64,000 nucleotides of DNA, taken from NCBI GenBank assembly GCA_947488345.1, contig CANKZQ010000001.1, forward strand, positions 186,001 through 250,000, given 5' to 3'. This document shows, in pieces, positions 1 to 64,000 of this stretch; position 1 is the first letter of the stretch, and the number at the start of each line of letters is the position of its first letter. The position numbers and the translations under genes are program-made. The notes below the pieces were generated by a model. The model did not search any database. It was not told the origin of the DNA and saw only the letters and a list, made by a program, of their open reading frames with translations. This DNA is from an uncultured Flavobacteriaceae bacterium. Lineage in GTDB: Bacteria; Bacteroidota; Bacteroidia; Flavobacteriales; Flavobacteriaceae.

Positions 1-159
1 ATTTTTCATACAATTGGAAGGGGTCCTGGAGCAATCCCATTACCAGTATTTATTAGTTATCCAATGTATATATTGGTGAGTGTCTCTACAGTAATCTATA
101 CCTCCATGCATATGCATGCAAATAATAAGTTATTAAATCTCTTCCCGACTATCATTTAA
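1..159 (+). CDS. C-terminal fragment of an unknown protein (cut by window start)
   Basis: Frame 1 is open from the first base to a TAA at 157-159, giving 52 residues whose start lies outside the window. The visible part has a hydrophobic stretch (residues about 14-34, rich in I, V, P and Y) followed by a short polar tail with several Met and His residues, which suggests a membrane-associated C-terminus. I do not recognise a family. It could also be chance open frame, since 52 codons in AT-rich DNA is not strong evidence. It lies in the same direction as the next gene with a 97-base gap. Confidence 0.35.
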   Translation: MFHTIGRGPGAIPLPVFISYPMYILVSVSTVIYTSMHMHANNKLLNLFPTII

Positions 160-175
160 GATTGACTGTCATAAA

Positions 176-202
176 ATTGTCATGTTATTTGCATGTGACA
201 AT
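176..202. promoter_or_regulatory. Imperfect inverted repeat before the serine hydrolase gene
   Basis: ATTGTCATG at 176-184 is mirrored by CATGTGACAAT at 192-202 across a 7-base spacer, with two extra bases in the right arm. Further GTCAT copies lie at 168-172 and 204-208. It sits 55-80 bases before the start codon, a sensible place for a regulator site, but no regulator is known and the pattern could be accidental. Confidence 0.3.
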
Positions 203-256
203 CGTCATATGCAATTAGACCTCATGCTAGTTTTGATAACTTAAAAATCAAAGCTT

Positions 257-2029
257 ATGAAGTTTAAATTCTCTATTTATTTTTTAATTTTTAGTCTATG
301 TTATACGAGCTATGCTCAAGAACTGGATACTATTAAATTGACCAAATTTTTTAACACGTTAGAAAAACGAAATGAAGCCATGGGTAGTGTGGCTATTTCA
401 AAAAACGGACGATTGATTTATAAAAAGACAATAGGATTCCGATATAAGGATACCATTGGTAAAATACCAGCGACTACAGATACCAACTACAGAATCTGGT
501 CTATTACAAAAACCTATACAGCTGTTATGATCTTTCAACTAATCGAAGAAGGAAAACTAAGCTTAGAAACTCCGCTCTCCACATTTTACCCACAAATACC
601 AAATGCGAATACAATAACGATCAAACAGATGTTAGCCCACCGTAGTGGAATTTTCGACTATGTTAATGATACCAACGAAGAAGCTAAGTTGGACACTACA
701 TCTCGAACAAACCATAAAACTTCGTTAATTCAACACATTGCGAAATTCAAACCTAATTTTAATCCAGGGGAAGATTTTAGATATAGCAACTCCAACTATT
801 TTTTACTAGGATGTATTGTTGAGGGCCTGGATGAAAACACTTTCGAAGTCTCATTAGCTAATAGAATTGTACATAAAATTCATCTAAAAAGCACCTATTT
901 TGGAAGAGATACATTAAAATCAATAAACAATAAGGCTAACACTTACTATTTTGACAAGCAATGGCGTACAAGTCCTGAAGAAGAAAATTATCGCTATCAT
1001 TTAGAAACCGCAGATGGTGGTATTGTCTCAACACCGAAAGATATGGCACTTTTTATAGATGCATTATTCGATGAAAAACTAGTTTCAAAAGAAAGTTTAA
1101 ATCTCATGACGGCTGGTGCAGATTTTTACCGTCTTGGTCTAATGAAAACTCAGTTTGAAGACATGGAGGGTTTCGGCCATACCGGAGGGTGGATTTCAGA
1201 ATCAAGTCTATTTCATTACCCAAATGAAAAGTTAACCATTGCCTATACTTCTAATGGACCTGTGCTGCGTACGGAAGATATTTTGAACAACATATTGAAG
1301 ATTTATCATCAAAAATCCTTTGACATCTCTATGGATCGCAAACTGCAATTATCATGGATTACAGGATGTTTTTTGTTGATCATTTTTGCTATGCGTCGCT
1401 TTACTAAATTCGATGTGCTGAATAACATTAGTTTGCGCTTGGGACTAGTAATAGCATTCTTGTTTTGGACGAGTACATTTATCGCAAGCATGATGCTAGA
1501 TAACTACAGTCATCGCATACATGGAATAACTGAACTTGATGCATTTTACAGCAATTCTGGTACTTTTACGGCAGGCATGAATATGTCCATTGCTTTATTG
1601 ACTTTTTCATTTATCTTAGGATTGAGTAATGCATGCAAGAAACACGGTTTAAATAGAGTACCCTTAATACCTTTAATCATCATTCCTATTTCTCTCTTAG
1701 GTTCAATGCTTACGCCGTTTCCAAATAACTTATACTCCCTTTTCATTAATGTCATCATACTTTCATCCTTATCGCCTTTACTAGCCAGTATTTTATGGAG
1801 AGGTAAGCATTATAATTTGAGATGGGCAGGGATTAGCTGTTTTTTATGCATGTTGGTGTCTATGGGTTTGTTGATAAGCCGTCCTAAATATCCTCAATTG
1901 ATAGCAGAAAATTTCGGTTTTATTCAACGTATATTATTTTTAGGTTGGACCTTATGGTTAGTTGTTTTGAGCCTTTTCTTTATAAAATCCAGCAAAAATG
2001 AAACAGCATTCGTCAGAGATTCAGATTAA
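257..2029 (+). CDS. Serine beta-lactamase-like hydrolase with C-terminal membrane domain
   Basis: Class C beta-lactamase / penicillin-binding-like serine hydrolase (PF00144 type) of 590 residues. A signal peptide covers residues 1-20. The catalytic motifs are visible: SxxK as S82-I-T-K85, YSN at Y176-S177-N178, and HTGG starting at H308 in place of KTG. After about residue 365 the protein continues with six or seven hydrophobic helices, so the periplasmic enzyme is tethered to a multi-span membrane domain. Substrate is unknown; family members include esterases, D-aminopeptidases and peptidoglycan-related enzymes, and true antibiotic resistance is not implied. No clear Shine-Dalgarno precedes the start, as usual in this phylum. 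Confidence 0.85.
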   Translation: MKFKFSIYFLIFSLCYTSYAQELDTIKLTKFFNTLEKRNEAMGSVAISKNGRLIYKKTIGFRYKDTIGKIPATTDTNYRIWSITKTYTAVMIFQLIEEGKLSLETPLSTFYPQIPNANTITIKQMLAHRSGIFDYVNDTNEEAKLDTTSRTNHKTSLIQHIAKFKPNFNPGEDFRYSNSNYFLLGCIVEGLDENTFEVSLANRIVHKIHLKSTYFGRDTLKSINNKANTYYFDKQWRTSPEEENYRYHLETADGGIVSTPKDMALFIDALFDEKLVSKESLNLMTAGADFYRLGLMKTQFEDMEGFGHTGGWISESSLFHYPNEKLTIAYTSNGPVLRTEDILNNILKIYHQKSFDISMDRKLQLSWITGCFLLIIFAMRRFTKFDVLNNISLRLGLVIAFLFWTSTFIASMMLDNYSHRIHGITELDAFYSNSGTFTAGMNMSIALLTFSFILGLSNACKKHGLNRVPLIPLIIIPISLLGSMLTPFPNNLYSLFINVIILSSLSPLLASILWRGKHYNLRWAGISCFLCMLVSMGLLISRPKYPQLIAENFGFIQRILFLGWTLWLVVLSLFFIKSSKNETAFVRDSD

Positions 2030-2090
2030 TGTAATACCTTTTGATTTAGAATAATGCTGTATTTAAGTATGGTATAAACATTTAAGAGTT

Positions 2091-2401
2091 ATGAAAATCC
2101 GATGTTTGGTTGTAATCATTTATGTTTAATTACGACGGTATGTTTTTCACAAAACAAAGTTGCCGAATTATATTCGAAGGGAAATTCCAACTTCCATGCG
2201 GGTAAATTTCAAAATGCCATTGCGAATTACACTGAACTAATGAAAATTGTAGATGAAAAAACTGTTCAAAAAACTTGTTTAATTAACCGTGGATTATCTT
2301 ATGATAGGCTCAAGAAATTTGATATGGCAATAACCGACTTTACCCGAGCGATTAGACTCGACAGTAGCGATATGGCTTCAATTTGTATTAAAATTGAGTA
2401 A
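2091..2401 (+). pseudogene. TPR-repeat secreted protein, probably frameshifted and truncated
   Basis: The longest open frame starts at 2102 and encodes 99 residues with about two TPR-like helical hairpins (AxxxY...A..xF patterns, residues about 18-95). That frame begins awkwardly inside a hydrophobic segment. An ATG at 2091 in another frame encodes a good signal-peptide start (MKIRCLVVII) but meets a stop after 12 codons. Joining the two frames near 2115-2130 would give a normal export signal ending in a CFSQ cleavage region. The C-terminus also stops inside a repeat (DSSDMAS then unrelated residues). I therefore read this as a decaying TPR gene; a short functional protein from 2102 is the alternative. 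Confidence 0.5.
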
Positions 2402-2434
2402 CTTTACAAAGTAACTTAGCGTTCCTAGCCTTTT

Positions 2435-2878
2435 ATGAAATTTGTTCATACCAATATTATCAGCACCGACTGGAAAGCACTTGCTGATTTTTATATTAAA
2501 ACCTTTGACTGTAAACTCGTGCCTCCTGTACGAAAACAAGCAGGTACTTGGTTAGATCAGGGAACCGGTGTCAAAAATGCACATTTAGAAGGGGCCCATC
2601 TGCTACTTCCTGGGCATGGTAAACATGGCCCTACGTTGGAAATCTATCAGTATAAAAAGATTGAAATGCAGGCTATATCGAACCCAAATACTAAGGGTTT
2701 TGGACATATTGCTTTTGAAGTGGATTGTGTCGAAACCATTCTCGAAAAGCTTGTTCAAAATGGAGGAACCACATTTGGAAGCGTCACTAAAAGAAAGATT
2801 GATGGTGTCGGTGAAATTACTTTTGTATACGCTAGAGATCCAGAAAATAATTTGATCGAATTACAAAGTTGGACATAA
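2435..2878 (+). CDS. VOC superfamily (glyoxalase/bleomycin resistance-like) protein
   Basis: A 147-residue cytosolic protein with the paired beta-alpha-beta-beta-beta modules of the vicinal oxygen chelate fold. The first module starts with FVHTNIISTD, the second with GFGHIAFEVD, and the C-terminus reads NNLIELQSW. His5, His in GFGHIAF and Glu in LIELQSW are at positions where metal ligands occur in this fold. The specific reaction cannot be read from sequence; lactoylglutathione lyase, dioxygenase and fosfomycin/bleomycin-type activities share this pattern. It precedes the lipase-like gene by 21 bases and may be co-transcribed with it. Confidence 0.8.
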   Translation: MKFVHTNIISTDWKALADFYIKTFDCKLVPPVRKQAGTWLDQGTGVKNAHLEGAHLLLPGHGKHGPTLEIYQYKKIEMQAISNPNTKGFGHIAFEVDCVETILEKLVQNGGTTFGSVTKRKIDGVGEITFVYARDPENNLIELQSWT

Positions 2879-2899
2879 ATTATACCGAAAACACGACGT

Positions 2900-4096
2900 A
2901 TGGATGAAAAAAAAGACACTGATCTTCAAGGCGTTTCACGTTTATTAACGGAGGCTACTATCGGCATTACCAACTTGGTGGAAGCCATGCACAAAAGAGT
3001 GGTTCATCCTCCTTTACTACCTTCTACACCCATTCAACATTTGATCACAAAAATAACAGGGTTCACTTTTAAAAATGTACGTCGAAGTACACGATTCGTT
3101 GGCCGCAGTGTAGACAAAGCTTTAGGGCACTTAGCACCCGTACTAGGCAATATTAAAGAGAAAGATGACCGAGATACCATTCGTTCAGTGCTAAACGGTG
3201 TACTAGGAGATTACTTAGTGCAACATGAAAATCCCTTGCAAATATCAATTCACGTTAGACATCAGGGAAAAGTGATAAAACCAATTAAAAACCTCATCAC
3301 AAAATCCTGTCCGAAAGTTAATGGCACTATTTTATTGCTGATACATGGTTCATGTATGAACGATACGCACTGGACGAGAAAAGGACACAACCATGGGACT
3401 GCCTTGGCCGAAGAATTTGACCAAACAACTCTTTTTTTACGTTACAACAGTGGGCAACATGTTTCTACCAACGGTCAACAGTTAAATACCTTGTTGGAAA
3501 CTCTAATAAAGGAATGGCCAGTACCAATTGAAAAAATTACCTTTATCGCCCATAGCATGGGAGGATTAGTCACACGAAGCGCCTTGTATTACGGACAACA
3601 GAAAGAACAATTATGGACAACATATGTTCAAAAAATTGTGTTTTTAGCAACGCCACACCACGGAGCACCCTTAGAAAAATTAGGTAATTATATTGATGTT
3701 ATTCTTGAGAGCATTCCGTATGCAAAACCCTTTGCTCGTTTAGGAAAGATTCGAAGTGCAGGGGTGACAGATTTACGATATGGCAATCTACTAGATGAAG
3801 ACTGGCAAGATGATCGTTTTAAAATGCAAAATGACCAGAGAATTCATGTTCCGTTACCCGATAAAATCGACTGTTATAGTATTGCAGGTATCGTAGGTAA
3901 ACAAAAATCATCTACAGTCTCTCAATTGTTGGGAGATACTATGGTTACCGTCAAAAGTGCGTTAGGACAACATAAAAACGAAACCAAAAATTTGAATTTC
4001 GAAGAAGAACATACATGGATTGCCCATGACCATACACATACAGATTTATTGAGCAGTAATGATGTCTACATTAAAATAAAGGAATGGTTATCTTAG
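2900..4096 (+). CDS. Alpha/beta-hydrolase, lipase/PGAP1-like
   Basis: A 398-residue alpha/beta-hydrolase. An N-terminal helical region of about 140 residues precedes the hydrolase core, which begins with ILLLIHGS (oxyanion region). The nucleophile elbow is AHSMGG with Ser219 as predicted nucleophile. A likely catalytic His lies near the C-terminus in a His-rich stretch (HTWIAHDHTHTDLL). The layout resembles PGAP1-like esterases and triacylglycerol lipases of COG1075. No signal peptide is visible, so it is probably cytosolic or exported by an unrecognised route. Substrate is unknown. Confidence 0.75.
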   Translation: MDEKKDTDLQGVSRLLTEATIGITNLVEAMHKRVVHPPLLPSTPIQHLITKITGFTFKNVRRSTRFVGRSVDKALGHLAPVLGNIKEKDDRDTIRSVLNGVLGDYLVQHENPLQISIHVRHQGKVIKPIKNLITKSCPKVNGTILLLIHGSCMNDTHWTRKGHNHGTALAEEFDQTTLFLRYNSGQHVSTNGQQLNTLLETLIKEWPVPIEKITFIAHSMGGLVTRSALYYGQQKEQLWTTYVQKIVFLATPHHGAPLEKLGNYIDVILESIPYAKPFARLGKIRSAGVTDLRYGNLLDEDWQDDRFKMQNDQRIHVPLPDKIDCYSIAGIVGKQKSSTVSQLLGDTMVTVKSALGQHKNETKNLNFEEEHTWIAHDHTHTDLLSSNDVYIKIKEWLS

Positions 4097-4190
4097 TATT
4101 CTCGATATGTGCCCCTATTAAAAAATGGTCTCCTATCTCAAATAAAAAAATCATACATACCTCGCTTGTACATGAAAAAATCAACATAGA

Positions 4191-4913
4191 TTAGATCTCT
4201 TTGAGCAACTGGTCAACTTCTCTTATGGCCGCACTATACTTTCTCTTATTAGCTTTGATCATATATCGAGCTTCCTGCTCTAATTCAACTAACAGTTCTT
4301 TACTTTCTTCATTTTTATTGTTATCTAACAAAAACTTCGCAAAAACCAAGCGTTCTTCATAATTCGCATTAGGGATATCTATTTGTCTAAATTGGTCTAT
4401 TGCTTCGACTATTCTGCCCGTTTTCTCTAACGCTACGGCATACAAAAATTGAGAGCGAGAGGTCTTAAACTCAAATTTCATAGAGATCCGTTCAGCATAC
4501 ACAATCACCTGATCATAATTTTCCAATTGTGCATGTGCTTCAATGAGTTGTTTTGCGACATGTTGGTCATTTTGGAAGCTCTTACTAATCGCGTCTTCAT
4601 AATGATTAATGGCATTTTGAAAACCTCCTAACTCAAAATATGCGTCGGCCAAATTTACCTTATTTTGAAAGGTTTCAGAAAATTCTAATTTTTTGGTCAG
4701 ATCAGTAATTCGCTTCGTTGGATTGATGATAGTAGTGAGCTCTTGCTGTATCTTATCAGCATCTCTTCTGTTATAAACTTTCAAAATGATATAAATCAAA
4801 CTGCCCAGAACTGGAATGAATAGAATCAGAAAATACCAATAATATTCATTTTTATTTTTATACAAATGATAGATACAAAAAGCTTGTAACGCTACAATAA
4901 GATAATAATGCAT
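4191..4913 (-). CDS. Membrane-anchored TPR protein with PLD-N-like N-terminus
   Basis: A 240-residue protein. Two hydrophobic segments (about 2-18 and 25-46, the second containing FIPVLGSLIYIILK) resemble the small N-terminal membrane domain seen in cardiolipin synthases (PLDc_N), but no phospholipase D HKD motif follows. Residues about 75-235 form TPR-like helical repeats (LADAYFELGGFQNAINHYEDA is the clearest). It is probably an inner-membrane scaffold with a cytosolic TPR domain. It stands alone, with a 111-base gap to the receptor gene's end. Partner proteins are unknown. Confidence 0.65.
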   Translation of the reverse strand: MHYYLIVALQAFCIYHLYKNKNEYYWYFLILFIPVLGSLIYIILKVYNRRDADKIQQELTTIINPTKRITDLTKKLEFSETFQNKVNLADAYFELGGFQNAINHYEDAISKSFQNDQHVAKQLIEAHAQLENYDQVIVYAERISMKFEFKTSRSQFLYAVALEKTGRIVEAIDQFRQIDIPNANYEERLVFAKFLLDNNKNEESKELLVELEQEARYMIKANKRKYSAAIREVDQLLKEI

Positions 4914-5024
4914 TCGGTTAGTTTGGGACTTGCAAAATACTAAAAAGTAATGGATTGCATAGCTAGCTTTATTTGATTAGTCTCCGACGCATCATCTCAT
5001 TTTTTAGAAACATCATAATACCAA

Positions 5025-7184
5025 TTATAAATTATCTAATTGGTTCTTTGTTTTGTCATCGCTGATAGTCCAAAAGAATCCTACGAAAAAGAAACGATCC
5101 GAACTGGGCACAATAGCCTGCCTATCAAACATACCATTAGCGTTGGGCGTATTTGAATAATTATAACCAAACTTATTTTTAATGCCCAGCAAATTTGACG
5201 CCGATATAAACAATATTTTTTGCTGTGAAATCAAATAACTCCAATTGAAACTTACATTATTAAAACTCTTTGTTCTACCATCCATAAAAGTGTTTGAATT
5301 CGGATTATTAAAAGGTCGACCACTGGCATAACTATAGGTCATTCCTACTTGAGAGCGCAAGTCACTTATCCAATATTTGGTGACCAACGAAGCATTGTGT
5401 TTTGTGGCAAAACTCGGCATAACCTCACTCGGGAAGTTTTGAAATTTTCTTTTGGTATCGAGATATGAATACGACACCCAGTATTGCAAATTCTTAATGT
5501 TACGTGTATCTCTCCAAAAAAGATCTAAGCCAGATGCATAACCGAAACCGTTCGTATTGAAATTAAACAGAGGTCGGTTGAATTCGCTTTCATATTGAAC
5601 TAAATTATCATATTTCTTATGAAACAATTCAGCTCTAAAGAGTTGATTGTTCTTTTTGTATTGATAGTTTAAGATATAATGCGTTGCCTTTTGCAGATCG
5701 AGATCTTGGGTTATTTTCAATTCATCATTTTGAGGTGCCTGATAAAAATTACCATAGGCCAATGATACTTGTGATCGTTTATTAAATTTGTAAGCCAGTG
5801 ATACCCTTGGTGCCATCGAGTATGCATCAAACAGGGCATTGTAGTTAGCACGTAGACCAAACTTACCAGCAAAATTAGAGGAAAAGACCAGATCAGCTTC
5901 CGCGAAAGCGGCACTCATATTATGCTTAAACGTATACGTAAAACTATCATTATTAGTAGCAAAACCCAGGCCTTGTTCATCAAAATTAGTAGACATTGTT
6001 TCGGCACCATAACTCAATTTAAAAACATTACTGAAGGTATGCTTCAACTTTACTTTTGCATGAAATGATTGTTCTTTGCTTGTAATATCAAGTAGATCTA
6101 ACCCTATTTTAGCTGTACTATTGCTATAGCTAACACCTGTTGTAAGCTTTGTACTATTACCTAAAAAACCTTCATACGAAGCATTCGTATACCAATTACT
6201 ATTGGTCAAATTTAGACGCACAAGATTTTCAAAATTTATATCTTCTTGAGCCACGTCAAAACGAATTCTATCAAAGGCGCTATAGAGCTTAATGAGTCCG
6301 TTTTTCGTCGTATGTCTATAGACGGCTTCCCCCGAAATAGATTCTGGCAATTTATTCCAAACATTCGCGTCTGGCACTAATTTATTATATGGGGCTAGGT
6401 TGATATAGGCGGCATTTACGGTCAAGGCATCCTTTTTCCACTTTTTAGTATGCCCTACTCCCGCTCCTAACGACATAAAGGAAAAATCGGTTTGATTTTG
6501 TTTTGGCTCATCGATCGTATTTAATAACAATACACTAGAAAGCGCATTACCATACTCAGCTGAGTATCCTCCTGTACTAAAAGTGATACCATCAAAAAGA
6601 AAAGGAGAATATCGACCTCTTGTTGGGGTGTTATTGGCTGTCGGGGTATACGGTTTAAATACTTGTAAACCATCAATAAATACTTGAGTTTCTTCGGCCG
6701 TACCTCCACGTACAAACAATCTTCCATCTTCACCAACGGTTGTGGTTCCAGGCAAGGTTTGTAGGGCACCAATAAAATCTCCCGCAACTCCTGCAGTGGT
6801 CACAACATCTAAGGCATTCATAACGGATACTTTCGAATTATCACCAGCTTGAAAAGAACCTGCAGACAACTCTACAGCTTCCAAGGTATTGATATCGGCG
6901 TACAAAATAATTGAAACGTTTTTTAAAGAATCAACCGCCGCCGTTAGTTTATGTGTTTTATATGCCAAATATGATACAACCAAGGTGACCGAACCCGTTT
7001 CGTTGGTAGTAAAAGAAAAGGTTCCTTCGGCATTGGTCGTTGCCCCATCATAGGTATTCTCTAAATAAACATTGGCGTTTGTGATGGGTTGATTCTTTTT
7101 GGTTTTTACGGTACCGGAAACAAGGGTTTGTCCCATTATTTGAACCGTAAAACATAATAGTAAGAGTGTTGTTAATAATTTCAT
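5025..7184 (-). CDS. TonB-dependent outer-membrane receptor
   Basis: A 719-residue receptor. A signal peptide (about 1-18) is followed by a carboxypeptidase-regulatory-like domain (about 20-105; VSGTVKTKKNQPITNANVYL), a TonB plug (about 120-235; LPGTTTVGEDGRLFVRGG is typical) and a 22-strand-type beta-barrel ending in an aromatic-rich final strand (RFFFVGFFWTIS) plus a short polar tail. It imports an unknown substrate using TonB/ExbBD energy. No SusD-like lipoprotein lies beside it, so it is not a standard glycan-uptake pair; siderophore, vitamin or peptide uptake are possible. Confidence 0.9.
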   Translation of the reverse strand: MKLLTTLLLLCFTVQIMGQTLVSGTVKTKKNQPITNANVYLENTYDGATTNAEGTFSFTTNETGSVTLVVSYLAYKTHKLTAAVDSLKNVSIILYADINTLEAVELSAGSFQAGDNSKVSVMNALDVVTTAGVAGDFIGALQTLPGTTTVGEDGRLFVRGGTAEETQVFIDGLQVFKPYTPTANNTPTRGRYSPFLFDGITFSTGGYSAEYGNALSSVLLLNTIDEPKQNQTDFSFMSLGAGVGHTKKWKKDALTVNAAYINLAPYNKLVPDANVWNKLPESISGEAVYRHTTKNGLIKLYSAFDRIRFDVAQEDINFENLVRLNLTNSNWYTNASYEGFLGNSTKLTTGVSYSNSTAKIGLDLLDITSKEQSFHAKVKLKHTFSNVFKLSYGAETMSTNFDEQGLGFATNNDSFTYTFKHNMSAAFAEADLVFSSNFAGKFGLRANYNALFDAYSMAPRVSLAYKFNKRSQVSLAYGNFYQAPQNDELKITQDLDLQKATHYILNYQYKKNNQLFRAELFHKKYDNLVQYESEFNRPLFNFNTNGFGYASGLDLFWRDTRNIKNLQYWVSYSYLDTKRKFQNFPSEVMPSFATKHNASLVTKYWISDLRSQVGMTYSYASGRPFNNPNSNTFMDGRTKSFNNVSFNWSYLISQQKILFISASNLLGIKNKFGYNYSNTPNANGMFDRQAIVPSSDRFFFVGFFWTISDDKTKNQLDNL

Positions 7185-7321
7185 AGGTTGTTATTTACCC
7201 TGCAAATATTTATTAGTTTCCAAGCATTTCATAAAAAGAAATACCGAAATGTAATTTTTAGCGGATGAATTGTTATCTTGTTTGTCGTTCATCAGTAACC
7301 CCGATAAACCATCGATCTATT

Positions 7322-8365
7322 ATGAGAATTGTAAAGAGAATTATTATTGTTTTAGTAGTTGCCCTTCTTTTTTTTGTTACCCATATTTTTGTTTCTACAG
7401 GTTATTTTAGAACCATCGAAAATTCATTTGAAGGCTCTCTCGTAAAACGTATTAATTTAGCTGGTGCTGAAGACATCATGGTGAATACAGAAAAAGGGTA
7501 TGCCTTAATATCAGCAACTGCCCGTAAAGGTTTACCAAATGATGAGGAAGAATTTGGCGGTTTATATCTACTTGATTTAAAAGATGAAATGTTCGCACTA
7601 AAAAAATTGACTGGTGATTTCGCTCAATCATTTGCTCCACATGGTATCTCTATGTTTAAAACAGATAGTACCTATAAAGTCATGGCCATCAACCACACTC
7701 CAGAGAAGCATTCAATAGAAGTATTTCGGTTACATGACGAAACGATGGTCTATGAAAAAACACTTGTAAATGAGGCAATTTTTAGTCCAAACGATATTGT
7801 TATGATCGACGAAAATCGATTTTACTTTACAAACGATCACAAGTATACAGACGGTTTAGGGAGACTTTTAGAAGATTATGGCGGACTCGCTATATCAAAT
7901 GTTATCTATTTTGATGGAGAAAATTATAGAGAGGTTGCAGATGGCATTGCCTATGCCAATGGTATAAACTATGATGCGGATCGCAATTTACTGTACGTGG
8001 CGTCTCCAAGAAAATTTCTGGTAAAAGTGTATAAGCGTGCCGAAGATGGATCTTTAACTTTTATTGAAAACATCGATTGTGGTACAGGTGTAGATAATAT
8101 AGAACTCGACGGTCAAGGACATTTATGGATCGGAGCACATCCTAATTTACTCAGGTTTGCGGCCTATGCCAAGGGCAAGAAAAAAACAGCACCTTCTGAG
8201 GTCATTAAAATTGAGTATCGCGATACCAACGATTATGATATTGAAACGATCTATTTAGAAGATGGAAAAACCATGTCGGCTTCTACGGTGGCAGTACCCT
8301 ATAAAGATTTATTGATCATGGGTAATGTCATGGACCCAAATTTTCTGATACTTAAACGAGAATAG
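7322..8365 (+). CDS. Paraoxonase/arylesterase-like beta-propeller protein, membrane-anchored
   Basis: About 347 residues. The frame is open from 7265, but the ATG at 7322 is preferred because it places a hydrophobic anchor (residues about 5-25; IIIVLVVALLFFVTHIF) directly at the N-terminus. Motifs typical of the paraoxonase/SMP-30 six-bladed propeller are present: FAPHGIS, FSPNDIV, GIAYANGINYD, and VDNIELD with Asn/Asp residues in positions used for calcium binding. It is likely a periplasm-facing lactonase or arylesterase. It is divergent from the TonB receptor across about 137 bases. Confidence 0.75.
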   Translation: MRIVKRIIIVLVVALLFFVTHIFVSTGYFRTIENSFEGSLVKRINLAGAEDIMVNTEKGYALISATARKGLPNDEEEFGGLYLLDLKDEMFALKKLTGDFAQSFAPHGISMFKTDSTYKVMAINHTPEKHSIEVFRLHDETMVYEKTLVNEAIFSPNDIVMIDENRFYFTNDHKYTDGLGRLLEDYGGLAISNVIYFDGENYREVADGIAYANGINYDADRNLLYVASPRKFLVKVYKRAEDGSLTFIENIDCGTGVDNIELDGQGHLWIGAHPNLLRFAAYAKGKKKTAPSEVIKIEYRDTNDYDIETIYLEDGKTMSASTVAVPYKDLLIMGNVMDPNFLILKRE

Positions 8366-8440
8366 TTCGTTATTTCGGATTTCAATTTGAATTCATCGGA
8401 AAAATGACGAACTTAGATAGCTCTATTTAAACATGTTAGC

Positions 8441-9637
8441 ATGAAAAAAACTCTAAAGCCACTCGATTCAAGAAGAAACTTTGTAAAGAATAGTATCAAA
8501 GCTACCGCATTGTTACCCTTAACGGGAATTGGATTACAAGGACTTGCACAAGAGCTTTCCAATCCAAAACTATCTGGAAATGTAAAAAATCCGAAGCCCT
8601 TAAAGATTTTAATTTTAGGTGGTACAAGTTTTATAGGACCTCATCAAATTGCATATGCCTTGAAAAGAGGTCATCAAATTACCACGTTTACACGAGGCAA
8701 AACGAAGCCTACTATTTTTAGAAAACAGTTCGACCAAGTAGAACAATTGATTGGTGATCGAGAAAACAATTTGAAAGCTTTAGAGGGTAGAAAATGGGAT
8801 GTAGTTATTGATAATTCTGGACGCCAAGTGCGATGGACCAAAGCCACGGCCGAATTACTGAAAGATACAGTTGGTATGTACGTTTATGTCTCATCGGTAA
8901 GTGTTTTCTATCCCTATTTTAAGGCAAACCTTACAGAAGATATGCCCCTGGTATTAAAAGTACCTGAGAATTTAGACGATGACGATGAAAAATACACCTA
9001 TGATTATGGTGTTATGAAAGCCAACTCAGAAATTGCCGCTCGTACCATTTTCGGGAACAATAAAACCATCGTCATACGACCAACTTTTATGACAGGTCCG
9101 GGCGACAGAACAAATCGGTTCTTATATTGGCCTACACAATTACCGAAAGGTGGCTCCGTTGTTGTGCCAGGAAAAAAGAAAGATCCAGTGCAATTTATAG
9201 ACGTTCGTGATGTTGCAGAATGGATGATACGCTTGATAGAAACTAATACATCGGGCACGTTTAATGCTGTTGGACCTGCAACTACCATGACAATACGAGA
9301 ATTTGCGAATGAAGTTTCTGATGTATTTGGTAAAAAAGCGAAATTAGTTCATATAGATGATTACAAATTTCTAGAGGAAAATCGCTTACGTTATTTAATG
9401 CCTTGGATTCTCGACAGCAAAAAGTATCATGGAATTTCACGAGTTAGTCAAGTAAAATCTGTGAAAAACGGATTAACCTATAGGTTATTGGAGACCACAA
9501 TGAAAGATACACATACTTGGTGGTTTTCTGATGCTATAGATAACGAGCGTAGAACGGCTTTTCAAAATGATCCTAAAGAGCTACACAATCGACAAAAAAA
9601 TCTTCTCAAAAAGTGGAAAACATACAACTCACAATAA
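8441..9637 (+). CDS. NAD-dependent epimerase/dehydratase with Tat signal
   Basis: A 398-residue extended short-chain dehydrogenase. The N-terminus carries a twin-arginine signal (SRRNFVKNSIKA followed by a hydrophobic stretch to about residue 36), predicting export of the folded, cofactor-loaded enzyme to the periplasm. The Rossmann fold begins at about residue 52 with LILGGTSFIG, and the catalytic Tyr/Lys pair is plausible in YDYGVMK. The family covers nucleotide-sugar epimerases and related dehydratases; a periplasmic member probably does not act on nucleotide sugars. It is followed at 15 bases by a VOC gene and then a Tat-signal aminotransferase, suggesting one transcription unit. Confidence 0.82.
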   Translation: MKKTLKPLDSRRNFVKNSIKATALLPLTGIGLQGLAQELSNPKLSGNVKNPKPLKILILGGTSFIGPHQIAYALKRGHQITTFTRGKTKPTIFRKQFDQVEQLIGDRENNLKALEGRKWDVVIDNSGRQVRWTKATAELLKDTVGMYVYVSSVSVFYPYFKANLTEDMPLVLKVPENLDDDDEKYTYDYGVMKANSEIAARTIFGNNKTIVIRPTFMTGPGDRTNRFLYWPTQLPKGGSVVVPGKKKDPVQFIDVRDVAEWMIRLIETNTSGTFNAVGPATTMTIREFANEVSDVFGKKAKLVHIDDYKFLEENRLRYLMPWILDSKKYHGISRVSQVKSVKNGLTYRLLETTMKDTHTWWFSDAIDNERRTAFQNDPKELHNRQKNLLKKWKTYNSQ

Positions 9638-9652
9638 TTTAAAACTACAATT

Positions 9653-10024
9653 ATGAAACTAGGTGCCTTCTCAATAAGCCTTGCCGTTAAAGATATTAAC
9701 GCGTCTAAAAAATTCTATGAAACCCTCGGATTTACCCAATTCGCAGGAAGCCTAGAACAAAACTATCTAATCATGAAAAATGAAACCTCCATCGTTGGCT
9801 TATTTCAAGGGATGTTTGAAAATAATATCATCACATTCAATCCGGGTTGGGATCACAATGCTCAAAAAATTGATAACTTCGATGATGTAAGGGCTATTCA
9901 AAAGCATTTATTAAAAAACGGTATTGCAATAGAAAACAAAGCTGACGAAAGCACATCGGGTCCGGCAAATCTAGTGGTCATTGACCCTGATGGAAATACC
10001 ATTCTCCTTGATCAGCATGTATAA
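9653..10024 (+). CDS. VOC superfamily protein
   Basis: A 123-residue single-domain VOC protein. It starts MKLGAFSISLAVKDINASK with the typical KFYETLGF helix, and ends with NLVVIDPDGNTILLDQH. No signal peptide is seen, in contrast to both flanking genes. It lies 15 bases after the epimerase gene and 27 bases before the aminotransferase gene in the same direction. It is distinct from the VOC protein at 2435-2878. Activity is not predictable beyond metal-dependent VOC chemistry. Confidence 0.78.
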   Translation: MKLGAFSISLAVKDINASKKFYETLGFTQFAGSLEQNYLIMKNETSIVGLFQGMFENNIITFNPGWDHNAQKIDNFDDVRAIQKHLLKNGIAIENKADESTSGPANLVVIDPDGNTILLDQHV

Positions 10025-10051
10025 GAACGATACTATTTAAAAACAACTATT

Positions 10052-11152
10052 ATGGAAAACAGACGCACATGGTTAAAAAAAATAGGGTTGGGCACTTTGG
10101 GTCTAGGTATGAGTCAATACCCTTCTTTTGCACGACCTTTAATTCGAGATCATTCTACGTATCTAGATACAACTACTATTCAATTAAATGCCAATGAAAA
10201 CCCTTATGGCCCTTCTCCATTGGCGCGAATTGCTATGACCGAAAGTGTACATTTAAGTAATCGGTATGGCTGGTCGACAACCTCAAAATTAGTAGCGGCA
10301 ATTGCCGAAAAAAATAATGTCACTAAGGATCAGATAGTTTTAGATGCTGGTTCTACTAAAATTTTAAACTTATCACTATGGCATGCCGCTAGACAAAAAG
10401 GGAGTTTTATCATGGCCGATACTACCTTTAATTTTTGGAAATCTCCGGCAAAGAGCCTGGGTCTTAGAGAAATAAATGTAGCCTTAACCGCTGATAAAAA
10501 ACATGATTTAAAAGCCATGCTTAAGGCGATCGAACCAGATACACGACTGGTCTATATTTGCAATCCTAATAATCCAACTGGAACCATTTGCGATCGCAAT
10601 GCCTTAATTGCTTTTATAGCCGAAGCTTCAAAAAAGACCTTGGTTTTAGTTGATGAGGCATATATTGATTTGACAGATCAAGAATCTTTAAGTCCACTTG
10701 TGGCCAACAATAAAAACCTAATTATTGCACGCACTTTTTCAAAATTGTATGGATTGGCAGGTGCTAGGATTGGGTATGCACTTGCTCATGAAGCAACAAT
10801 CAAAAAACTCAAAAGTTTACAATCTTGGCCAAATGGAAGCCTGAGTGTAGTATCTAAAGCCGCAGCCTTAGCTTCATTAAAAGATGTATCTTTTTATAAA
10901 AAGGTATATAGTTTGAATGCAACGGCTAGAACATATACTATTGAACAACTGGAACAACTGAATATAACGTGTATTCCGTCACATGCAAACTTCCTCTATT
11001 TTTCGTTAGCCAATTATCAAAAAGACTTCTTTGAACAATTAGAGGATCACGATATCTTGGGTACACGTATTTATGAGGAGAAAGGACAATGGACGAGAAT
11101 TACCATTGGAACCATGGATGAAATGAAAAGCTTCATTGCGGCCTTAAAATAA
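10052..11152 (+). CDS. HisC-like PLP aminotransferase with Tat-type signal
   Basis: A 366-residue fold-type I aminotransferase. The N-terminus NRRTWLKKIGLGTLGLGM looks like a Tat signal, so a PLP-loaded enzyme may be exported. The core shows LNANENPYGPSP, CNPNNPTGTI, DEAYIDL and the PLP-lysine motif TFSKLYGLAGARIGY, all typical of histidinol-phosphate aminotransferase. Location outside a his operon and the export signal argue against a role in histidine synthesis. It is the last gene of the row starting at 8441 and ends just before a strong terminator. Confidence 0.8.
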   Translation: MENRRTWLKKIGLGTLGLGMSQYPSFARPLIRDHSTYLDTTTIQLNANENPYGPSPLARIAMTESVHLSNRYGWSTTSKLVAAIAEKNNVTKDQIVLDAGSTKILNLSLWHAARQKGSFIMADTTFNFWKSPAKSLGLREINVALTADKKHDLKAMLKAIEPDTRLVYICNPNNPTGTICDRNALIAFIAEASKKTLVLVDEAYIDLTDQESLSPLVANNKNLIIARTFSKLYGLAGARIGYALAHEATIKKLKSLQSWPNGSLSVVSKAAALASLKDVSFYKKVYSLNATARTYTIEQLEQLNITCIPSHANFLYFSLANYQKDFFEQLEDHDILGTRIYEEKGQWTRITIGTMDEMKSFIAALK

Positions 11153-11170
11153 TCAACCCTTATTTACATA

Positions 11171-11202
11171 AAAAAACCTGAAGAAAATCTTCAGGTTTTT
11201 TT
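11171..11202. terminator. Bidirectional rho-independent terminator
   Basis: A long stem (AAAAAACCTGAAGA / TCTTCAGGTTTTTT) with a 3-base loop and A/T runs on both sides. It serves the aminotransferase gene on the plus strand and the FAS1 gene on the minus strand, which converge here. Confidence 0.9.
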
Positions 11203-11223
11203 GATTCTGCATTTGATATTTCT

Positions 11224-12420
11224 CTATGATGCTGGTGGTATGAGCACTCCATTGATGACATGCACAATTCCGTTTGAAGCTTCAATGTTTGCAGTCATTA
11301 CTTGAATATGACCATTTAAGATTACTTTTCCATTTACTAATTGAATCGTTACCTCATCTCCTTGCACAGTGGTCACCGTTTTCTTTTCTACAAGATCAGC
11401 TCCAGTAAATTTACCAGCAGCTACGTGATATAATAATACCTCTTTCAAAGCATCACCTTCTGGCAGTGCACTTAGAGCATCAAAGGCTGCATTGGTTGGT
11501 GCAAATACCGTAAACGGACCGTCACCTTGCAATGTTGTTACCAGATTAGCGGCTGTAAGCGCGTTCACCAATGTTGAAAAATTTGAATCGCTCAAGGCAA
11601 TGTCTACAATAGAAGGTAATTGGGCACTTGGCGGAATCAACACTCCATTAATCACATGCACAATACCATTTGATGCTTCAATATTGGGCCCTGTTACTGT
11701 GATATTTCCATTTAGAACAACATTACCATCTACCAATTCAATGGTTACTTCCTCTCCTTGTAATGTAGTCACTGTTTTCTTTTCTACTAAATCAGCTCCC
11801 GTAAACTTACCTGCGGCAACATGATATAATAATACCTCTTTCAACGCATCCCCAGACGGAACAGCATCTAAAGCTTTGAATGCGTCATTTGTTGGAGCAA
11901 ATACTGTAAATGGACCATCCGCTTGCAGAGCTTCCACTAAATTAGCCGCTGTGAGTGCGTCTACTAGTGTTGAAAAATCAGCATTCCCTGTAGCGATCTC
12001 GACGATAGATGGTAATTGAGTACTTGGTGGTATTAAAACACCATTAATTACATGAACAATACCGTTCGACGCCTCTATGTTCGCACCTGTAACCATAATA
12101 CTCCCATTTAGTACAACGTTTCCATCTACTAACTCAATTGTTACTTCTTCTCCTTGCACTGTGGTTACCGTTTTCTTTTCTAGTAAATCAGCTCCAGTGA
12201 ACTTACCGGTAGCCACATGATATAATAGCACCTCTTTCAACGCGTCTCCAGAAGGAACAGCATCTAAGACTTCAAAAGCCGCATTTGTTGGTGCAAATAC
12301 TGTAAAAGGACCATCACCTTGTAAGGTTTCTACAAGATTAGCAGCACTCAAAGCACCTACTAATGTTGAAAAATTTGGGTCACCAGTAGCAATGTCTACG
12401 ATTGATGGCAATTGAAGGCT
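11224..12420. repeat. Tandem 396-bp coding repeats (FAS1 domains 2-4)
   Basis: Equivalent bases recur at 11243, 11639 and 12035, a spacing of exactly 396 bp (132 codons). The fourth, most upstream domain (about 12421-12810) is clearly more diverged. The pattern indicates internal duplication of a domain, with recent homogenisation of three copies. Confidence 0.85.
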
Positions 12421-13401
12421 TGGCGGAATTAATACACTGCTCAACACATGAATAATACCATTACTCGTGCGGATATTTGCTTGTACCAGTTTAACAGTAT
12501 CATTGATTACAATTTCATTCGCATCGTTCAGACTAACCTCGATATTCTCTCCTGCAAGTGTTTCTACTATTTCTTTCTTTAATAATTTTTGAGTTCTAAA
12601 CTTTTTACCAAGTACATGATATAATAATACTTGTTTTAAGGCATCTCCTTCTGGAATCGCTTCTAACGCGTCAAATGCATCATTCGTAGGTGCTAATACA
12701 GTGAAAGGTCCGTTACCTTGTAAAGTCTCCACTAACTTAGCCTCACTTAATGCGCCTACCAAAGTGGTAAATCTACTATCGGCAGCAACAAAATCTACAA
12801 TTGTTTTACTAGGTGTGGTTAAACTTGTTAAGTCAGCACTCCAATCCCCGGCACTTCGACCGTTTCGGTTAAATAATTTGAATCTACCATCAATGTCTCC
12901 ATTTTCGTCGGCAACTCCATAACCATAAATGAAATTAGATCTTGAAAGTCGAATGATTAAATACACGATACCATCGCTTACCCAGGCACCACGAACGGCT
13001 GCTCTGCTTCCATCTTCTAAATCTAAACTTCCGCGAATAATGGCAAAAGAAGCATGAAATAAGGTAAACCTGAGCTTTAGTTCACCGGCCAGTTCAATGC
13101 CACTATCTGGGCCATATTTAGTTTCTCCAGAAAAGTCATACGTACGTCTTTCAATGGAAATCAATGATTTTGTGCTGGCCGCTTTACCATTTGCTTCTTC
13201 GTCTTCGGTGAGCTCTCCATCTATCGTTTCTTGCGTCATAGTTTCGATGTCGTCGAAACTGATAATTTTTGATTCGACAAATTCAGATTCGTCGACTGCT
13301 TGGTTAAATTCGAAAACGGGATCCTCGGTACAGGAACTCGTCATAAGAATAAGTGATAAACAAAGTAACTTAAATGCTTGGTTTTTGAATAGTGTTTTCA
13401 T
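11224..13401 (-). CDS. Lipoprotein with four tandem FAS1 (fasciclin) domains
   Basis: A 725-residue lipoprotein: signal with lipobox LMTSSC (Cys24), an N-terminal region of about 170 residues that forms no repeat, then four FAS1 domains at about 198-330, 331-462, 463-594 and 595-725. Each has the H1 (NFSTLVGAL, GPFTVFAPTNAAF) and H2 (ASNGIVHVINGVLIPP) boxes. The last three are nearly identical at DNA level with a 396-bp period. FAS1 proteins act in cell-surface adhesion; in carotenoid bacteria some bind or accompany pigments. It lies downstream of the crt-phr operon on the same strand but separated by 234 bases. Confidence 0.9.
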   Translation of the reverse strand: MKTLFKNQAFKLLCLSLILMTSSCTEDPVFEFNQAVDESEFVESKIISFDDIETMTQETIDGELTEDEEANGKAASTKSLISIERRTYDFSGETKYGPDSGIELAGELKLRFTLFHASFAIIRGSLDLEDGSRAAVRGAWVSDGIVYLIIRLSRSNFIYGYGVADENGDIDGRFKLFNRNGRSAGDWSADLTSLTTPSKTIVDFVAADSRFTTLVGALSEAKLVETLQGNGPFTVLAPTNDAFDALEAIPEGDALKQVLLYHVLGKKFRTQKLLKKEIVETLAGENIEVSLNDANEIVINDTVKLVQANIRTSNGIIHVLSSVLIPPSLQLPSIVDIATGDPNFSTLVGALSAANLVETLQGDGPFTVFAPTNAAFEVLDAVPSGDALKEVLLYHVATGKFTGADLLEKKTVTTVQGEEVTIELVDGNVVLNGSIMVTGANIEASNGIVHVINGVLIPPSTQLPSIVEIATGNADFSTLVDALTAANLVEALQADGPFTVFAPTNDAFKALDAVPSGDALKEVLLYHVAAGKFTGADLVEKKTVTTLQGEEVTIELVDGNVVLNGNITVTGPNIEASNGIVHVINGVLIPPSAQLPSIVDIALSDSNFSTLVNALTAANLVTTLQGDGPFTVFAPTNAAFDALSALPEGDALKEVLLYHVAAGKFTGADLVEKKTVTTVQGDEVTIQLVNGKVILNGHIQVMTANIEASNGIVHVINGVLIPPAS

Positions 13402-13461
13402 TTGTTGAAAATTTAAAATTGAGTTTTTATGTTATACCCTATTCGGATTAAAAAGTGCACT

Positions 13462-13469
13462 CAAACATA
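13462..13469 (-). promoter_or_regulatory. Candidate -7 box for the FAS1 lipoprotein gene
   Basis: On the minus strand this reads TATGTTTG, matching the Bacteroidetes TAnnTTTG element, about 60 bases before the start codon. No TTG is present at the ideal -33 position. A TTTTGTTTAACTT element (13472-13484) lies immediately upstream and could be an operator. Confidence 0.45.
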
Positions 13470-13471
13470 TA

Positions 13472-13565
13472 TTTTGTTTAACTTTTTAACGAAATAGTTC
13501 AACAGTAAAATGCACAGATCATAAAAAGGTTGCTTGCTCCTTTTTCTGTTTAACAAAACTTTAAC
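13472..13565. promoter_or_regulatory. Cluster of GTTTAAC-type repeats
   Basis: GTTTAAC occurs at 13476-13482 and 13548-13554, each followed by a TTTAAC/TTTTAAC half-copy (13484-13490 and 13559-13565). The second pair is spaced by 11 bases. The 13-mer at 13472-13484 occurs again, in the other orientation, inside the palindrome before the CarH-like regulator gene (19337-19349). These are candidate binding sites for that regulator; this is inference only. Confidence 0.35.
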
Positions 13566-13635
13566 AAGTCAATATAAAATGAAGTATGGAAATATTATTC
13601 AAAGGCCAGGGTTGCTTATGATTCTAAGCCATTAA

Positions 13636-14934
13636 TTATCGTATGATATTTTCTTTATAAGTCGTTATTGCTCTTTCGCGAGCAAACTTATGTTCAACCA
13701 TGGGCTTTGGATATGTTAGTTCATCGAAGTCTTTAATCCAAGTACGAATGTAGATTCCTTGTTTATCAAATTTTTCTTGCTGTGTCATCGGATTAAACAC
13801 TCTAAAATATGGAGCAGAGTCACAGCCCGTACCCGCCGCCCATTGCCAGTTACCGTTATTTGATGACAAGTCATAATCTAGTAATTTTGATGCAAAATAA
13901 GCCTCACCCTGACGCCAATCTAATAATAAATGTTTGCATAGAAAGCCAGCAGTAATCATGCGTACTCGGTTGTGCATATATCCGGTTTCATTTAGTTGAC
14001 GCATGCCAGCATCAACCATTGGATACCCTGTTTCGCCACGACACCACTTTTCAAAATCTTCGGGGGCTTCACGCCACGGCACACCATCATATGCCGCCTT
14101 AAAATTTTGCGTTACGACTTTCGGGAAATGAAATAAAATCACTTTAAAAAATTCGCGCCATATCAATTCACTTAAAAAAGTGGCATTATGTTTTCTAGCT
14201 TGAGCTACTAATTTTCGGATACTCACGGTACCGAAACGGAGATGTGGAGACAAGTAGGAAGTTTTATCGACAGCAGGAAAGTCTCGATGCGTCTCATACG
14301 CATCCATGGCTTTCAAAACGTAGGGTTTTACTTTGTGCGTACTTTTAACGAAACCAATGGTCGTCAAAGAAGGCATCTCAGTCAGCCAGTTATAACAATT
14401 TTGTAGCAGTTCTTTTTGATAAGCAATTGACTGAAATGAGGTGGACTCAAAGGTACGTAGCCATCTTTTTTTAAAAGGTGTAAATACAGTATATGGGGTG
14501 CCATTATCTTTGAGCACTTCATTTTCCTCAAAAATAACGTCGTCTTTATAAGAACTAACTTTAATACCTCGATCTTCTAGAAGCTTTCTTATTTGTGTAT
14601 CTCTTTGAATAGCATAAGGTTCATAATCCTTATTAAAAAACACCTCTTTAACATCAAATTCTTTCAATAGATGATTCCAAACTGTTTCTACTGTTCCCTT
14701 ACTCACGAACAGTGTTTTCCCAAGAGCTTTGAGCTCTACGTGTATACTAGTTAAGGTTTCATGAATAAATTGAACTCTCCCATCGTCTTTGGGTAATTCA
14801 TCTAGTATTGCTTCATCAAAAATGAATATCGGGAGTACTGGCAATCCGCTTTTCAAAGCGTGATACAAACCTGTATTATCTGTCAATCGCAGATCACGTC
14901 TAAACCAAAAAATTGCGATACTAGGAGTTGGCAC
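13636..14934 (-). CDS. phrB: Deoxyribodipyrimidine photolyase (cryptochrome/photolyase family)
   Basis: A 432-residue FAD photolyase that repairs UV-induced cyclobutane pyrimidine dimers with blue light. The N-terminal antenna domain opens with IFWFRRDLRLTDN. The C-terminal FAD domain has LIWREFFK, YPMVDAGMRQLNETGYMHNR, and the highly conserved DYDLSSNNGNWQWAAGTGCD. Length fits class I CPD photolyases. Its start overlaps the lycopene cyclase gene by 14 bases, making it the last gene of the carotenoid operon; light-induced repair and photoprotection genes are often co-regulated. Confidence 0.93.
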   Translation of the reverse strand: MPTPSIAIFWFRRDLRLTDNTGLYHALKSGLPVLPIFIFDEAILDELPKDDGRVQFIHETLTSIHVELKALGKTLFVSKGTVETVWNHLLKEFDVKEVFFNKDYEPYAIQRDTQIRKLLEDRGIKVSSYKDDVIFEENEVLKDNGTPYTVFTPFKKRWLRTFESTSFQSIAYQKELLQNCYNWLTEMPSLTTIGFVKSTHKVKPYVLKAMDAYETHRDFPAVDKTSYLSPHLRFGTVSIRKLVAQARKHNATFLSELIWREFFKVILFHFPKVVTQNFKAAYDGVPWREAPEDFEKWCRGETGYPMVDAGMRQLNETGYMHNRVRMITAGFLCKHLLLDWRQGEAYFASKLLDYDLSSNNGNWQWAAGTGCDSAPYFRVFNPMTQQEKFDKQGIYIRTWIKDFDELTYPKPMVEHKFARERAITTYKENIIR

Positions 14935-15619
14935 GAGACGGAGCTGTTTTTTTAAACTTTTCGATAAGAAGAATACTCATAAATAACATATTAAAGGCAT
15001 AACCAATATCTTCTATGGGGATGGTCCCTATGCGGATCCCCAAATTTTCATCATTATTATACCAAACAACCTCTCCTTCAATAAAACTCCCCGTAAGGAT
15101 ACCATTTACAATAAAAAAGGGTATCAGAATCACCAAGAAAGTGATATAAAAGCTTTGAAGTTCTTTATGTTGTGTAAATACCGCATAGCCCAGTATGAGA
15201 ATTAATAAACTATAGTTGTAAAAAGTATATGCTTTTTCGGTATTCGAAATAACGACTATGCTGAGTAATAGCATCAAGGCTATGGATAACCATGTCGTAG
15301 TTTTCCTGTTAAAACCAATCGTTGGAAAAAAGTACTTCAATGCGTAGTGGGTGAAAATACTTGCGTAGGGAATACAGATAAAAAACAACCATTCTTCTAT
15401 AGGTAAATTAATAATATCTATGCCTAAAAGATAGCTTTCATTAAAACCCCAAACGCCCTGTTGAGTAAAAATGACATCCCAAATAATAAAAACAGTTGCG
15501 GTGATAAGAATCGCTAAAAAAACCTGTTTCCACCATTTTATGAAATACATTCTTTTTTCAAAACTGTAGAGCAAAGGAATGCTGAGAGAAGCAATGTTTA
15601 AGAAAAAATAAAGAGACAT
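14921..15619 (-). CDS. crtY: Lycopene beta-cyclase, heterodimeric-type fused (CrtYcd)
   Basis: A 232-residue multi-span membrane protein with two homologous halves, each of the lycopene cyclase domain type (CarR/CrtYc-CrtYd family). The paired acidic motifs LPIEEW (first half) and IPIEDIGYAF (second half) are diagnostic, as are the NESYLLG and GIRIGTIP segments preceding them. It cyclises lycopene ends to beta-ionone rings, giving beta-carotene. It abuts crtZ with no gap and overlaps phrB. This type is the standard one in flavobacteria and is unrelated to the FAD-type CrtY of proteobacteria. Confidence 0.9.
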   Translation of the reverse strand: MSLYFFLNIASLSIPLLYSFEKRMYFIKWWKQVFLAILITATVFIIWDVIFTQQGVWGFNESYLLGIDIINLPIEEWLFFICIPYASIFTHYALKYFFPTIGFNRKTTTWLSIALMLLLSIVVISNTEKAYTFYNYSLLILILGYAVFTQHKELQSFYITFLVILIPFFIVNGILTGSFIEGEVVWYNNDENLGIRIGTIPIEDIGYAFNMLFMSILLIEKFKKTAPSRANS

Positions 15620-16069
15620 CTATACTTTGAAGTATTTGAACGGTACGTATAACATTCCGAAGCACTCTCCGTGTTCTTTTCCAAGATGTTTATGATGTAT
15701 TTTGTGGGCTTTTCGTAAACCAATCAGGTATTTATTATTTGTTTTCTTAAACCATTTAAAGCGTTGATGTATCAGCACATCATGAATTAAAAAGTAGGCC
15801 AATCCATAGAGCATAATGCCTAGACCAATAAAAAACAAATAATTTAATCCACCATCAACTCCGTAATAAAACAGAATGATACTTGGAGCAGCAAAAATCA
15901 CAAAGAAAATATCATTTCGTTCGAATGTATCGGGATACTTTGGCTGATGATGATCTGAGTGAAAATACCACATGAATCCGTGCATCACAAACTTATGTGT
16001 GAGCCAAGTGACACATTCCATAATCAGAAAAGTGCCTATAGTAATTGCAATAAATAATAACACCATCAT
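15620..16069 (-). CDS. crtZ: Beta-carotene hydroxylase
   Basis: A 149-residue di-iron membrane hydroxylase. The His clusters are complete: THKFVMH, HSDHH, HDVLIH and HKIHH, with hydrophobic segments around them. It adds 3- and 3'-hydroxyl groups to beta-carotene, giving zeaxanthin. It sits directly between crtB (one base) and crtY (adjacent), consistent with a zeaxanthin-producing operon. No crtW ketolase was found in the window. Confidence 0.92.
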   Translation of the reverse strand: MMVLLFIAITIGTFLIMECVTWLTHKFVMHGFMWYFHSDHHQPKYPDTFERNDIFFVIFAAPSIILFYYGVDGGLNYLFFIGLGIMLYGLAYFLIHDVLIHQRFKWFKKTNNKYLIGLRKAHKIHHKHLGKEHGECFGMLYVPFKYFKV

Positions 16070-16070
16070 T

Positions 16071-16907
16071 CTAAATCATATTTAATTTATACTTCACGTA
16101 AGATCTGGCCAATAGACTCATTTTTAAAGGATTCGAAACTCTAATTCGTGTGTTCATAATTTTCTCTGAAGGCGTATTATTTAATTTCTTAAGCAAATGT
16201 CTGTAATATTTATAGGCCGTATATACACCAAACTTCGCTTCATCAGGCAAACCCATAATACCCTTATAAGCGGCTTCAAAATCATGTTCTATCTCTCGAA
16301 TGATTCTAGTCTTTGATTCTATATTTAATTCAACCATATTCACATCAGGAAAGTAAGTACGATTTAATACCTCAACATCATCCTTCAAATCTCTTAAAAA
16401 ATTAACTTTTTGAAATGCCGATCCTAAGCGCATTGCTGGCTCTTTGAGTTCATTGTATCGCTCTCGATCTCCGCCTACAAAAACTTTAAGGCACATTAAC
16501 CCTACCACATCTGCCGAACCATAAATATACGCTTTATACTCTTCTTTCGTATATTCAGATTTACTCAAATCTAATTTCATACTTCGTAAAAAAGCCTGAA
16601 TCAATTCATCATCGATCTTGTACTTTTTTACGGTTGCTTGGAAAGCATTTAAAATAGGGTTTAAACTAATTCCTTGATCGTATGCCTTGTAGTAATCGGC
16701 TTCAAACTCTGTAATTAACTTCTCTTTGTCATAACCGTGAAAGGTGTCGACAATTTCATCCGCGAAACGCACGAAACCATAAATACTATAAATCGCATCT
16801 CTTATAGATGGCGCCAACATTTTGACTGCCAATGAAAAAGAGGTACTGTACGACTTGGTAACCAGCTTACTACAATTTATCGAAACCGTATCAAATAATT
16901 CCTTCAT
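16071..16907 (-). CDS. crtB: Phytoene synthase
   Basis: A 278-residue squalene/phytoene synthase. The two Asp-rich substrate-binding motifs are present: D50-E-I-V-D54 and D173-L-K-D-D177 followed by NRTYFPD. It condenses two geranylgeranyl diphosphates into phytoene, the committed step to carotenoids. Its start overlaps the end of crtI by 17 bases, indicating translational coupling. Length is normal for the family. Confidence 0.95.
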   Translation of the reverse strand: MKELFDTVSINCSKLVTKSYSTSFSLAVKMLAPSIRDAIYSIYGFVRFADEIVDTFHGYDKEKLITEFEADYYKAYDQGISLNPILNAFQATVKKYKIDDELIQAFLRSMKLDLSKSEYTKEEYKAYIYGSADVVGLMCLKVFVGGDRERYNELKEPAMRLGSAFQKVNFLRDLKDDVEVLNRTYFPDVNMVELNIESKTRIIREIEHDFEAAYKGIMGLPDEAKFGVYTAYKYYRHLLKKLNNTPSEKIMNTRIRVSNPLKMSLLARSYVKYKLNMI

Positions 16908-18381
16908 ATTCTTTTGTGATAGAAAATTGTTTCATAATCAAACTTGCGGCTATCTTGCCAGAAATGAGTGCCGGAGGCACACCTGGTCCAGGGACAGTTA
17001 ATTGCCCTGTAAAAAATAAGTTGGTTACTTTTTTACTCTTTATTTTGGGTCGCAAAAACGCCGTTTGAAGCAATGTATTTGCCAGCCCATATGCATTCCC
17101 TTTGTATGAATTATATGCTGATATAAAATCTTTCACACAAAAAGATTCCTTGAACAAGATACTATTTTTTACCTTTTGATTGGTAATTTTCTCAAATCTT
17201 TCGATGATAATATTAAAATATTTTTCTCGTAATTCATCAGTATCCTCTATTCCAGGAGCTAATGGGATTAAGAAAAAGCCTCCTTCTTTCCCTTCAGGGG
17301 CAAACCCTTCTCCCGAAACGCTAGGAAAATTTGCATAAAACAGTGGATCTTTAGGCCATGATGGGGTATCATAAATTGCCTTTGCATGTGCATCAAAATC
17401 AACATCAAAAAAGAGGGAATGATGAGAAACATTCTTCAACCTTTTGTCAAAACCTACGTAAAATAAAAGTGATGAAGGGGCAAAAGTTCTTTTGTCCCAA
17501 TATTTCTCAGAATACTGTCGATACTGAGGCTCTAATAAGGTTTCTGTGTGATGATAATCGGCACCACTTAATACAACCGACGCCTCAACGAAATCATCAT
17601 TTACCATGACTCCAGTCGCTCTCGCTTTTTCGGTGACGATCCTTGTCACATTTTGATTCGTCTTTATTTGAACGCCAAGACTCAATGCCAAAGTCGACAT
17701 AGCCTCAATCACGTCATACATACCGCCTTTCGGGTGCCAAGTACCTAAACCAAAATCGGCATAATTCATAAAACTATAAAACGAAGGTGTGTCGCTAGGT
17801 TTAGCTCCTAAAAACAAAACTGGAAATTCTAATATTTGAATTAGTTTTTGACTCTTTATATGTTTTCTAACACGCTTGCTTATGCTGGTGAAGAACTGAT
17901 TCAATCGTCTTACAGTAACGGGTGTAATGAGTTCGGCAATTGATTGCCCTGGCTTATAAACTAAATCTTTAATGGCTACTTCATAATTAAACTTAGCTGC
18001 ATTGATAAATTCTTTTAAATATTGTGAACTACCAGGTTCGGTCTCTTCAAAAATTTTACAAATTCCCTCAAAATTATCAGGAATTTGAATCGCATCATTC
18101 TCTCCAAAAAACACCTTGTATGCAGGGTTTAATTTTTCAAGCGAATAGTAATCAGCTGGTTTCTTTTCGAAATCTGCAAAAAAACTTTCAAAAACGTCAG
18201 GCATCCAGTACCAAGAAGGTCCCATATCGAATTTAAAGCCATCTCTCTCTAAGACTCTTGCACGACCACCTACGCAATCGTTTTTCTCTAAAACAACAAC
18301 ATCAAATCCTGTTTTGGCTAAATAACAGGATGCTGCCAATGATGAAAAACCAGATCCAATAATTACTACCTTGTTATGCAT
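16891..18381 (-). CDS. crtI: Phytoene desaturase
   Basis: A 496-residue FAD-dependent desaturase converting phytoene to lycopene. The N-terminal dinucleotide-binding motif reads IIGSGFSSLAAS (the third Gly of GxGxxG is Ser, which is common in flavobacterial CrtI), followed by VVVLEKNDCVGGRARV. The C-terminal FAD motif is FFTGQLTVPGPGVPPALISGK. The start overlaps the MerR-type regulator gene by 8 bases, so the regulator heads this operon. Confidence 0.95.
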   Translation of the reverse strand: MHNKVVIIGSGFSSLAASCYLAKTGFDVVVLEKNDCVGGRARVLERDGFKFDMGPSWYWMPDVFESFFADFEKKPADYYSLEKLNPAYKVFFGENDAIQIPDNFEGICKIFEETEPGSSQYLKEFINAAKFNYEVAIKDLVYKPGQSIAELITPVTVRRLNQFFTSISKRVRKHIKSQKLIQILEFPVLFLGAKPSDTPSFYSFMNYADFGLGTWHPKGGMYDVIEAMSTLALSLGVQIKTNQNVTRIVTEKARATGVMVNDDFVEASVVLSGADYHHTETLLEPQYRQYSEKYWDKRTFAPSSLLFYVGFDKRLKNVSHHSLFFDVDFDAHAKAIYDTPSWPKDPLFYANFPSVSGEGFAPEGKEGGFFLIPLAPGIEDTDELREKYFNIIIERFEKITNQKVKNSILFKESFCVKDFISAYNSYKGNAYGLANTLLQTAFLRPKIKSKKVTNLFFTGQLTVPGPGVPPALISGKIAASLIMKQFSITKEYEGII

Positions 18382-19306
18382 TGACTACTTTTAGTTTATG
18401 ATCTTCAAAAACTCCTAATAGATCTTTAATCGAAGCAAACGGTTGGATATTCTTGGGCATTTTCATCGTCATACTCTCTGCCGCTCTTCTACCCAAAAAC
18501 CAGTATTTATTGTCTGTCTTTTTAATGAGTAATTCATACACCTCATCGATATATTCCGGCAGTGCTTCCTCAGTGGGTTCGACTGTAAAATAAGAAATGA
18601 AGTGAATATTTGTGTAAAACTCTTTTAGATCAATAATATATTCTTTCGAAATATTTTGCCCTAGATAAATAGAATGATAACCTCGCAGTGTCAATTCATA
18701 ATGTAGATATAACAAACCTAGTTCATGAATCTCATTTTGAGGTAAATACAGCACAAATACTTTATCCGTTTTACTGTGATTTATAGATTGATTACGCTCA
18801 ATATTGGATTGTAATTTTTGCGTAATCAAATTAGAGATAAAATGTTCATGCACTGGTTTAATCGACTTCGTTTGCCACAAGCTGCCGATATGATCTAATA
18901 ACGGAATAAATACTTCTAAAAATATTTCTCTAAAGGTTTTATACCCTAGTAGTTTTGTATACGCCTCATTAAATAAAGAAGTGTCAAAATTAAGCATCGC
19001 TATTTTAAACGAATTCAACGCTCCTTCTTCAATGGCCTGGGTACTAACCAGTTCTTTTGCCTTTAAAAATAAGGTATCCTCAGAAAATTGAGCAATTTTA
19101 GAAATCTTGTATCCATTATTGTATAGCAGATTTATATTGAGCAACTTCAAGAAATTATCAGCATCATAATACCGTATATTGGTATCTGTTCTATTTGGTT
19201 CTAACAACTGATATCGTTTTTCCCAAATTCTTATCGTATGTGATTTTATCCCGGTAAAGTTTTCTAAATCCTTTATAGAAAATTTTGTTTTTATTGCGTT
19301 TAACAT
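18374..19306 (-). CDS. MerR-family regulator with cobalamin-binding domain, CarH-like photoreceptor
   Basis: A 310-residue protein: MerR winged helix (about 8-75; TGIKSHTIRIWEKRYQLL), a four-helix cobalamin-cap region (about 90-170) and a B12-binding Rossmann domain (about 180-300). Residues used by CarH to hold adenosylcobalamin are present: W144-x9-E154-H155 and E192-x-H194-x-x-G197 (lower-ligand His194). The second half of the B12 motif is weaker (SYFT for SxL, GRRAA for a GG turn). CarH is a dark repressor released by light, so this gene probably represses crtIBZY-phrB in the dark. It heads the operon. Light sensing is inferred from residues, not shown. Confidence 0.85.
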   Translation of the reverse strand: MLNAIKTKFSIKDLENFTGIKSHTIRIWEKRYQLLEPNRTDTNIRYYDADNFLKLLNINLLYNNGYKISKIAQFSEDTLFLKAKELVSTQAIEEGALNSFKIAMLNFDTSLFNEAYTKLLGYKTFREIFLEVFIPLLDHIGSLWQTKSIKPVHEHFISNLITQKLQSNIERNQSINHSKTDKVFVLYLPQNEIHELGLLYLHYELTLRGYHSIYLGQNISKEYIIDLKEFYTNIHFISYFTVEPTEEALPEYIDEVYELLIKKTDNKYWFLGRRAAESMTMKMPKNIQPFASIKDLLGVFEDHKLKVVNA

Positions 19307-19317
19307 CTGCAGGGTAT

Positions 19318-19345
19318 GTTTAATTATAAAGCTTTAAAGTTAAAC
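19318..19345. promoter_or_regulatory. 28-bp near-perfect palindrome, candidate operator of the CarH-like regulator
   Basis: The half-sites GTTTAATTATAAAG and CTTTAAAGTTAAAC match in 12 of 14 positions when folded around 19331/19332. The palindrome lies between the candidate -7 box (19345-19352, overlapping by one base) and the regulator's start codon (19304-19306), so binding here would block transcription of the operon. Autoregulation by MerR-type repressors is well known; the specific assignment is inferred from position. Confidence 0.5.
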
Positions 19346-19352
19346 AAAAGTA
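19345..19352 (-). promoter_or_regulatory. Candidate -7 box for the carotenoid/photolyase operon
   Basis: The minus strand reads TACTTTTG (TAnnTTTG). Nineteen bases upstream is GTG where TTG would be ideal, so the -33 element is imperfect. Transcription would start near 19340, inside the palindrome. Confidence 0.55.
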
Positions 19353-19394
19353 CAATAAATTTTAATACATTCACGCTATCATTCTATTTTTAAC

Positions 19395-19889
19395 ATGATC
19401 TTAGCATCGAAACGATTAAACATACAGCACTATACAGATGAAGATTTAGATGACTTTAATGCCATTTTGATGAGTGATACTATCATGAAAAGTATCCGTG
19501 GAAAGGGTTACAGCGCCAAGGTTTCAAAAGAGAAATTTGAAGCAGCCCTTCTTGTGAATGCTGAATATTCTGATTTAGGCTTTTTTAATGTTACGAATAA
19601 AGAAACCAATGAATTGGTAGGTTTTGCCAAATTAGTATTGATGAAAGATGGTAATTTGGAAATTGGGTACGCCATACTTGAAAAACTATGGGGCTACGGA
19701 TTCGCCTCAGAAATTACTGTTACCTTGGTAGCACATGCTTTACAAAAGCATCCGACCAAAGAAATCATTGGCATCGTAAATATACAGAATGATACATCTG
19801 CGCATGTTTTAAAAAAACAAGGATTCAAAATACAATCTATTGATTTTTTAGACAATTTAGAAGTAGCATATTACCATTTTTCTAAATAA
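19395..19889 (+). CDS. GNAT acetyltransferase (RimJ/RimL type)
   Basis: A 164-residue GNAT enzyme. It begins MILASKRLNIQHYTDED as in ribosomal-protein-type N-acetyltransferases, contains the acetyl-CoA pyrophosphate-binding motif LWGYGFASE (about residue 98-106) and the later NDTSAHVLKKQGF helix. Substrate is unknown; protein N-termini, aminoglycosides or small amines are all possible in this subfamily. It is divergent from the CarH-like regulator across 88 bases that contain the palindrome, so it could share that control. Confidence 0.82.
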   Translation: MILASKRLNIQHYTDEDLDDFNAILMSDTIMKSIRGKGYSAKVSKEKFEAALLVNAEYSDLGFFNVTNKETNELVGFAKLVLMKDGNLEIGYAILEKLWGYGFASEITVTLVAHALQKHPTKEIIGIVNIQNDTSAHVLKKQGFKIQSIDFLDNLEVAYYHFSK

Positions 19890-19902
19890 CTTTGTTTTCT
19901 TG

Positions 19903-19926
19903 TAACAAAAAAAGCAAATTTCTTAC
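19903..19926 (+). promoter_or_regulatory. Candidate ECF-sigma autoregulatory promoter
   Basis: GTAAC at 19903-19907 and TCTTA at 19922-19926, with a 14-base spacer, precede the sigma-factor gene by 25-48 bases. A GTAAC-type -35 is common for ECF sigma factors, which often drive their own gene. The match is short and unverified. Confidence 0.35.
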
Positions 19927-19950
19927 TTATATATTGAAATCAACCAAAAC

Positions 19951-20445
19951 GTGACCAAAGAACTTGAACATAATTTTGTAACAGACCTTGAGAAGCATCA
20001 AAACATTGTACACAAAGTTTGTAGATTGTATACGAATAGTCAAGATGCGCACAATGATTTGTTTCAAGAAATATCCATTCAACTGTGGAGAGCATATCCT
20101 AAATTTCGTGGAGATGCAAAATTCAGTACTTGGATGTATCGTGTTGCGATAAACACGGCGATTACGTTATTTAGAAAATCAAAAAGACGAGTGAAAACTC
20201 AAGATTTTGATACCGTTTTGTTTAAAATTCAATCTACTGAATATGATGATACAGAAGAAGAGCAATTAAAATTACTTTACAAAGCAATTAAAAAGCTTTC
20301 TGACATAGATAAAGCCTTAGTTTTCTTGTACTTAGAAGACAAGAACTATACTGAGATTTCAGAAACCATGGGTATTACAGAAGTGAATGCGCGTGTGAAA
20401 ATGAATCGGGTAAAAGGGAAATTAAAGAAAATATTAAATCCGTAA
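19951..20445 (+). CDS. ECF-family RNA polymerase sigma factor
   Basis: A 164-residue sigma-70 family protein of ECF type. Region 2 is residues about 15-85 (DLFQEISIQLWRAYPKFRG, FSTWMYRVAINTA) and region 4 is about 108-160 (LSDIDKALVFLYLEDKNYTEISETMGI, VNARVKMNRVKGKLK). The start codon is GTG at 19951; no in-frame ATG occurs before region 2 ends. The next gene begins 2 bases after the stop and encodes a membrane protein that is the likely anti-sigma factor. The signal sensed is unknown. Confidence 0.9.
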   Translation: MTKELEHNFVTDLEKHQNIVHKVCRLYTNSQDAHNDLFQEISIQLWRAYPKFRGDAKFSTWMYRVAINTAITLFRKSKRRVKTQDFDTVLFKIQSTEYDDTEEEQLKLLYKAIKKLSDIDKALVFLYLEDKNYTEISETMGITEVNARVKMNRVKGKLKKILNP

Positions 20446-20447
20446 TT

Positions 20448-21086
20448 ATGGATCAATTAGATTTACTAAAAAAAGATTGGAAGAAACAAGACAGTTCTCT
20501 TCCAAAATTATCATTTGATGAGCTTGCCACTCTTATTCATAAAAAATCATCTTCGGTCGTAAAATGGATTTTCATAATCAGCGTCTTAGAATTTGTATTA
20601 CCGCATCTCATTTTATTATTCCCAGGATTTAGGGATGTTGATGAACAAATGGAGCGTTTACAACTTCAAAATTTTAATATTGTCATTTCAGTTATTTTTT
20701 ACGTTGGCGCTTTAGTCTTTGTATATTTATTCTATAAAAATTACAGGTCTATTTCGGCAAATTCGAATCCAAAAATACTAATGCAAAATATCCTTAAAAC
20801 ACGCAAAACAGTGAAGTATTATATCTGGTTTGTATTGTCAATGATTCCTATCGTTGGCGGTGTTTTTTCATACCATGCTTTCAATACTCCAGAATTTATA
20901 GAGAATCTTCCGGAAGGCGCCAATATGGCGGTGGTTTGGGCCATTACAGTTGTAGTATTACTCGCCCTTGTCGGTATATTTTGGTTGATTTATCAACTTA
21001 TATACGGAAGGTTACTTATAAAGTTAAAAGCGAACTACAATGATTTAATTAGTAATGGTAATGGTACTAATTTAGAGAATATCTAA
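20448..21086 (+). CDS. Membrane protein, probable anti-sigma factor
   Basis: A 212-residue protein. A soluble N-terminus of about 38 residues (LDLLKKDWKKQD) is followed by four membrane helices (about 40-60, 78-97, 123-143, 158-185) and a short basic tail. The N-terminal piece is small for a classical zinc anti-sigma domain and has no HxxxCxxC motif. Gene order directly behind an ECF sigma factor, with 2-base spacing, is the reason for the call. Its last 15 bases overlap the convergent Sua5-like gene. Confidence 0.6.
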   Translation: MDQLDLLKKDWKKQDSSLPKLSFDELATLIHKKSSSVVKWIFIISVLEFVLPHLILLFPGFRDVDEQMERLQLQNFNIVISVIFYVGALVFVYLFYKNYRSISANSNPKILMQNILKTRKTVKYYIWFVLSMIPIVGGVFSYHAFNTPEFIENLPEGANMAVVWAITVVVLLALVGIFWLIYQLIYGRLLIKLKANYNDLISNGNGTNLENI

Positions 21087-21692
21087 ACTGCCTTTTCCTT
21101 CTCGTACGATTTCGATTTCATCTTGTGACAAGTCAATAACCGTAGACGGAGTATTATCACCATACCCTCCATCGATTACGAGATCTACATGTTGTTGCCA
21201 TTTTTCGAAAATTAATTCGGGATCTGTAGTGTATTCTATCACATCATCTTCATCTCGAATTGAAGAGGAGACAATTGGATTTCCTAATTGCGCTACAATT
21301 TCTCTAATGATATTGTTATCTGGAACTCTAATTCCAACAGTTTTCTTATTTTTAAAAGCCTTAGGTAATTTTGTATTTCCTGGTAAAATAAAGGTATAAG
21401 CTCCAGGTAACGCCCTCTTTAAAATTTTGTAAGTCGCAGTATCAATTTGTTTTACGTAATCTGACAAATGACTAAGGTCATTACATACAAAAGAAAAATT
21501 GGCTTTCGCCAATTTCACATTTTTCAAACGCGCAATGCGCTCTAGCGCTTTTGTATTTGTAATATCACAGCCTAACCCGTATATGGTATCTGTTGGGTAA
21601 ATAATTAAACCACCCTTACGCAGCACCTTTACCGCCTTATCAATCTCTTTCGGGTTCGGGTTATCACTATAAATTTTTATAAACTGAGCCAT
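21072..21692 (-). CDS. Sua5/YciO/YrdC family protein (threonylcarbamoyl-AMP synthase-like)
   Basis: A 206-residue YrdC-fold protein. The nucleotide-binding core includes LIIYPTDTIYGLGCD and the later TVGIRVPDN, GNPIVSSSI and TPSTVIDL motifs. Sua5/TsaC make threonylcarbamoyl-AMP for the t6A tRNA modification. Length and the segment KLAKANFSFVCNDLSHLSDY resemble the YciO branch, whose role is less certain than TsaC. It is convergent with the anti-sigma-like gene and lies 42 bases downstream of the response regulator. Confidence 0.85.
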   Translation of the reverse strand: MAQFIKIYSDNPNPKEIDKAVKVLRKGGLIIYPTDTIYGLGCDITNTKALERIARLKNVKLAKANFSFVCNDLSHLSDYVKQIDTATYKILKRALPGAYTFILPGNTKLPKAFKNKKTVGIRVPDNNIIREIVAQLGNPIVSSSIRDEDDVIEYTTDPELIFEKWQQHVDLVIDGGYGDNTPSTVIDLSQDEIEIVREGKGSLDIL

Positions 21693-21734
21693 AAAACTAA
21701 CCTAAATAATATGTATCTACGTCATTTTAAGAAA

Positions 21735-22433
21735 TTAGGCATTCACAATTAACCTAAATCCTTCGCCATGAATATTAATAATTTCAACTTCAGGATCTTC
21801 CTTTAAATACTTACGTAATTTCGCGATATATACATCCATACTTCGAGAGGTAAAGTAATTATCATCTCTCCAAATCTTAGTGAGCGCCAATTCTCTCGGC
21901 ATCAAATCATTTACATGTAGGGCTAACATTTTTAGTAGTTTGTTTTCTTTAGGAGATAGCTTTTTAATCTCGTTACCATCGTACGAAAGATGTCTGAGTT
22001 TCGAATTTAAATGAAATTTCCCAATGTTAAACTCATGTTGCTCCTCTTCGGTCACAACATCTACTTCTTTCCGTTGTAATATGGCTTTGATTTTATATAG
22101 AAGTACTTCTGAATCGAAGGGTTTATTTAAATAATCATCGGCTCCTACCTCATACCCTTTCAATACATCTTCTTTCATGGTTTTGGCAGTTAAGAAAATA
22201 ATGGGTACTTCAGAATTGGTAGACCTTATGTCTTTGGCAAGAGAAAAACCATCTTTACGAGGCATCATTACATCTAGAATACAAATGTCAAAATCATCGT
22301 TTTTAAACATGATTAATCCTTCTAAACCATCCTTAGCATGAGACACGTCATAATCATTGAGCATTAAATAATCTTTAAGTACTGTTCCAAAATTAGGATC
22401 GTCTTCTACTAATAATATTTTTTTATTTGTCAT
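21735..22433 (-). CDS. OmpR-type response regulator
   Basis: A 232-residue regulator: receiver domain 1-120 with acidic pocket E10-D11-D12, phosphoacceptor D54 (CILDVMMPRKDG) and K104 (NKPFD), then an OmpR/PhoB winged helix (about 132-230; LSPKENKLLKMLA, RSMDVYIAKLRKYL). It is 11 bases downstream of the histidine kinase gene and forms a pair with it. The pair resembles the RprXY system of Bacteroides, but the regulon cannot be read from this window. Confidence 0.92.
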   Translation of the reverse strand: MTNKKILLVEDDPNFGTVLKDYLMLNDYDVSHAKDGLEGLIMFKNDDFDICILDVMMPRKDGFSLAKDIRSTNSEVPIIFLTAKTMKEDVLKGYEVGADDYLNKPFDSEVLLYKIKAILQRKEVDVVTEEEQHEFNIGKFHLNSKLRHLSYDGNEIKKLSPKENKLLKMLALHVNDLMPRELALTKIWRDDNYFTSRSMDVYIAKLRKYLKEDPEVEIINIHGEGFRLIVNA

Positions 22434-22444
22434 TATTATACATT

Positions 22445-24016
22445 TTATATTAATGGTAACTTGACTGTAAAAGTGCTTCCTTTACCTTTTTCACTTTCAA
22501 CATATACACTACCATGGTGATGTTCTACAATTTTTTTAACATATGAAAGTCCTAAACCATGTCCTTTCACATCATGAATATTTCCTTTTTGTTCTCTATA
22601 AAATTTATCAAAAACATTTTTCTGAACACTCTTGCTCATTCCAATACCTTGATCTTTTACTTTAATAATAATATTTCTTCCTGCGTTATTTGTTGAAATA
22701 TCTATTTTCGGTGATTCCTTTGTATATTTTATGGCGTTGTCTAACATGTTTACTATTACATTCGTCAAATGAAACTTGCTCGCCATCACTTCATTCTGTT
22801 TCGCATTTAAATTTACATTTATAAACCCACCTTTATCCTTTACAATCAAATCTACATGTGTCACAGCCTCTTCGATCACTTCATGTATATCAATCACCTT
22901 AGAGGTTAAGTCTAATTGATTTTTCTCCAGTTTCGATATCCTCAATACATTTTCAACTTGGCCATGCATTCGTTTATTCTCTTGGCGAATCATGGCGGTA
23001 TATCGGAGCACTTTTTCTTGATCATTGATAATCTTCGGATTCTTAATGGCATCCAACGCCAAATTAATCGTAGCTATCGGTGTCTTGAACTCATGCGTCA
23101 TATTATTTATGAAATCAGTCTTGATTTCAGAAATCTGTTTTTGTCGCAGTAACTGATACAAAGCACTTGCAAATGCAAGTATTATAATGAGTATAAACAC
23201 TGCGGCAAATATTAAAATATTCGATATAGTCGCAAGAATATATTTTTCCTTTCCTGGAAAACTCACAAACAACTGATAATCACTGCCTCCTTCATTATCC
23301 ACAAAGAGCGGAACTCCATAACTTTTTGAACGCTCTTTCCTGAACTTTTCTGATTTCAACTTTGTCGCCAACCCTTCATTATATACACCAAATTCAAAAT
23401 CCGCATCTACACCTCTCGTCCGCAATTCGTCGTACAAATTCATTTTAATTTCGTCATATGAAATACGATCGTAGATGGGTCGTCTTGGAGCAATATCCTT
23501 AAAGGCACTTTCAAATTGAGCCTTTTCTAGACTCGTCAATCGACCAACCATGCGAATTCTTTCTTCAGGACTTAATTCCTTCAAATCATCATCTCCAGCA
23601 AAAGAATTCAACTTAGAAATTTCTTTTTGTTTCTCACTGAAAAAAGTTTTGAACGCAACAGTATCGCTATCGAATAAAGACGCCGATGGTCTAAAACTAT
23701 TTTCTAAAATACTCTGCCGAAACGTAAATATTTCATTTTTAACGGTATCAATTTGTTGAAAATAGAAATCTTTTCTACCTGTTTCCAAAGAACGTTGAAC
23801 ACTATTTATGGCAGGAGCAAACTCTTTGTAATAATAATCAAACTCCTTTTCCTGAATAGTTTCTGAAACTTTAGCCAATGCAAATCTTACGTCATTAGAA
23901 AACTGTTTTTCTCTAATTTCTATAGAATTGTTAATCCAATAAATTTGCACCGCAATAATCCCGATTAAAGCAGTACCCATAAGTACAATTAAAAGTATAA
24001 ATATGCGTCTACTCAT
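22445..24016 (-). CDS. Two-component sensor histidine kinase
   Basis: A 523-residue kinase: membrane helix 1 (about 6-28), a periplasmic sensor of about 230 residues with no recognised domain, membrane helix 2 (about 262-284), HisKA with H308 (NMTHEFKTPIATINLA) and HATPase with N box (NVIVNMLDNAIKYT), G1 (VKDQGIGMS) and G2 (GHGLGLSYVKKIV). No HAMP domain is evident. The cognate regulator follows. Periplasmic signal is unknown; RprX of Bacteroides is the closest type I recognise. Confidence 0.9.
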   Translation of the reverse strand: MSRRIFILLIVLMGTALIGIIAVQIYWINNSIEIREKQFSNDVRFALAKVSETIQEKEFDYYYKEFAPAINSVQRSLETGRKDFYFQQIDTVKNEIFTFRQSILENSFRPSASLFDSDTVAFKTFFSEKQKEISKLNSFAGDDDLKELSPEERIRMVGRLTSLEKAQFESAFKDIAPRRPIYDRISYDEIKMNLYDELRTRGVDADFEFGVYNEGLATKLKSEKFRKERSKSYGVPLFVDNEGGSDYQLFVSFPGKEKYILATISNILIFAAVFILIIILAFASALYQLLRQKQISEIKTDFINNMTHEFKTPIATINLALDAIKNPKIINDQEKVLRYTAMIRQENKRMHGQVENVLRISKLEKNQLDLTSKVIDIHEVIEEAVTHVDLIVKDKGGFINVNLNAKQNEVMASKFHLTNVIVNMLDNAIKYTKESPKIDISTNNAGRNIIIKVKDQGIGMSKSVQKNVFDKFYREQKGNIHDVKGHGLGLSYVKKIVEHHHGSVYVESEKGKGSTFTVKLPLI

Positions 24017-24099
24017 TCTTTAACAAATTTAATTTTTCTAGACTCATTTGGGTATTCTTTAACTAATATTAACGTAAAGAAGTGCTTTTTAACACTTTT

Positions 24100-24714
24100 T
24101 TAAGAGATTGCAATTTTCTCCTCTTGAACTTCCGAAAATTCTATCAGTTTTTTATGGATTTTTTTTACCGTTTTTCGTGTAGTAACTAAGGTGTTATTCT
24201 CAATTACAAAATCCGATTTTTTTGCTTTTTCTTCATCGGATATTTGATTTTTGATGCGCAGCAACACTTCCGATCTTTTAGCATTATCTCTAGACATAAC
24301 ACGTTCGATTTTTTCCTCTAAGGGCGCAGTAACTGTAATGATAAAATCAAAATTATGGAAGGAGTTATTTTCGAATAAGATCGCATTCTCTTGGATTACA
24401 TAGGGCGCCTGTTGTTTGCCTACCCAACGCTTAAAGCTATTAGCTACGGAAGGATGTACGATAGCATTGATGGCTGCCAATTTAGTCTTATCATTAAAAA
24501 CAATATTTGCTAAATAAGAGCGATTCAATCTATTGTCTACAAAAGTTTGGTCTCCAAATTCTTCGATTAGTTTTCTTCTCACCACCTTTGAGGTATGCAT
24601 CAATCGTTTTGCTTCGATATCTGCAATATACACGGGTACACCGAGTTCTTTAAAAAAATTAGCAGCTGTAGATTTTCCAGCACCAATGCCTCCTGTAAGT
24701 CCGACTACAATCAT
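24100..24714 (-). CDS. coaE: Dephospho-CoA kinase
   Basis: A 204-residue kinase catalysing the last step of coenzyme A synthesis, phosphorylating the ribose 3'-OH of dephospho-CoA. The P-loop GGIGAGKST occupies residues 8-16, followed by the conserved ADIEAKRLM substrate region and the lid motif near RVMSRD. Its start overlaps the stop of the YbbR gene by 4 bases, so translation is coupled. Confidence 0.93.
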   Translation of the reverse strand: MIVVGLTGGIGAGKSTAANFFKELGVPVYIADIEAKRLMHTSKVVRRKLIEEFGDQTFVDNRLNRSYLANIVFNDKTKLAAINAIVHPSVANSFKRWVGKQQAPYVIQENAILFENNSFHNFDFIITVTAPLEEKIERVMSRDNAKRSEVLLRIKNQISDEEKAKKSDFVIENNTLVTTRKTVKKIHKKLIEFSEVQEEKIAIS

Positions 24715-25664
24715 TTCTCGAGTAAAAATTCAACCTTATTTGGCACAACCTTAACTCCCGTTACAAAACTTGGTTTCCCTACCACCTTCGGAATCAAATA
24801 ATCAATACCATCACTTTCAATAATACCATAATCACAAATAACCTCAAAATCATTCTCATCAATCCTATTAAAATCAGACAAGCCAATTTGGAATACTACG
24901 TTTACTTTGTCTGGAAACGTCTTAATTGTATATGACTTCGGAGCATTTTTTACCTTAATGGGAACTTCTATCGTACGTTCTGTAAACTTTTCTACTTTAC
25001 CCTTGATAGTAACTGTAGCGTGCGAATAGGTCAGTTTCGATGTTTTAGAATTAGATACAACTGCAATTTCCTTATGGATCGTATCGTAAACATCTGTAAT
25101 TTTCAAGTTTTTAGTTGTTAGATAGATTACGGAGTCAACGACACTTTGCGGCCCAGATATTGTAATATATTCAGGTTCGACTTCGAGAGCCCCAGATAAG
25201 TGGTATCCTGATTTATATTGAATTGTTAGGTCTGGTTCTACCTTTACTTTCTTACTAATACTCTTGCCCAATTCAAAGAATAATGTGTCAGGCTCTATTG
25301 AGATAACCTCAGATTTAGAGAAAGAGTTATTTACCGAACTGAGGACATTAGAAGAAAGTAAGTAATATTGACTGCGTTTCTTTCGCTTGCTATTTTTCAA
25401 ACTGACCTCAACTTTCTTCTTAGAGAATTTATGCTTTAACAAGGTAAAGCCAACAGCACGCAATGTTACCTTGACTGTCGATTCGGGTTCAGATTGTAAC
25501 ATTTTATTATTTGGAAGATCCGTATAGTTCAAGTTTACACTGACGGTAGACGTATAGGTTCTAGACAATTTGATCAACATCCAAAAACCAAAAGCAAGTA
25601 TCAAAAACAATAAGAAAACGTGTAATTTTCTATTGTTCTTAAATGTCTTTTGTTCTTGGTTCAT
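24711..25664 (-). CDS. YbbR-domain protein (CdaR-like)
   Basis: A 317-residue protein with one N-terminal membrane helix (about 15-33; VFLLFLILAFGFWMLIKL) and an extracytoplasmic region of two to three YbbR repeats (about 36-120, 125-215, 220-315; each ends in TVxxKG/VP-type strands). In Firmicutes, YbbR/CdaR regulates the diadenylate cyclase CdaA; no cdaA is in the window. A terminator separates it from yajC upstream, so it probably starts its own unit with coaE. Confidence 0.75.
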   Translation of the reverse strand: MNQEQKTFKNNRKLHVFLLFLILAFGFWMLIKLSRTYTSTVSVNLNYTDLPNNKMLQSEPESTVKVTLRAVGFTLLKHKFSKKKVEVSLKNSKRKKRSQYYLLSSNVLSSVNNSFSKSEVISIEPDTLFFELGKSISKKVKVEPDLTIQYKSGYHLSGALEVEPEYITISGPQSVVDSVIYLTTKNLKITDVYDTIHKEIAVVSNSKTSKLTYSHATVTIKGKVEKFTERTIEVPIKVKNAPKSYTIKTFPDKVNVVFQIGLSDFNRIDENDFEVICDYGIIESDGIDYLIPKVVGKPSFVTGVKVVPNKVEFLLEK

Positions 25665-25701
25665 CTAACGTTGTCGTATTGTTCTCAACTATTAAAGATA
25701 T

Positions 25702-25732
25702 AAAAAAAGTGGGTTTTGATACCAAAACCCAC
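25702..25732 (-). terminator. Rho-independent terminator after yajC
   Basis: A 10-bp perfect stem (GTGGGTTTTG / CAAAACCCAC) with a 4-base loop; read on the minus strand it is followed by seven U. It separates the nusB-DUF1573-yajC unit from ybbR-coaE. Confidence 0.88.
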
Positions 25733-25754
25733 CTAAATTTTCATTCTTATATTT

Positions 25755-26075
25755 TTATTTTTTTACAACTTCTTTGTTGTACTTTTTACTGAGTTCCATA
25801 GAGATCGCCGAACGTTCAAACTTGATCTTACCGGCACCCGTCTCTATTACACAGGTATTATCAGTATCATTCATATCAATGATTTTACCATGAATACCAC
25901 TGGTCGTCACAACTCTAGCCCCTTTTCTTATACTGGACTGAAAATTTCTTTCATTCTTTTGGCGCTTCATTTGTGGTCTGATCATGAATAAATAGACGAT
26001 CAATATCATCATTGGGATCATTATATAATTACCCAATCCTCCACCTGATGTTTGTAAAAATATGGTTTGTAACAT
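25755..26075 (-). CDS. yajC: Preprotein translocase subunit YajC
   Basis: A 106-residue Sec accessory protein. After a short periplasmic start with GGGLGNY comes a single membrane helix (about 17-35) and then the family signature IRPQMKRQKNERNFQSSI and KGARVVTTSGIHGKI. YajC associates with SecDF and assists protein export and insertion. Gene order after nusB and DUF1573 is usual in flavobacteria. Length is normal. Confidence 0.94.
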   Translation of the reverse strand: MLQTIFLQTSGGGLGNYIMIPMMILIVYLFMIRPQMKRQKNERNFQSSIRKGARVVTTSGIHGKIIDMNDTDNTCVIETGAGKIKFERSAISMELSKKYNKEVVKK

Positions 26076-26097
26076 AAATTAATATATCAATTCTTTA

Positions 26098-26559
26098 TTA
26101 AGAGTTTTTCTCCTTTGGTTTAATATCTGTTTTAATAATCACAGACTCTTTACCGCTTGGTGTATTTGTTGTTAAGGTAATTGTTTTTGTTACCTTATTA
26201 GACTTTCCGGCAGAATTAAATTTCACTTTAATCTCACCTTCTCCGCCTACCGCGATTGGTTCTTTCGGCCATTCTGGTACAGTACAACCACAAGTGCTCG
26301 TTGCATTGGTAATAATCAACTCTGACTTTCCTGTATTTTTAAATGTGAATGTAGTCTCAACAACATCACCTTGTATAATTTCTCCAAAGTCGTGCGAATT
26401 TCTGTCAAAGGTAAGTCCGGCAGCGCCTTCATTTATCTTGTAATCACGTTCCTTAGCAACTTCTAAGTTTGCTTTATTGATTTTACCCGCAACATTTTCT
26501 TTACACGACGTGAACGAAACACATACACATAAAATCATTAACATTAGTATTTTTTTCAT
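26098..26559 (-). CDS. DUF1573 lipoprotein
   Basis: A 153-residue lipoprotein with lipobox SFTSC and a single immunoglobulin-like DUF1573 domain (about 45-150). The domain signature is clear: FGEIIQGDVVETTFTFKN followed by ATSTCGCTVPEWPKEP with the paired cysteines. The function of these very common Bacteroidetes proteins is not established. It lies between nusB and yajC with short gaps (47 and 22 bases). Confidence 0.85.
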   Translation of the reverse strand: MKKILMLMILCVCVSFTSCKENVAGKINKANLEVAKERDYKINEGAAGLTFDRNSHDFGEIIQGDVVETTFTFKNTGKSELIITNATSTCGCTVPEWPKEPIAVGGEGEIKVKFNSAGKSNKVTKTITLTTNTPSGKESVIIKTDIKPKEKNS

Positions 26560-26606
26560 TTTCTTATATTTTAGTAATTAGTATCCTTGCTGTAAAATTA
26601 TAAATT

Positions 26607-27545
26607 TTATAGTAATCCTCTACCACTTTTTTTCAATTTACCAGAACTTGTGTATTCTTTGGATAGTTTATCCAAGACTCCATTGATGAAAAAACCACTT
26701 TTTGATGTCGAATAATCTTTGGCTATTTCTATATATTCATTAATAGTTACTCGTACCGGTATCGATGGAAAATGTACAAACTCAGTGAGCGCCATTTTTA
26801 TCAAAATAAGATCTAATTCTGCAATTCTATCCGCATCCCAATTCGGTGTCTTCTCATCAATATCTCTTTCAAAATCTACATGATTCAACGAAACCTTTTT
26901 AAATAATTCCCCAACAAATTCTTTATCTTCATCATTTCCGTAAAGAGCATCACCAACAAAGTCTTTTTGCTGACTCATCTTAGAAAACGATTTTAAAACC
27001 GCTGTGTTCACCAAGGGTAAATCATCAACCCAACTAATGTTTTGACCTTCAAAGTAATCAAATAATTTATCATTTGGAGCAATTACTTCTTTAAAAATCG
27101 TTACAATAAAGTCTCTGTCATCTTTAAAAGATAATTCATCAGAAGCAATATAATTTTTGTAAACGTCGGTTTCTTTAATCGCATCTAGAATCACACGCAC
27201 ATATTCACCGTCATTTTTCCAATTCTTTAGCTTGTGTTTCTCTAAATAATCTTTGAGAAAAGAGCTGTTCTTTAGAATAAGTAACAACCTATTTTTAATA
27301 AATTTCTGATTCGGATTGATATCATCAGAAGTAGCTAAAAATTTCTTCTTACCAATTTCGAGGTGCGTTTCTGCCAAATCTCTCACTTCAACCAACAAAC
27401 TCAACATTAATATGTACAAGTCGTAAATTCTATCAATACTAAAGTGAATGAATTTTTCTTCACGGACTAAATCGTCACTTTTAGACTGTAACAATGCATA
27501 AATGGATTGCATTACTTTGATACGGATATGCCTTCTGTTTAACAT
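26607..27545 (-). CDS. nusB: Transcription antitermination factor NusB (long form)
   Basis: A 312-residue protein. It starts with the NusB signature NRRHIRIKVMQSIYALLQS, and the C-terminal part (about 175-300; LNHVDFERDIDEKTPNWDADRIAELDLILIKMALTE, VTINEYIEIAKDYS) is the conserved NusB core. NusB with NusE binds boxA in rRNA leaders. It is more than twice the length of the enteric protein; an insert of about 150 residues sits after the first helices, which is normal for this phylum. Confidence 0.92.
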   Translation of the reverse strand: MLNRRHIRIKVMQSIYALLQSKSDDLVREEKFIHFSIDRIYDLYILMLSLLVEVRDLAETHLEIGKKKFLATSDDINPNQKFIKNRLLLILKNSSFLKDYLEKHKLKNWKNDGEYVRVILDAIKETDVYKNYIASDELSFKDDRDFIVTIFKEVIAPNDKLFDYFEGQNISWVDDLPLVNTAVLKSFSKMSQQKDFVGDALYGNDEDKEFVGELFKKVSLNHVDFERDIDEKTPNWDADRIAELDLILIKMALTEFVHFPSIPVRVTINEYIEIAKDYSTSKSGFFINGVLDKLSKEYTSSGKLKKSGRGLL

Positions 27546-27690
27546 ATTTTGAAAGATCGTAAGTTTGAAATTGTACTCTTTGTATTACCCAATTCTATTT
27601 GATTTAACTTCTGTAAAGAAACTAAAATGATACTTGAACTACTTAATTTAATCATGTATCTTCGTCTCCTGAAATTGTTTTAAATCGCTG

Positions 27691-27720
27691 CAAATATACT
27701 TTTAATACATCTTGCAGCAA
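27691..27720 (-). promoter_or_regulatory. Promoter of nusB
   Basis: On the minus strand: TTG at 27720-27718, exactly 19 bases, then TATATTTG at 27698-27691. This is a complete Bacteroidetes primary-sigma promoter. Transcription would start near 27686, leaving a leader of about 140 bases before nusB. Confidence 0.8.
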
Positions 27721-27810
27721 AATATTAAGTAACATAAAATATATAGCATTTTATTCATCTCTTTTCCATCGGAATTTAGTCGATAAATACAGCTTCTAAA
27801 AATCATATTT

Positions 27811-29568
27811 TTGAAAGAATTAAAATACTTAAATAAGTTTTTTTACAAATATCGTTATCGCTTAATTATTGGTGTTGTTACCACTATTATTGCGCGCATT
27901 TTTTCATTATTTACACCACGTCTTATCAATGGATCTTTGACGACTGTAGAACAATATGTAAAAGGAGATATTTCTGATTTGGCATATGTTAAGAATGATT
28001 TACTTATCAATATTTTAATGATTATTGGGGCCGTATTAGTATCAGGATTTTTCACATTTGTAATGCGTCAAACCATTATTGTAATGTCGAGATATATCGA
28101 ATTCGATGTGAAGAATGAAATTTTCGAACAATATGAAAAATTAACACAACGGTTTTATAAAAAGAATCGTACAGGTGATCTAATGAATCGTATTAGCGAA
28201 GATGTGAATAAAGTGAGAATGTATGTAGGGCCGGCAATTATGTACAGTATTAATACCTTCACCCTTTTTGTGGTTGTTATTACCAATATGTTTCGAATAG
28301 ACAGCACTCTCACCTTATATACCCTCCTCCCGTTACCTATTTTGTCTGTATTGATTTACACCTTAAGTCGTATCATCAACAACCGAAGCCGAATAGTACA
28401 AGAGTCATTATCTAATTTAACCACACAAGCACAAGAAGTTTTCTCTGGTTTGAATATTATCAAGGCCTACGGAATAGAAAAGCAGTCATTTGGTAAATTT
28501 GATACACTAGCCCTCGTAAGTAAAGAGAAAAATATTGCCTTGGTCAAGGCAAATGCCCTGTTTTTTCCAATGATGGTGCTCTTGATAGGGATCAGCAATA
28601 TCTTAGTCATTTATATTGGAGGTATGCGCTACATTAATGGTGATATTGAAAGTGTTGGAGTGATTGCCGAATTTATTATTTACGTGAATATGTTAACTTG
28701 GCCTGTTGCGGTTGTTGGATGGGTAACTTCAATGGTACAACAAGCAGAAGCATCTCAAAAACGTATTAATGAATTTTTAAAAGAACAACCAGAAGTTAAA
28801 AATACAGCCAAAGACAATTCTGTTATCAATGGAACTATTGAATTCAAAGATGTTACTTTCACCTATGATGACACGAATATTACAGCATTGAAAAATATCA
28901 ATTTCTCACTTAAACAAGGGCAAACCCTTGCTATTTTAGGCAAAACAGGTTCTGGAAAATCAACCATTTTGAATTTGATTGCCAGGATTTATGATGTTGA
29001 CAAGGGAACTGTGCTCATTGACAATAAGCCCATAGAAACCGTCAACTTGAACGATTTACGAAGTAGTATAGGTTTTGTACCTCAGGAAGCATTTTTATTT
29101 TCAGATACCATAGGTAACAATATAAAATTTGGTAATCCTGAGGCTACCGAAGCAACTATTATCGAAGCGGCTAAAAATGCACATATTCATCACAATATTA
29201 CCGAGTTCAATGAACAGTACGACACAAAAGTTGGTGAACGTGGTGTCACCTTATCTGGTGGACAAAAACAGCGCATCTCAATAGCACGAGCGATCATAGC
29301 CAATCCTCAAATCTTGATTTTTGATGATTGCTTATCGGCTGTAGACACTGAAACCGAAGAAGTCATCTTAAATAACTTAGAGACGGTTAGTAAAGGAAAG
29401 ACAAGTATCATTGTCAGTCATAGAGTCTCTTCTGCAAAGAATGCCGATTTGATTTTGGTCTTGGAAGATGGAAAAATAATTCAAGAAGGTACGCATGAGC
29501 AATTATCTAACGAATCTGGCTATTATCAAGATATTTACAATCAACAACTTACTGAGCAAACTTCTTAA
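27811..29568 (+). CDS. ABC exporter half-transporter, MdlA/YheI-like
   Basis: A 585-residue membrane-ATPase half: six-helix domain (about 15-310) and nucleotide-binding domain (about 335-580) with Walker A G377-T385, signature LSGGQKQRIS and Walker B ending D505. The catalytic Glu after Walker B is replaced by Asp (D506; FDDCLSAVD), as in MdlA- and YheI-type subunits that have one weakened ATP site and usually pair with a second half. No partner gene is adjacent. The start is TTG at 27811, which gives the expected family N-terminus; no ATG is available nearby. Confidence 0.85.
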   Translation: MKELKYLNKFFYKYRYRLIIGVVTTIIARIFSLFTPRLINGSLTTVEQYVKGDISDLAYVKNDLLINILMIIGAVLVSGFFTFVMRQTIIVMSRYIEFDVKNEIFEQYEKLTQRFYKKNRTGDLMNRISEDVNKVRMYVGPAIMYSINTFTLFVVVITNMFRIDSTLTLYTLLPLPILSVLIYTLSRIINNRSRIVQESLSNLTTQAQEVFSGLNIIKAYGIEKQSFGKFDTLALVSKEKNIALVKANALFFPMMVLLIGISNILVIYIGGMRYINGDIESVGVIAEFIIYVNMLTWPVAVVGWVTSMVQQAEASQKRINEFLKEQPEVKNTAKDNSVINGTIEFKDVTFTYDDTNITALKNINFSLKQGQTLAILGKTGSGKSTILNLIARIYDVDKGTVLIDNKPIETVNLNDLRSSIGFVPQEAFLFSDTIGNNIKFGNPEATEATIIEAAKNAHIHHNITEFNEQYDTKVGERGVTLSGGQKQRISIARAIIANPQILIFDDCLSAVDTETEEVILNNLETVSKGKTSIIVSHRVSSAKNADLILVLEDGKIIQEGTHEQLSNESGYYQDIYNQQLTEQTS

Positions 29569-29656
29569 GCAGATCAAAAGAAATTTAATAAAATATTGCT
29601 AGAGTTATTTATTTTTTTAGATTTGTCATTGAAACGATAAAAAGAGCAACAAAAAG

Positions 29657-30034
29657 ATGAGTGATAAAGACTATACAGAACAAGAAGAAATCTTTTCTCA
29701 AGTACTAAGAGCAGGTAGAAGAACCTATTTCTTTGATGTAAGATCTACGAAGGCAGGTGATTATTATTTGACCGTTACCGAAAGTAAAAAGTTTACTCAT
29801 GATGATGGCTCTTTTCATTACAAGAAACATAAGATTTATTTATATAAGGAGGACTTTACAGAGTTTAATGAAATGTTAGGCAAAGCTACCGACTTCATTG
29901 TGAATGAAAAAGGTACAGAAGTAATCTCTGAACGTCATCAAAAAGATTTTCAAAAACCTAGTGAAAACGGCGAAGTAGCTATCGAAGAAACTTCAACAGA
30001 AAGTTTTACAGATGTTGACTTCGACGATATATAA
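29657..30034 (+). CDS. PUR-domain nucleic-acid-binding protein (DUF3276)
   Basis: A 125-residue protein. Residues about 8-85 form a PUR-alpha-like repeat (IFSQVLRAGRRTYFFDVR, YYLTVTESKK, KHKIYLYKEDFTEFNEML), the hallmark of DUF3276/BpuR proteins that bind single-stranded DNA or RNA. The remaining tail is acidic and probably disordered (rich in E, D, S, T). Regulation of translation or transcription is reported for the Borrelia relative; targets here are unknown. It ends before a clear terminator. Confidence 0.85.
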   Translation: MSDKDYTEQEEIFSQVLRAGRRTYFFDVRSTKAGDYYLTVTESKKFTHDDGSFHYKKHKIYLYKEDFTEFNEMLGKATDFIVNEKGTEVISERHQKDFQKPSENGEVAIEETSTESFTDVDFDDI

Positions 30035-30059
30035 TTTTATCAAGTAATTTATACACTTT

Positions 30060-30093
30060 AAATCCTCAGTTTAATCGCTGAGGATTTTTTTAT
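30060..30093 (+). terminator. Rho-independent terminator after the PUR gene
   Basis: Stem AAATCCTCAG / CTGAGGATTT with an 8-base loop, followed by a T run. It also separates this gene from the convergent DUF3352-like gene. Confidence 0.88.
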
Positions 30094-30106
30094 CTATGTT
30101 CTCCGA

Positions 30107-32101
30107 TTAAAAACGCTTCCGCTCTATCTGCTCCCCTTTCGCATTATAAGCTCGCCATACACCTACTTGTTTGTCTTTTCTATAGCGCCCTTTAATCTTT
30201 AAGGTACCATCTGGGTAATACTCATTATATCGGCCGTGTTTTAAGCCATCCTTCAAACCAACTTCCACATGTTTCGCGCCGCTATTATAGCTCTTCTTAT
30301 ATACGTCAGCATTAAGGTCATCAGGATATACCTGCGCGACATCGAATACATCTTTAACGTCAAGTACATTGGGCATACTACCAGCCGTAGTTGGTAATAA
30401 TGGTCCAAACAACCGTAAGTCTTTAAATTGTTCTTTGCTTTTCACAATTGCCGCACTTTGATAATCGACAACAAACTTACTCTTAAACAAATCATTTGAA
30501 GGGGTTAACTGAAATCCGATTTGCGGAAAACAAATAATAAAATCTTTATTCTTTAAAATTTGTTTCTTTGTTGTTTTATCAGCTATAGACAACATATTCT
30601 CATATAGTACAGGCATATTGATATACGCAAACAAACTAGATGCTGATTTAAAATTACCATTAAAATGTTGAAAATCTTCTGAGTTCTGCAGTGTTTCTTT
30701 AGCGATATACGTGTCTATAATACTTTTTAAGGTATTGGGTTTGTCACTAAATACTACAAAGTCATCTATAATAGTATAATAAGGTTTATCGAAACTCTTG
30801 AAGAGATTTCCAAAAAAGAGTTTAAAAAAACCTTTGATGGCCATAAAATTGATAGGGTAATCTTTATAGTTTATCGACTTAAATTTGACAGGTGTTCGCT
30901 TTTTTAATTGCTTTTGTATAAAGGCAAGATTCGTTTTTGCTTTTTCAATATCAGCAGCCTTCAAGATCATTGCCATATCGTTTTTGCCTCTAGTTATCGA
31001 CGACTGTATTTGCAAAACTGCAATTTCATCACCAATCCAACTCACAAAATTTTCTTTGACATCAATTTTCAACAATTTTTCTATTGATTGTTGTTGGGCT
31101 TCATAAGCCTTGAAAACTTCAGGGTTCTTTTGCTGAATTTGTAAAAAATTAGTGTAGAGTTCGGTAAAGCTATCGAAGCCAAAACTCATATAAAGTGCTG
31201 TACGTTTGGGAGCTATTGTTGGAATACTGCGTTTCGACGTGCCAGATTGCTGCAATGCCTTTAAATAGCCCAAATTACCCTCACTAATACTTGTGTATCC
31301 TTTGGCAATCATCGTGTTATTAGAAGCCAAATCAAAGCTGAATCCAGAGAATAAAAAATTCTCACTCAACGTTTGTATCAATGCCGTGGGTTCGTTTGTA
31401 AAATAATGTGCGTAGTCATCTAAATAATCGTGCTGCAAATACAAACGGAACATATCGTCATACCCTGTTTTCTTTTTAACCTCGATAAAATCAAGATTTC
31501 TACCAATAAAAGGCTCTCCTACCTGATCGATAGATGCTTCAATCAAGGTATGTACATAAGAAGCGATTAATTGATTTTTAACGAAAGAGAGGTATAAAGT
31601 TTCACGGCTCTCTTTATCGTACAATTCAATAATTTCATTACCATGATACTCTCTTCTGCTTAAGCTATAGGTATCATCCAATAAGGTGTTTAAATAACTC
31701 CGCAGTAGCTTTAATTTGGCAATTCTCTTTAAATCGATTACATAAAAAATACCATATTCTTTAGGCTTGTACATATGCACAGAAAAGAATAAAGATCGTG
31801 TTCCGAAGAGTTGAAATAATTTCTTCTTATTATGAAAAATAGTATCCATTTTATGAATACTCTCGGTCAATTCAAAAAAGTAGTCGTTTTTTTGCAGGTG
31901 ATTCCATGCTTCGCTTTCGCGGATTTTATCCCAGTTATCAACCGGCTTTTGGGTTTCTACTACGAAAACGGCATCCTTAGGGATTAAATAAATAGATTGT
32001 AGATTGGCGCTTGGCGCTAAATAAAAGAAATACACCCCATAAGCTATACACGCAATAAAAACAGCGAATAATGAAAGGAATATTTTCTTTTTTACGGTCA
32101 A
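30107..32101 (-). CDS. DUF3352-like membrane-anchored protein with MORN-like tail
   Basis: A 664-residue protein with one N-terminal membrane helix (about 7-28). The long extracytoplasmic region has short motifs seen in DUF3352-type proteins (LIPKDAVFVVETQKP, GDEIAVLQ, YFFEL), but the family call is tentative. The last about 45 residues form a MORN/YwqK-type repeat pair (KHGRYNEYYPDGTLKIKG, GVWRAYNAKGEQI). It follows the symporter gene by 51 bases on the same strand, so it may be the last gene of that operon. Function unknown. Confidence 0.6.
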   Translation of the reverse strand: MTVKKKIFLSLFAVFIACIAYGVYFFYLAPSANLQSIYLIPKDAVFVVETQKPVDNWDKIRESEAWNHLQKNDYFFELTESIHKMDTIFHNKKKLFQLFGTRSLFFSVHMYKPKEYGIFYVIDLKRIAKLKLLRSYLNTLLDDTYSLSRREYHGNEIIELYDKESRETLYLSFVKNQLIASYVHTLIEASIDQVGEPFIGRNLDFIEVKKKTGYDDMFRLYLQHDYLDDYAHYFTNEPTALIQTLSENFLFSGFSFDLASNNTMIAKGYTSISEGNLGYLKALQQSGTSKRSIPTIAPKRTALYMSFGFDSFTELYTNFLQIQQKNPEVFKAYEAQQQSIEKLLKIDVKENFVSWIGDEIAVLQIQSSITRGKNDMAMILKAADIEKAKTNLAFIQKQLKKRTPVKFKSINYKDYPINFMAIKGFFKLFFGNLFKSFDKPYYTIIDDFVVFSDKPNTLKSIIDTYIAKETLQNSEDFQHFNGNFKSASSLFAYINMPVLYENMLSIADKTTKKQILKNKDFIICFPQIGFQLTPSNDLFKSKFVVDYQSAAIVKSKEQFKDLRLFGPLLPTTAGSMPNVLDVKDVFDVAQVYPDDLNADVYKKSYNSGAKHVEVGLKDGLKHGRYNEYYPDGTLKIKGRYRKDKQVGVWRAYNAKGEQIERKRF

Positions 32102-32152
32102 ATCTTGATCAACTAATACTTGTAAAACTACTATTTTTAAAGGATAGTATAT

Positions 32153-33961
32153 TTAAGCTACAGAATCCGTTGGTTTTTGAAAAAATTGCTGCATCATCAT
32201 GGCTAACAACATCACTAATAAACAACCAAATAAGTTCAACCATAAATAGGGCATCCAGTCATAGTACCAGCCTACTATTACAATTACTTGGGTGATTATC
32301 GCTGCTCGAAATACTGCATTTCCTTTTACAAATTTAAAGAAGAAAGCCAATAAAAAGATACCTAAGACATTACCATAAAAAATGGAACCTATTATATTAA
32401 CCAATTGAATTAGGTTTTCAGCAAGATTCGCGAAACAGGCGATAATTATGGCTATAATTCCCCACATTAAAGTAAAGCCTTTCGTCGCTTTTACAAGATG
32501 CTTTTCGCCTTTATCTTCCTTTAAATTCCTTGCGTACAGATCTATCGAAGTAATCGTTGCCAGCGCATTGATTTCAGACGCAGTTGAAGACATAGCTGCC
32601 GACAATATAACGGCTAACAACAATCCAATCAATCCGTTAGGCAAGTAATTCAAGACGAATGTAATAAACATGTAATCTCTATCATTCGTTTCTGTATCTT
32701 TTGCCGCATCTTTATACAAGCTAAGCAAGGCCTCCTCTTTCTCTACGAACTCTTGACTATCCTCATCGACTCCTTTCAATTCAGCATACAACCGATCATA
32801 TTTGTTCGCATAAACACTGTCAATAGCCCTCTTAATAAGATATTTAGATTTTAATTTATGATCCCTTTCTGCACTATCCAATTGTATCAATCGTTTTCTG
32901 GTCGCGGTATTTTCCTCTTTTGACAACGCAATACTCAATTCTTTTTTCTCTAAAAAAAGTATATTTTGTTCCTTTTGAAGATTTTTATACTCTTGCGAAT
33001 ACTCAGAAGCTAATACTTTTTTAGTCGAGGAATCAATAAAATTTAAAGGCGCTTCATTGAACTGATAAAAAACGAAAACCATAATCCCTACTAAGAGAAT
33101 AAAAAACTGCATGGGCACTTTTAACAGGCCATTAAAAATCAATCCCATTTGCATTTCCTTCATCGACTTGCCCGATAAATACCGTTGTACTTGACTTTGA
33201 TCTGTTCCAAAATAAGAAAGCATTAAAAAAGTTCCTCCAATCAAACCAGTCCAAACCGTATATCTATTTTCTAAATCAAATGAAAAGTCTAACACTTCCA
33301 TACGCCCACTGGCTCCTGCAATATCTAAGGCTTTTGTAAACGAAACATCTTCCGGAATTAAATTGAGAATAATAAATAGTGCTGCAAGCATTCCTGCAAA
33401 AATGACAAACATTTGTTGTTTCTGTGTAATTGTAACTGCCTTCGTTCCACCAGAAACCGTATATACAATCACCAAAATTCCTATAATTATATTCAAATAA
33501 ACAATAGGCCATCCTAGAACAACTGATAAAATAATTGCTGGAGCAAATATGGTAATTCCAGCAGCTAAGCCACGTTGAATCAAAAATAAAATAGCGGTAA
33601 GACTTCTCGTTTTTAAGTCAAAACGATTCTCTAAAAATTCATACGCCGTATAGACTTTAAGCTTATGGTACAACGGGATAAACACCATACATATGATGAC
33701 CATTGCAATGGGTAAACCGAAGTAAAATTGTACAAACCCCATTCCATCAGAATATGCTTGCCCAGTAGTTGATAAAAACGTAATCGCACTTGCTTGTGTC
33801 GCCATGACAGATAAGCCAATAGTCCACCATTTAGATTGATTACCTCCCTTAATAAAGTCTTGAGCGTTCTTTTGTCCTCTGGTTTTCCACGAACCATATA
33901 AAACAATAAATAGTAATGTTCCTATTAGAACGACCCAGTCAATTGGATTTAATTGTTGCAT
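32153..33961 (-). CDS. Sodium:solute symporter (SSS family)
   Basis: A 602-residue transporter of the LeuT-fold SSS family. The first helix region and the unwound TM1 segment (WWTIGLSVMATQASAITFLSTTG), TM5 region and SAAMSSTASEINALATITSID (helix 8, sodium-site type) are typical. A hydrophilic, largely coiled insert of about 125 residues (302-428) interrupts the helix bundle and is unusual in size. Gene order after a PIG-L deacetylase suggests uptake of a sugar or amino-sugar product, which is inference. The start overlaps the stop of the 35-residue miniprotein gene (TAATG). Confidence 0.9.
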   Translation of the reverse strand: MQQLNPIDWVVLIGTLLFIVLYGSWKTRGQKNAQDFIKGGNQSKWWTIGLSVMATQASAITFLSTTGQAYSDGMGFVQFYFGLPIAMVIICMVFIPLYHKLKVYTAYEFLENRFDLKTRSLTAILFLIQRGLAAGITIFAPAIILSVVLGWPIVYLNIIIGILVIVYTVSGGTKAVTITQKQQMFVIFAGMLAALFIILNLIPEDVSFTKALDIAGASGRMEVLDFSFDLENRYTVWTGLIGGTFLMLSYFGTDQSQVQRYLSGKSMKEMQMGLIFNGLLKVPMQFFILLVGIMVFVFYQFNEAPLNFIDSSTKKVLASEYSQEYKNLQKEQNILFLEKKELSIALSKEENTATRKRLIQLDSAERDHKLKSKYLIKRAIDSVYANKYDRLYAELKGVDEDSQEFVEKEEALLSLYKDAAKDTETNDRDYMFITFVLNYLPNGLIGLLLAVILSAAMSSTASEINALATITSIDLYARNLKEDKGEKHLVKATKGFTLMWGIIAIIIACFANLAENLIQLVNIIGSIFYGNVLGIFLLAFFFKFVKGNAVFRAAIITQVIVIVGWYYDWMPYLWLNLFGCLLVMLLAMMMQQFFQKPTDSVA

Positions 33962-34068
33962 TATGAAGCGAATATTTGCATTAAAATGTAAAAAAACACT
34001 ATGTATATCACATTCATCACAAGTACCAGTGTATATGATTTATCCCATGTATATTTTTTTTCATTCAT
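33961..34068 (-). CDS. 35-residue single-span membrane miniprotein coupled to the symporter
   Basis: ATG at 34068-34066, TAA at 33963-33961: 35 residues, a charged start MNEKKYTWDKSY, then one hydrophobic helix (VLVMNVIYIVFFYILMQIF). The stop overlaps the symporter start codon as TAATG, and the start is 4 bases after the PIG-L stop, so all three genes are translationally linked. Size, topology and coupling suggest an accessory subunit of the symporter, comparable in idea to the small partners of other SSS transporters, but no family is recognised. Chance open frame is unlikely given the junctions. Confidence 0.7.
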   Translation of the reverse strand: MNEKKYTWDKSYTLVLVMNVIYIVFFYILMQIFAS

Positions 34069-34072
34069 AGTG

Positions 34073-36595
34073 TTAGTTCTTTGGTGACATAGCATCATCA
34101 TTATCTCCAACCGATAACAAATTTGCAAACAATTTATAAGCCCCAGGCACGCCCGCTGGTAACTCTCTAAAAAAACTTAATCCGGTGTAAATAAAATTTC
34201 CCTTGCCATATTTAGCAATCAGTAAACTGCCTTTTTTAACGCTTTCGCCTTTATCGTTCATTGCTAATAACGGGGTAAATTCTTGAGACCATTCACTCGG
34301 AAAATATAAGCCACGTTCTTGCACCCAACCTTCAAAGTCTTCCGCTTTTATTTTATTCGGAAAATTCATGACTTCATGGTTTGGAGCCAAGAAAGTAACT
34401 TTGGCGTTTTCGTCAGTCACACGATCTCGAGATAATTTCAGAGCATATGGAGCAACCTGTGTCACTTTTTGTCGTCTGCTTGTGTTGTATTGTACGACTA
34501 ATGTTCCTCCATTCTCAACATATTTGTGCAAAGCAGCTTGGTAAAATTTTGCGGCGTCATCTATATTATAAGTTCGTAAGCCTAAAACAATGGCATCGTA
34601 ATTTTGTAGTTCAGCTGAAGCAATTTCATCACTTTTCAACTCTGTAACTTTATAACCAATTTGTCGCAAACTTTCTGGTATATTATCTCCAGCTCCTTGA
34701 ATATATCCAATGTGTTGTCCTTTCTTTTTAATTGCTAAACGCACTACCTTCACTTCACTTGGCAACAATACCGTTTGAGAAGGAATATGATCATAATTTA
34801 TCTCAACTATTTCGTGAGCATAGGACTGATTATTAATAACAAAATTTGGCTTTATCATATTTACGACAGTGTCATCTTTTGTTGAATTCAATAAAAAAGT
34901 CAGCGTTTTCTCTTCTCCTTTTTTTGAAAGACTCACATCTTTTATTCGTGGTCGAGCGCTCCACCCAGATGGCAAATCAAAATTTATATAACCTTGTATA
35001 TCATCTTTATATGCCTTAATTGTTACCCGAACCTCAATGGCCTCTTTTGGCTTTGAAATAACAATTTTTGCATCCGTTTTCACCGAGACTGTTGGAATAA
35101 TTTCAAATGGTTTGTACAATTCTCCTTTATCAGGTTTCGAATACCTGTAAACTACGGGTTTCATGATTGTGACAGGAGTACCCTCTATTTCCAAATTGAA
35201 ATCTACGGTCACACCCCTTGGTGTTTCTGGAATACCAATTAACTCCTTATTGGTCACAGTATACATTCCTAAGGTTCCTTTATTTTGAAGCCAATATGGA
35301 GTGGTATATTGAAGGTTTCTTGATGCTAAATACAATGAATCTTTCATTGTTTTCTTGACATTATTTTCTAATACCATATTTTTAGAAGCAGCAGTTTTTT
35401 GGGTAGAAATTTTTACCGATTTTAAAACAATGTTAGCGGCACTTCTGTTCAATGCTTCTAAAGAGAGCATCATTTTTTCATTTCCAGTAATTTTCGAGTC
35501 ACTTGCAGAGACTTCTAGATACAATCCAGCACAAGATTCAATAATGGCCAATAATTCTTTTGATTTTATCGCTTTCCAATGGGCATCTTCTAGCTTTAAC
35601 ACCAATTGATAGGCTTCGACTAGTTTTGGCAAATGTTTAGAAGGGTCTTTAAAATTAAAATTCGCTTCAATATTTTTCAATATTTTTCCAATAGCCGTTC
35701 CTCCTTTTACACGTTTCCATGAGGTATCAATTCCATCAAAAATATTTGACTTGTTTTTAGGCAACGTCCCTTTTAACAATTCAACATATTCCTTTTCAGT
35801 ACCACGTTGTGTTAAGCGCCCAAATCCCTGACATAAATGTTGACTGCTGGCGATAGCAGCAACTTCATTGTTAGACAATCCTTTTAACGGATAATAAACT
35901 CCAGTATCAAAATTTAATAAATTACTTTTATCTGCTTTTTCAAACGCCTCTCTGCCACCATAAAAAAACCAATGTGTATTAAAGAATAATCGCGCAGGTT
36001 GCCATAGTTGAGTAGATCCTTTATGTGTTTTATAATTTATATCGTTTGCAAGATCAAACGCCTCCATGCTTAACATAGCCGAAGATGTATGATGCCCGTG
36101 TGTTCTCCCTGGTGTTCGATGATCAAAACGATTGATGATGACATCTGGCTTAAAGTTTCTAATTCGAGATACAACATCCTTTAAAACCTCATCTTTATTC
36201 CAAATAACCAAGGTTTCATCTGGATGCTTTGAATAGCCAAAATCATTGGCTCTTGTAAAAAATTGTTCGCCTCCATCGACACGTCGTGCACCCAATAATT
36301 CTTGCGTTCTTATAATACCGAGAGATTCTCGTATTTCAGGTCCGATCAAATTTTGACCGCCATCCCCTCTTGTCATTGAAAGATAGGCCGTTCTGGCTTT
36401 CACATGATTAGAGAAGTAAGAAATCAAGCGTGTATTTTCATCATCAGGATGCGCAGCCAGATATAAAACCGAACCTAAAAAGTTCAATTTTTGAACAGAC
36501 TCGTATATTTCAGAAGCATTTTGTTTACTAGGTTGTTGAGCTGATGATAGAGAGAAGAAAAAAACAAAAATCAGAAAATAAAAATTGGTTTTCAT
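34073..36595 (-). CDS. PIG-L (LmbE) family deacetylase with C-terminal GATase-like region
   Basis: About 840 residues. The ATG at 36595 is chosen because it puts a signal peptide first (MKTNFYFLIFVFFFSLSSAQ); an in-frame ATG at 36634 exists. The PIG-L domain (about 35-270) has the zinc motif AAHPDDE and a downstream TPGRTHGHHTSS with candidate ligand His. A middle beta-rich region of about 300 residues follows, and residues about 640-830 resemble a ThuA/GATase-like flavodoxin fold (NYDAIVLGLRTYN, GGTLVVQYN). It is likely a periplasmic de-N-acetylase of a GlcNAc-type sugar. It heads the symporter operon. Confidence 0.82.
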   Translation of the reverse strand: MKTNFYFLIFVFFFSLSSAQQPSKQNASEIYESVQKLNFLGSVLYLAAHPDDENTRLISYFSNHVKARTAYLSMTRGDGGQNLIGPEIRESLGIIRTQELLGARRVDGGEQFFTRANDFGYSKHPDETLVIWNKDEVLKDVVSRIRNFKPDVIINRFDHRTPGRTHGHHTSSAMLSMEAFDLANDINYKTHKGSTQLWQPARLFFNTHWFFYGGREAFEKADKSNLLNFDTGVYYPLKGLSNNEVAAIASSQHLCQGFGRLTQRGTEKEYVELLKGTLPKNKSNIFDGIDTSWKRVKGGTAIGKILKNIEANFNFKDPSKHLPKLVEAYQLVLKLEDAHWKAIKSKELLAIIESCAGLYLEVSASDSKITGNEKMMLSLEALNRSAANIVLKSVKISTQKTAASKNMVLENNVKKTMKDSLYLASRNLQYTTPYWLQNKGTLGMYTVTNKELIGIPETPRGVTVDFNLEIEGTPVTIMKPVVYRYSKPDKGELYKPFEIIPTVSVKTDAKIVISKPKEAIEVRVTIKAYKDDIQGYINFDLPSGWSARPRIKDVSLSKKGEEKTLTFLLNSTKDDTVVNMIKPNFVINNQSYAHEIVEINYDHIPSQTVLLPSEVKVVRLAIKKKGQHIGYIQGAGDNIPESLRQIGYKVTELKSDEIASAELQNYDAIVLGLRTYNIDDAAKFYQAALHKYVENGGTLVVQYNTSRRQKVTQVAPYALKLSRDRVTDENAKVTFLAPNHEVMNFPNKIKAEDFEGWVQERGLYFPSEWSQEFTPLLAMNDKGESVKKGSLLIAKYGKGNFIYTGLSFFRELPAGVPGAYKLFANLLSVGDNDDAMSPKN

Positions 36596-36712
36596 TGGAT
36601 AAATTGATAGTAGGTAGTTGACAAATCTAAACATAAAATTTAGCTTTCAAGACTAATTATGAAAACCTTAACATTTGTTATTAAGTTCTTATAATTGTGC
36701 GCTATTATTTTT

Positions 36713-36742
36713 TTGTAGCTTCGTTTAAATAAAATATATTTG
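36713..36742 (+). promoter_or_regulatory. Promoter of dnaN
   Basis: TTG at 36713-36715, 19 bases, TATATTTG at 36735-36742: a full match to the Bacteroidetes consensus. Expected start of transcription is near 36747, about 20 bases before the ATG. Confidence 0.82.
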
Positions 36743-36767
36743 TATTCCTTTTTAAAAAACATTTTTA

Positions 36768-37886
36768 ATGAAATTTATTGTTTCTAGTACGCAATTATTA
36801 AAACAACTTCAGATACTTGGAGGCGTTATAAATAGTAATAATACCTTACCTATTTTAGATAATTTTTTATTTGATCTAAGTAGTGACCAACTTAAGATTT
36901 CAGCTTCTGATCTTGAAACGACCATGAGTACAACAATTCCTGTTGAAGCTGATGAAGCTGGTTCAATTGCAGTACCAGCAAGACTTTTATTAGATATTTT
37001 AAAAACCTTTCCAGAACAACCTTTGACCTTTGTAGTAGAAGCTAATAATACTATTGAGATTAGTTCTGATAGCGGGAAATATGCCCTCGCTTACGCGGAT
37101 GGCGGCGAATTTCCAAAGGCGGTTGAATTAGAATCACCAAGTTCTACGACTATTGCTGGTGATATTTTAGCTACGGCGATTACAAAGACCATTTTCGCTT
37201 CAGGTAATGATGATCTTAGACCTGTTATGAGTGGTGTTTTCTTTCAGTTCTCGACCGAAAACTTAACTTTTGTGGCCACAGATGCGCATAAATTAGTAAA
37301 ATATGTGCGTACCGATGTATCTGCAAATGAAGTTGCTGAATTTATCATGCCGAAGAAACCACTCACCCTGCTAAAAAGTATTTTAGCATCGTCTAGTGAA
37401 GAAGTTACCATTGAATACAACGAATCAAACGCTAAATTTACGTTTGACAACAGTGTGCTTATTTGTAGACTCATTGATGGAAAATATCCAAATTATGATG
37501 CAGTTATTCCGAAAGAAAACCCCAATAAGTTAACACTAGATAGAGGTTCGTTTTTGAACGCGGTTCGAAGAGTATCGATTTTCTCGAGCAAAACTACACA
37601 TCAAATTCGTTTAAAAATGGCAGGTACTGAACTAAATATTTCTGCCGAGGATCTAGATTTTTCAAACAAAGCCGATGAGCGTTTACAATGTAGCTATGAT
37701 GGCGATGATATGCAAATAGGCTTTAATTCGCGCTTCCTATCAGAAATGTTAAGTAACTTAGGATCATCTGAAATTCTACTCGAAATGTCACTTCCAAATC
37801 GAGCGGGTATTTTAACCCCGATAGATGGCTTGGAAGAAGGAGAGCATGTGACCATGCTAGTCATGCCTGTTATGCTAAACAACTAA
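36768..37886 (+). CDS. dnaN: DNA polymerase III beta sliding clamp
   Basis: A 372-residue clamp with three similar domains (about 1-120, 125-245, 250-372) that closes as a dimer around DNA and tethers polymerase III. Recognisable segments are NNTLPILDNFLFDL, DDLRPVMSGVFFQF with TDAHKLVKY, and the C-terminal MPVMLNN (peptide-binding pocket side). dnaA is not adjacent, so this is not an origin-proximal dnaA-dnaN pair, as is usual in Bacteroidetes. A strong promoter precedes it. Confidence 0.95.
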   Translation: MKFIVSSTQLLKQLQILGGVINSNNTLPILDNFLFDLSSDQLKISASDLETTMSTTIPVEADEAGSIAVPARLLLDILKTFPEQPLTFVVEANNTIEISSDSGKYALAYADGGEFPKAVELESPSSTTIAGDILATAITKTIFASGNDDLRPVMSGVFFQFSTENLTFVATDAHKLVKYVRTDVSANEVAEFIMPKKPLTLLKSILASSSEEVTIEYNESNAKFTFDNSVLICRLIDGKYPNYDAVIPKENPNKLTLDRGSFLNAVRRVSIFSSKTTHQIRLKMAGTELNISAEDLDFSNKADERLQCSYDGDDMQIGFNSRFLSEMLSNLGSSEILLEMSLPNRAGILTPIDGLEEGEHVTMLVMPVMLNN

Positions 37887-38006
37887 CAAATACATTACAA
37901 AACAAGTCGAGAATATCCTTAATTAAAATCATTTGTTTGTTCTTTAACTCATACATATATTGAGTGTTTAGAACAATAAAATGTTCAAAACTCACGTTTT
38001 TTTAAA

Positions 38007-38014
38007 TATATTTG
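38007..38014 (+). promoter_or_regulatory. Candidate -7 box before the secreted paralogues
   Basis: TATATTTG, with TTC rather than TTG about 20 bases upstream (37984-37986). It would leave a leader of about 155 bases before the 38174 start. The 287-base gap between dnaN and that gene otherwise shows only AT-rich sequence. Confidence 0.45.
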
Positions 38015-38173
38015 CAAAAATTCCTGTTAATAAGTCTATTTATTGTTAATAACTTTTTTTCGATAAATTAAATTTGAGGGTAGGAATTTAATAATGCTAG
38101 TTGTTATATGTGTACGCGCACTATGTCAATTTGATTTTTAAGTGTGAAAACAATATTGAATAAAAATGTCTAC

Positions 38174-38866
38174 ATGATAAAGAAATTCCTCCCCTGCTTC
38201 ATTTTATTGATGTCTGCGGCTATGTTTGGTCAGACGGATTATTCTAAAATAACATTTAGCAGTAAAATATATAAATACAAAGAGACGAAACCAAAAACAA
38301 AAGATTTAGGTGTTAATAAGGAATTAATTGCCGATATCATTGAGTTGTTGGCTGATACGCTTTATTCTGAAAAAGATAAAACAGAAATCATTAATAAAAC
38401 ATGGCTTGCTTACACAGATCCAAAGACTTTTGATTTTGTCTATAAGGATTTTGCTATTAAAACCAATAAAAGTTGGGGGCAGGTAAACGCCAATGGAGAA
38501 ATGATTTTAGAACCAAATCCGTATTTAACGGAATGGACGATAAATGATAGTGAATACCCGTACTATCAAATTGCATTAAATAAAATTCTAGACTACTATA
38601 ACTTAATATCGTACGCTGATGATGTTTCTGCAGTAAAACCTTCATTTAAAGAATTATTGATTACTGAGAACCTAGATTTCAAGGAACCACATGAAGATGA
38701 TTGGGCCTATTCTTATTTGAAAAAAACTAATGATGAATTGGCAAAAAAGGGATTAGTAGCCTTAGTAACAAAAGGATATTACGACATTATAGTTTGTAAA
38801 CTAAAAAATAAAGACAAGTTGACTAGCCTGTTTAAGAAGATCAAATGGGATTTGGTAACCCCATGA
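38174..38866 (+). CDS. Secreted protein of unknown function (tandem paralogue 1)
   Basis: About 230 residues. The frame is open from a GTG at 38144, but the ATG at 38174 begins a proper signal peptide (MIKKFLPCFILLMSAAMFGQ) and is preferred. The mature part shares, in order, FDFVYKDFAI, ILEPNPYL.EWT, a W..SYL-type segment and a C-terminal KKIKWDLVTP with the next gene. No family is recognised. It is probably periplasmic or secreted. A terminator-like hairpin follows the gene, so the pair may be transcribed with attenuation or separately. Confidence 0.7.
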   Translation: MIKKFLPCFILLMSAAMFGQTDYSKITFSSKIYKYKETKPKTKDLGVNKELIADIIELLADTLYSEKDKTEIINKTWLAYTDPKTFDFVYKDFAIKTNKSWGQVNANGEMILEPNPYLTEWTINDSEYPYYQIALNKILDYYNLISYADDVSAVKPSFKELLITENLDFKEPHEDDWAYSYLKKTNDELAKKGLVALVTKGYYDIIVCKLKNKDKLTSLFKKIKWDLVTP

Positions 38867-38894
38867 CTTACAGTGTTTTAAAAGCATTGTGTCG

Positions 38895-38923
38895 AAAAAC
38901 CGTTTCGAATGGAACGGTTTTTG
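38895..38923 (+). terminator. Hairpin terminator between the two paralogues
   Basis: Stem AAAAACCGTT / AACGGTTTTT with an 8-base loop; the T stretch lies within the stem's right arm and continues briefly. Moderately strong. Confidence 0.65.
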
Positions 38924-38955
38924 AATGTTTAAACCTAAAATAAGATCATAACAAC

Positions 38956-39663
38956 ATGAAGAAGCTGTACTTCTTTCTATTCATACTCATTACTTCTGCG
39001 GTTGGCCTACAGGCCCAGCAAGAGAAGACACCTGATTATACGACCATAAAATTTAGGAGTTACCTAAAAGAATATAAAAAGAAAAAGCCATCTTTTGAAG
39101 GACTAAAAATAGATAAAGAAATGGTTGCCGATATCGTTCGACTATTAGGTAAGTCATTTTATTCTATAGAAGAGCGTGAAGAAATTACAGAAAAAATATG
39201 GCTCGCTTTTACCAATCCAAAGAAATTTGATTTTGTACATAAAGATTATGCCATACGTTCATTACCGAACTGGAGCAAGCCAAATTTTCAAGGTAAAATT
39301 GTATTAGAACCTAATCCATATTTAAAAGATTGGACGAAAGCCGATACTTCTTTAGACTATTTTAAAATTGCGATTCATAGAATTTTAACCTACGAAGGAT
39401 TAATGGGATACGGTGAAGATGCCCAAAACACTAGAAAATCTGCAAAAAAATTAAAATATGCCAAAAGGTTTCAATTTAGACCCGTGTATACAAAAGACTG
39501 GACAAACTCTTATTTGCAATCTCTAGTTCCTCAGGCAGCAGCAAAAGGAAACATATTAATGGTTACCGATGGTAATTATCAATTTATGATTGTTGAAGCC
39601 AAAAAACAATCAGAATTGCTAGAGTTGTTTAAAAGAATGAGATGGCGATTTATTGTCCCATAA
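38956..39663 (+). CDS. Secreted protein of unknown function (tandem paralogue 2)
   Basis: A 235-residue protein with signal peptide (1-20; LFILITSAVGLQAQ). It is homologous to the preceding gene along its whole length: KFRSYLKEYKKKKPSF, FDFVHKDYAI, VLEPNPYLKDWT, DWTNSYLQSL and a terminal RMRWRFIVP. The mature protein is more basic than paralogue 1. No known domain is recognised. The tandem arrangement indicates local duplication followed by divergence. A strong terminator follows. Confidence 0.75.
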   Translation: MKKLYFFLFILITSAVGLQAQQEKTPDYTTIKFRSYLKEYKKKKPSFEGLKIDKEMVADIVRLLGKSFYSIEEREEITEKIWLAFTNPKKFDFVHKDYAIRSLPNWSKPNFQGKIVLEPNPYLKDWTKADTSLDYFKIAIHRILTYEGLMGYGEDAQNTRKSAKKLKYAKRFQFRPVYTKDWTNSYLQSLVPQAAAKGNILMVTDGNYQFMIVEAKKQSELLELFKRMRWRFIVP

Positions 39664-39679
39664 GAGTCTTATGAACTAT

Positions 39680-39723
39680 AAAAAAAACAACTTTTTCAAA
39701 TTATGAAAAAGTTGTTTTTTTTA
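39680..39723 (+). terminator. Rho-independent terminator after paralogue 2
   Basis: Long stem (AAAAAACAACTTTTTCA / TGAAAAAGTTGTTTTTT) with a 5-base loop and a terminal T run. It lies just before the ACP phosphodiesterase start. Confidence 0.9.
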
Positions 39724-39736
39724 TACCTATTTTCAC

Positions 39737-40324
39737 ATGATGAATTTTTTAGCACATATCTATTTATCCAATGAAAATGAGCAGATAAAAATTGGCAATT
39801 TTATTGCCGATTCTATAAAAGGCAATCACTATTCTCATTTACCAGATGCCATTCAAAAAGGCATAAAATTACATCGAGAGATTGATCATTTTACGGATAC
39901 GCATAGCATTGTGCGCAAAAGCAAAAGAAGATTGCATGAAAGGTACCGTCATTATGATGGTGTCATTATAGATATTCTATACGATCATTTTCTGGCTAAG
40001 AATTGGAAGTCCTATAGCAATATTCCTTTAAAAGTATATACCCAAAATTTCTACGCTATCCTTGATAAGAATGTCGACGTGCTTCCCGATAAAGTAAAAA
40101 AAATGATGCACTATATGATTAAAGATGACTGGCTCTATAATTATGGCAACCTCGCGGGTATTGAAAGAGTCTTACAAGGAATGAATAGGCGCACAAAAAA
40201 TAAATCTCAAATGCATTTAGCAATAGAAGATTTAAAATTAAATTATAACGTTCTTGAACAGGACTTTGAACGTTTTTTTCAAGACCTAATTACCTTTACA
40301 AATAGCAAACTAAAAGAATTTTAA
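39737..40324 (+). CDS. acpH: Acyl-carrier-protein phosphodiesterase (DUF479)
   Basis: A 195-residue HD-like protein. It opens with the family signature MNFLAHIYLS, followed by KIGNFIADSIKG, HREIDHFTDTH and DGVIIDILYDHFLAKNW, whose His and Asp residues bind the metal. AcpH removes the 4'-phosphopantetheine arm from ACP. It precedes the gamma-glutamyltransferase by 2 bases, so the two are probably co-transcribed, though no functional link is obvious. Confidence 0.88.
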   Translation: MMNFLAHIYLSNENEQIKIGNFIADSIKGNHYSHLPDAIQKGIKLHREIDHFTDTHSIVRKSKRRLHERYRHYDGVIIDILYDHFLAKNWKSYSNIPLKVYTQNFYAILDKNVDVLPDKVKKMMHYMIKDDWLYNYGNLAGIERVLQGMNRRTKNKSQMHLAIEDLKLNYNVLEQDFERFFQDLITFTNSKLKEF

Positions 40325-40326
40325 CC

Positions 40327-42024
40327 ATGAAAAAATTATTACCTATTGTCTGTATTACCCTACTCTTCATTTGTTGTAAAAGAAACAATGAACCAGCAAC
40401 CGAAAAAGTTCATGGTTTAATAACAAACAAAGCGATGGTGGTATCTGCAAGAGTTGAAGCCTCAAAAATTGGTGCTGCTATTTTAGAAAAAGGTGGTAAT
40501 GCCTTTGATGCGATGGCCGCCACAGAGTTGGCATTAGCAGTGGCATATCCATATGCAGGAAATCTTGGAGGCGGTGGATTTATGGTATATAGAAAAGAAA
40601 ATGGAGAAATTGGCGGTATTGATTATAGAGAAAAAGCTCCGTTAGCTGCGAGTAAAGATATGTACTTAGATGAAAATGGTGATGTTATCAAAGGTAAAAG
40701 TACCCTGGGTGCGATGGCTATTGGTGTTCCTGGCACTGTGGCAGGGGTTTTCGCCGTGCATGAAAAACTAGGCTCACTTCCGATAGAAGATATCTTAACA
40801 CCCGTGATCGCGCTCGCTAAAAGAGGATTAGTTGTTACAAAAAAGCAAGAGGATAGAATAAAAAAATACCAGCCCTATTTTAGAAAGGTAAATACCGACA
40901 GTATTATTTTCGATCAACCTTGGAAGCACAATGACACGATAAAATATCCGGCATTAGCCGAAACTTTAACGCGTATTCTTCAGCATGGTAGAGACGAGTT
41001 TTATAAAGGTGAAACTGCTAAAAAACTGGCTGCGTTCATTCAAAAGAATGGTGGTATCATTACAGAAGAAGATCTAGCCAAATATGAAGTTAGATGGCGC
41101 GATCCTGTAACATTCAGCTATGACGATTTAAAAATCATTTCTATGTCTCCTCCATCCAGTGGAGGCACCTGCCTCGCTCAAATAATGAAAATGATAGAAC
41201 CTTATGACTTGCATTTGTATGGACATAATTCAGCGAAAGCAATTCAAGTTATTACAGAAGCCGAACGTCGCGCTTATGCTGATAGGAGTTTTTATCTAGG
41301 CGATCCTGATTTTGTACACATTCCAGTAGACACATTGATTAGTAAAGCGTATTTAGATCAACGTATGGCTTCTTTTTCATTTGATAAAGCAACCTTGTCA
41401 TCGGATGTCACACATGGTTCTGTGCAAGTCGTAGAAAGTGACGAAACAACACATTATTCGATTATAGATCAATTTGGTAATGCTATTTCTGCAACCACCA
41501 CCTTGAATGGGGCATACGGATCAAAATTATACAGTAGCGAGTTAGGGTTCTTTTTAAACAATGAAATGGATGATTTTAGCAGCAAGCCTGGTGTGCCTAA
41601 TATGTTTGGTTTACTTGGAGCTGAAGCAAATAGTATCGTTCCAGAAAAACGAATGCTGAGTTCGATGACTCCAACCATTGTAGAAAAAGATGGCAAACTA
41701 TTAATGAGTGTAGGTACACCAGGAGGTTCTACCATTATCACGTCTGTATTACAAACTATTCTCAACGTACATGAGTTTAAAATGACCATGCAAGAAGCCG
41801 TAAACGCACCAAGATTTCATCATCAATGGCTCCCTGATGTTATTTTGATGGAACCCAATTCATTTGATAAAAAATTAGTTGCAGAATTAAATGCGTTAGG
41901 ATACCCAACCAATGAAGAGCGTTCACCAGTGATTGGAAAAGTAGATGGTATTTTGATACTACCGAATGGAACTCTAGAAGGTGGGGCAGATAAGCGAGGC
42001 GACGATACTGCAGTGGGGTTCTAA
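40327..42024 (+). CDS. ggt: Gamma-glutamyltransferase, lipoprotein
   Basis: A 565-residue Ntn-hydrolase. The N-terminus looks like a lipoprotein signal (LLFICC). The large-subunit part has GGNAFDAM, NLGGGGFMVY and PSSGGT; autocleavage would occur before Thr374 in ETTHYSI, giving the small subunit, which contains LSSMTPTIV and GTPGGSTIIT. It cleaves gamma-glutamyl bonds of glutathione-like peptides in the periplasm. It is 12 bases upstream of an ATP-grasp ligase gene, an arrangement that hints at a shared gamma-glutamyl or peptide substrate. Confidence 0.93.
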   Translation: MKKLLPIVCITLLFICCKRNNEPATEKVHGLITNKAMVVSARVEASKIGAAILEKGGNAFDAMAATELALAVAYPYAGNLGGGGFMVYRKENGEIGGIDYREKAPLAASKDMYLDENGDVIKGKSTLGAMAIGVPGTVAGVFAVHEKLGSLPIEDILTPVIALAKRGLVVTKKQEDRIKKYQPYFRKVNTDSIIFDQPWKHNDTIKYPALAETLTRILQHGRDEFYKGETAKKLAAFIQKNGGIITEEDLAKYEVRWRDPVTFSYDDLKIISMSPPSSGGTCLAQIMKMIEPYDLHLYGHNSAKAIQVITEAERRAYADRSFYLGDPDFVHIPVDTLISKAYLDQRMASFSFDKATLSSDVTHGSVQVVESDETTHYSIIDQFGNAISATTTLNGAYGSKLYSSELGFFLNNEMDDFSSKPGVPNMFGLLGAEANSIVPEKRMLSSMTPTIVEKDGKLLMSVGTPGGSTIITSVLQTILNVHEFKMTMQEAVNAPRFHHQWLPDVILMEPNSFDKKLVAELNALGYPTNEERSPVIGKVDGILILPNGTLEGGADKRGDDTAVGF

Positions 42025-42036
42025 AAGAATGGTAAT

Positions 42037-42921
42037 ATGGACGTTGTTATTCTGACCGATCATAGATATGTACATCCAAAAGAAATAAATGTATATACTA
42101 AAAATGTGCTCTTAGAAGATGACCTTGTAATGAAGGCGCTTGAAAAACAAGGGCTTGAAGTAGCACGTATGGCCTGGGATGACCCAACATATGATTGGGC
42201 CTCCACAAAATATATACTCTTCAGATCGACTTGGGATTATTGTGACCGTTTCGATGAATTTTCTAAATGGCTCGATATAGCACGCAAACAAACGAAACTT
42301 TTAAACTCAGAGAAACTAATTCATTGGAATATTGATAAACACTACTTGCAAGAATTGGAAGAAAAAGGTGTGCGCTGTGCTCCAACATTATTTATAGAAA
42401 TGGGCCAACAAACGTCATTACAAACATTATATACAACATATAATTTGAACGAAACAGTGTTAAAACCCGCAATTTCTGGTGGTGCTCGCCACACTTATAA
42501 ACTTCAAAAAAATACGTTGAAAAAGTACGAAAGTATTTTTCAAGATCTCATTGCAAAGGAGGCAATGCTCTTACAGCCTTTTCAATACAACATTGTTGAA
42601 CAAGGAGAAATTTCGTTGGTACTTATCGATGGTAGATACACACATGCTGTCTTAAAAGTAGCCAAGGCCGGTGATTTTAGAGTACAAGACGATTTTGGTG
42701 GTAGCGTGCACCCTTATGAAGCTTCAAAAGAAGAAATCGCTTTCGCGGAAAGAGTCGTCGAAGCCTGCGATCCGAAACCTATATATGCCCGAGTAGACAT
42801 TTTTAGGGATAATGAAAATGCTCTTGCATTGGCGGAATTAGAATTGATAGAACCTGAACTTTGGTTTCGCCATCATCCAGTTGCGGCGGATATATTGGCA
42901 AAAGCCATCAAAAATTTATAA
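42037..42921 (+). CDS. ATP-grasp family ligase (glutathione synthetase/RimK-like)
   Basis: A 294-residue cytosolic protein with an ATP-grasp layout: N-terminal pre-ATP domain (DVVILTDHRYV; ILFRSTWDYCDRFDEF), a central lid region (VLKPAISGGARHTYKL, MLLQPFQYNI) and a metal-binding end (YARVDIF, LELIEPELWF). Such enzymes join a carboxylate to an amine with ATP, for example in peptide or glutathione synthesis. The substrate pair is not evident. It is directly downstream of ggt. Confidence 0.78.
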   Translation: MDVVILTDHRYVHPKEINVYTKNVLLEDDLVMKALEKQGLEVARMAWDDPTYDWASTKYILFRSTWDYCDRFDEFSKWLDIARKQTKLLNSEKLIHWNIDKHYLQELEEKGVRCAPTLFIEMGQQTSLQTLYTTYNLNETVLKPAISGGARHTYKLQKNTLKKYESIFQDLIAKEAMLLQPFQYNIVEQGEISLVLIDGRYTHAVLKVAKAGDFRVQDDFGGSVHPYEASKEEIAFAERVVEACDPKPIYARVDIFRDNENALALAELELIEPELWFRHHPVAADILAKAIKNL

Positions 42922-43150
42922 TCGCTATTTTTTGGAACACTATTTGACTTAGTCAACATATATGGCGTAAAGAGGTAATCAACTTCTATGAAACTAAACC
43001 TATTTTGGAATAAAAATAAGAACAATTACAAGGTATTTGGCTTGTTTTTTATACTTTCGCGCTGTTAAAATAAGAAATTACAATTGACTATTTGTCAATT
43101 TAAAATATCGCAATAGCTAACCCTTATATGCCAATTTGGCATTCACAATT

Positions 43151-45058
43151 ATGGAAGAAAAAAAATTCGATCTAAATTCACTCATCGGTTTTGTACTTTT
43201 AGGTGCATTAATGGTGTTCTGGTTGTACAATAATCAACCAACTCCAGAGGAGCGAGAAAAACAACGAACTGAGTTTGTACAAGACTCCATTCAAAAAGCG
43301 CAGCAAGTAGCCTCACCTTCAAAAGTAGAAGAAGATAAAACAAGCACAAGTATCAAACCAAATGATTCTCTAGCTGCAGTGAATGCACAAAATGCGCTGG
43401 GAGCATTTGCATATAGTGCAACATTACCTTCCGCCACAGCAAATGAAACAACTATCGAAAATGAGTTGTTAAGAATAACAATTAGTAATAAAGGTGGGCA
43501 AATAAGTGAAGTTGAGTTAAAAGATTTTAAGACCTATGACCAAAAACCTCTGTATCTGATAAAAGATCAAAATGCTTCTTTCAATATTAATTTTGGTACA
43601 AACGACAACCGAATTTTAAATACCAAAGATTTATTCTTTGAGCCAACGTTCACGACTAAAGGTGAGCATCAAATACTCTCGATGAAATTAAAAGTAGACG
43701 CAAATCGCTACTTAGAATATTACTATGAGATCAAGCCTAACGAGTATATGATCGACTTTTCGATTCGTTCGCAAGGATTAAATAATGTTATTAATTCTTC
43801 TCAAAGCCTAAATTTAGACTGGCAGTTAGACGCTTATAGAAATGAAAAAAGTTTGTATGCTGAAAACATGTATACTTGGTATTATTATAAGGCTGATGGC
43901 GACGTAGACTATTTAAATAAAGATGATGCTGAGACCGAAAATAATGTTGACTGGGTTACATTTAAACAACATTTTTTCACCTCTATTTTAAAGACCGATA
44001 CTCCATTTAGTACAGCCTCTATTGAATCTAAAAATCTATCGATAGATGATGACATCGATACTGTTTTTACGCGTAAATTTATATTGAAGGCTCCATTAGA
44101 CATGAAAGGTGGTGAATTGAACTATGCCATGAATATGTATTATGGGCCGAGCGATTATAAAACATTACAGCAATATGAAAATACAGATCTAGATGAAACC
44201 GTTGATTTAGGTTGGGGTATTTTTGGATGGATCAATAGGATCATATTCATTCCAGTATTTAGCTTTTTAAGCTCATTTATGACGAATTATGGTTTGCTCA
44301 TCATTTTAATGACCATTGTCGTACGTATAATCATGTCTCCCGCTGTATATAAATCGTATCTCTCCAGTGCGCGTATGAAGGTATTGCGCCCTGAAATGAA
44401 AGCGATTAACGAAAGACTTCCTGGTAAAGAAAATGCCATGAAACGTCAGCAAGAAACAATGGCATTGCAACGTAAAGCAGGGGTGAGTCCATTATCAGGT
44501 TGTATACCGGCCTTGATACAGATGCCAATATTCTTTGCTTTATTTAAGTTTTTTCCAACAAACTTAGCCTTGAGACAGGAGAGTTTTTTATGGGCAAATG
44601 ACCTTTCATCGTATGATACAATTGCAAAGTTGCCTTTTAAGATTCCATTTTACGGTGATCATATCAGTTTGTTCCCAATATTGGCATCAATTGCAATCTT
44701 CTTTTATATGAAGATGAATCAGAGTCAGCAAATGAATATGCAGGCACCAACACAAGAAGGGATGCCAGATATGGGAAAAATGATGAAGTTGATGATTTAC
44801 TTTTCACCTATCATGATGTTGTTCTTTTTTAACAACTATGCAAGTGGATTGAGTTTGTACTATTTTATTTCAAACTTATTAACGATCGCCATCATGTTAA
44901 TTATTAAGAATTATGTAATTGATGAGAAAAAGATAATTGCTCAAATTGAAGAAAACAAGGCAAAGCCCGAAAAGAAAAAAAGTAAATTCAGACAACGTTT
45001 AGATGATGCCATGAAACAAGCACAAGAGCAACAGGCACAACAAAAGAAAAAAAGATAA
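43151..45058 (+). CDS. yidC: Membrane protein insertase YidC
   Basis: About 635 residues. The ATG at 43151 (MEEKKFDLNSLIGFVLLGAL) is preferred over an in-frame TTG at 43136. Domains: N-terminal helix, a periplasmic beta-sandwich (about 95-345) and the five-helix insertase core (about 360-585) with GLLIILMTIVVRIIMSPAVYKSY, PLSGCIPALIQMPIFFALF and YASGLSLYYFISNLL. The C-terminal tail is rich in Lys and Gln, as usual for ribosome contact. In many flavobacteria it follows pyrG; here pyrG lies about 14 kb downstream. Confidence 0.95.
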   Translation: MEEKKFDLNSLIGFVLLGALMVFWLYNNQPTPEEREKQRTEFVQDSIQKAQQVASPSKVEEDKTSTSIKPNDSLAAVNAQNALGAFAYSATLPSATANETTIENELLRITISNKGGQISEVELKDFKTYDQKPLYLIKDQNASFNINFGTNDNRILNTKDLFFEPTFTTKGEHQILSMKLKVDANRYLEYYYEIKPNEYMIDFSIRSQGLNNVINSSQSLNLDWQLDAYRNEKSLYAENMYTWYYYKADGDVDYLNKDDAETENNVDWVTFKQHFFTSILKTDTPFSTASIESKNLSIDDDIDTVFTRKFILKAPLDMKGGELNYAMNMYYGPSDYKTLQQYENTDLDETVDLGWGIFGWINRIIFIPVFSFLSSFMTNYGLLIILMTIVVRIIMSPAVYKSYLSSARMKVLRPEMKAINERLPGKENAMKRQQETMALQRKAGVSPLSGCIPALIQMPIFFALFKFFPTNLALRQESFLWANDLSSYDTIAKLPFKIPFYGDHISLFPILASIAIFFYMKMNQSQQMNMQAPTQEGMPDMGKMMKLMIYFSPIMMLFFFNNYASGLSLYYFISNLLTIAIMLIIKNYVIDEKKIIAQIEENKAKPEKKKSKFRQRLDDAMKQAQEQQAQQKKKR

Positions 45059-45063
45059 TCATT

Positions 45064-45092
45064 AAAAACCGAAGTTAAACTTCGGTTTTTTA
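45064..45092 (+). terminator. Rho-independent terminator after yidC
   Basis: Stem AAAAACCGAAGT / ACTTCGGTTTTT with a tiny loop and a closing T run. Confidence 0.9.
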
Positions 45093-45141
45093 TTGCTTTA
45101 TAGATTAAAAAACTAACTTAGCTTCGAGTAATACATCAAAT

Positions 45142-45615
45142 ATGAAAGCCGCAACGGTTGCACAAATAAAAAAAGAACTGGGTTATCAATCACAAAAAGA
45201 ATTGATAGAATTATGCTTGCGCTTGTCAAAATTTAAAAAAGAAAATAAAGAGCTCCTCACCTATTTACTATATGAATCAGAAAATGAAGCCGGATATATA
45301 GAAAGTGTTAAAACAGAAGTTGACGAGCAGTTTCAATTGATAAATACGAGCAGTTATTTCTATATTAAAAAGAGCGTCCGCAAAATACTTCGGATGGTAA
45401 AAAAATACATCAGATACTCCAAACAAAAAGAAACTGAGGTTGAATTACTGTTACATTTCTGTACAACATTAAAAGAAATGAAACCTTCGATGTATAAAAA
45501 CGTTAGCCTTACAAATATTTTTAATCGTCAAATTTTGACCATTGAAAAAACCATTGCTGGTCTTCATGAAGACTTGCAATATGACTACAATTTAGAATTG
45601 GAAGAATTGAAATAA
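45142..45615 (+). CDS. Conserved-looking helical protein of unknown function
   Basis: A 157-residue, Lys/Glu/Leu-rich protein predicted almost wholly helical (IKKELGYQSQKELIELCLRL; SVRKILRMVKKYIRYSKQK). No signal peptide, membrane helix or catalytic motif is visible. The first 30 residues could be a DNA-binding-like helix-turn-helix but the match is not convincing. It lies alone between a terminator and the M28 peptidase gene. I do not recognise the family; coding is supported by a clean start, length and codon use like neighbours. Confidence 0.6.
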   Translation: MKAATVAQIKKELGYQSQKELIELCLRLSKFKKENKELLTYLLYESENEAGYIESVKTEVDEQFQLINTSSYFYIKKSVRKILRMVKKYIRYSKQKETEVELLLHFCTTLKEMKPSMYKNVSLTNIFNRQILTIEKTIAGLHEDLQYDYNLELEELK

Positions 45616-45723
45616 ACATATGCTCTCAAAATAGTGTTAAAATTATTCCGCGTAAGCTTTCAAAACATTTCATTCTACTTAATTTTTCGTAATATCGCGT
45701 ATAATTCAAATAATTAATTAAAA

Positions 45724-47295
45724 ATGAAGAAAATACTATTTACAGTTAGTGTAGCGACTCTCCTATTGGGTTGCAGTGCTACGAAAACTGCTACAACTAC
45801 TGTGGAGCCAGTAAAGGTAAAAAAAGATGTCACTGCTTTTGGAGAAACCATTACTGCTGCTGAGTTAAAAGAGGCGCTATATACTTATGCTTCTGATGAT
45901 TTTGAAGGGAGAGAAACTGGAGAACCTGGTCAAAAAAAGGCTGTCGAATATTTAAAAAAGCATTATGTCTCTTTGGGTATTCCTTCACCAATCGCCGAAG
46001 ATGATTATTTTCAAGAAGTTCCTTTAACAAAACAAGAGGCTCCCGAAGTAACCATGCTTATTAATAACAAAGAATTTAAAGCGATTGATGATTATGTTCC
46101 TTTTGGTAGCGCTATTGATGGCGTTACAAAAACTGAAGACATCGTCTATGCTGGTTATGGTATCGTAACAGATGCTTTTTCTAGTTATGGTGATATCGAT
46201 GTAACAGGAAAAGTAGTGCTCATTAAAAGTGGTGAGCCTAAAAAAGAAGACGGAAACTATGTAGTTTCTGGATCTAGCGAAGGTTCAAAATGGTCAAATA
46301 GACAGCAATATGGCGCGAAACAAGAAGCTGCATTTAACAAAGGCGCAAAAGCTGTGTTGATTTATGATGAAAGAGTTTACCCGATGGCCCAAAGAATGGG
46401 AAGGTCAGGTGGTAGAATCTCTTTAAAAGAACCTAAAAAAGAGACACCTCAAAGATATTTCTTCTTTGTTAACGGAACCTTAGCAAAAACAATTATGGGT
46501 GCTATAGACACCGACGATAAGGCACAAACGATTAACATGCCATTTAGTTTAAATTATGCGAGCAAATCAAAAGACGTAGCCTCTGAAAACGTCGTTGCCT
46601 TTTTGAAGGGTTCAGAAAAACCAGATGAAATTTTAGTAATTTCAGCTCATCTAGATCATGAAGGTATTAAAGATGGTAAGGTGTACAATGGTGCTGATGA
46701 TGATGGGTCTGGAACCGTAGCCTTGTTAGAAATTGCCGAAGCTTTTAAAGAAGCTGCGAAGAACGGACAAGGACCAAAGCGTTCTATTCTTTTCTTGCAT
46801 GTTACTGGAGAAGAAAAAGGATTACTAGGTTCTCGTTATTATACGGATATGGATCCTATCTTTCCGTTGAAAAATACGGTGGCAAATTTAAATATTGATA
46901 TGATTGGACGCTCTGATCCTAAGCGTAAAAAAGAAACTAAAAATTATATTTATCTAATAGGTAGTGACAAGTTAAGTACTGAACTTCACAACTTATCAGA
47001 AGAGGTAAATAAAAAGTACGCGAATGTTGATTTAGACTATACTTATAATGATGAAAATGATCCAAATCGTTTTTACTATAGATCAGATCATTACAACTTT
47101 GCGAAAAATGATATTCCTGTTATTTTCTATTTTAATGGTACACATGCTGACTATCATCAACCAAGTGATACCCCAGATAAAATAGAATACGATCTTTTAG
47201 AAAATAGAACACGCTTGGTATTCTACACGGCTTGGGAAATAGCCAATAGAGAAACTAGAATTGTTGTTGACAAGCCTACTAAGAAAGCTGAGTAA
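45724..47295 (+). CDS. M28 family metallopeptidase, lipoprotein
   Basis: A 523-residue zinc aminopeptidase-type enzyme. Lipoprotein signal LLLGC (Cys17). A PA-type insert (about 120-270) separates the N-terminal region from the catalytic domain (about 285-510), where the five metal ligands are visible: SAHLDH, GADDDGSGT, GEEKG, NIDMIGR and HQPSDTPDK. It likely removes N-terminal amino acids from peptides at the outer surface or periplasm. Terminated by a strong hairpin. Confidence 0.92.
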   Translation: MKKILFTVSVATLLLGCSATKTATTTVEPVKVKKDVTAFGETITAAELKEALYTYASDDFEGRETGEPGQKKAVEYLKKHYVSLGIPSPIAEDDYFQEVPLTKQEAPEVTMLINNKEFKAIDDYVPFGSAIDGVTKTEDIVYAGYGIVTDAFSSYGDIDVTGKVVLIKSGEPKKEDGNYVVSGSSEGSKWSNRQQYGAKQEAAFNKGAKAVLIYDERVYPMAQRMGRSGGRISLKEPKKETPQRYFFFVNGTLAKTIMGAIDTDDKAQTINMPFSLNYASKSKDVASENVVAFLKGSEKPDEILVISAHLDHEGIKDGKVYNGADDDGSGTVALLEIAEAFKEAAKNGQGPKRSILFLHVTGEEKGLLGSRYYTDMDPIFPLKNTVANLNIDMIGRSDPKRKKETKNYIYLIGSDKLSTELHNLSEEVNKKYANVDLDYTYNDENDPNRFYYRSDHYNFAKNDIPVIFYFNGTHADYHQPSDTPDKIEYDLLENRTRLVFYTAWEIANRETRIVVDKPTKKAE

Positions 47296-47323
47296 TATTT
47301 TTAATTAGAAATGTTAAAAAGTT

Positions 47324-47358
47324 AAAAGAGCCTTACCAATTGGTAAGGCTCTTTTTTA
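47324..47358 (+). terminator. Rho-independent terminator after the M28 peptidase
   Basis: Near-perfect stem AAAAGAGCCTTACCAA / TTGGTAAGGCTCTTTT with a T run. Confidence 0.92.
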
Positions 47359-47399
47359 TAATTACATTTACCTAACGATTATATTATGACTAACCACCT

Positions 47400-47852
47400 A
47401 TGCTCCTCCAAATAGAACTGAATCAATTAGAAGAATATATCAATTCTTTTGAAAAAATCAACACTACAATATCTTCCAAAAATGTAGGCTGGCATTTAGA
47501 CCATAGCCTCAAAGTAATTAATAGCGTTATCAATGCTGTAAAAGAATCTGATCCAGCAGCCTATAAATGGAAATTTAACTTTATTCGAACTTTTGTCTAC
47601 ACATTTAATTATTTTCCTCGAGGTAAAGGAAAATCTCCTAAAAGGGTATTGCCGCCCGAAGAATTGCTAAAAGAAGATATTTATGATCAAATAGTTCAAG
47701 TGAAACTCAATTTAGAATCTGTTAGTTCATTGCCAGCAAAAAGCCATTTCAAACATCCATATTTTGGAGTGTTAAACTTACGTCAAACTCGAAAATTTTT
47801 AAGTCTTCATACGAATCATCACCTCAAAATTTGTGCAGATATTCTCACTTAA
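47400..47852 (+). CDS. DinB-fold protein (DUF1569-like)
   Basis: A 150-residue helical protein. His residues typical of the DinB metal site are placed as expected: WHLDHSL near residue 31 and LHTNHHLK near the C-terminus, with HFKHPYFG in between. These match the DUF1569 branch of the DinB superfamily. Metal-dependent thiol or unknown chemistry is suspected for the fold; nothing specific can be said here. It starts with an ATG 42 bases after a terminator. Confidence 0.65.
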   Translation: MLLQIELNQLEEYINSFEKINTTISSKNVGWHLDHSLKVINSVINAVKESDPAAYKWKFNFIRTFVYTFNYFPRGKGKSPKRVLPPEELLKEDIYDQIVQVKLNLESVSSLPAKSHFKHPYFGVLNLRQTRKFLSLHTNHHLKICADILT

Positions 47853-48070
47853 AATGTTAAATTTTTACAACTACATACAATTCTCGTAATTAATTCGTTG
47901 TAGTAATAAGTTATTACAGCAAATGCTATGACTATTCCTCAAAAGCTGTAAGAATTTGTTTTCCCTACCAATAATTAACCAAGCGTAAGCAACCGACTTA
48001 CAACACAAAAAGCAGACTATAAGATCGTAGTTTGATAGGTTAAATTTATCAATTAAAAAAAGTAGTACGA

Positions 48071-48349
48071 ATGAATTATAAAATAGAAATTTCGGGAGGT
48101 CTATTAGGCGGAAAAACGATTTTGGAAGGTGCATTAAATGGACAACACGAGTATCTTAAGAAAGACCTGTTAGCTGAAAAAAGAACATTAAATCTAAATC
48201 CAAATCAAAGTGTTGGTTATAAATATATGATCACGCTTCAAAAAGGAAGAAAGCGCAACGTTGAATTTCTTTTTGATGAGACAACCTTAACGGATCATTT
48301 TAAGGAATTACTAAAAATTGCCGAGGTACATTCGAAAGTATATCAATAA
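48071..48349 (+). CDS. Small protein of unknown function
   Basis: A 92-residue basic protein with alternating polar/hydrophobic strands (MNYKIEISGGLLGGKTILEG; YKYMITLQKGRKRNVEFLFDE) and a C-terminal helix. No signal, membrane helix or known motif. The 218 bases before it contain no other gene, only AT-rich sequence without a clear promoter. Reading frame, start and codon use look genuine, but no family is recognised. Confidence 0.5.
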   Translation: MNYKIEISGGLLGGKTILEGALNGQHEYLKKDLLAEKRTLNLNPNQSVGYKYMITLQKGRKRNVEFLFDETTLTDHFKELLKIAEVHSKVYQ

Positions 48350-48409
48350 GCACTTTTGAATTACTAATTAAAAAACTAACTTCGTGCATTCGCAAATCAA
48401 TTTAAATGC

Positions 48410-49531
48410 ATGAAGTTACTACTATACCCCTGCTTGATATTAATCTTAATTGCTTGTCAAACTAAAAAGGATCAGAAAGTGCCAGAAATGATCACTACTT
48501 CCTTTTATGTAGGTACCTATACCGACGGAACCAGTCAAGGAATCTACAAATATGCCTTGAAAAAGAATGGGGAACTCGTAAATATAGGACTCGCTGTGAT
48601 ATCTGAAAACCCTTCATTTTTGGCCTTCAGCAACGACAAAAAATATGTGATTGCCGTCAATGAAATAAGTAATAAAGATACTGTAGGTACTGTGAGTTCT
48701 TTTTTGATAAAAGGAGATTCACTACAACTTGTAAATACGGCTTCTTCTGGAGGTGCGCATCCATGCCATATTTCAATAAATAATCAAAATTTTATTACAA
48801 CTGCCAATTACACTGGCGGAAATGTAGGTTTGTTACACTTAAATACAAAGGGTGTTTTGAGTGACCTACTCGATGTGCAACAACATACTGGTAAAGGTAC
48901 TACTGAGAGACAAGAAGCTCCGCATGCACATTCTTCTTGGTTTGTTCCTGGTAGTAATGAATTAATTGCAGTTGACTTAGGCACGAACGAGCTCTGGTTT
49001 TCAGAATTAGATGTATCTGAGAAAAAATTACAAACTTCTTCACAAAAAAAATTAAAAATGAACGATGGAGCTGGTCCACGTCATCTCGTCATTCACCCTA
49101 ATAACAAATGGGTTTATGTGTTAAACGAACTTAACGGAACGATTACTTTGGTACAGAAAAATGAGGAAGGGATTTATGAAAAAGGCGTGACCATTTCTAC
49201 ATTACCTGAAGAATATACAGCGTACAATTCTAGCGCCGATATTCATATTTCAAGCGACGGTAACTTTGTCTATGCTTCGAATAGAGGGCACAATAGTATT
49301 GCTATTTTTAAAACGAATCCAACTAACGGTGAGTTAACCATAATTGGTCATGAACCTACTCGAGGGGATGCCCCAAGAAATTTTTCACTGTCTCCAGACC
49401 AGCAGCATGTTCTCGTAGCAAATCAGAATTCAAATAACATCATTTCGTTCACTAGAAATTCTGAAACAGGATTGTTAACCTTTGTTGATGAAATTGAAGC
49501 ACCAAAACCTGTGTGCATTTTGTTTCAATAA
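48410..49531 (+). CDS. Lactonase-family beta-propeller lipoprotein (6-phosphogluconolactonase-like)
   Basis: A 373-residue seven-bladed propeller of the YbhE/lactonase family (PF10282). Signatures are FYVGTYTDGTSQGIY at the mature start, GGAHPCHISI, GAGPRHLVIHPN and GDAPRNFSLSPD. The N-terminus is a lipoprotein signal (ILILIACQ), which places it in the periplasm or outer membrane, so cleavage of cytosolic 6-phosphogluconolactone is unlikely despite the family name. It converges on transaldolase. Confidence 0.82.
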   Translation: MKLLLYPCLILILIACQTKKDQKVPEMITTSFYVGTYTDGTSQGIYKYALKKNGELVNIGLAVISENPSFLAFSNDKKYVIAVNEISNKDTVGTVSSFLIKGDSLQLVNTASSGGAHPCHISINNQNFITTANYTGGNVGLLHLNTKGVLSDLLDVQQHTGKGTTERQEAPHAHSSWFVPGSNELIAVDLGTNELWFSELDVSEKKLQTSSQKKLKMNDGAGPRHLVIHPNNKWVYVLNELNGTITLVQKNEEGIYEKGVTISTLPEEYTAYNSSADIHISSDGNFVYASNRGHNSIAIFKTNPTNGELTIIGHEPTRGDAPRNFSLSPDQQHVLVANQNSNNIISFTRNSETGLLTFVDEIEAPKPVCILFQ

Positions 49532-49555
49532 AAAATCCTGCGGTAAGACAGGATT
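49528..49555 (-). terminator. Rho-independent terminator of the transaldolase gene
   Basis: Stem AATCCTG / CAGGATT with an 8-base loop; on the minus strand it is followed by a U-rich stretch. It may also slow plus-strand transcription of the lactonase gene, although no T run follows in that direction. Confidence 0.72.
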
Positions 49556-49579
49556 CTATAAATTATATTGAGGAGATAG

Positions 49580-50233
49580 TTAGTTTCCTTTCTTAAAATC
49601 TGCCAGAAATTTTGCCAAGCCAATATCTGTCAACGGGTGTTTTAGCAAGCCATCTATAGCTTTTAAAGGACCGGTCATAACATCAGCTCCAATTTTAGCA
49701 CAATCCATAATATGCATAGTGTGACGCACAGAGGCTGCTAAAATTTGAGTTTCAAAACCGTAGTTATCATAAATCAATCGAATCTCTTGAATCAATCCCA
49801 AACCATCAGTAGAAATATCATCTAATCTACCGATAAAAGGAGACATATATGTTGCTCCAGCCTTTGCCGCTAACAACGCTTGTCCGGCCGAAAATACCAG
49901 TGTTACATTTGTTTTGATGCCTTTATCAGAAAAATACTTACAAGCCTTCACCCCATCTTTAATCATCGGTATCTTCACCACGATTTGCGGATCTAAATTC
50001 GCTAACTCTTCTCCTTCTTTAATCATCCCCTCATAATCAGTGGCAATAACTTCAGCACTAACATCACCGTCAACAATTTCGCAAATCGCTTTGTAGTGAT
50101 TTTTGATGTTTTCACTTCCAGTAATTCCTTCTTTTGCCATCAACGATGGGTTTGTTGTAACCCCATCTAAAATACCTAAGGCCTGGGCCTCTTTAATCTG
50201 TTCTAAATTTGCTGTATCTATAAAAAATTTCAT
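49580..50233 (-). CDS. tal: Transaldolase (short TalC/MipB type)
   Basis: A 217-residue TIM-barrel of the short transaldolase/fructose-6-phosphate aldolase subfamily. It begins [15 protein letters not shown] and has [13 protein letters not shown], the Schiff-base lysine in VVKIPM and [20 protein letters not shown]. These enzymes move dihydroxyacetone units in the pentose phosphate pathway; FSA and transaldolase activities are not separable by eye, though the full-length C-terminal helix fits transaldolase. It stands alone between a terminator and the SDR gene. Confidence 0.9.
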
Positions 50234-50252
50234 GATTTGGTTTAAATTTTGT

Positions 50253-50260
50253 CAAATATA
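50253..50260 (-). promoter_or_regulatory. Candidate -7 box of the transaldolase gene
   Basis: The minus strand reads TATATTTG, about 20 bases before the start codon. No TTG is found at the ideal -33 distance. Confidence 0.55.
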
Positions 50261-50330
50261 AAGCTTCCTAAAAGCATGTATATTAAGATAACGCTTAATT
50301 TATTAACATGTTTTACAGTTTTTTGATGCT

Positions 50331-51134
50331 TTACAGTTTATAATGATTCATAAGCAATTTCTCATAAAGCTTGTCGGGCAATAGGCGCTTTAAAACAATG
50401 GAAAATTTCTGCATAAATGCCCCCACTTTATAATGTATTTTAGGCTTCGTTGTTAGAATTATCCTATGAATGGCTTTGGCCATTTCTTCAGGAGCCATCC
50501 CACCATCAACATCAGCATCCATCAGTGCCAAATTCTCAGCATATTTTTCTTTATAGGCAGAATCTTCATATACTGGTGTATGGTATCTGCCAGCGGCTAT
50601 ATTGGTTGCAAAATCTCCAGGAGCGACGTTCGTAACATCGATACCGAATTGTTTTACTTCCATTCGAGTTGCTTCAGTTATCAATTCTAGCGCTCCTTTA
50701 GTTGCCGAGTAAAGTCCGCGAAATGGCAACCCCATGTATCCGGCTATTGAAGTAATGTTTATGATCAATCCTTTTTGTTGCGTTCTCATTTGTGGTAATA
50801 CAGCCTTCATAACATCGATGGTGCCAAAAAAATTAGTATCAAAAACGGCTCGCATTTCATCGGTTGGCGTATCCTCAACCGGACCTGTTATACCCATACC
50901 AGCATTATTTATCAATACGTCTATTCGATGCTCATTAGATATGACGGTCGCAACTGCTTTTTCTATAGATGCAACATTCGTCACATCTAATGCCAACATT
51001 TTAACCCCATTAACTTCTTCGCTGATCGGATTACGACTCGTGCCATATACATTCATTCCCTTTTGAAATAAATACTCGGCAATACTTTTACCAATACCAG
51101 AAGAAGCTCCGGTGATTAAAATAACTTTAGACAT
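50331..51134 (-). CDS. Short-chain dehydrogenase/reductase (classical SDR)
   Basis: A 267-residue NAD(P)-dependent oxidoreductase. The cofactor motif TGASSGIG is at residues 8-15, NNAG near 86-89, catalytic Ser in NITSIAGY and the active-site pair in YSATK. SRNP after the second strand suggests NADP preference. The C-terminal region with KIHYKVGAFMQKFSIVLKRLLP resembles SDRs acting on hydrophobic substrates. The substrate is not identifiable. Confidence 0.88.
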   Translation of the reverse strand: MSKVILITGASSGIGKSIAEYLFQKGMNVYGTSRNPISEEVNGVKMLALDVTNVASIEKAVATVISNEHRIDVLINNAGMGITGPVEDTPTDEMRAVFDTNFFGTIDVMKAVLPQMRTQQKGLIINITSIAGYMGLPFRGLYSATKGALELITEATRMEVKQFGIDVTNVAPGDFATNIAAGRYHTPVYEDSAYKEKYAENLALMDADVDGGMAPEEMAKAIHRIILTTKPKIHYKVGAFMQKFSIVLKRLLPDKLYEKLLMNHYKL

Positions 51135-51153
51135 AAATTCAATAAATAAGCAA

Positions 51154-51161
51154 CAAATGTA
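51154..51161 (-). promoter_or_regulatory. Candidate -7 box of the SDR gene
   Basis: The minus strand reads TACATTTG, 20 bases before the start codon; a -33 TTG at proper distance is missing. Confidence 0.45.
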
Positions 51162-51224
51162 AGTAAATGTGTAACAAAATAGAGTATTGCTGTACTAATG
51201 AAGAGAATTTTGGGTACAAAAAAA

Positions 51225-51320
51225 GGCAAGCTACCTACATCACACCGCTACGACCTAATACCTTTGCTGCATTCCTGCCCTGGAGGATTCAAAGGGAGCT
51301 GGTTGTGTAGGACTTGCCCG
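51225..51320 (-). ncRNA. ffs: Signal recognition particle RNA (small bacterial type)
   Basis: About 96 bases on the minus strand. The two ends pair (GGGCAAGUCCUACA with UGUAGGUAGCUUGCC), forming a long hairpin. The conserved helix 8 is present: CCAGG, a GGAA tetraloop closed by GCA/UGC (loop at 51272-51275) and the AGCA asymmetric loop in UGCAGCAAAGG. It binds the Ffh protein for co-translational targeting to the membrane. Seven U follow the 3' end, and a TAACTTTG box lies just upstream. Confidence 0.92.
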
Positions 51321-51323
51321 CTG

Positions 51324-51331
51324 CAAAGTTA
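51324..51331 (-). promoter_or_regulatory. -7 box of the SRP RNA gene
   Basis: The minus strand reads TAACTTTG (TAnnTTTG), ending 4 bases before the first base of the mature RNA, exactly the expected spacing to a transcription start. No clear -33 TTG. Confidence 0.7.
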
Positions 51332-51418
51332 CACTCAATTTCTAATATTCCTACTGTTTTTACACTTTTTTAATTCAGAAAAAAGAGGTGAAAAATAAGT
51401 AACTAACACTTAAATAAT

Positions 51419-51426
51419 TATATTTG
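51419..51426 (+). promoter_or_regulatory. Candidate -7 box of the DUF4199 gene
   Basis: TATATTTG, 22 bases before the ATG. No convincing -33 element. Confidence 0.5.
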
Positions 51427-51448
51427 TTCAACTCTAAAAACTAACAAC

Positions 51449-51973
51449 ATGGAAGATCAACAAAAACCAACAAAAAAAATTGCCTTAAATTATGGAGTCT
51501 ACCTAGGATTTGCCTCAATACTCATTAGCGTAGTCATGTATGCTATGGGAAAACAGCATGAGCAAGGCTGGGAAGTAGGAGTACTCAGCTTCGTAGTCAT
51601 GGCAACCATTATCGTTCTCGGGATAAAAAAATATAAAGAAATGAATGGTGGCTTTATGACCTTAGGTCAAGGTATTAAAACGGGTGTAGGTATTGCCTTA
51701 ATCGGTGGTATCATTAGTATTATCTACACGCTTATCTTTATTACTTTCATCGAGCCTGATTCTCTTGAACAAGGTATGGAAATAGCACGTCAAAAAATGA
51801 TGGACAATCCTAATTTGAGCGAAGAGCAAATAGAAGCTCAAATGGAAATGGCCGAAAAATTCTCTGGTCCTGGTATTATTGCTGCATTTGGCTTGTTATG
51901 GACGCTCTTCTTAGGGTTCATTATTTCCTTGATTGGATCTGCTATTTTACAGAAAAAAGAAAATGAATATTAA
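51449..51973 (+). CDS. DUF4199 membrane protein
   Basis: A 174-residue protein with four membrane helices (about 15-32, 40-58, 78-100 and 145-168) and an amphipathic acidic stretch (about 105-140; MEIARQKMMDNPNLSEEQIEAQ) between the third and fourth. The pattern IALNYGVYLGFASI and GFMTLGQGIKTGVGIALIGG is typical of DUF4199, common in Bacteroidetes. Function is unknown. It precedes a GT2 glycosyltransferase by 15 bases, an arrangement often seen in flavobacteria. Confidence 0.85.
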   Translation: MEDQQKPTKKIALNYGVYLGFASILISVVMYAMGKQHEQGWEVGVLSFVVMATIIVLGIKKYKEMNGGFMTLGQGIKTGVGIALIGGIISIIYTLIFITFIEPDSLEQGMEIARQKMMDNPNLSEEQIEAQMEMAEKFSGPGIIAAFGLLWTLFLGFIISLIGSAILQKKENEY

Positions 51974-51988
51974 GATTTAATAGAACAT

Positions 51989-52936
51989 ATGAACATATCA
52001 GTAGTTATTCCACTACTTAATGAAGAAGAATCTTTATTAGAATTACATGATTGGATTGCAAAAGTTATGCAATCCAATCAGTTTTTATATGAAATTATTT
52101 TTATCGATGATGGAAGTACTGATAAATCTTGGAGTATCATTCAAGAATTGTCACAAAATAATGCTTCCGTAAAAGGTATAAAATTTCAAAAAAATTATGG
52201 TAAATCTCAAGCCTTAAATATTGGTTTTAAAAAAGCAAAGGGTGATGTCATTATTACCATGGATGCCGATTTACAAGATAGTCCAGATGAAATTCCAGAA
52301 CTCTACAAAATGATTATGGAAGATGATTTAGACTTAGTTTCTGGATGGAAAAAGAAGCGATATGATTCTAAAATCAGAAAGAATCTACCCTCAAAACTCT
52401 TTAATGCAGCTGCTCGTGCTACGTCTGGATTACATTTACACGACTTTAATTGTGGACTCAAAGCTTATAAAAATGATGTTGTGAAAAGCGTTGACGTTTA
52501 TGGAGAAATGCATCGCTATATTCCAGTATTGGCAAAAAATGAAGGCTTTCACAAAATAGATGAAAAAGTCGTGCAGCATCAAGCGCGCAAATACGGTGTT
52601 ACCAAATTTGGAATGGATCGTTTTGTAAATGGTTTTTTAGACCTGATAAGCATTTGGTTTTTATCTAGATTCGGTAAAAGACCAATGCACCTTTTTGGGT
52701 TGCTAGGTAGTATTGCATTTTTCATAGGTTTCTGTTTCGTAGTATACCTTGGTATAGATAAGTTATTTTTAAACCCTACTGGTAGATTAATTACAGATAG
52801 ACCCCAATTTTATATCGCTCTTGTTACCATGATTTTGGGCACACAACTATTTCTTGCCGGTTTTCTTGGTGAACTATTAGTAAGAAGCAAGAAAGATGAA
52901 CGACGATATAAAGTGAGCGAGGAAGTAAATCTATAA
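51989..52936 (+). CDS. Family 2 glycosyltransferase, membrane-bound (DPM1/GtrB-like)
   Basis: A 315-residue GT-A glycosyltransferase. Sugar-nucleotide and metal motifs are IIFIDDGSTD (residue about 35) and MDADLQDSPDEI (DxD type). The catalytic domain (about 1-220) is followed by two membrane helices (about 235-258 and 270-295). This resembles polyprenyl-phosphate mannosyl/glucosyltransferases that load a lipid carrier. The sugar is unknown. It is in line with the DUF4199 gene. Confidence 0.88.
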   Translation: MNISVVIPLLNEEESLLELHDWIAKVMQSNQFLYEIIFIDDGSTDKSWSIIQELSQNNASVKGIKFQKNYGKSQALNIGFKKAKGDVIITMDADLQDSPDEIPELYKMIMEDDLDLVSGWKKKRYDSKIRKNLPSKLFNAAARATSGLHLHDFNCGLKAYKNDVVKSVDVYGEMHRYIPVLAKNEGFHKIDEKVVQHQARKYGVTKFGMDRFVNGFLDLISIWFLSRFGKRPMHLFGLLGSIAFFIGFCFVVYLGIDKLFLNPTGRLITDRPQFYIALVTMILGTQLFLAGFLGELLVRSKKDERRYKVSEEVNL

Positions 52937-52991
52937 CCAAAGTACCGCTCTTTTATTACCTTGAAAAAACAGCAGAAGTTACTAAAATTAG

Positions 52992-52999
52992 TACCTTTG
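52992..52999 (+). promoter_or_regulatory. Candidate -7 box of the phosphohexomutase gene
   Basis: TACCTTTG (TAnnTTTG), 23 bases before the ATG at 53023. No TTG sits at 19 bases upstream; the nearest is 28 bases away. Confidence 0.5.
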
Positions 53000-53022
53000 C
53001 TGTAGTTTAGAAAAAGAATTTT

Positions 53023-54741
53023 ATGGATGTAAACAAGATGATAGAAAAAGCCAAGGTATGGCTTCAGCCACCGTTCGACAAAAGTACTCAGCAAGAGATA
53101 CAAGAACTCATAACAGCAAACTCAAATGATCTTTCTGACAGGTTCTATAAAGATATGGAATTTGGCACTGGAGGTATGCGAGGTATTATGGGCGTAGGTA
53201 CCAATAGAATTAACAAGTATACCTTAGGTCGAGCAACACAAGGGTTAGCTAACTATTTAAAAAAATCTTTTCCTGCGAAAGAATTGAAAGTAGCCATTGC
53301 CTATGATTGTAGGCATAATAGTGACACCTTTGCCAAAGTTGTAGCCGATGTTTTTTCTGCTAATAATATAAAAGTATTTCTCTTTGAAGATTTACGACCA
53401 ACACCCGAACTTTCATTCGCGGTTCGTCATCTTAATTGTGATGCAGGTATTGTGCTAACGGCATCGCACAATCCACCAGAATATAACGGATACAAAGTAT
53501 ATTGGAATGATGGAGGGCAAATCGTTCCTCCTGAAGATGCAGCCATTATCAATGAAGTGAATAGGTTAGATTTCAATGATATTAACTTTAATGCCAACCA
53601 ACAATTAATTGAGCATGTTGGAAAAGAAATTGATAAGGCATTTATCGACGCTTGTGTTAAAAACGGAACATTCAACACTTCAAATAAAGGTGAATTAAAA
53701 ATTGTGTTTACTTCATTGCACGGAACTTCCATTGTTTCGATTCCCGATGCCTTGAAAAAAGCCGGGTTTAGCAATGTACATATTGTAAAAGAACAGGAAA
53801 AACCAGATGGTGACTTTCCAACCGTAACATCTCCAAATCCAGAAGAACCTGAAGCCTTAAAAATGGCGATCGATCTTGCCGATAAAATAGATGCAGATAT
53901 TGTTATTGGAACTGATCCTGATTGTGATAGATTAGGTATCGCTGTGCGAGATCTCAATGGCCAGATGAAGCTTTTAAATGGGAACCAAACCATGAGTGTC
54001 ATGACCAATTACTTGATCAAACAATGGTATCAAGAAGGAAAACTCAATGGAAAACAATTTGTAGGTTCAACAATAGTATCGACAAACTTAGTAAGTGATA
54101 TTGCCAAAAGTTATAATGTAGAAACTAAAATTGGACTAACCGGGTTCAAATGGATTGCCAAAATGATTCGCGATTTTGAACATCAAGAATTTATCGGTGG
54201 TGGCGAAGAAAGTTTCGGTTATATGGTTGGAGATTTTGTACGGGATAAAGATGCAGTAACTGCTACACTCCTAGCTTGCGAAATTGCCATCGATGCAAAG
54301 AATAATAGTTCTTCTTTCTATAGAGAACTCCTCAATATCTATGAAAAACATAGTTTCTACAAAGAACACCTCATTTCTATTGTGAAAAAAGGAGCTGATG
54401 GTGCCTCGGCCATAAAACAAATGATGGTCGATCTACGTAAAAACCCAATACAAGAAATTGATGGTTCGAAAGTTGACTATCTATTCGATTATCAAAATTC
54501 TACAAAGCAACACGTGCGCACTGGTAAGAGCGAAACAATTGATATCCCAACTTCTAATGTATTGATATATCAAACAGAAGATGGTACGAGAGTTGCCGCA
54601 CGACCTAGTGGTACAGAACCTAAAATTAAATTTTATTTTAGTGTAAATCTTCCATTAGATGGTATTCCGAATGCGGTTACTGTAGAAAAATTATTAGATC
54701 AAAAGATTGAACGCATCATTAAAGAGTTGAAGTTAAGTTAA
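53023..54741 (+). CDS. Phosphohexomutase (phosphoglucomutase/phosphomannomutase)
   Basis: A 572-residue alpha-D-phosphohexomutase. All four domain signatures are present: active-site serine loop GIVLTASHNPPEYNGYK, metal loop GTDPDCDRLGI, sugar-binding GGGEESFGY and phosphate-binding RPSGTEPKIKFY. Length and the start EFGTGGMRGIMG match the PgcA/ManB type of Bacteroidetes. It interconverts hexose 1- and 6-phosphates for glycan precursor synthesis. Its stop overlaps the exporter start (TAATG). Confidence 0.93.
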   Translation: MDVNKMIEKAKVWLQPPFDKSTQQEIQELITANSNDLSDRFYKDMEFGTGGMRGIMGVGTNRINKYTLGRATQGLANYLKKSFPAKELKVAIAYDCRHNSDTFAKVVADVFSANNIKVFLFEDLRPTPELSFAVRHLNCDAGIVLTASHNPPEYNGYKVYWNDGGQIVPPEDAAIINEVNRLDFNDINFNANQQLIEHVGKEIDKAFIDACVKNGTFNTSNKGELKIVFTSLHGTSIVSIPDALKKAGFSNVHIVKEQEKPDGDFPTVTSPNPEEPEALKMAIDLADKIDADIVIGTDPDCDRLGIAVRDLNGQMKLLNGNQTMSVMTNYLIKQWYQEGKLNGKQFVGSTIVSTNLVSDIAKSYNVETKIGLTGFKWIAKMIRDFEHQEFIGGGEESFGYMVGDFVRDKDAVTATLLACEIAIDAKNNSSSFYRELLNIYEKHSFYKEHLISIVKKGADGASAIKQMMVDLRKNPIQEIDGSKVDYLFDYQNSTKQHVRTGKSETIDIPTSNVLIYQTEDGTRVAARPSGTEPKIKFYFSVNLPLDGIPNAVTVEKLLDQKIERIIKELKLS

Positions 54742-56576
54742 TGAGTCATTTTACGAATATATTAAGGTATGCTAAACCTTATAAAAAATATGCCATTGGG
54801 CATATTATTTCGAATGTATTCTTTGCATTGTTCGGTACTTTGTCGTTTATCGCATTAAAGCCAATGCTCGACGTAATTTTCGGTGAAAAAAAAGTAATAC
54901 CGACATCAGAACCCGAATTAGAAAGTTTATTGAAAATAGGCAAATTTGCCGAAAATTACTCTACTTATCACATGCATCAATACACTGGAGGCGACAACTC
55001 CAAGGCTCTGGTATTGGTCGTTTGTTTAATTATTGTCATGTTTTTATTAAAAAACATATTCGGATACTTAGCGAACTATTTTCTTGTTTTTTTGCGGAAT
55101 GGAGTTATCAGGGATCTTCGAAATACGGTGTATAAAAAAACAGTGGACTTACCGCTGTCCTTTTTCTCAGAAAAACGAAAAGGTGATATTTTAGCGAGAG
55201 TGACCAGTGACGTTGGGGATTTACAGTATTCTTTTTTATCTGTTTTAGAATTAATTGTTAGAGAACCACTAACCATTATTTTTACAATCATCGCAATGCT
55301 CATCATTAGTGCAAAACTCACCTTATTTATTTTTCTTTTTATTCCTATAATGGGATATATTATTTCTATGATTGGTAAAAGTTTAAAGAGAAAATCTGAT
55401 AGAGTTCAAAAAGAACAAGGCACTTTTTTATCAAATTTAGAAGAAACACTCACAGGTTTGCGAATCATTAAAGGATTCAACGCCGAAGAAAAATTTAATG
55501 ATAAATTTCAAGCATCAACAAATCGCTACTATAACTTTTCAAATAAATTATTAAATCGTCAGAATCTCGCTTCACCCGCGAGTGAGTTTTTAGGTATTTG
55601 TATGATTGCTGTTATCCTTTGGTATGGAGGTAATTTAGTGCTGAGCGGTGACGCCGGATCTTCCTTAAACGGCAGTACATTTTTAGTTTACATGGGTTTG
55701 TCTTATAACATTCTAACTCCGGCGAAAGCAATCTCTCGAGGTCTTTACAATGTTAAAAAAGGAGGCGCTGCCGCGGAAAGAATACAAGAAATTATAGATA
55801 CTGTAAATCCATTAACTGATAAAGAAAATGCCCAAGTAAAAAATGGCTTCGACTCAGAAATTACTTTTGAAAATATTTCTTTCAAATATGATAAGGAATA
55901 TGTGTTAGAAAACTTTACCTTGAAGATTCCTAAAGGGCACAGCGTCGCCTTAGTTGGGCAATCTGGGAGTGGTAAATCTACGTTAGCCAACCTTATAACA
56001 CGCTTTTACGATGTAAATAAGGGAGCGGTAAAAATTGACAATATAGATATTAGAGATATCACTAAAAAGTCACTTCGCAATCAATTAGGTATTGTAACTC
56101 AAGATGCTATTTTGTTCAATGATTCTATAAAAAACAATTTGTTATTGGGCGTCGAAAGTGCGACCGATTCAGCAATAATTGAAGCCTTAAAGGTTGCCAA
56201 TGCATGGGAATTTGTTAAGGACTTAAAAGGGGGTATTGATTTTAATATTGGAGATGCTGGAACAAAACTTTCAGGTGGACAAAAACAACGCTTGAGTATT
56301 GCAAGAGCTGTCTTAAAAAACCCACCGATTATGATTTTAGATGAAGCAACCTCAGCCTTAGATACTGAATCGGAAAGTATTGTTCAAACTGCATTGGAAA
56401 ATATGATGAAAAATAGAACTTCTATTGTCATCGCCCATCGTCTTTCCACAATTCAAAAAGCCGACTTAATTGTTGTGATGCAAAAAGGGTCTATCATAGA
56501 ACAAGGTAAACACGACGAACTACTTGCAAAAAATGGCGTGTATAAAAAATTAGTGACCATGCAATCTCTTTCATAA
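54741..56576 (+). CDS. ABC exporter, MsbA-like half-transporter
   Basis: A 611-residue homodimer-type exporter. Six membrane helices (about 15-340; the first loop between helices 1 and 2 is enlarged) precede the ATPase domain with Walker A VGQSGSGKST, signature LSGGQKQRLS, Walker B MILDEATSALD with the catalytic Glu intact, and the switch His in IAHRLST. Likely substrates are lipid A, lipids or drugs. Translation is coupled to the phosphohexomutase by TAATG. Confidence 0.9.
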   Translation: MSHFTNILRYAKPYKKYAIGHIISNVFFALFGTLSFIALKPMLDVIFGEKKVIPTSEPELESLLKIGKFAENYSTYHMHQYTGGDNSKALVLVVCLIIVMFLLKNIFGYLANYFLVFLRNGVIRDLRNTVYKKTVDLPLSFFSEKRKGDILARVTSDVGDLQYSFLSVLELIVREPLTIIFTIIAMLIISAKLTLFIFLFIPIMGYIISMIGKSLKRKSDRVQKEQGTFLSNLEETLTGLRIIKGFNAEEKFNDKFQASTNRYYNFSNKLLNRQNLASPASEFLGICMIAVILWYGGNLVLSGDAGSSLNGSTFLVYMGLSYNILTPAKAISRGLYNVKKGGAAAERIQEIIDTVNPLTDKENAQVKNGFDSEITFENISFKYDKEYVLENFTLKIPKGHSVALVGQSGSGKSTLANLITRFYDVNKGAVKIDNIDIRDITKKSLRNQLGIVTQDAILFNDSIKNNLLLGVESATDSAIIEALKVANAWEFVKDLKGGIDFNIGDAGTKLSGGQKQRLSIARAVLKNPPIMILDEATSALDTESESIVQTALENMMKNRTSIVIAHRLSTIQKADLIVVMQKGSIIEQGKHDELLAKNGVYKKLVTMQSLS

Positions 56577-56580
56577 GTAT

Positions 56581-57213
56581 ATGACGAATATTATTCAAAG
56601 TTTAGAATGGCGTTATGCCTGCAAAAAGTTTGACAGCACAAGAATTTTATCTGACAAACAAATTGATACCATTACAAATGCTTTTAACTTAACGGCGACA
56701 TCTTTTGGTTTACAGCCTATTAAGTTAATAGTGATCAAAAACAACAAATTACAAGAAAGTCTAGTTGAGCACTCATTTGGGCAGCAGCAAGTGGCGAATG
56801 CTTCTCATCTTTTAGTGATTTGCATTCAAGATTATTTTACACTCGATGATATCGATTCTTATTTTGACTTAGAAAAAGAGGTGCGAAAAACATCAGAAAA
56901 AATTCTTAAAAAATATAGAAATCAGTTGAAAGGAATTTTCGAGAATAAATCCACTATCGAGAAACAGAAATCTGCAATAAACCAGGCTTATATAGCTTTA
57001 GGTAATCTCATGACAGTATGTGCTGTAGAGGGTATTGATGCGTGTCCGATGGAAGGCTTCAATGCACAAAAATATGATGAGATATTAGCATTAAGAGAGA
57101 AGAATTTAAAATCGGTATTACTTTTACCTGTTGGCTATCGTGCCGAAGATGATTTTATGAGCACGCTGAAAAAAGTGAGAAAACCGATATCAGAAACTAT
57201 TATCAATTTATAA
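56581..57213 (+). CDS. NAD(P)H-dependent nitroreductase (NfsB/NfnB-type)
   Basis: A 210-residue FMN oxidoreductase. It begins IIQSLEWRYACKKFD, the start typical of this family, and has TSFGLQPIKLIVI (FMN phosphate region), ALGNLMTVCAVEGIDACPMEGF and LLLPVGYRAEDD. It reduces quinones, nitroaromatics or flavins with NAD(P)H. It follows the exporter by 4 bases and precedes pepD by 1 base, so it belongs to the same transcript. Confidence 0.9.
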   Translation: MTNIIQSLEWRYACKKFDSTRILSDKQIDTITNAFNLTATSFGLQPIKLIVIKNNKLQESLVEHSFGQQQVANASHLLVICIQDYFTLDDIDSYFDLEKEVRKTSEKILKKYRNQLKGIFENKSTIEKQKSAINQAYIALGNLMTVCAVEGIDACPMEGFNAQKYDEILALREKNLKSVLLLPVGYRAEDDFMSTLKKVRKPISETIINL

Positions 57214-57214
57214 C

Positions 57215-58669
57215 ATGAATTCAGAAATTAGAAATTTAGAACCTAAGGCGCTTTGGAATCATTTTGCAGATCTAAATGCCGTACCAAGAGCATCTAAAAA
57301 AGAAGAACGTGTCATTGCTTTTATGGTTGAATTTGGTAATCAGTTGCAATTAGAAACCATCGTTGATGGTGTGGGCAATGTCATTATCAAGAAACCTGCT
57401 ACTAAGGGCATGGAACATAGAAAAACCATTGTCATGCAATCGCATTTAGATATGGTGCATCAAAAAAATAATGATACCGTTTTCGATTTTGATACTGAAG
57501 GTATCCAGATGATTGTCGAAAATGATTGGGTGAAAGCAAAAGGAACGACATTAGGAGCCGACAATGGCTTAGGTGTCGCCACTATCATGAGCGTTTTAGC
57601 TTCAGATACAATTGCTCATCCGGCTATTGAAGCACTTTTCACCATTGATGAAGAGACAGGAATGACCGGTGCTATGGGCTTAGAAGCGGGATATCTCGAA
57701 GGCGAAATACTTTTAAACTTAGACACCGAAGACGATGATGAAATTGGAGTAGGCTGTGCCGGTGGAGTTGATATTACCGCAACGAAAAGTTATAGGCCCA
57801 TTGATGTCTCTGAAAACGGAGTGGCATATAAGATCACAGTAAAGGGATTACAAGGAGGACATTCAGGGATGGATATCCATAAAGGATTCGGAAATGCTAA
57901 TAAATTACTCAATCGCATCCTTTATGATTTGAACGACATCCTGGCAGTTGCCGAAATTGATGGTGGCGGTTTACGAAATGCTATTCCTAGAGAAAGTAAT
58001 GCGATCATCGTTGCAAAACATACAACAGATTTTGAAGATAAATTCTACGAGATAGCGAAAACTGTTATAGATGAGTATACCACTGTCGAAGAAGATCTCG
58101 AAATAATTCTAGAAGAATGTTTACAACCACAACAAGTTCTTTCTAAAGAGGAGCAAGATATATTGTTACAAGCAATTTATGTGACACATAATGGAGTGTT
58201 TAGAATGAGTCCCGATATTGAAGATCTTGTAGAAACATCGAACAATCTAGCGAGAGTACTTGTAAAAGAAGGTGAAATGCAATTATTATGTTTAACTCGA
58301 AGCTCAGTAGCATCTGGTAAACAAAATTTAGCCAATACCATTCGTTCGGGATTTGAACTCGCTGGTTTTGAGGTAACCTTTTCAGGAACCTATCCTGGAT
58401 GGAAACCAAATCCAAATTCTCCTATTTTAAAGGTATTGAAGCGTGTCTATGAAGACCTTTTTAAGGAAGCTCCAAATGTTTTGGCTTGTCATGCAGGTCT
58501 AGAATGTGGAATCCTCGGCACCAACTATCCAGCCATGGACATGATTTCATTCGGACCAACCATAAAAGGTGCACATTCTCCTGATGAAAGAGCCAGTATT
58601 AGCTCAACACAAAAGTATTGGAAATATGTACTAGAAATTCTTAAAAATATTCCGTTAAAAAACGAATAA
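57215..58669 (+). CDS. pepD: Aminoacyl-histidine dipeptidase (M20C)
   Basis: A 484-residue zinc dipeptidase. Metal ligands appear in QSHLDMV, GADNGLG, DEETGMTG, LDTED and the C-terminal GPTIKGAHSPDE. The dimerisation domain starts with GLQGGHSGMDIHKG. It hydrolyses Xaa-His dipeptides such as carnosine and broader dipeptides in the cytosol. It begins 1 base after the nitroreductase stop. Length is normal for M20C. Confidence 0.93.
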   Translation: MNSEIRNLEPKALWNHFADLNAVPRASKKEERVIAFMVEFGNQLQLETIVDGVGNVIIKKPATKGMEHRKTIVMQSHLDMVHQKNNDTVFDFDTEGIQMIVENDWVKAKGTTLGADNGLGVATIMSVLASDTIAHPAIEALFTIDEETGMTGAMGLEAGYLEGEILLNLDTEDDDEIGVGCAGGVDITATKSYRPIDVSENGVAYKITVKGLQGGHSGMDIHKGFGNANKLLNRILYDLNDILAVAEIDGGGLRNAIPRESNAIIVAKHTTDFEDKFYEIAKTVIDEYTTVEEDLEIILEECLQPQQVLSKEEQDILLQAIYVTHNGVFRMSPDIEDLVETSNNLARVLVKEGEMQLLCLTRSSVASGKQNLANTIRSGFELAGFEVTFSGTYPGWKPNPNSPILKVLKRVYEDLFKEAPNVLACHAGLECGILGTNYPAMDMISFGPTIKGAHSPDERASISSTQKYWKYVLEILKNIPLKNE

Positions 58670-58713
58670 TATTGAGATTCTAACGTTAGTATAATAAACC
58701 TAAAAAAATCAAA

Positions 58714-59250
58714 ATGAAAATACTCAAAATTTTATCGATTCTCTTGGTTGTTGTTAGTTTGACAGGATGTACAAGTGATGATGGTTCGCCTATCGATACA
58801 AATGCCTCTGCAAACGATCTTGTTGGTGTTTGGACGCTTACCGAAGAATCGCAAGATGGTGTCGCAAAGGTTACCATAGAAGGCGTTACCTTGAATGGAA
58901 CAATCACTTCTACGAGTAAAAACCTAGATGCAACCTTAACCATTACCGAAAACCCGAACACAATAACAGCAGCAGGAAGTTATACTGAAGTAATTACAGC
59001 ATCATTCGCAACATTAAATAGAACCGAAGAGGTGCTCGTTGACTTAGATAATGAATTAAATCAAGGCGCTTGGTCATTGAGTAACGGCGTGCTCACACTT
59101 TTAGGTGGTAGCGAAACACTTGATGTAAATATTATAGAACTTACCTCTACAACATTGAGAATTGAAATTCCAATTGAGCGTGATGTTGTGTTAGAAGGAA
59201 CAGATGTGGCTATCGATACAACGATAAAAATGACTTTTACGAAACAGTAG
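58714..59250 (+). CDS. Lipocalin-like lipoprotein
   Basis: A 178-residue lipoprotein with lipobox VSLTGC (Cys19) and a Ser/Asp-rich linker. Residues about 35-175 are beta-rich and begin NDLVGVWTLTEES, the usual opening of Bacteroidetes lipocalin-like domains; the strands TLRIEIP and TIKMTFTK close the protein. It likely faces the periplasm or the outside. Function unknown. Ends before a clear terminator. Confidence 0.7.
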   Translation: MKILKILSILLVVVSLTGCTSDDGSPIDTNASANDLVGVWTLTEESQDGVAKVTIEGVTLNGTITSTSKNLDATLTITENPNTITAAGSYTEVITASFATLNRTEEVLVDLDNELNQGAWSLSNGVLTLLGGSETLDVNIIELTSTTLRIEIPIERDVVLEGTDVAIDTTIKMTFTKQ

Positions 59251-59275
59251 TTCGTTATTCTATTACAAATAAATT

Positions 59276-59298
59276 TAAAGGGGATTTTCCCCTTTTTT
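59276..59298 (+). terminator. Rho-independent terminator before pyrG
   Basis: Stem AAAGGGGA / TCCCCTTT with a short T loop and closing T run. Confidence 0.85.
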
Positions 59299-59300
59299 AT

Positions 59301-59330
59301 TTGCCAATAACAATAGAGTTTGTACTTTTG
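59301..59330 (+). promoter_or_regulatory. Promoter of pyrG
   Basis: TTG at 59301-59303, 19 bases, TACTTTTG at 59323-59330: full Bacteroidetes consensus, 17 bases before the start codon. Transcription would begin about 12 bases before the ATG. Confidence 0.82.
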
Positions 59331-59344
59331 GCAAAACCAAATAG

Positions 59345-60967
<1,623 letters not shown>

Positions 60968-61000
60968 TTCAAGGCTTTTTCCTTATATAAACTAAACTGG

Positions 61001-61008
61001 TATATTTG
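61001..61008 (+). promoter_or_regulatory. Candidate -7 box of the YCII gene
   Basis: TATATTTG, 18 bases before the ATG; the base triplet at 19 bases upstream is TTC. Confidence 0.55.
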
Positions 61009-61026
61009 TAGAGAAACACTATAGTT

Positions 61027-61485
61027 ATGCGAAAAATTCTACTGATTATTTTGACGATAAGCTTCTCTATTGTTGGATTTGCACAAAACACATCGACTTC
61101 TAATTTTGATGCATCCTTAGCCAAAGAAATGGGTGCTGATGATTACGGAATGCGTAAATATGTGATGGCCTTTTTGAAAAAAGGACCGAATAGAACGGCC
61201 GATAAAGAAAAGGCTGCCGAACTTCAGAAAGCACATATGGAAAATATAGGAAGACTTGCTAAAGAAGGGAAACTGGCTATTGCCGGACCTTTTTTAGATG
61301 ATGGCGAATTAAGAGGTATTTATATTTTTAATGTTGAGACCGTTGCTGAAGCGAAAAAGCTAACAGAAAGCGACCCGGCGATTAAGTCAGGTAGTCTTGT
61401 GATGGAATTACATCCTTGGTATGGTTCTGCTGCCTTAGGCTTGGTGAATAAATACCACGATCAAATTTCGAAAGTGAAGATGTAG
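61027..61485 (+). CDS. Secreted YCII-related protein
   Basis: A 152-residue protein with signal peptide (1-19; ISFSIVGFAQ). The mature part (about 45-140) resembles the YCII dimeric alpha/beta-barrel: MRKYVMAFLKKGPNR, LAKEGKLAIAGPFLDDGELRGIYIF and the later VETVAEAKKLTESDPAIKSG. YCII domains are usually cytosolic and of unknown or catalytic role; export is unusual. Two short hairpins follow the stop codon but without a T run. Confidence 0.78.
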   Translation: MRKILLIILTISFSIVGFAQNTSTSNFDASLAKEMGADDYGMRKYVMAFLKKGPNRTADKEKAAELQKAHMENIGRLAKEGKLAIAGPFLDDGELRGIYIFNVETVAEAKKLTESDPAIKSGSLVMELHPWYGSAALGLVNKYHDQISKVKM

Positions 61486-61524
61486 CGAGCTACATTCAAG
61501 CGCGCCTCATTGCGCTGTATTCTG

Positions 61525-61815
61525 TTATAGGATCTCTGTGATTATATAATTGAATACTCCCAAATATTGAAACAAAATCATTAAGATAAGAATGACGACT
61601 AGAAGAATGAGATAATTATTTCTTGATTCTTCTTTAGCATTTCTTCTAATATCCTGTTTTAATTTTATCAGTTTAGCGTTTGATACTTCAGAAAAGTCAT
61701 ATTCATATTTCGTCTCCTGTTCATTTCCATCAGCAGATATATCCGTTTTAAACTTACCTACTTTTGACTGCTTTCGACGCTTATTTCTTCCTCTTACTGA
61801 GCTAAAGTCATACAT
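61525..61815 (-). CDS. Small membrane protein with C-terminal anchor
   Basis: About 96 residues from the ATG at 61815 (an in-frame ATG at 61854 is possible but would add an unlikely hydrophobic leader). The N-terminal half is strongly basic (RGRNKRRKQSKVGKFK), the middle acidic, and residues about 65-88 form one membrane helix (LILLVVILILMILFQYLGVF). Small proteins of this type are common in flavobacteria without a known role. It lies 47 bases after bioB on the same strand. Confidence 0.55.
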   Translation of the reverse strand: MYDFSSVRGRNKRRKQSKVGKFKTDISADGNEQETKYEYDFSEVSNAKLIKLKQDIRRNAKEESRNNYLILLVVILILMILFQYLGVFNYIITEIL

Positions 61816-61862
61816 GTTTAGAATATAGGCAAAAAACATGTAAAAACCTAACAATTAACATC

Positions 61863-62960
61863 TTATTTCAACACTTCCTTTGCCTTCAATTTAGCTTCTT
61901 CATTACGGTCTATTCTGTGTTCAGGACGTGTCCATTTTGGTTTTTCACCTAACGCTTCATACTGAGAATCAGCAGCTTCGATAGTTTCTGGTTGCATCTT
62001 TTTGATGAAAGGTTTTTGGGGATTCAACCCTAATAACTTAAACATTTCCATGTCTTCATTCACATCAGGATTCGGAGTTGTGAGTAACTTATCACCAGCA
62101 AAAATAGAATTAGCTCCTGCAAAGAAACACATAGCCTGCCCCTCTCTACTCATTTCTGTTCTACCAGCACTTAAACGCACTTGCGTTTCTGGCATTACAA
62201 TACGAGTTGTTGCAACCATACGAATCATTTCCCAAATAGAAACTGGCTCTTGATCTTCTAATGGTGTACCGTCTACGGCCACCAACGCGTTGATTGGTAC
62301 AGATTCTGGTTGAGGGTTCAAAGTAGACAATGCGACTAACATACCGGCTCTATCTTCTGACTTCTCTCCCATACCAATAATACCACCACTACACACAGTG
62401 ACATTTGTTTTTCTCACATTATCAATGGTGTCCAATCTATCTTGATACCCTCTGGTGGAAATAACTTCTTTATAATATTCTTCAGATGAATCTAAGTTAT
62501 GATTATAAGCGTACAATCCGGCTTCAGCCAAACGATGTGCTTGATTTTCGGTAATCATACCCAATGTACAACATACCTCCATATCTAATTTATTAATGGT
62601 ACGTACCATCTCTAAAACCTCATCGAATTCTGGCCCATCTTTTACATTTCGCCAAGCAGCTCCCATACAAACACGTGAGCTTCCTGATGCTTTAGCTCGT
62701 AAGGCTTGCGCTTTAACTTGATGTACACTCATTAGATCATTTCCTTCTACATTGGTATGATATCTCGCAGCTTGAGGGCAATATCCACAATCCTCAGGAC
62801 ACCCACCAGTTTTAATAGACAACAACGTACTTACTTGAACCGTATTTGGGTCATGATGTTCACGATGAATGGTTGCTGCATCGTATAAAAGTTCCATCAA
62901 CGGCTTGTTGTATAAATCAAGTATTTCTTCTTTCGTCCAATTGTGTCTGGTTATGCTCAT
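61863..62960 (-). CDS. bioB: Biotin synthase
   Basis: A 365-residue radical-SAM enzyme inserting sulfur into dethiobiotin. The radical cluster motif is CPEDCGYC in a TIM barrel, with SIKTGGCPEDC at about residue 50, and the [2Fe-2S] ligands include the conserved VCMGAAWRN and CTLGM cysteines and the Arg in RLSAGRTEMS. Length is normal. No other biotin gene is adjacent in the window. Confidence 0.94.
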   Translation of the reverse strand: MSITRHNWTKEEILDLYNKPLMELLYDAATIHREHHDPNTVQVSTLLSIKTGGCPEDCGYCPQAARYHTNVEGNDLMSVHQVKAQALRAKASGSSRVCMGAAWRNVKDGPEFDEVLEMVRTINKLDMEVCCTLGMITENQAHRLAEAGLYAYNHNLDSSEEYYKEVISTRGYQDRLDTIDNVRKTNVTVCSGGIIGMGEKSEDRAGMLVALSTLNPQPESVPINALVAVDGTPLEDQEPVSIWEMIRMVATTRIVMPETQVRLSAGRTEMSREGQAMCFFAGANSIFAGDKLLTTPNPDVNEDMEMFKLLGLNPQKPFIKKMQPETIEAADSQYEALGEKPKWTRPEHRIDRNEEAKLKAKEVLK

Positions 62961-63026
62961 AAAATCATCTCATTTAAAAATCAAAAATAGTAAAAAGGTT
63001 TTGTGTTGTAAACTAATTTTGTCTGT

Positions 63027-64000
63027 TTATTTTAACACCAATTGTCGTCCTAATTCAGCTAAAAAAGGAATACCAATACGCTCGTATTCATAGGTATCAT
63101 CATTATAAATGCCGTTTTCATTTACATGGATGGTGGCGGTAATGATGTATTCTTTACTCGTTTTTTCGTTGATTATATAGGCACAATCAATCAAATAGCC
63201 ATAGGCATAACCTACTTTATTCCGAATTTCTATGTAATCGGGGATGCTCTCTTTAGTATCTCCATATACCAAGAACTTCACGTACCCATCATAATAATCA
63301 TCAGAAGTATATCCGGCTTCTTTCGGCAAAAGACGCATACTATTTAATAAGAACGATCGATCTTCTTTTGACAAATGAAACTGCATATTTTTGGGATATA
63401 GATCCCCAAATATTAATTGTTTCATCATGTTATGCAGGGATCTAATAGGCAGGTAATTCTTTCGAGAGAAATCTTTAGGTTGAGAAACTAAACTATCGCC
63501 TTCCATATATCCGACTCCTTTTGAGATTCTGTGTAAATTTAAATTTTCGATAGGTTTGTTTATAATTTCTAAACTAGTGGTCGTTGTACTGTCATCAACA
63601 TAAAACACTAACGGCTTTGTCGGCAAATCATCTGAATTTTCTGTTGACAAACGATGTGAAATTCTCGATCGTATTCCTTTAGCATTCAACCTTTTGTTTA
63701 TTTCATCCTGACCCAAGTATTCAAACAGTTTATTATAGGCTTCATTGTCGCTCACAGCAAATATTTTATTTATCTCTCGCGCAAAAGTACTTTCAATACT
63801 ATCGCCTTCAATATAGAATTTCGAATTTCGATCAATGACTTTCTCCTCATTCATCTTCTCTAATGCTAAGACAGCAACAGGGAATTTCACGGAGCTTGCC
63901 GGATAAAAATAAGTGCTATCATCAACTTGAAAACTAAAATCTTTAAAACTAATTGAATTGTCTATGCCGCGATGAATCTCTGTATATAGAATCTGAACCT
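63027..64000 (-). CDS. Class A beta-lactamase-like serine hydrolase (cut by window end)
   Basis: The frame is open to the window edge (first full codon ends at 63998), so the N-terminus lies outside. The visible 324 residues contain SxxK in YPASSVKFPVAV, SDN in FAVSDNEAYNKLF, and a KTG-like KVGYAYG. This is the beta-lactamase2 fold; flavobacterial members of this kind often lack the omega-loop Glu of true lactamases, which I could not place with confidence, and may be peptidoglycan-related. Its GTG at 63890 is internal and not a start. bioB lies 66 bases downstream. Confidence 0.75.
   Translation of the reverse strand, partial: VQILYTEIHRGIDNSISFKDFSFQVDDSTYFYPASSVKFPVAVLALEKMNEEKVIDRNSKFYIEGDSIESTFAREINKIFAVSDNEAYNKLFEYLGQDEINKRLNAKGIRSRISHRLSTENSDDLPTKPLVFYVDDSTTTTSLEIINKPIENLNLHRISKGVGYMEGDSLVSQPKDFSRKNYLPIRSLHNMMKQLIFGDLYPKNMQFHLSKEDRSFLLNSMRLLPKEAGYTSDDYYDGYVKFLVYGDTKESIPDYIEIRNKVGYAYGYLIDCAYIINEKTSKEYIITATIHVNENGIYNDDTYEYERIGIPFLAELGRQLVLK

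Follow-up and report, generated by a model that had tools for sequence, protein, structure and literature searches.

A one-helix miniprotein encoded before an SSS family symporter is conserved across the Bacteroidota and is probably an accessory subunit

Small partners of transporters and the locus analyzed

The small membrane proteins that adjoin SSS genes include DUF485 (YjcH-type) and other two-helix SSS partners. In the TIGR03647/DUF4212 family (PF13937), two hydrophobic helices are contained within ~77–84 residues, and the gene is placed immediately before an SSS gene. A partner with a single membrane helix is represented by human MAP17 (PDZK1IP1), the auxiliary subunit of the SSS/SLC5 transporter SGLT2, which is encoded by a separate, longer eukaryotic gene. 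According to the available excerpts of PMC10803289, MAP17 docks on TM13 of SGLT2, beyond the TM12–TM13 loop, and is part of the fixed scaffold of SGLT2, supporting its stability and surface expression. The available excerpts of a review of transporter regulation (PMC10710835) assign no small protein to any SSS transporter, and six related terms are absent from a review of prokaryotic SSS proteins (PMC7918813). Partial texts of the open-licence literature on SSS accessory subunits, DUF485, PIG-L with SSS and one-helix partners likewise yielded no description. Small SSS partners are, in short, already known; a bacterial one-helix SSS partner was not found in these partial open-licence texts.

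The window, a stretch of 64,000 nucleotides from an uncultured Flavobacteriaceae bacterium (contig CANKZQ010000001.1), carries a miniprotein gene between genes for a PIG-L-domain protein and an SSS family symporter (Table 1). The encoded sequence, MNEKKYTWDKSYTLVLVMNVIYIVFFYILMQIFAS (35 aa), comprises a single hydrophobic segment. On the minus strand its ATG occupies 34068–34066 and its TAA stop 33963–33961. The PIG-L stop at 34075–34073 is separated from this ATG by a 4-base gap (34072–34069), and the symporter ATG starts at 33961, the one base that it has in common with the miniprotein stop. A sequence-only reading of the window had proposed a one-helix, 35-residue frame with this gap and a TAATG overlap, giving no strand; its coordinates were confirmed and belong to the minus strand, and the plus-strand reading of 33961–34068 contains stops. 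The mechanical open reading frame around the miniprotein begins with a TTG at 34128 and spans 55 aa. Relatives such as locus L011 have a stop codon immediately 5' of the conserved ATG, which supports both the ATG start and the 35-residue length.

Table 1. Features at the miniprotein junction, in window coordinates
Feature	Coordinates	Strand	Basis
PIG-L-domain protein, 853 aa	34073..36634	minus	Pfam PIG-L E 1.2e-14; usual upstream neighbour
Miniprotein gene (one helix, 35 residues)	33961..34068	minus	Frame, homologues, dN/dS, charge bias, one-face conservation
TAATG, overlap of miniprotein stop and symporter start by one base	33959..33963	minus	Sequence
SSS family symporter, 602 aa	32153..33961	minus	Pfam SSF E 1.4e-37, TIGR00813, PDB relatives, fold of a relative

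The symporter scores above the family cut-offs of both PF00474 (130 bits, cut-off 22.8) and TIGR00813 (232.4, cut-off 184), and its nearest solved structures by sequence are SMCT1, SiaT, NIS, SMVT, vSGLT and SGLT1/2. The PIG-L protein displays a hydrophobic N-terminus and an AHPDDE motif, and has no PDB relatives at E up to 0.001. Downstream of the symporter, at 30107–32101 on the minus strand, lies a gene for a 664-aa DUF3352 protein, one stretch of which is MORN-like, with a weak score.

Conservation of the miniprotein and selection on its sequence

The symporter was found in 15 of 17 genomes of the genus, the window's own included, and a miniprotein homologue of 34–35 residues occupies the same junction in all 14 other genus-level loci. 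A profile built from these genus-level homologues matched 242 of 299 family genomes, and the symporter was detected in 264 of the 299. Matches to the profile were obtained in 241 of these 264 symporter-bearing genomes; a weak match in a further genome, G201, occurs without a symporter. The 23 symporter-positive, profile-negative genomes, several of which are smaller than 2 Mb, revealed a divergent miniprotein at the junction in 20 cases, one by eye and 19 with permissive settings of the profile search (E values between 2e-12 and 0.08 in a small search space). Direct inspection of the junction found no trace of a miniprotein in 3 of the 264 genomes, two of them from one genus, and the miniprotein is kept in at most 261 of the 264. 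Several of the family genomes below 2 Mb (L367–L389) encode a miniprotein that has lost the cytoplasmic tryptophan and places its aromatic residues differently, with a YW within the helix (NxxYWxxFYxxM, for instance). In a genome contig scan, the miniprotein was located directly before the symporter in 80 of the best 80 named loci, which include Winogradskyella, Tenacibaculum, Algibacter, Polaribacter and Maribacter. In Aureibaculum marinum (L340), the miniprotein and the initial residues of the symporter are identical to those of L014, from a genome in the same genus as the window; most likely, then, the window derives from Aureibaculum or a closely related genus.

At the class level, 102 of 125 symporter loci contain the miniprotein (101 by profile and L226 by eye) and 3 loci are truncated. 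It was not found in 20 untruncated loci, 8 of which form one clade. Given these 20 class-level loci and the 3 family genomes above, the symporter can apparently dispense with the miniprotein in some lineages. A sample of the phylum returned miniprotein matches in 86 of 247 genomes, 32 of them outside the class. Twenty of the 32 out-of-class loci were fetched, and in 17 the miniprotein directly precedes an intact SSS gene; the other three comprise a locus with a collapsed SSS gene (L258), a locus without an SSS gene (L273) and a chance match inside another protein (L274), which was rejected as a relative. A further fetched locus, L234, shows a good miniprotein–symporter pair. Weak matches at L096, L097, L101 and L102, without a symporter nearby, were rejected as well. 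In L258 (~2085–2400), the PIG-L gene and the miniprotein are intact, and the SSS gene is represented by its first ~25 residues plus C-terminal remnants in another frame. L273 carries, on its minus strand, a miniprotein frame of the f94 type (1963–2110 of the reverse complement) that is followed by no SSS gene. Among viral contigs, 7 stretches fit a search pattern and none encodes a miniprotein relative; the symporter had no match among plasmid records up to E 1e-40.

Codon differences between miniprotein genes fall at codon positions 1, 2 and 3 in the numbers 317, 130 and 637 (1084 in total). Taken together, 56 disjoint pairs give a dN of 0.118 and a dS of 0.954, corresponding to a dN/dS of ~0.12; the pairs were drawn from profile matches, which biases the value towards conserved copies, although it is low enough to leave little doubt. 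The miniprotein is under purifying selection as a protein. Across the sequences compared it is conserved phylum-wide, and the gene is present far beyond chance expectation; we regard it as almost certainly a real protein. The earlier suggestion of a real gene is thus borne out by the homologues in 14 of 14 genus loci and 80 of the 80 best named loci, as well as by the dN/dS. It had proposed to search the junction of relatives and to examine codon-level conservation, and had named, as the outcome that would speak against it, the loss or disruption of the frame in close relatives with the flanking genes retained. The search returned homologues under purifying selection, and such breakage is not what was observed: the frame was recovered by profile in 241 of 264 genomes and in divergent form in 20 of the remaining 23, leaving 3 without it.

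The spacing between the miniprotein and symporter genes is tight. With start codons picked by rule, 95 of 267 distinct junctions overlap, 158 are spaced by 0–15 nt and 14 lie further apart. Stops and starts that overlap or nearly touch would allow translational coupling, and the two proteins may consequently be synthesized in roughly matched amounts. The spacing and the overlaps would also suit a leader frame that couples or regulates translation of the symporter and whose peptide is itself inert. We consider such a leader very improbable: the dN/dS of ~0.12, the helical-period stripe of conserved residues and the charge bias (see below) argue for a functional protein, and even where >30 nt separate the gene from the symporter start (9 of 267 junctions), the protein sequence is still conserved. 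The two genes share one frame in 84 loci, with nothing but stop codons and a few intervening residues. Inspection by eye of the 26 in-frame upstream extensions that reach at least 30 aa in 339 symporter loci (duplicates included) revealed no natural fusion of miniprotein and symporter. In L050 (~1600–1970), ~370 nt with a short frame (MVSLESYILRSD...) separate the miniprotein from the symporter, and in L111 (1483–3945) the symporter frame extends to 821 residues with a C-terminal extension of ~250 residues.

The miniprotein tracks the symporter clade

The neighbours of the miniprotein were compared on a tree of 150 symporter rows, which was computed with FastTree from the first 230 symporter residues, with a few labels set by hand and L226 scored as present. 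Both the miniprotein and PIG-L accompany the symporter in 91 rows, the miniprotein only in 37, PIG-L only in 4, and neither in 18. State changes on the tree number 10 for the miniprotein and 24 for PIG-L. The alternative that the miniprotein acts for PIG-L or for PIG-L export, with the symporter adjacent merely through operon structure, draws on the presence of PIG-L upstream in 91 of the 128 miniprotein-bearing rows. It is strongly disfavoured, since PIG-L is absent beside the other 37 miniprotein-bearing rows against 4 rows of the reverse kind, and changes more often on the tree. Furthermore, no PIG-L gene occurs in the 2 kb upstream of any of the 8 f94-type loci, which belong to other classes and have the miniprotein although their symporters are only ~37 per cent identical. 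PIG-L is also missing upstream in 6 of the best 80 named loci, all Tenacibaculum, with the pair kept. The upstream genes vary widely in the Tenacibaculum loci and in 18 class-level loci. From the tree counts and the PIG-L-free loci, it follows that the miniprotein goes with the symporter. Throughout the phylum it tracks this symporter clade whatever gene lies upstream, and the pairing does not require PIG-L as a neighbour.

Because the miniprotein stays beside the symporter while the other neighbours change, it is probably a partner subunit. That it serves the symporter in some way we hold to be quite likely; that it is specifically a one-helix accessory subunit of the downstream SSS symporter, within one SSS clade, is the reading we favour with somewhat less assurance. 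Two loci count against a subunit, as the miniprotein is seen once with no SSS gene after it (L273) and once beside the collapsed SSS gene (L258). So do the 20 class-level loci and 3 family genomes with a symporter but no miniprotein found, the absence of a recognized fusion in the 339 symporter loci, the loss of covariation under a phylogeny-aware test and the moderate model confidence for the miniprotein helix (see below). The sequence-only reading had already put forward a possible accessory subunit of the symporter, of a type other than the known two-helix small subunits. The first part is probably right, the gene neighbourhood strongly supporting the symporter over PIG-L as the candidate partner, and the second is supported by the absence of a significant family match and by a genuine TIGR03647 subunit in the same genome (see below). 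The phylum-wide occurrence of the miniprotein and the dispensability of PIG-L go beyond that reading.

The form of the symporter varies within the genus. The 602-residue form is restricted to the window and one other genome (G016), and the symporters of the other 13 genus loci are shorter and match at ~67–72 per cent, whereas those of other genera such as Wocania and Psychroserpens match at 82 per cent. It is possible that the symporter of the window was replaced from another lineage; sliding identities along the window lineage resolved no clear breakpoint between PIG-L and the symporter.

Helix topology, the symporter fold and comparison with known systems

Lysine and arginine residues flanking the hydrophobic core of 179 miniproteins are strongly biased, with 556 before and 57 after the core (613 in total). 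This bias supports a topology with the N-terminus inside, in the cytoplasm, and the C-terminus outside, on the periplasmic side. Once translated, the frame would therefore yield a single membrane helix in this orientation. The periodicity of conservation along the helix is strongest at 100 degrees, and 1 of 5000 column permutations scores as high as observed; the subsets with and without asparagine at column 15 retain the helical period, with 0 and 3 of 5000 permutations as high. In the window miniprotein, the conserved stripe runs through W8, Y12, V15, N19, Y22, F26, M30 and F33. The W and Y are kept in 251 and 260 of 263 paired miniproteins, and the N and Y of the stripe are partly L outside the family, where the sequence drifts towards a pattern like PPxFKSWxxxYxxVLxxLxxLIxLFYxFTxxFS. 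One conserved and one variable face are as expected for a helix that packs on a protein on one side and faces lipid on the other. The miniprotein may thus contact the symporter physically, with the stripe W8–F33 packed against it and the W and Y at the cytoplasmic end forming the interface.

The conserved face fits binding by a regulatory peptide equally well. Such a peptide would bind the symporter and tune its activity or turnover, like MgtS, MgtR and AcrZ, and one-helix regulators of transporters are well known (available excerpts of PMC10710835). Spacers of 41–370 nt, which separate the miniprotein from the symporter at some loci, would in addition permit separate control. On the other hand, co-encoding throughout the phylum, often with an overlap of the symporter start, is better suited to a constant stoichiometry than to switching. 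A regulatory peptide is therefore a fair rival but an unlikely one, and a structural or stabilizing subunit seems the more probable of the two roles. As a subunit, the helix would constitute a fixed scaffold that aids the folding of the symporter, its persistence in the membrane or its transport cycle, by analogy with MAP17 and SGLT2.

A fold model was computed for the L013 pair, in which the miniprotein and the symporter are in one frame with two TAA codons between them; these were read through to give 615 residues. The alignment comprised 122 rows (45 read-through, 46 symporter and 31 miniprotein). The model has a mean pLDDT of 91.5 and a pTM of 0.87. The miniprotein forms a helix over residues 10–32 with moderate confidence (block pLDDT 66, 81 and 77), and its docking would be biased by the short linker. 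The symporter displays 13 predicted transmembrane helices (TM0–TM12) and a two-helix insertion between TM7 and TM8. The latter, at ~32687–33049 on the minus strand of the window, consists of two long soluble helices in the model of the relative, and should lie in the periplasm, the compartment expected for the PIG-L protein. The symporter part superimposes on SiaT (5nva) with a Z-score of 44.7 and a root mean square deviation of 2.3 over 465 residues, and thus adopts the LeuT-like SSS fold in the model; further Z-scores are 42.8 for NIS, 42.0 for SMCT1 and ~37 for the SGLT1/2–MAP17 structures.

The model contains no helix beyond TM12 and aligns with SGLT2 only up to residue 552 of the 672-residue chain. 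Together with the in-to-out orientation of the miniprotein, this would be compatible with a detached extra helix that fills the fourteenth-helix place, TM13 of SGLT, in matching orientation. Raw mutual information across 263 paired proteins also links two miniprotein positions, N at profile column 15 and Y at column 18, to residues 481, 485, 488 and 492 of the symporter, located in TM10 of the 13-helix count, and the strongest raw signal comes from helices of the symporter's C-terminal half. The covarying residues differ, however, mainly between two large clades, and the signal did not survive a phylogeny-aware test, in which co-change was scored on a tree built from 130 full-length rows (11124 pairs, best p 7.7e-5). 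Contact by covariation was accordingly rejected as a clade-level signal; N15 with symporter residue 485 (3 shared changes, p 2.9e-4) is kept as a lead only. Moreover, the nearest folds, SiaT, NIS and SMCT1, match the whole symporter part of the model, so its 13 helices need no complement. We deem a detached helix rather improbable. No more credence is given to its extension to the whole phylum, a split transporter in which the miniprotein would be a stoichiometric helix of a 13-helix symporter, standing in for the fourteenth helix that is covalently joined in SGLT, kept separate here by selection and lost only in some lineages.

As an accessory subunit, the miniprotein can be compared with four kinds of known partner. 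The TIGR03647/DUF4212 proteins resemble it as small membrane proteins encoded immediately before an SSS gene, but possess two helices against its one helix of 35 residues. A profile–profile comparison with DUF4212 gave a probability of 0.6 and an E of 0.09 over 11 columns, with only 6 DUF4212 rows, and indicates no homology. A TIGR03647/DUF4212 small subunit with two helices and 84 aa (E 6.6e-34) is encoded in the window's own genome (contig C6, 69218–69451; L356, also L008), its stop lying 3 nt before another SSS gene. Both kinds of partner therefore coexist in one genome. DUF4212-like stretches also occur within a larger frame in two class genomes, G500 and G546 (L362 and L363), inside a 708-aa open frame and below the family cut-off, and there small subunit and transporter may be naturally fused; no such fusion of the miniprotein was seen in the 339 loci. 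DUF485 was not found in the window's genome, and the miniprotein has no DUF485 match (at E up to 1 for the window protein; among the matches listed for 61 members). For the window protein, neither Pfam nor NCBIfam gave a match at E up to 1. Searches with the 61 miniproteins returned nothing significant in Pfam (among the 25 of 33 weakly matching families listed, the others being lower-ranked matches of a single member) or in NCBIfam, where TIGR03647 is not among the 13 families matched at E up to 1. The comparisons thus support a type of small subunit that would differ from the known two-helix ones.

KdpF, CydX, AcrZ and MgtS share with the miniprotein a length of ~30–50 residues, one helix and a membrane-complex partner (available excerpts of PMC10903887 and PMC10710835), but their partners are not SSS symporters and the miniprotein has no family match. 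The closest parallel is human MAP17, whose single membrane helix accompanies an SSS/SLC5 transporter; the fold relatives of the symporter include SGLT2–MAP17. No sequence homology was found, as a search of PDB chains with a 61-row miniprotein profile, a test of sequence only, gave no match up to E 10. SGLT2 offers TM13 to MAP17, whereas the symporter here ends at TM12; the miniprotein would therefore dock elsewhere or take the place of TM13. Most likely, it works like MAP17 with SGLT2, by analogy rather than by descent that we could detect. No bacterial counterpart of MAP17 was found in print, within the partial open-licence texts available. The miniprotein also represents a conserved gene of 30–55 codons missing from the Pfam and NCBIfam libraries searched. 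If the proposed role is true, a bacterial symporter with an adjoining one-helix partner in hundreds of species would provide a simple, genetically separable test system, and could show what one helix does for the SSS/SLC5 fold that it has in common with SGLT2–MAP17.
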